Shown piece by piece: positions 1 to 12,921 of a stretch of DNA of 12,921 nt (the stretch's first letter is position 1; each line of letters starts with the position of its first letter). The notes below the pieces were generated by a model. The model was not told the origin of the DNA and made no database searches. It was given only the letters and a program-made list of their open reading frames with translations. Made by a program: the position numbers and the translations under genes. This DNA is from Candidatus Latescibacterota bacterium (GTDB lineage: Bacteria > JAAXHH01 > JACQVL01): assembly GCA_016209865.1 (NCBI GenBank), contig JACQVL010000110.1, positions 1 to 12,921 on the forward strand, in the 5' to 3' direction.

Positions 1-29
1 CGAACCCCGTGTTTGCTCCAGGAGGCTCC

Positions 30-956
30 ATGATTCACCGTTTCGAACCCACCATCTACCACCCGACCCTCGGCTCACATGACCCCGCCCTGCGGATCGT
101 GGACGGGGACACCGTGATCACGACCACCGTGGATGCGGGCGGACGAGACCGGTTCGGCAATCAGGTCACTCAGGGCGGCAACGCGCAGACCGGCCCGTTC
201 TACGTCGAAGGCGCGGAGCCGGGGGATACGGTAGCCGTGTATTTCGACCGGCTGTGGCCGAACCGGACGACCGGATACACCGGGACTCTCGTCGCCCCGA
301 ACGTCCTCCACCCTTACTACGTGCGAGCGACCGCGCGAGCGCTGTCCGAACCGCCAGGTCTGGCTGAGTGGCAACTCGACCTCGACAACGGCACGGCGAC
401 GCTCGTCAAGCCGGAGACGAAGCTCGGCCGGTTCGTCCTCCCGCTCGCCCCGATGTTAGGCTGTTTCGGGGTGGCTCCGCCCGGCGGCCAGGCGATCTCG
501 ACGGCGACGTCGTCGACGCACGGGGGGAACATGGATTACAAGGGGTTCGTGACCGGGACGACCGTGTATTTCCCGGTGTTCGTTCCCGGCGCGTTGCTGC
601 ACGTGGGGGACGGCCATGCGGTGCAGGGCGACGGGGAGATCGTCGGGACGGGGATCGAGACGTCGTTCGACGTACAATTCACCGTCCGGCTCCTGAAGGG
701 CAAGAAGAGCGGTTGGCCGCGCGGGGAGAACGACCGGTACATCTTTACCGTCGGGAATGCCCGTCCGCTCGACGAGGCGCTGCAGCACGCGACGACCGAG
801 ATGGTGGGCTGGCTTCAGGATGACTACGGCCTCGACCCGGTCGGCGCGCAGATTCTGCTCGGCCAGTGTGTCGAGTATGAGGTCGGCAACGTCTTCGACC
901 CTGCCTACACGATGGTGTGTAAGGTGGCGAAAAAACTCTTGAGGAGCATCGCATGA
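30..956 (+). CDS. acetamidase/formamidase family protein
   Basis: A 308-residue cytosolic amidohydrolase of the FmdA/AmdA family, whose members hydrolyse formamide, acetamide or other short amides to ammonia and the acid. Family signatures are clear: N-x-x-TGPFYVEGAEPGD at residues 51-66, GCFGVAP at 144-150, HGGNMD at 164-169 and GDGHAVQGDGE at 193-203. The length fits the family. I chose the ATG at 30 because AGGAGG lies five bases upstream; a GTG at 9 is in frame but would place that ribosome binding site inside the gene. The stop overlaps the start of the next gene (ATGA), so the two are probably translationally coupled. No signal peptide is seen. The family assignment is secure. The real amide substrate is not readable from sequence, and the link to a dioxygenase suggests something other than bulk nitrogen scavenging. 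Confidence 0.92.
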   Translation: MIHRFEPTIYHPTLGSHDPALRIVDGDTVITTTVDAGGRDRFGNQVTQGGNAQTGPFYVEGAEPGDTVAVYFDRLWPNRTTGYTGTLVAPNVLHPYYVRATARALSEPPGLAEWQLDLDNGTATLVKPETKLGRFVLPLAPMLGCFGVAPPGGQAISTATSSTHGGNMDYKGFVTGTTVYFPVFVPGALLHVGDGHAVQGDGEIVGTGIETSFDVQFTVRLLKGKKSGWPRGENDRYIFTVGNARPLDEALQHATTEMVGWLQDDYGLDPVGAQILLGQCVEYEVGNVFDPAYTMVCKVAKKLLRSIA

Positions 957-1756
957 CGGAGCATGAACGGTATCTCTTCGATCTGCGTGGATACCTGGTC
1001 GTCGAGGACGCCCTCAGCCCGGATGACGTCGCGGCGGCGAACGACGCGCTCGACCGCCACTGGGATCGGGTGATCCCCCGTGCGCGCGAGTATTCGCTCT
1101 CCGGCAAGTCCACGGCCCTGCACGGGGAGAAGGGGCGATTGGAGTGCCATTTCAACCTGCTGTCGTTAGAACGCCCGTCGTGCGAGCCGTTCCGGCGAAT
1201 GCTCGCCCATCCGACGATCATTCCCTACCTGAACGAACTGCTCGGCTCCGGGTTCCGGCTCGACCACGGGCCGGGGCTGATCGCGATGGAGCGGGGATGC
1301 GAAGGGCACGTCCTCCACGGCGGGGGCGAGCCGTACGACCCGTCGCAGTTCTACGTCTACAAAAACGGGCGCATGTTTAACGGCCTGACCGTCGTCTCGT
1401 GGCAACTGACGGACGTCCATCCGGGCGACGGCGGGTTCTGCTGCATCCCGGGCAGTCACAAGTCCAATTGCCTCTGTCCGGTCGACATCAAGCTGTATGA
1501 GGCGCACCGGGACTGCGTCCACCAGGTGGCGGCTCCGGCGGGGTCGGCGGTCATCTTCACCGAAGCGCTGACTCACGGGACGCTGCCGTGGACAGGGCAG
1601 GGACAGCGACGGTCGATCCTCTTCAAGTACTCGCCGGGGTTCCTGGCCTGGGGCGGCTGGTCGCCCTCACCGGACGCTTTGCTCAACGACATGACGAAGG
1701 AACAGCGGGCGATGCTGGAGCCGCCCTACCGGCCGAACCGTCCAGTGGTGACCTAA
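953..1756 (+). CDS. phytanoyl-CoA dioxygenase (PhyH) family protein
   Basis: A 267-residue protein of the PhyH group of non-haem Fe(II)/2-oxoglutarate oxygenases, which normally hydroxylate small molecules. Visible marks are the N-terminal FDLRGYLVVEDALSPDD at 9-25, the core GDGGFCCIPGSHKSN at 158-172, a distal His at 208 (THGTLPW) and Arg 219/220, which probably binds the 2-oxoglutarate carboxylate. The usual proximal H-x-D is not evident: the likely site reads H122-G-G-G-E126, so the iron carboxylate ligand is either missing, as in HxG/HxA halogenases, or supplied by E126. The start overlaps the amidase stop by four bases. A hairpin follows the TAA at 1754-1756. Family is confident; whether it hydroxylates, halogenates or does neither is open. 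Confidence 0.88.
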   Translation: MTEHERYLFDLRGYLVVEDALSPDDVAAANDALDRHWDRVIPRAREYSLSGKSTALHGEKGRLECHFNLLSLERPSCEPFRRMLAHPTIIPYLNELLGSGFRLDHGPGLIAMERGCEGHVLHGGGEPYDPSQFYVYKNGRMFNGLTVVSWQLTDVHPGDGGFCCIPGSHKSNCLCPVDIKLYEAHRDCVHQVAAPAGSAVIFTEALTHGTLPWTGQGQRRSILFKYSPGFLAWGGWSPSPDALLNDMTKEQRAMLEPPYRPNRPVVT

Positions 1757-1763
1757 CCCCCGG

Positions 1764-1786
1764 CCCCTTCCCTGCGAGGGAAGGGG
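1764..1786. repeat. perfect GC-rich hairpin, REP-like or terminator-like
   Basis: CCCCTTCCCT at 1764-1773 pairs exactly with AGGGAAGGGG at 1777-1786 across a GCG loop. It lies eight bases after the PhyH stop. No T-run follows on either strand, so a simple intrinsic terminator is unlikely. The compact C-rich/G-rich form resembles dispersed intergenic REP-like palindromes, and it may also act as an attenuator or a 3'-end stabiliser before the methyltransferase gene. Confidence 0.6.
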
Positions 1787-1825
1787 GAGATAACTCCCGT
1801 CTTCGTGTGGGAAAGGGAAACGGGC

Positions 1826-2923
1826 ATGGTCCGATGGCGATGGGCGGCGCCCATCCTGATCTACGCGGCGAGCACGCTGGAGATCCTCATCATGATCTCC
1901 CCGTTCGCGGCGTATTTTTACGGCGTGTACACCCCGGTGTTTCATGCGCTCACCCAGACGACGGCGACCGCCTGGCTGCCCCAGTTTTTCTTGCCTCATC
2001 TGGCGCGGACGAAGAGTCTCCTCTTCCAGATGCTCTGGTACTTGGGCCCCATCCTGGCAGTCGTGGGATTGGTCGGCTTCTTTGTCTGTGCCGGACAGTT
2101 GTACTACGGGAAATTCGTTCGGAAGACCCTGGTGAATCAATGGGTGTACCGGCGCGTCCGCCATCCACAGTACCTCAGCCTGGGGATGGCGGGACTGGGC
2201 TTCCTCTTGATGTGGCCTCGGTTCATCATCCTTCTGACCTATGTGATGATGGTCGGTCTCTACTATGTCCTCGCCCGGCACGAGGAGGAGACGCTGCGGG
2301 CGCGATTCGGCGCGGAGTACGAACAGTACCTGGGACGGACGGCGATGTTCAACCTGTTCCGACGCCCTGACAGCATGAAGTCCTGGCAGCCGCCGTCTCG
2401 TAGACGGGCGCTGGCGGCCTGGCTCGCGCTGGTCGTCATCAGCGTCGGCCTGGCGTTCCTCCTGCGGATGGAGGCGACCACCCAGCTCTACGCCGTCCGC
2501 TGGGAATCCCCGAATGTCACGGCGGTGGCGTTCGCCCCCCGAACGGACGAGTGGATGACGAACGCCATGCAGACCGTCCTGACCGCCGAGCCCCTGCGGG
2601 CGGCGCTTCAGCAGACTCCGGACGGCACGTTCTTGATGCAGATCGCCTCCGGCGGGTCTGAACTCCGCCATCTGCTGATCGATCTGGGGATGAAGGCGGC
2701 CGCCATCCACGCACTACCGGGGTTGGGCCAGGGAGACGCTTTCGTCATCTCCCGTGTCACCCCCCTGGAAGCCGGGAAATCGGGCAGGATCGATCCGTTC
2801 GGACTGGATGCGCAGCGGGAACCGTTGTTTATCGTCCGCGCACGCGGGCTGATGGGAGGGCTGGACATCCAGCCATTGACGCCGGATCAGTTTTATCCGT
2901 ATTTTGCGCGGGTGGTGTTTTGA
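1826..2923 (+). CDS. ICMT/PEMT-like integral membrane methyltransferase with extra C-terminal domain
   Basis: A 365-residue membrane protein. Hydrophobic segments lie at about residues 7-30, 72-92, 118-150 and 196-213. The methyltransferase signature sits between: VYRRVRHPQYLSL at 107-119 and RHEEETLRARFGAEYEQYL at 151-169, the RHP and E-E-x-x-L-x-x-x-FG-x-x-Y motifs of isoprenylcysteine carboxyl methyltransferase and phospholipid N-methyltransferase relatives, which use S-adenosylmethionine. Residues 214-365 form a further, probably soluble domain that I do not recognise and that is not part of the usual roughly 200-residue core. I chose the ATG at 1826; an in-frame GTG at 1805 would only add seven polar residues. 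It follows the amidase-PhyH pair on the same strand 69 bases away. Methyltransferase family is likely; the acceptor (lipid, protein or small molecule) is unknown. Confidence 0.8.
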   Translation: MVRWRWAAPILIYAASTLEILIMISPFAAYFYGVYTPVFHALTQTTATAWLPQFFLPHLARTKSLLFQMLWYLGPILAVVGLVGFFVCAGQLYYGKFVRKTLVNQWVYRRVRHPQYLSLGMAGLGFLLMWPRFIILLTYVMMVGLYYVLARHEEETLRARFGAEYEQYLGRTAMFNLFRRPDSMKSWQPPSRRRALAAWLALVVISVGLAFLLRMEATTQLYAVRWESPNVTAVAFAPRTDEWMTNAMQTVLTAEPLRAALQQTPDGTFLMQIASGGSELRHLLIDLGMKAAAIHALPGLGQGDAFVISRVTPLEAGKSGRIDPFGLDAQREPLFIVRARGLMGGLDIQPLTPDQFYPYFARVVF

Positions 2924-2927
2924 AGTC

Positions 2928-2950
2928 AGTGACGAGTGACGAGTGACGAG
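2928..2950 (+). repeat. GTGAC heptamer repeat, copy 1
   Basis: Three heptamers of the form AGTGACG in tandem, starting five bases after the methyltransferase stop. This copy has GTGACGA in all three units, whereas the other three copies in the window have GTGACAA as the middle unit. It is not coding. Confidence 0.9.
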
Positions 2951-2981
2951 AGAAAAATCTGCTTTCTTATATGAGAGGATT

Positions 2982-3007
2982 GTCATTCCCGCGAAAGCGG
3001 GAATCCA
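2982..3007 (+). repeat. ATTCCCGC palindrome element, copy 1
   Basis: ATTCCCGC (2985-2992), loop GAAA, GCGGGAAT (2997-3004), flanked by GTC and CCA. This is the widespread ATTCCC-N8-GGGAAT type of repeat, similar in core to Neisseria dRS3. It lies 15 bases from the stop of the isomerase and in the opposite orientation to the copy on the other side of that gene. There is no T-run, so terminator function between the two convergent genes is uncertain. Confidence 0.85.
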
Positions 3008-3022
3008 TTTATCAGTAGATTC

Positions 3023-3826
3023 TCACACAAGCCCCAGCGTTCGGAGGAAGGCCATCGTCGTTGACGCGCCTTCCTCCCATGTCGCGCCACGATAAATCTT
3101 CACGGAGATGAATCGATCATACCCGATCTCCGTCAGCGTGCGCAGGACGGCGGCGAAATCCAGATGGCTGGTGCCGAAGATGCTGCCGTTCGTCTCGCAG
3201 AGATGGACGTGGGCCAGGTCAGCCCCCGCCAGCCGGATCGGGTCGGTGAGGGATCGCTCCTCGATGTTCATGTGCAACGTGTCGACCATCGGGCGTAGCG
3301 CGGGCGACCCGACACGCCGCACCATCCGGAGGACGTGAGCGACGGTGTGGTTGAACCCGACCTGGAGATGGTTGACCGGTTCGAGCACCAGGGTCACACC
3401 ACGGGCTTCTGCGCGGTGCGCGACGGCGCCGAGGCACTCGGCGATCCGGTCGTTGGCGATGGTTGAATCGGGTTCATCCTGGAGAAAGCCCTGCATCTGT
3501 CCGATCACCAGGATCGCGCCGAACCGGGCGGCGGTCTCGACATGGCCGAGCAGCCGTGCCACCGCCCGCTCGCGGATCGCCGGGTCTTTGGCGCACAGAC
3601 AGAGGCCTTCGTTGAAGTACGACCACCCGGTCAGGAACGAGACCATCGTGAGACGCGTCGCGGTTAAGGCGCGTTCGAGTGCATCCAGGTCGAACCCCGG
3701 AGGAGAGGGAAGGGAGAACTCGATCCCTGCATAGCCGAGTTCTTTGAGCCGTCGCAAGGCCCGTTCGAATTCCGCCATCGTGCCGAAACTCCCAGGCGGG
3801 TCGAGAATGTAGCTGAAGGAGGGCAT
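3023..3826 (-). CDS. sugar phosphate isomerase/epimerase, TIM barrel (AP endonuclease 2 fold)
   Basis: A 267-residue cytosolic protein of the xylose-isomerase-like TIM-barrel family, which moves carbonyl groups or inverts stereocentres in sugars and polyols using a divalent metal. Strand motifs include GYAGIEFSLP at 31-40, VLEPVN at 147-152, MVDTLHMNIEE at 180-190 and HVHLCETN at 206-213. Likely metal ligands are E149, D182, H185 and H208. The fourth ligand, normally Glu on the last strand, appears replaced by K243 (ISVKIYRG). The start at 3826 has AAGGAG seven bases upstream. The reading frame stays open further upstream, but only through a repeat element, so the longer form is rejected. It is convergent with the methyltransferase gene and divergent from the glutaredoxin-like gene. 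Fold is secure, substrate unknown. Confidence 0.88.
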   Translation of the reverse strand: MPSFSYILDPPGSFGTMAEFERALRRLKELGYAGIEFSLPSPPGFDLDALERALTATRLTMVSFLTGWSYFNEGLCLCAKDPAIRERAVARLLGHVETAARFGAILVIGQMQGFLQDEPDSTIANDRIAECLGAVAHRAEARGVTLVLEPVNHLQVGFNHTVAHVLRMVRRVGSPALRPMVDTLHMNIEERSLTDPIRLAGADLAHVHLCETNGSIFGTSHLDFAAVLRTLTEIGYDRFISVKIYRGATWEEGASTTMAFLRTLGLV

Positions 3827-3875
3827 GGGGAGGCTCCTTGTGTGGATGAATGAACCTGAACTTTGAACCGCTGTC

Positions 3876-3902
3876 TGGATTCCCGCTTTCGCGGGAATGA
3901 CA
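3876..3902 (-). repeat. ATTCCCGC palindrome element, copy 2 (inverted)
   Basis: ATTCCCGC (3879-3886), TTTC, GCGGGAAT (3891-3898), read as TGG...GAC on the + strand, so it is inverted relative to copies 1 and 3. It lies about 50 bases upstream of the isomerase start, so that gene is bracketed by inverted copies. Confidence 0.85.
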
Positions 3903-3930
3903 AGAAAAACCTGCGGGATGTAGGCATTAT

Positions 3931-3936
3931 TATAAT
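3931..3936 (+). promoter_or_regulatory. possible -10 element for the glutaredoxin-like gene
   Basis: An exact TATAAT lies 50 bases upstream of the start at 3987, in an AT-rich patch of an otherwise GC-rich region. No good TTGACA lies 16-18 bases upstream, so this is a weak single-element call. The downstream AATCCGC tandem repeat would be at the very start of the transcript. Confidence 0.3.
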
Positions 3937-3956
3937 CCGCAATCCGCAATCCGCAA
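3934..3956 (+). repeat. AATCCGC heptamer tandem repeat
   Basis: Three full AATCCGC heptamers followed by a partial AA in the gap between the divergent isomerase and glutaredoxin-like genes. It has the same period of seven as the GTGAC repeats but an unrelated sequence. Confidence 0.85.
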
Positions 3957-3986
3957 TCTAAAACTTTAGAATGAGGAGGAACGCGC

Positions 3987-4619
3987 ATGGGATTCCTTCG
4001 CGGATTGTTTGGCCGTGACAAGAAATCATCGTCTCCAGACCAGGCATCCAGCGCCTCGACTTCTCCTGGACCGGGCGCTGTCCCTGACTCGTCCGACCTG
4101 GAGATCGCCGTCTACGGGACGAAAGACGCGACCCGGTGTGTCAACGTGCGGGAGTTGCTCAGCCGGAATGGTTATCCCTACCGGGACGTTCGGGTGGATG
4201 ATGACCTGAGCACGCGGGCGTGGTTGCAGCGCGCGACCGGGGATGACGCCCTGCCCAAGGTGTTCGTCGGCGCCCGGTGTTACGGGGGGTTCGAGGATAT
4301 CCAGGCGATGATCTCGGACGGGACGTTCGAGCAGGCGCTCCACGGCGATCTGGCGGAGACCGGCGACGAGGACCTGGAACGGCTGAAGGAGGAGATGACG
4401 GTCGAGTCGATCATCGAACTCCTGAAGCGGGGAGAAGTCCTCACGATCAACGAGGGAAGCTCCGAGATCGACGTCTGGGCCGAACCCTTTGCCAGACCGC
4501 CGCGAGTGTTCTACGAAGGCATCCCGCAGCCGATCGAAGAGATCGACGCCGTGGTCGCCCGGATCGTCGAGCGTGTCGAGGCGGGGGAGATCACGGTTGT
4601 GTGGAAGGAGGAGGAGTGA
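3987..4619 (+). CDS. glutaredoxin-like protein lacking the nucleophilic Cys, with an unknown C-terminal domain
   Basis: A 210-residue cytosolic protein. An N-terminal MGFLRGLFGRDK looks like a short amphipathic anchor, followed by a low-complexity Ser/Pro linker to about residue 36. Residues 38-118 fit a glutaredoxin fold: beta strand LEIAVYG, then DATRCVNVRELL at 47-58, cis-Pro in ALPKVFVG at 88-95 and YGGFED at 99-104. Aligned to the usual CPYC site, the first Cys is Ala48 and only Cys51 remains, so standard dithiol or monothiol chemistry with the first Cys is not expected. Residues 128-210 form an acidic domain (VESIIELLKRGEVLTINEGSSEIDVW...) that I do not recognise. AGGAGGA lies six bases before the start. 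It is bracketed by palindrome copies 2 and 3. It may bind glutathione, act as an adaptor, or be redox-inactive. Confidence 0.8.
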   Translation: MGFLRGLFGRDKKSSSPDQASSASTSPGPGAVPDSSDLEIAVYGTKDATRCVNVRELLSRNGYPYRDVRVDDDLSTRAWLQRATGDDALPKVFVGARCYGGFEDIQAMISDGTFEQALHGDLAETGDEDLERLKEEMTVESIIELLKRGEVLTINEGSSEIDVWAEPFARPPRVFYEGIPQPIEEIDAVVARIVERVEAGEITVVWKEEE

Positions 4620-4625
4620 GTTGAG

Positions 4626-4648
4626 AGTGACGAGTGACAAGTGACGAG
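4626..4648 (+). repeat. GTGAC heptamer repeat, copy 2
   Basis: Heptamers AGTGACG, AGTGACA, AGTGACG begin seven bases after the stop of the glutaredoxin-like gene. The 23-bp core is identical to copies 3 and 4 and in the same orientation. Confidence 0.9.
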
Positions 4649-4706
4649 TAAAGAACATGGAATCATGAAGGACACAAAGGGAGTATCAATCTCATGTTGT
4701 GCACGA

Positions 4707-4733
4707 TGTCATTCCCGCGCAGGCGGGAATCCA
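4707..4733 (+). repeat. ATTCCCGC palindrome element, copy 3
   Basis: ATTCCCGC (4711-4718), GCAG, GCGGGAAT (4723-4730), with the same TGTC and CCATTT flanks as copy 1. The loop differs (GCAG instead of GAAA), showing sequence drift between copies while the stem is kept. It lies 45 bases before the dehydrogenase start. Confidence 0.85.
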
Positions 4734-4777
4734 TTTCTTCGTGCCCTTCGTGATTGCTCATTCATGGGAGGATGTGC

Positions 4778-5809
4778 ATGCCAATCAAAGCTGCCGTCAT
4801 CGGCGCGGGCTCGATGGGGAACAACCATCTCGCCCTCCTGGCCACTATCCCGGACGTACAGATCGTCGCCCTGGTCGATCCCGACGAACAGGCGTCGCGC
4901 GCGGCTGCGGAGAAGCACCGGGTGCCCGCCGTCTATCCCGACATCGCCCCGATGCTCGCCGCCGAGCGGCCTGAGTACGTCGTCGTCGCCTCCCCCGTCA
5001 AATACCACGCTCCCCAGGCGATCGCGGCGTTCGACGCGGGCGCGCACGTGCTCGTCGAGAAGCCGCTCTGCATGGACCTGGCGGAAGCGGAAGGGATCGT
5101 CGCGGCCGCGACACGGGCGGGGCGACTGTTCACGATGGGGTTCCAGCGCCGGCAGAGCCGCGCGTTCCGGGCGCTGAAACGGTTCATCGCGGACGGGAAA
5201 CTCGGCGCGATCTACCACAGCCGCGTCTGGGGCGGCCACACGATGAGTTATGCCTGGGGCCGGTACCACCACCGCAAAGACCAGTCGTTCGGCGGAGTGG
5301 CCGCTGCGACGGTCATCCACGACCTCGACGCGCTGCTGTGGGTGATCGGCGTGCCCGAGCCTGTGACGGTGAGCGCGTCCATCTTCCGGAAGCTCGACAA
5401 AGTGCCCGACCCGTACATCAGCTTCATCGGGACGGCGGCGGACGTGACGGTCGAGGACTTCGCCCACGCGCACGTCCGTTTCGCGGACGGGTCGTCGATG
5501 TCGATCGAGGGCAACTGGCTGATGCATCCCCGCAAGCGACATTCCGGGTTTGAGATCAACGGAGTCCTGGGCATCGGGAGCGACGCCCCACCGATGGTCG
5601 AGCTGGATCGGGGACGCGATGTCGACCCGGTCGAACTGGAGCACGAGCCGGAGCCGGCGAATGCCGTTCTGCAGGAGCATGTCGAATTCCTCGCGGCCAT
5701 CCAGGGCCACGGCACTCCGGTCGTGACCTTCCGGGAGGCGTTGGTCGTGCAGCGCATCCTGGTCGGACTGTATGAATCAGCGGAACGAGGCGGGGAAGTG
5801 AGGGTGTAA
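4778..5809 (+). CDS. Gfo/Idh/MocA family NAD(P)-dependent oxidoreductase
   Basis: A 343-residue cytosolic dehydrogenase of the glucose-fructose oxidoreductase/inositol dehydrogenase/MocA family, which oxidises or reduces a hydroxyl group of sugars, inositols or related compounds. The Rossmann loop GAGSMG is at 9-14, the diagnostic EKPL at 94-97 (Lys95 usually catalytic) and VIHDLD at 179-184 carries the usual catalytic His181. The C-terminal sheet includes VRFADGSSMSIEGNW at 233-247. Length is typical. The start at 4778 has GGGAGG a few bases upstream; ATG 4772 is a close alternative, and an ORF start at 4754 would place the site inside the gene. It is the first gene of a four-gene run, six bases from the next. 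Family is certain, substrate unknown. Confidence 0.93.
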   Translation: MPIKAAVIGAGSMGNNHLALLATIPDVQIVALVDPDEQASRAAAEKHRVPAVYPDIAPMLAAERPEYVVVASPVKYHAPQAIAAFDAGAHVLVEKPLCMDLAEAEGIVAAATRAGRLFTMGFQRRQSRAFRALKRFIADGKLGAIYHSRVWGGHTMSYAWGRYHHRKDQSFGGVAAATVIHDLDALLWVIGVPEPVTVSASIFRKLDKVPDPYISFIGTAADVTVEDFAHAHVRFADGSSMSIEGNWLMHPRKRHSGFEINGVLGIGSDAPPMVELDRGRDVDPVELEHEPEPANAVLQEHVEFLAAIQGHGTPVVTFREALVVQRILVGLYESAERGGEVRV

Positions 5810-5815
5810 TCATCG

Positions 5816-7273
5816 ATGTCCAGATATTTCCGGTACCGTAGTCTCGCCGATCTGCACGCAGACATTGTCAAACTTGGATTAGAGGACGATGTCCGGCTCA
5901 CCGACGACCTGAGCCCGCTCTGGCGGCCGGTCGCGTTCGGCGGCCGGACGATCGGGAACGCGCTCGCCATCCAGCCGATGGAAGGCTGCGACGGGACGCT
6001 CGACGGGAAGCCGGATGAATTGACAGTCCGGCGGTGGGAGCGGTTCGGCGCCGGAGGGGCGAAGCTCATCTGGGGGGAGGCGACCGCCGTCGTCGAGGAG
6101 GGGCGGGCGAACACCCGGCAGCTCCTCATCAATGAAACGAACGCGCGGGCGCTGGACGACCTCCTCGCGCGCACACGCGCCGCACACCGGACGGTCTGCG
6201 GGTCTGATGACGACCTCGTCGTCGGCCTGCAGCTCACCCACTCCGGCCGGTACAGCTACCAGAGGCCGCTGATCGCGTTCCACGACCCGGCGGTCGATCC
6301 GATCACCTTAGCGGACAAAAAACGGAAACTCCCGGTGACGGACGAGTATCCGATTCTTTCCGATGACGACCTCAAACGCATCGAGGACGCGCTCGTCGCG
6401 GGCGCTCTGTTAGCCTGGCGGATCGGGTTCGATTTCGTCGACATCAAGCAGTGCCACCGGTATCTGCTGTCGGAACTCTTAGCCGCGAAGTTGCGCGAGG
6501 GTGTGTACGGCGGCAGCCTCGACAACCGCACCCGGCTCGTCCGGAACGTGATTCGACGGATCCGGGAGGAGACGGGGGATCGTCTGCCGCTCGCATCGCG
6601 CATGAACGTGTACGACGGAATTCCGTACCGGATCGACCCGGAGACGTCGGTCGGGGTACACCGCCTGTATCCCATTCCGTACCGGTCGGGGTTTGGCGTG
6701 GATGAGCAGAACCCTTTCCGCGAGGACTTGACAGAGCCCATCCGGGTCGCCGGCCTGCTGCGGGAGTGGGGGGTGACGATGGTGAACGTCACGATGGGGA
6801 GTCCGTACTACAACCCGCACGTCGGCCGGCCGGCCGAGAAGCCTCCGATCGACGGATACGAAGCCCCGGAGCATCCCCTCTACGGGGTCGCCCGGCATTT
6901 CCGCTGTGCGGCCGCCGTCCAGCGGGCGCATCCCGACCTGGTGGTCGTCGGGACCGGGTATAGCTGGCTCCAGCAGTACCTGATCAACGCGGCGGCGGCG
7001 AACATGCGGGACGGCCGGGTGACGATCGCCGGGGTTGGCCGTGGGGCGCTCGCGTACCCCAACTTCGCACGGGACGCCCAAACAGCCGGGTCGATGGCCG
7101 GGAAGAAGGTCTGCATCACGGTCAGCTACTGCACCGCGTTGATGCGCGGCAAGCACAACGAACTCGGCCAGTTTCCGTCCGGGTGCGTCCCACGTGATAA
7201 GGTCTACGCGGAGGTCTATAAGGAGATGCTGCGGACGAGTGACCGGCAAAAATCAGTGACGAGTGACAAGTGA
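5816..7273 (+). CDS. Old Yellow Enzyme-like NADH:flavin oxidoreductase
   Basis: A 485-residue FMN-dependent TIM-barrel enzyme of the OYE family, which reduces activated C=C bonds or oxidises amines and related substrates. Signatures are IQPMEGCDG at 52-60, WGEATAV at 86-92, LQLTHSGRYS at 138-147, FDFVDIKQCHRYLLSELL at 205-222 and YGGSLDNRTRL at 231-241, all matching the flavin and substrate-binding strands. A C-terminal KVCITVSYCTALM with Cys433, Cys439 and Cys457 stands where 2,4-dienoyl-CoA reductase relatives hold a 4Fe-4S cluster, but the spacing differs. It begins six bases after the dehydrogenase. The final SVTSDK and the stop codon are encoded by a heptamer repeat (7255-7277), so the native C-terminus was probably altered by that element. 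Family confident, substrate unknown. Confidence 0.92.
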   Translation: MSRYFRYRSLADLHADIVKLGLEDDVRLTDDLSPLWRPVAFGGRTIGNALAIQPMEGCDGTLDGKPDELTVRRWERFGAGGAKLIWGEATAVVEEGRANTRQLLINETNARALDDLLARTRAAHRTVCGSDDDLVVGLQLTHSGRYSYQRPLIAFHDPAVDPITLADKKRKLPVTDEYPILSDDDLKRIEDALVAGALLAWRIGFDFVDIKQCHRYLLSELLAAKLREGVYGGSLDNRTRLVRNVIRRIREETGDRLPLASRMNVYDGIPYRIDPETSVGVHRLYPIPYRSGFGVDEQNPFREDLTEPIRVAGLLREWGVTMVNVTMGSPYYNPHVGRPAEKPPIDGYEAPEHPLYGVARHFRCAAAVQRAHPDLVVVGTGYSWLQQYLINAAAANMRDGRVTIAGVGRGALAYPNFARDAQTAGSMAGKKVCITVSYCTALMRGKHNELGQFPSGCVPRDKVYAEVYKEMLRTSDRQKSVTSDK

Positions 7274-7277
7274 CGAG
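7255..7277 (+). repeat. GTGAC heptamer repeat, copy 3 (supplies the stop codon)
   Basis: Same 23-bp core as copies 2 and 4. Here it overlaps the end of the flavin oxidoreductase gene: the last six codons and the TGA at 7271-7273 lie in the repeat. Its 3' end runs straight into the GAGGAGG that serves the next gene. Confidence 0.9.
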
Positions 7278-7288
7278 AGGAGGAAACC

Positions 7289-8053
7289 ATGCGACTCAAG
7301 GAGAAAGTAGCCATCATTACCGGGGGCGGGTCGGGCATCGGCCGGGCGACCTGCCAGCTCTTCGCCGAAGAAGGGGCGAAAGTCGCCGTCGTGGACATGA
7401 ACGAGGAAGGCGGCAAGGAGACGGTTTCCCTCATTACCCAGGCGGGGGGAACCGCGACGTTCATCCGGGCAAACATCTCGAACGAGCCGGAGATCATTCA
7501 GATGGTGGACAAGGCCGTGCAAACCTACGGGACGGTCAACATCCTGGTCAACAACGCGGCCGCGTTCGTGTTCGGACGGGTCGAGACGGCGACGGTGGAG
7601 GACTGGCACCGGGTGCTGGGCACGAACGTGATCGGCGGGGCGCTCTGCGTCAAGCACGTCGTCCCGGTGATGAAACAGGCCGGCGGCGGGGCGATCGTCA
7701 ACTTGGGGTCGATCAGCAGCTTCATCGCCCAGCCGGACTACATCCCGTACAACACGTCAAAATCAGCGGTGATCAACATGACCCGCTGTCTGGCGATGGA
7801 CCTGGCGCCATTCAACATCCGGGCGAACGCCGTCTGTCCTGGGGCGATCGACACTCCGGCCTTGTGGCGTGCCGCCAAAGAGATGAACATGGGCGAGGAT
7901 GAGGTGCGGAAGGTGTGGGGAGGCGCGCATCTTCTCAAACGGCTCGGCCAGCCGCGCGAGATTGCGTATGGGATTCTGTTCCTCGCCTCCGACGAGGCCT
8001 CGTTCGTGACGGGTACGTACCTGATGGTGGATGGCGGGTGGACGGCGCAATAA
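7289..8053 (+). CDS. SDR family NAD(P)-dependent oxidoreductase
   Basis: A 254-residue classical short-chain dehydrogenase that interconverts an alcohol and a ketone. The cofactor loop TGGGSGIG is at 11-18. Asp36 in VVDMN at the end of the second strand favours NAD over NADP. NNAA is at 88-91, catalytic Ser at 141-144 (GSISS), and Tyr154 with Lys158 in YNTSK. The C-terminus (LMVDGGWTAQ) is typical of the family and length is normal. The ribosome binding site GAGGAGG is directly upstream of the ATG. It sits 15 bases after the flavin oxidoreductase and 43 bases before the transporter, so the three are probably cotranscribed. The exact substrate cannot be named. Confidence 0.95.
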   Translation: MRLKEKVAIITGGGSGIGRATCQLFAEEGAKVAVVDMNEEGGKETVSLITQAGGTATFIRANISNEPEIIQMVDKAVQTYGTVNILVNNAAAFVFGRVETATVEDWHRVLGTNVIGGALCVKHVVPVMKQAGGGAIVNLGSISSFIAQPDYIPYNTSKSAVINMTRCLAMDLAPFNIRANAVCPGAIDTPALWRAAKEMNMGEDEVRKVWGGAHLLKRLGQPREIAYGILFLASDEASFVTGTYLMVDGGWTAQ

Positions 8054-8056
8054 GGC

Positions 8057-8079
8057 AGTGACGAGTGACAAGTGACGAG
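8057..8079 (+). repeat. GTGAC heptamer repeat, copy 4
   Basis: Identical 23-bp core to copies 2 and 3, beginning four bases after the SDR stop codon and ending 17 bases before the transporter start. Confidence 0.9.
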
Positions 8080-8096
8080 TAAGATAGGATGCTCTC

Positions 8097-9566
8097 GTGC
8101 GTCTGACCCCCTGGAAGCTCACCGGACTGGTCTCTGGACTTGCGGCGTTCGCCCTGCTCGCCGTCCTCGACACGCCGTTACAACACTACGGCGCGTGGGG
8201 GGCGCGACCGTCATACGCGGCCGCCGTGACCGCGCTGATGGCGATCTGGTGGCTGACCGAGGCGCTGCCCATCCATCTCACCGCCTGCGTTCCGCTGATC
8301 CTGTTTCCGGTCACCGGGGTATTCGGGCCTGCGCTCAGGACGACGGTGGTGGAATCGGTGAAACCCTACGTCGATCCGTACATCTTCCTGTTCGCAGGCG
8401 GAATGTGCATCGCGGCGGCGATGCAGCGATGGGACTTGCACCGGCGCATCGCGCTGGGGATCATGCGACTGATCGGCACCGACCCCCGCCGTCTGCTGTT
8501 GGGAATCTTGACGGCGACCGCGTGTCTTTCCCTCTGGATCTCCAACTCCGCGACCGCCACGATGATGGTGTCGATCGGGATCGCGGTGATCGCGCAGCTC
8601 GAACGCCAGCTCGGCGGCAAGCGGCTCGTCCATTACGGCCTGGCGATCATGCTGGGGATCGCCTACGCAGCCAACGTCGGGGGCATCGGCACGAAGATCG
8701 GCACGGCGACGAACGCGCAATTCAGCGGCCTGATGGCGCAGATGGGGATCGAGATTCCGTTCCTGACGTTCATGGTCATCGGCCTCCCGTTCGTCATCAT
8801 GTTCCTGCCCGTCGTCTGGTTCGTCCTCTGGCAGATCGGGAAGGGGGACGCGCCCCGGGCGGACATGGGGCGGACGGCGATCGTTGAAGAGATGGCGAAG
8901 CTGGGACCGATGAAGCCGACCGAGCGGGTGGTGCTGGGTGTGTTCATCGTGACCGCCGTCCTCTGGATTCTGGGGAAGCCGATCACGGATTTCTTACAGG
9001 CCAGGGTCACGGCGTTCAACGTCACGACCGCCCACGTCGAGGGGGGCATCGCCATGCTGGCCGCGCTGGTGCTCTTAGCGTCTCGCCTCGACGGCCATCA
9101 GGTGCTCGATGCCCGTGCGTTTCGCGCGGTGCCGTGGACGACCCTCCTCCTGCTCGGCGGCAGCTTCGCCATGGCGAACGGCATCCAGAAGAGCGGCCTG
9201 TCCGAGTGGATGGGCACGCAACTGGTCGGCGTCCGCACCCTCGGCCCGTTCTGGCAGGTGCTGTTGACGAGCGTGGCGACCGTCACTCTCTCCGCCATTG
9301 CCTCCAACGTGGCCACGATCAGCGTGATGTTCAACCTCCTGAAAGATGCCATCCCGCCGCCGTATCTGACGACCGTCCTGTTCACCTCCGCGATCGCCGC
9401 GTCGTGCGACTTTGCCCTCCCGGTCGGGACGCCGCCCAACGCGATCGTCTTCGGGAGCGGGTACGTGTCGATCCCGCGGATGGCCAGGACGGGGGTGCTG
9501 CTCGACCTGCTGGCGGCGGTGTTAGCGGCCTGCTGGTGCTGGGTAATCGTCCGGTTGGTGCTGTGA
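8097..9566 (+). CDS. DASS (SLC13-type) divalent anion:Na+ symporter family transporter
   Basis: A 489-residue inner-membrane protein with about ten to twelve hydrophobic segments, of the DASS family, which imports dicarboxylates, tricarboxylates or sulfate with sodium. Family marks are WWLTEALP at 51-58, ISNSATATMM at 148-157 (first SNT-type motif), GGIGTKIGTATN at 195-206, ASNVATISVM at 402-411 (second SNT-type motif) and the diagnostic LPVGTPPNAIVFGSGY at 441-456. The two substrate loops read SNS and SNV, not SNT, so specificity may differ from VcINDY-type succinate carriers. The start is a GTG with AGGA about seven bases upstream; an ATG at 8089 is out of frame and stops at once. It is last of the four-gene run and the best clue that the substrate is an organic anion. 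Confidence 0.9.
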   Translation: MRLTPWKLTGLVSGLAAFALLAVLDTPLQHYGAWGARPSYAAAVTALMAIWWLTEALPIHLTACVPLILFPVTGVFGPALRTTVVESVKPYVDPYIFLFAGGMCIAAAMQRWDLHRRIALGIMRLIGTDPRRLLLGILTATACLSLWISNSATATMMVSIGIAVIAQLERQLGGKRLVHYGLAIMLGIAYAANVGGIGTKIGTATNAQFSGLMAQMGIEIPFLTFMVIGLPFVIMFLPVVWFVLWQIGKGDAPRADMGRTAIVEEMAKLGPMKPTERVVLGVFIVTAVLWILGKPITDFLQARVTAFNVTTAHVEGGIAMLAALVLLASRLDGHQVLDARAFRAVPWTTLLLLGGSFAMANGIQKSGLSEWMGTQLVGVRTLGPFWQVLLTSVATVTLSAIASNVATISVMFNLLKDAIPPPYLTTVLFTSAIAASCDFALPVGTPPNAIVFGSGYVSIPRMARTGVLLDLLAAVLAACWCWVIVRLVL

Positions 9567-9567
9567 T

Positions 9568-9584
9568 CTGCCTACTGCCTGCTG
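9568..9584 (+). repeat. CTGCCTA heptamer repeat, 2.4 copies
   Basis: CTGCCTA, CTGCCTG, CTG lie directly after the transporter stop, in the 32-base gap between convergent genes. It is a third heptamer sequence in the window. Confidence 0.6.
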
Positions 9585-9598
9585 GTTTCCCCGAATCT

Positions 9599-10402
9599 CT
9601 AACCCCGAACCCCGACCTCCATAATCCGCCGAATCCTTGCCACCGTCTCACGCTGCATCCCATCGTCGCCGCCGACCTCGCTGACGAGCGCTCCGTCGAA
9701 CCCGATCGCGCGCAACTCGCCCATCACCGCCGGCCAGTCCACGTCCCCGTCCATGAGCTGCACCCAGGCCGAGTCCCGCCGGCGGAAGTCTTTGACGTGG
9801 ACTTTCTTGATCCGCGTGCCCAGGTCACGGACCCACATCTCCGGGAAGCCGTAGAAGACCATGTTCGCGGTGTCGAGATAGATGCCGACGTACGGAGAGC
9901 CGACCTCGTCCACGAACTGCCGGGCCTCCCGCGGGCTGAGGAGGAACTTGTTCCAGACGTTCTCGACGGCGATCGCGCAGCGACGGCGTTCCGCTTCGGG
10001 GACGAGCGCCCGCAGGGCGTCGCGACAGTTGATCCACGTCTCTTCGTACGTCGTCCCGGCTTCCAATTGACCGGGATGGAGGAGCAGCGCGTCGACGCCC
10101 AGGCGCTCGGCGATCTCCAGGCCGCGCCGGAGGATGGCGATCCGCTTCGACCGTTCGGCAGCGACGGAGGACAGCAGAGAGCCGGCATCCCGGCGGGTCG
10201 GGAGGATGGAGCAGATGTCCAGTCCGAGGCGTTGACATGCAGACTTGATCGCGTCGAGTTCAGCCGGAGCGGCGTCGATCGAGGGGTGCCCGGTGTCGGA
10301 GAACACCAGTTCAATCGCGTCGTAGCCTCTGGCTTTGGTGAGTTGGAGATCGGTCTCAAGGTCGGCGCGGGCCAGACAGAGCTGGGTGATGCCTGCCTTC
10401 AT
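9599..10402 (-). CDS. sugar phosphate isomerase/epimerase, TIM barrel
   Basis: A 267-residue cytosolic xylose-isomerase-like TIM-barrel protein, a paralogue in fold (not a close copy) of the one at 3023-3826. Likely metal ligands are complete: E147 in VENVWNKF, D177 in YLDTANMV, H202 in KVHVKDF and E242 in VSEVGGDD. GYDAIELVF at 26-34 and LLLHPGQL at 106-113 are typical strand ends. The ATG at 10402 has AAGGAG about ten bases upstream; the longer open frame is rejected. It is convergent with the transporter gene. Its last residues GVRG and stop codon are encoded by an AACCCCG heptamer repeat, so its C-terminus, like that of the flavin enzyme, was probably set by a repeat. Likely acts on the same compound as the neighbouring oxidoreductases (inference). 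Confidence 0.9.
   Translation of the reverse strand: MKAGITQLCLARADLETDLQLTKARGYDAIELVFSDTGHPSIDAAPAELDAIKSACQRLGLDICSILPTRRDAGSLLSSVAAERSKRIAILRRGLEIAERLGVDALLLHPGQLEAGTTYEETWINCRDALRALVPEAERRRCAIAVENVWNKFLLSPREARQFVDEVGSPYVGIYLDTANMVFYGFPEMWVRDLGTRIKKVHVKDFRRRDSAWVQLMDGDVDWPAVMGELRAIGFDGALVSEVGGDDGMQRETVARIRRIMEVGVRG
9601..9616 (-). repeat. AACCCCG heptamer repeat (supplies the isomerase stop)
   Basis: AACCCCG twice, followed by AC, on the + strand. On the - strand this encodes the last codons of the isomerase, and the TAG stop lies at 9599-9601, at the repeat edge. Confidence 0.6.
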
Positions 10403-10680
10403 GGGGGTCGTTCTCCTTCTCGCAGATGACACGGATAGAAAGGATGAATGACACTGATCCCCGCACCACCCCGGATCGCTGGGAGATGGGGAATCGGTCA
10501 TGGATGCACAGCAAGAGGCATCATCAGGATACAGCCGTCCGGGAAAAAAGCAAGGGGAATCTACGCGTGCCTCAGTGTAACCTTTTCGACCATTATGCGT
10601 CTAAGGGGTGCATAACAGAACGGCGATGAAGCATCCAATGTGAAGCAAATGGAGGGCGTGAAAGACTAAAAGACTAAACG
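10403..10680. other. intergenic stretch with short direct repeats, no convincing gene
   Basis: This first part of a 483-bp gap holds ATGACACGGAT/ATGACACTGAT (10426-10436 and 10448-10458), a TTATGC/GCATAA inverted repeat (10593-10615) and two AAAGACTA octamers (10661-10676). A 67-codon open frame at 10426-10629 has no ribosome binding site, no recognisable domain, and starts inside the direct repeat, so I do not call it. Composition is less GC-rich than the genes, as expected for spacer or decayed mobile DNA. Confidence 0.6.
10593..10615. repeat. TTATGC/GCATAA inverted repeat
   Basis: Perfect six-base arms (10593-10598 and 10610-10615) around an 11-base loop CGTCTAAGGGG-type spacer. It could be a hairpin, an operator, or a remnant end of a mobile element. 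There is no transposase nearby. Confidence 0.4.
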
Positions 10681-10767
10681 AAAAAAGAGCGGGGCCGACC
10701 AGCCGGGCCGTGGACCTCGTTCTATCGGCTCGAGCCTATCCCTGGGGGATACAACAGGGCCGGCCCC
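10681..10767 (-). ncRNA. candidate structured RNA or minus-strand terminator
   Basis: Three perfect helices nest like a three-way junction: GGGGCCG/CGGCCCC (10691-10697 with 10761-10767), AGCCG/CGGCT (10701-10705 with 10726-10730) and TATCCC/GGGATA (10737-10742 with 10746-10751). Read on the - strand, the outer GC stem is followed by GCTC and six T residues (10686-10681), the form of an intrinsic terminator, which suggests a short - strand transcript ends here. Read on the + strand it would be a leader element for the lipoprotein gene. I could not match it to a tRNA, SRP RNA or a riboswitch class I know. The self-complementary GGGCCGGCCC at 10757-10766 allows competing folds. Confidence 0.35.
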
Positions 10768-10778
10768 CATAAGTACTG

Positions 10779-10807
10779 ACGATGAAGGTGTACAAGACTT
10801 TCATCGT
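10779..10807. repeat. ACGATGAA/TTCATCGT inverted repeat
   Basis: Perfect eight-base arms (10779-10786 and 10800-10807) separated by 13 bases, upstream of the lipoprotein gene. Arm spacing fits an RNA hairpin in the leader or a dyad operator. Confidence 0.5.
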
Positions 10808-10827
10808 GTCATTTTCATTCACCCTTG

Positions 10828-10844
10828 TCGCCAAGACCTGGCGA
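10828..10844. repeat. TCGCCA/TGGCGA inverted repeat
   Basis: Perfect six-base arms with a five-base AGACC loop, ending 14 bases before a TTGACA. It may be an operator or a leader hairpin for the lipoprotein gene. Confidence 0.45.
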
Positions 10845-10858
10845 TGTAGCATGAACGG

Positions 10859-10887
10859 TTGACAGAGAAAGGAGGGACTCATATAAT
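10859..10887 (+). promoter_or_regulatory. exact sigma-70 consensus promoter overlapping a gene start
   Basis: TTGACA at 10859-10864, a 17-base spacer and TATAAT at 10882-10887: both hexamers and the spacing are perfect. The spacer contains the AAAGGAGG ribosome binding site, and the last two bases of TATAAT are the first two of the lipoprotein ATG. Initiation would therefore fall near 10894, inside the coding region. Confidence 0.5.
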
Positions 10888-11734
10888 GAGATTCACAACG
10901 CGATCCAATACTCGACAGCGGTGGCACGTGAGTAGTCTGGTGCTCCTTGTGTTCTTGGGATTCCTGGCCGGATGCGGGAACCCCACGAACTCGCAGACTG
11001 GCCGGATGCGGGTGGTCATGACGGATGATCCGTTCCCGGCGGCCTACGTCTCGTCCGCGATGGTGACTATCACGAAGGTGGAGGCCCGCAACCAGTCGGC
11101 AGACGGGAGCCCGTTCGTCACCCTGTCCGACCAGACCAAGACATACAACCTGCTCACCTTACAGAACGGGATCACCACCGAGCTGGCGAACCTGGAGGTG
11201 CTAGCGGGCACCTATGACCAGTTCAGGCTGTTCGTGGGCGCGGCCAGTGTCACCCTGACGGATGGGCGGACGTTCAACCTGACCGTGCCCAGTGGGGCGT
11301 CCAGCGGGCTCAAAGTGAACATCTCGCCCGCTATCGAAGTCAGCAGCCAGCTCAGCGCGGAACTCACGCTCGACTTTGACCTGAGCAAGTCGTTTGTGGC
11401 GCAAGGCAACCTGACGACAGCGGCGGGTATTACAGGCTTTCTCTTCAAGCCGGTGATCCGTTGCACGAATACCTCGACGACCGGCCGGATCACCGGGACG
11501 GTGCGGGATACGTCGAATGTCGCGCTTGAAGGGGTGACCGTCTCGGCGATTCAGGATACAGTCGTGTCCACGACGTTGACCAGTTCGACAGGGCAGTACG
11601 CGTTAGTGGCGCTTCCGGCGGGGACGTACACCGTGAAAGCGGAGAAGACTGGCTACATCACGCTCCAGCAGAGCGGAGCCTCAGTGACGGCAGGGAATGC
11701 CACGACGCTGAATTTTCAGATGACACCGCAATAG
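10886..11734 (+). CDS. DUF4382-like lipoprotein with carboxypeptidase regulatory-like domain
   Basis: A 282-residue exported lipoprotein. A basic N-terminus and hydrophobic stretch lead to the lipobox LAGC with Cys30, so it should be lipidated and anchored in the envelope. Residues about 38-185 (MRVVMTDDPFPAAYVSSAMVTI...) resemble the DUF4382 domain, a beta-rich domain of unknown role found in many bacterial lipoproteins. Residues about 200-280 (GRITGTVRDTSNVALEGVTV... PAGTYTVKAEKTGY) form a carboxypeptidase regulatory-like, Ig-type fold that often mediates adhesion or surface display. The ATG at 10886 has AAAGGAGG nine bases upstream. A TTG at 10859 is in frame but coincides with a promoter-like TTGACA and is rejected. 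It heads the envelope group and lies 36 bases before the next gene. Confidence 0.85.
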   Translation: MRFTTRSNTRQRWHVSSLVLLVFLGFLAGCGNPTNSQTGRMRVVMTDDPFPAAYVSSAMVTITKVEARNQSADGSPFVTLSDQTKTYNLLTLQNGITTELANLEVLAGTYDQFRLFVGAASVTLTDGRTFNLTVPSGASSGLKVNISPAIEVSSQLSAELTLDFDLSKSFVAQGNLTTAAGITGFLFKPVIRCTNTSTTGRITGTVRDTSNVALEGVTVSAIQDTVVSTTLTSSTGQYALVALPAGTYTVKAEKTGYITLQQSGASVTAGNATTLNFQMTPQ

Positions 11735-11770
11735 TAGGCCGACGGATATGCTCCTGGGAAGGGGGAGACC

Positions 11771-12241
11771 ATGATGCGATGGACAGGTGTCATCATCAGT
11801 GGAGGGTTCGTGATCCTCTGTCTCGTCTGGCCTCAGGCGGCCTGGGGCCAGGCACGGGTTGGACTACGTGGCGGTGCAACTATAGAGCCCGACCAGGTGC
11901 ACATCGGGTTTCATGTCCAGACGATGATCGTGCCACAGTGGCGGTTTCAGCCGAACGTCGAGATCGGGGTGAACGATGATGTCACGCTTATCGCGCTGAA
12001 CCCCGAACTGAATTATCTTTTCGTCACCAGGACGCGCGTGAAACCGTATCTCGGAGTCGGTCCCGGGATCAATATCGTCGACAGTCGGCGGCCGTTCGGA
12101 CGGACGGACACGGAGGTCGGGATCAACTTCGTCTTCGGCTTCGAGATCCCGCTCAGGAGCGTCCACACCTTCATGACCGAACTGAAGGTCGGGGTCGGGG
12201 ATAGCCCTGACCTCAAGATGACGTTTGGCGTGACGTTCTGA
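11771..12241 (+). CDS. small outer-membrane beta-barrel protein
   Basis: A 156-residue protein with a signal peptide of about 28 residues (hydrophobic IISGGFVILCLVW, then QAAWGQA cleavage region). The mature part alternates polar and hydrophobic residues in strands (GLRGGATI, VHIGFHVQTMIV, FQPNVEIGV, LNPELNYLFV, VKPYLGVGPGINIV, GINFVFGFEI, FMTELKVGV) and ends in Phe (MTFGVTF), which is the usual signal for BAM-assisted insertion. This gives roughly eight strands, fitting an OmpX/OmpA-like or general porin-family barrel. AGGGGGAG precedes the start, which is the first of two adjacent ATGs. It lies between the lipoprotein and the repeat protein on the same strand. A pore or structural role is possible; exact function unknown. 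Confidence 0.78.
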   Translation: MMRWTGVIISGGFVILCLVWPQAAWGQARVGLRGGATIEPDQVHIGFHVQTMIVPQWRFQPNVEIGVNDDVTLIALNPELNYLFVTRTRVKPYLGVGPGINIVDSRRPFGRTDTEVGINFVFGFEIPLRSVHTFMTELKVGVGDSPDLKMTFGVTF

Positions 12242-12272
12242 GGTCACGCATGCAGGAAGGGGAGGGAGAGGT

Positions 12273-12794
12273 ATGAACAAGCTGTGGATCACCGCACTCA
12301 TTCTCTTGATGTGCGCTGTCGTCGGGCAGGCGCATGAGCCCGGCAAGGCTCAACCGGCCGTCCCGGCGACCCCGCCGAGCGAGCCAGGGCAACAGGCCAC
12401 GCCGGCCACCCCGTCTCCCAACGCGGAGCACGGCATGAGGATGAAACAGTCACATCAGGAGAAGAAACAGGCGCATCGGGAGAAGAAACGGAAACACCTG
12501 GAACACAAAGCGGAGCGGCCGGAGCACAAAGGCGAACTTCTGGAGCAGAAGGGTGAACTCCTCGAACAGCAGGGCGAACAGCTCAAAGCTTGGGGCGAGC
12601 GACTGGAGCAGGCCGGGTTTGTGAAGGAAGGGGCACGCCTGGAGCGCCGGGGAGAGCACCTGATCAGAAGAGGGGAGCGTCTCCAGGCGAAAGGCGAGCG
12701 CTTCCAGCGCCGGGCTGAACGCCTGGAACACCGGTGGGAACACCGTGACCAACCTCGCCATCCGGCCCGGTTGGGACCGGGACGGCAGTCGTAG
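12273..12794 (+). CDS. secreted heptad-repeat protein, charged and His-rich
   Basis: A 173-residue protein I do not recognise. Residues 1-20 are a signal peptide (cleavage after VVGQA), so it is exported. Residues 24-52 are a Pro/Ala linker. Residues 61-157 are a run of seven-residue units: His-x-Glu-Lys-Lys at 61, 68 and 75, then Gly/Ala/Trp-Glu pairs at 80, 87, 94, 101 and 108, a Gly-Phe at 115, a five-residue slip, and again at 127, 134, 141, 148 and 155. The run is rich in Glu, Arg, Lys and His and probably helical, but a Gly in nearly every heptad is unlike an ordinary coiled coil. GAGAGG lies just before the start. The DNA shows matching 21-bp periodicity. Surface binding, metal or nucleic-acid binding are guesses. 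Confidence 0.8.
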   Translation: MNKLWITALILLMCAVVGQAHEPGKAQPAVPATPPSEPGQQATPATPSPNAEHGMRMKQSHQEKKQAHREKKRKHLEHKAERPEHKGELLEQKGELLEQQGEQLKAWGERLEQAGFVKEGARLERRGEHLIRRGERLQAKGERFQRRAERLEHRWEHRDQPRHPARLGPGRQS

Positions 12795-12809
12795 GTGATT
12801 GTGGTCACA
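12794..12809. promoter_or_regulatory. CRP-like dyad, with overlapping ATTGTG/CACAAT palindrome
   Basis: GGTGA, six bases, TCACA: nine of ten positions match the CRP consensus TGTGA-N6-TCACA. It overlaps a perfect ATTGTG-GT-CACAAT at 12798-12811. It touches the stop codon of the repeat protein and presumably serves a gene beyond the window. Confidence 0.4.
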
Positions 12810-12810
12810 A

Positions 12811-12816
12811 TATACT
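12811..12816 (+). promoter_or_regulatory. possible -10 element between the dyads
   Basis: TATACT within an AT-rich island (12810-12832) in GC-rich DNA, between two operator-like dyads. No clear -35 is visible, consistent with an activator-dependent promoter. A weak call. Confidence 0.25.
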
Positions 12817-12833
12817 GTAAATTATAAAGTTCT

Positions 12834-12847
12834 GTGATATCAATCAC
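12834..12847. promoter_or_regulatory. FNR/CRP-family-like dyad GTGAT-N4-ATCAC
   Basis: Exact inverted repeat GTGAT-ATCA-ATCAC, close to the FNR-type TTGAT-N4-ATCAA pattern. It lies 36 bases (centre to centre about 39) from the CRP-like dyad and likely belongs to the promoter of the next gene outside the window. No coding region is seen in 12795-12921. Confidence 0.4.
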
Positions 12848-12921
12848 CCGGAACCGGTGACCGCAGTCATCGCCTGCGAGAGTGCGTTGCCTATTATCTC
12901 TTCTCAGAACACCAGGGATCA

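Follow-up and report, generated by a model that had tools for sequence, protein, structure and literature searches.

Heptamer arrays in the window

The window, that is, the whole 12,921-bp stretch of DNA analysed from a Candidatus Latescibacterota bacterium, carries four short arrays of the heptamer GTGACRA on the + strand. A scan of the window located GTGACGAGTGACAAGTGAC exactly at 4627, 7256 and 8058, all on the + strand, and a one-mismatch copy on the same strand at 2929, where a linker reads GA in place of AA; 0.01 matches were expected in the window from a shuffled-window control. A fifth array, of the GCGGATT family, lies on the opposite strand. The arrays and their surroundings are as follows.

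2929..2950, + strand, GTGACRA array: linkers GA-GA-GA; stop codon at 2921-2923, 5 bp before; candidate 5′ arm of a pair whose 3′ arm is no longer clear
3934..3958, − strand, GCGGATT-family array (AATCCGC on the + strand): points inward at the right-hand edge of its space; gene start at 3987
4627..4648, + strand, GTGACRA array: linkers GA-AA-GA; stop codon at 4617-4619, 7 bp before
7256..7277, + strand, GTGACRA array: linkers GA-AA-GA; overlaps the 3′ end of gene 5816-7273; next start at 7289
8058..8079, + strand, GTGACRA array: linkers GA-AA-GA; stop codon at 8051-8053, 4 bp before; GTG start at 8097, 17 bp after

The scan thus confirmed the four same-strand copies of the initial annotation; they lie 4 to 7 bp after stop codons or, in one case, over the stop. 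GA-AA-GA, as in array 4627..4648, is the most frequent linker string in the genome sample. The array at 7256-7277 supplies the last codons and the stop (TGA, 7271-7273) of gene 5816-7273, so that arrays can replace a native stop. The window also holds three copies of the palindrome GTCATTCCCGCGAAAGCGGGAATCCA (2982-3007, 3876-3901 and 4708-4733), nested in mid-space with no preference for an edge; half of this palindrome had 74 matches in the 1.0-Mb sample described below.

Placement of the arrays across the genome

The genome of the window is a 3.75-Mb draft in 356 contigs and is 83% complete. Allowing up to two mismatches, the 19-mer GTGACGAGTGACAAGTGAC has 471 matches in it, 234 forward and 237 reverse, while the reversed control pattern CAGTGARCAGTGARCAGTG had none in the same whole-genome scan. 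This control is itself another heptamer word, GTGARCA, with about 70-80 matches in genome G079 (that of locus L129) and in G100, a relative of genome G063 (see below). Placement statistics rest on 1.0 of the 3.75 Mb of contigs, in which genes were called with a hexamer model trained on long ORFs. Most of the sampled contigs were chosen for holding a match, which biases density and leaves orientation and side unbiased. Twenty contigs chosen without regard to matches contained about 13 arrays per 100 kb; the window is therefore above average but not special.

In the 1.0-Mb sample, only 9 of 159 GTGACRA arrays lay inside genes, and 135 of the 144 intergenic ones were nearer to the gene on their own 5′ side. 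Of these 144, 86 followed a stop in the sense direction (median 4.5 bp) and 58 preceded a start in the antisense direction (median 25 bp), with the other gene about 100-120 bp away on the far side. Arrays thus lie at the edge of an intergenic space with the G-rich strand pointing inward, whichever strand the neighbouring gene is on. The non-random link to gene edges proposed by the initial annotation is borne out by these counts. Over the whole genome the matches are evenly divided between the two strands (234/237), and placement after stops turned out to be half of the rule, antisense placement before starts being the other half.

The rule extends to other sequences. Among intergenic tandem repeats of this genome, periods 7 and 14 were strongly enriched and no other of periods 4 to 15 was. 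The period-7 words were GTGACRA, GATTTTR, AAGGACG, GTGRTCR and GGGGTCA, with fewer of GCGGATT and others. Inward placement was found for 135/144 GTGACRA, 52/53 GATTTTR, 38/43 AAGGACG, 43/46 GTGRTCR and 12/14 GGGGTCA arrays (280 of 300 when the five families are pooled), and in each family the inward strand is richer in G than in C. A control palindrome, also common between genes, did not follow the rule (inward in 20 of 58). By gene layout, the pooled families pointed inward in 92-95% of cases between co-directional genes, in 94% between convergent genes and, more weakly, in 76% between divergent genes.

Two sequence properties were considered as causes of the orientation. Stop codons in all three frames would fit GTGACRA and do not fit AAGGACG, GTGGTCG and GGGGTCA, all of which obey the rule. 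A GGG run is present in the unit of GGGGTCA only; GTGACRA, GATTTTR, AAGGACG and GTGRTCR do not have it and lack the four G-tracts of a quadruplex. Since four of the five families obey the rule without a G-tract, quadruplexes cannot cause it.

The inward rule is symmetric under reversal and is therefore not a rule of 3′ untranslated regions. A signal in the RNA at transcript 3′ ends, for processing, protection or termination, is accordingly improbable. It would account for the sense arrays just after stops, and some pairs would form very stable RNA hairpins (e.g. −73.4 kcal/mol, z −13.8), but antisense placement before starts is equally clear, five unrelated sequences share the rule and single arrays have no pairing partner. 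The transcript role put forward in the initial annotation is likewise unsupported by the 58 arrays antisense before starts and by the rule holding, though less strongly, between divergent genes, where no transcript ends. The pairs also differ from intrinsic terminators: their T-run is internal, adjoining the middle, and arrays flank starts and divergent genes as well.

Paired edges and make-up of the arrays

Arrays capped both edges in 89 intergenic spaces, 2.5 times the 35 expected if the edges were independent, and in 76 of these 89 the same family stood on both edges (mean 24 and maximum 36 in shuffles). Spaces capped on the left only (73) and on the right only (68) were about equally frequent. 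From copy to copy, the middles are unconserved in this genome, save for nested palindromes and a few similar stretches. Unlike most brackets, two nearby GATTTTR-bracketed spaces, L043:185-284 and L043:1103-1214, have middles that are 89% identical, perhaps through duplication of a gene plus its spacer.

The linkers of GTGACRA arrays are position-specific, the first being GA in 83%, the second AA in 48% and the third GA in 77%. Their order along the arrays is GA-AA-GA-GA, with A-rich bases on both flanks, and array lengths vary by whole heptamers. Given the position-specific linkers, each array reproduces a set string of about 30 bp and is not a product of local slippage. Heptamer microsatellites growing locally by simple polymerase slippage would agree with the exclusive enrichment of periods 7 and 14 and with length differences of whole heptamers. 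Identical words at hundreds of unrelated places, the fixed orientation and the family agreement on both edges nevertheless make slippage very improbable as the sole cause, although it may trim or extend arrays.

Whether the two arms of a pair match each other depends on the genome. In a permutation test, pairing between own arms in the window's genome was below that of random arms of the same family in two families (p for excess 0.9998 and 0.9990), whereas in two Acidobacteria families own arms matched better than other arms of the same family (p 0.001 and 0.0002). Arms as exact mirror copies can be seen at single Acidobacteria sites; as a general description they are backed by the test in only those two Acidobacteria families and contradicted in the window's genome. 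As own arms are no better matched there, selection for pairing does not account for them in that genome, nor does a fresh inverted duplication. These results bear on the idea that an intergenic hairpin, of DNA or RNA, is selected for structure alone, so that any sequence with matching arms would serve. The two Acidobacteria families agree with it, as do the hairpins that stay at orthologous spaces while their sequence is replaced (see below). Such selection gives no reason, though, for the G-rich arm to be the 5′ one every time, and many spaces have one arm only; together with the poor matching of own arms in the window's genome, this makes the idea rather unlikely.

Occurrence in other bacteria and family switching at orthologous spaces

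The array form in IUPAC code occurs, among the matches listed, in Acidobacteria, Chloroflexi, Bacteroidetes, Verrucomicrobia, Cyanobacteria, Nitrospirae and Proteobacteria. Matches to a form containing the word GTGAC three times numbered 494 and 470 in the Pyrinomonadaceae MAGs G063 and G064 and 404 in a Chloroflexaceae MAG. GTGACRA arrays pointed inward in 37/46 cases in Acidobacteria and in 56/72 in other phyla, with crude gene calls. The repeat is absent from the nearest relatives compared, which share only the order with the window's genome: two of them showed no period-7 arrays in about 65-75 kb each, and a third (G013) has other heptamers. In one Pyrinomonadaceae MAG, a convergent space (L313:2885-2995) contains a near-perfect GTGACRR hairpin with a 34-bp stem, calculated at −73.4 kcal/mol as RNA (z −13.8).

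Orthologous loci were fetched through the proteins adjoining arrays in G063 and compared in three Pyrinomonadaceae, in which protein identity to G063 is 96-98% (G064) and 87-89% (G084). The orthologous space at site 1 carries GTGACRR, GTTGTCA and AATCGTR in the three genomes, and that at site 3 GTGACRR, GTGATGA and ACGATGA. At both spaces the two arms have switched together, and the flanking genes align up to the stop and the start. In a further orthologous space, GTGACRA is common to G063 and G064, and G084 has GTRAGCA. As close relatives of the window's genome are lacking, such swapping was seen only in another phylum.

Over 140 kb, G063 and G084 share 60 conserved gene pairs. Spaces with a hairpin in both species were dissimilar in 9 of 13 cases, whereas those with a hairpin in neither were alignable in 17 of 19 (Fisher p = 0.0016). 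At 122250, differing hairpins stand between identical conserved spacer sequences. At 121072, a hairpin of about 56 bp is present in one species inside an otherwise conserved spacer, which looks like a plain gain, with no clear target duplication. By contrast, an ordinary GC-rich terminator hairpin at the orthologous site 10525 has kept its sequence, as the heptamer hairpins do not, and this too argues against reading the latter as signals at transcript 3′ ends.

Origin of the arrays

Taken together, the family agreement between edges and the simultaneous switching indicate that both arms arrive together. The element would then consist of two inverted, inward-pointing heptamer arrays of one family around a variable middle. 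Such elements would lie between genes. Insertion or rewriting would affect both arms together, which would let a space exchange its family at the two edges in one step and leave the genes on either side intact. If the elements were tolerated almost only between genes, the 5′ arm would be found in sense immediately downstream of a stop, and the 3′ arm in antisense immediately upstream of the ribosome-binding site and start. Single arrays, those of the window included, would most simply be elements that lost one arm by deletion, and the similar counts of left-only and right-only spaces are as the decay of a symmetric pair predicts. About half of our confidence goes to this explanation as a whole, in which paired repeat elements are tolerated in intergenic DNA, are inserted or rewritten each as a unit, and leave single arrays as decayed halves; that joint estimate also covers the four window copies as 5′ arms. 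Rather than an RNA signal, the arrays are most likely intergenic DNA that is non-autonomous or neutral, presumably with no cellular function. The initial annotation had alternatively suggested targeted insertion at gene ends; the link to edges stands, the restriction to 3′ ends does not, and it is better to speak of insertion, or survival, at either edge of a gene.

Some observations count against paired elements. The middles are mostly unrelated in the window's genome, unlike those of a classical MITE, and the one clean gain site came without a clear target duplication. The worse pairing of own arms in two families does not fit a freshly inserted palindrome. No match to a Y1 transposase (REP-type, PF01797, Y1_Tnp), an RVT_1 domain or a Ku domain was found in the three array-richest genomes, that of the window (83% complete) and the two densest Acidobacteria, G063 and G064, all of them draft assemblies. 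As far as these draft assemblies allow, RAYT, a reverse transcriptase and Ku were therefore rejected as agents.

The main rivals to paired elements are selection for hairpin structure, discussed above, and repair by end extension. In the latter, heptamers would be added to 3′ ends at intergenic breaks, either in a telomerase-like manner or through templated fill-in during alternative end joining; joining of the extended ends would then replace the whole space up to the gene on each side. This would account for G-rich strands that point inward at both edges, for a single family in each event, for the unmatched unit order, for the A-run inside each array and for replacement up to the stop and start. 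We give it a small probability only, considering that no RVT_1 or Ku domain was found in those three genomes, that no template RNA is known and that the perfect palindromes of some Acidobacteria would need a further step.

Comparison with known repeats and significance

The STRR heptanucleotides and small dispersed repeats of cyanobacteria are intergenic repeats with heptamer units in many copies, and the GTGACRA-type arrays resemble STRR in these respects. REPIN or BIME-type elements, moved by a RAYT (Y1) transposase, are also intergenic inverted pairs in hundreds of copies. The arms described here are heptamer arrays instead of small palindromes, and with no Y1_Tnp match in the window's genome, G063 or G064, assignment to this group is highly unlikely.

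The closest resemblance is to the G-rich heptamers GGGNATC and GGGGAYT of Xanthomonas and Nostoc. These form arrays of a few units, about 90% intergenic, which are nearer to the 5′ neighbouring ORF regardless of its orientation, sense up to 50 bp after stops or antisense up to 50 bp before starts; convergent inverted pairs occur in 70-75 cases, and quadruplexes are discussed (Rehm et al. 2015, PMC4692102). The arrays of the window's genome are likewise intergenic 7-bp tandem repeats close to the 5′ ORF, form convergent pairs and follow the same rule. One G-quadruplex family per genome is described there, compared with five families here, four of them without a G-tract, and the sections covered report neither family agreement between edges nor swapping at orthologous spaces (PMC4692102). 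The TAACTGA repeats of marine Beggiatoaceae, which are mixed with other heptamers in Microcystis, are similarly intergenic direct heptamer repeats at gene edges with a patchy distribution over distant phyla (MacGregor 2015, PMC4679880). They are mostly forward and just upstream of starts and were read as translational signals, whereas here start-side copies are antisense and stop-side copies sense. Dimorphic microdiversity loci also involve the replacement of short intergenic segments between relatives, partly by repeat elements, although the portion of the report covered describes no heptamer architecture or paired switching (PMC2884548). In the part of the literature searched, we found no mention of the motif GTGACGAGTGAC, and no report of several families under one rule in one genome or of paired family switching.

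So far, accounts of intergenic heptamer repeats have been scattered, and quadruplexes, control of translation or slippage were invoked to explain them. That five unrelated heptamers of one genome, and arrays in several phyla, obey the same rule speaks for a single shared cause at the level of DNA. It is possible, though doubtful, that an as yet unrecognised process present in many distant bacteria rewrites spaces from edge to edge and leaves one and the same heptamer at the two 3′ ends of a gap. A single event would then give the spacer a different word from the genome's repertoire, and the bracket would persist. A kept bracket with the word exchanged on both sides makes the common cause testable by strain comparison. 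It also reveals a rapid way in which bacterial spacers, the bases around start codons included, are replaced.
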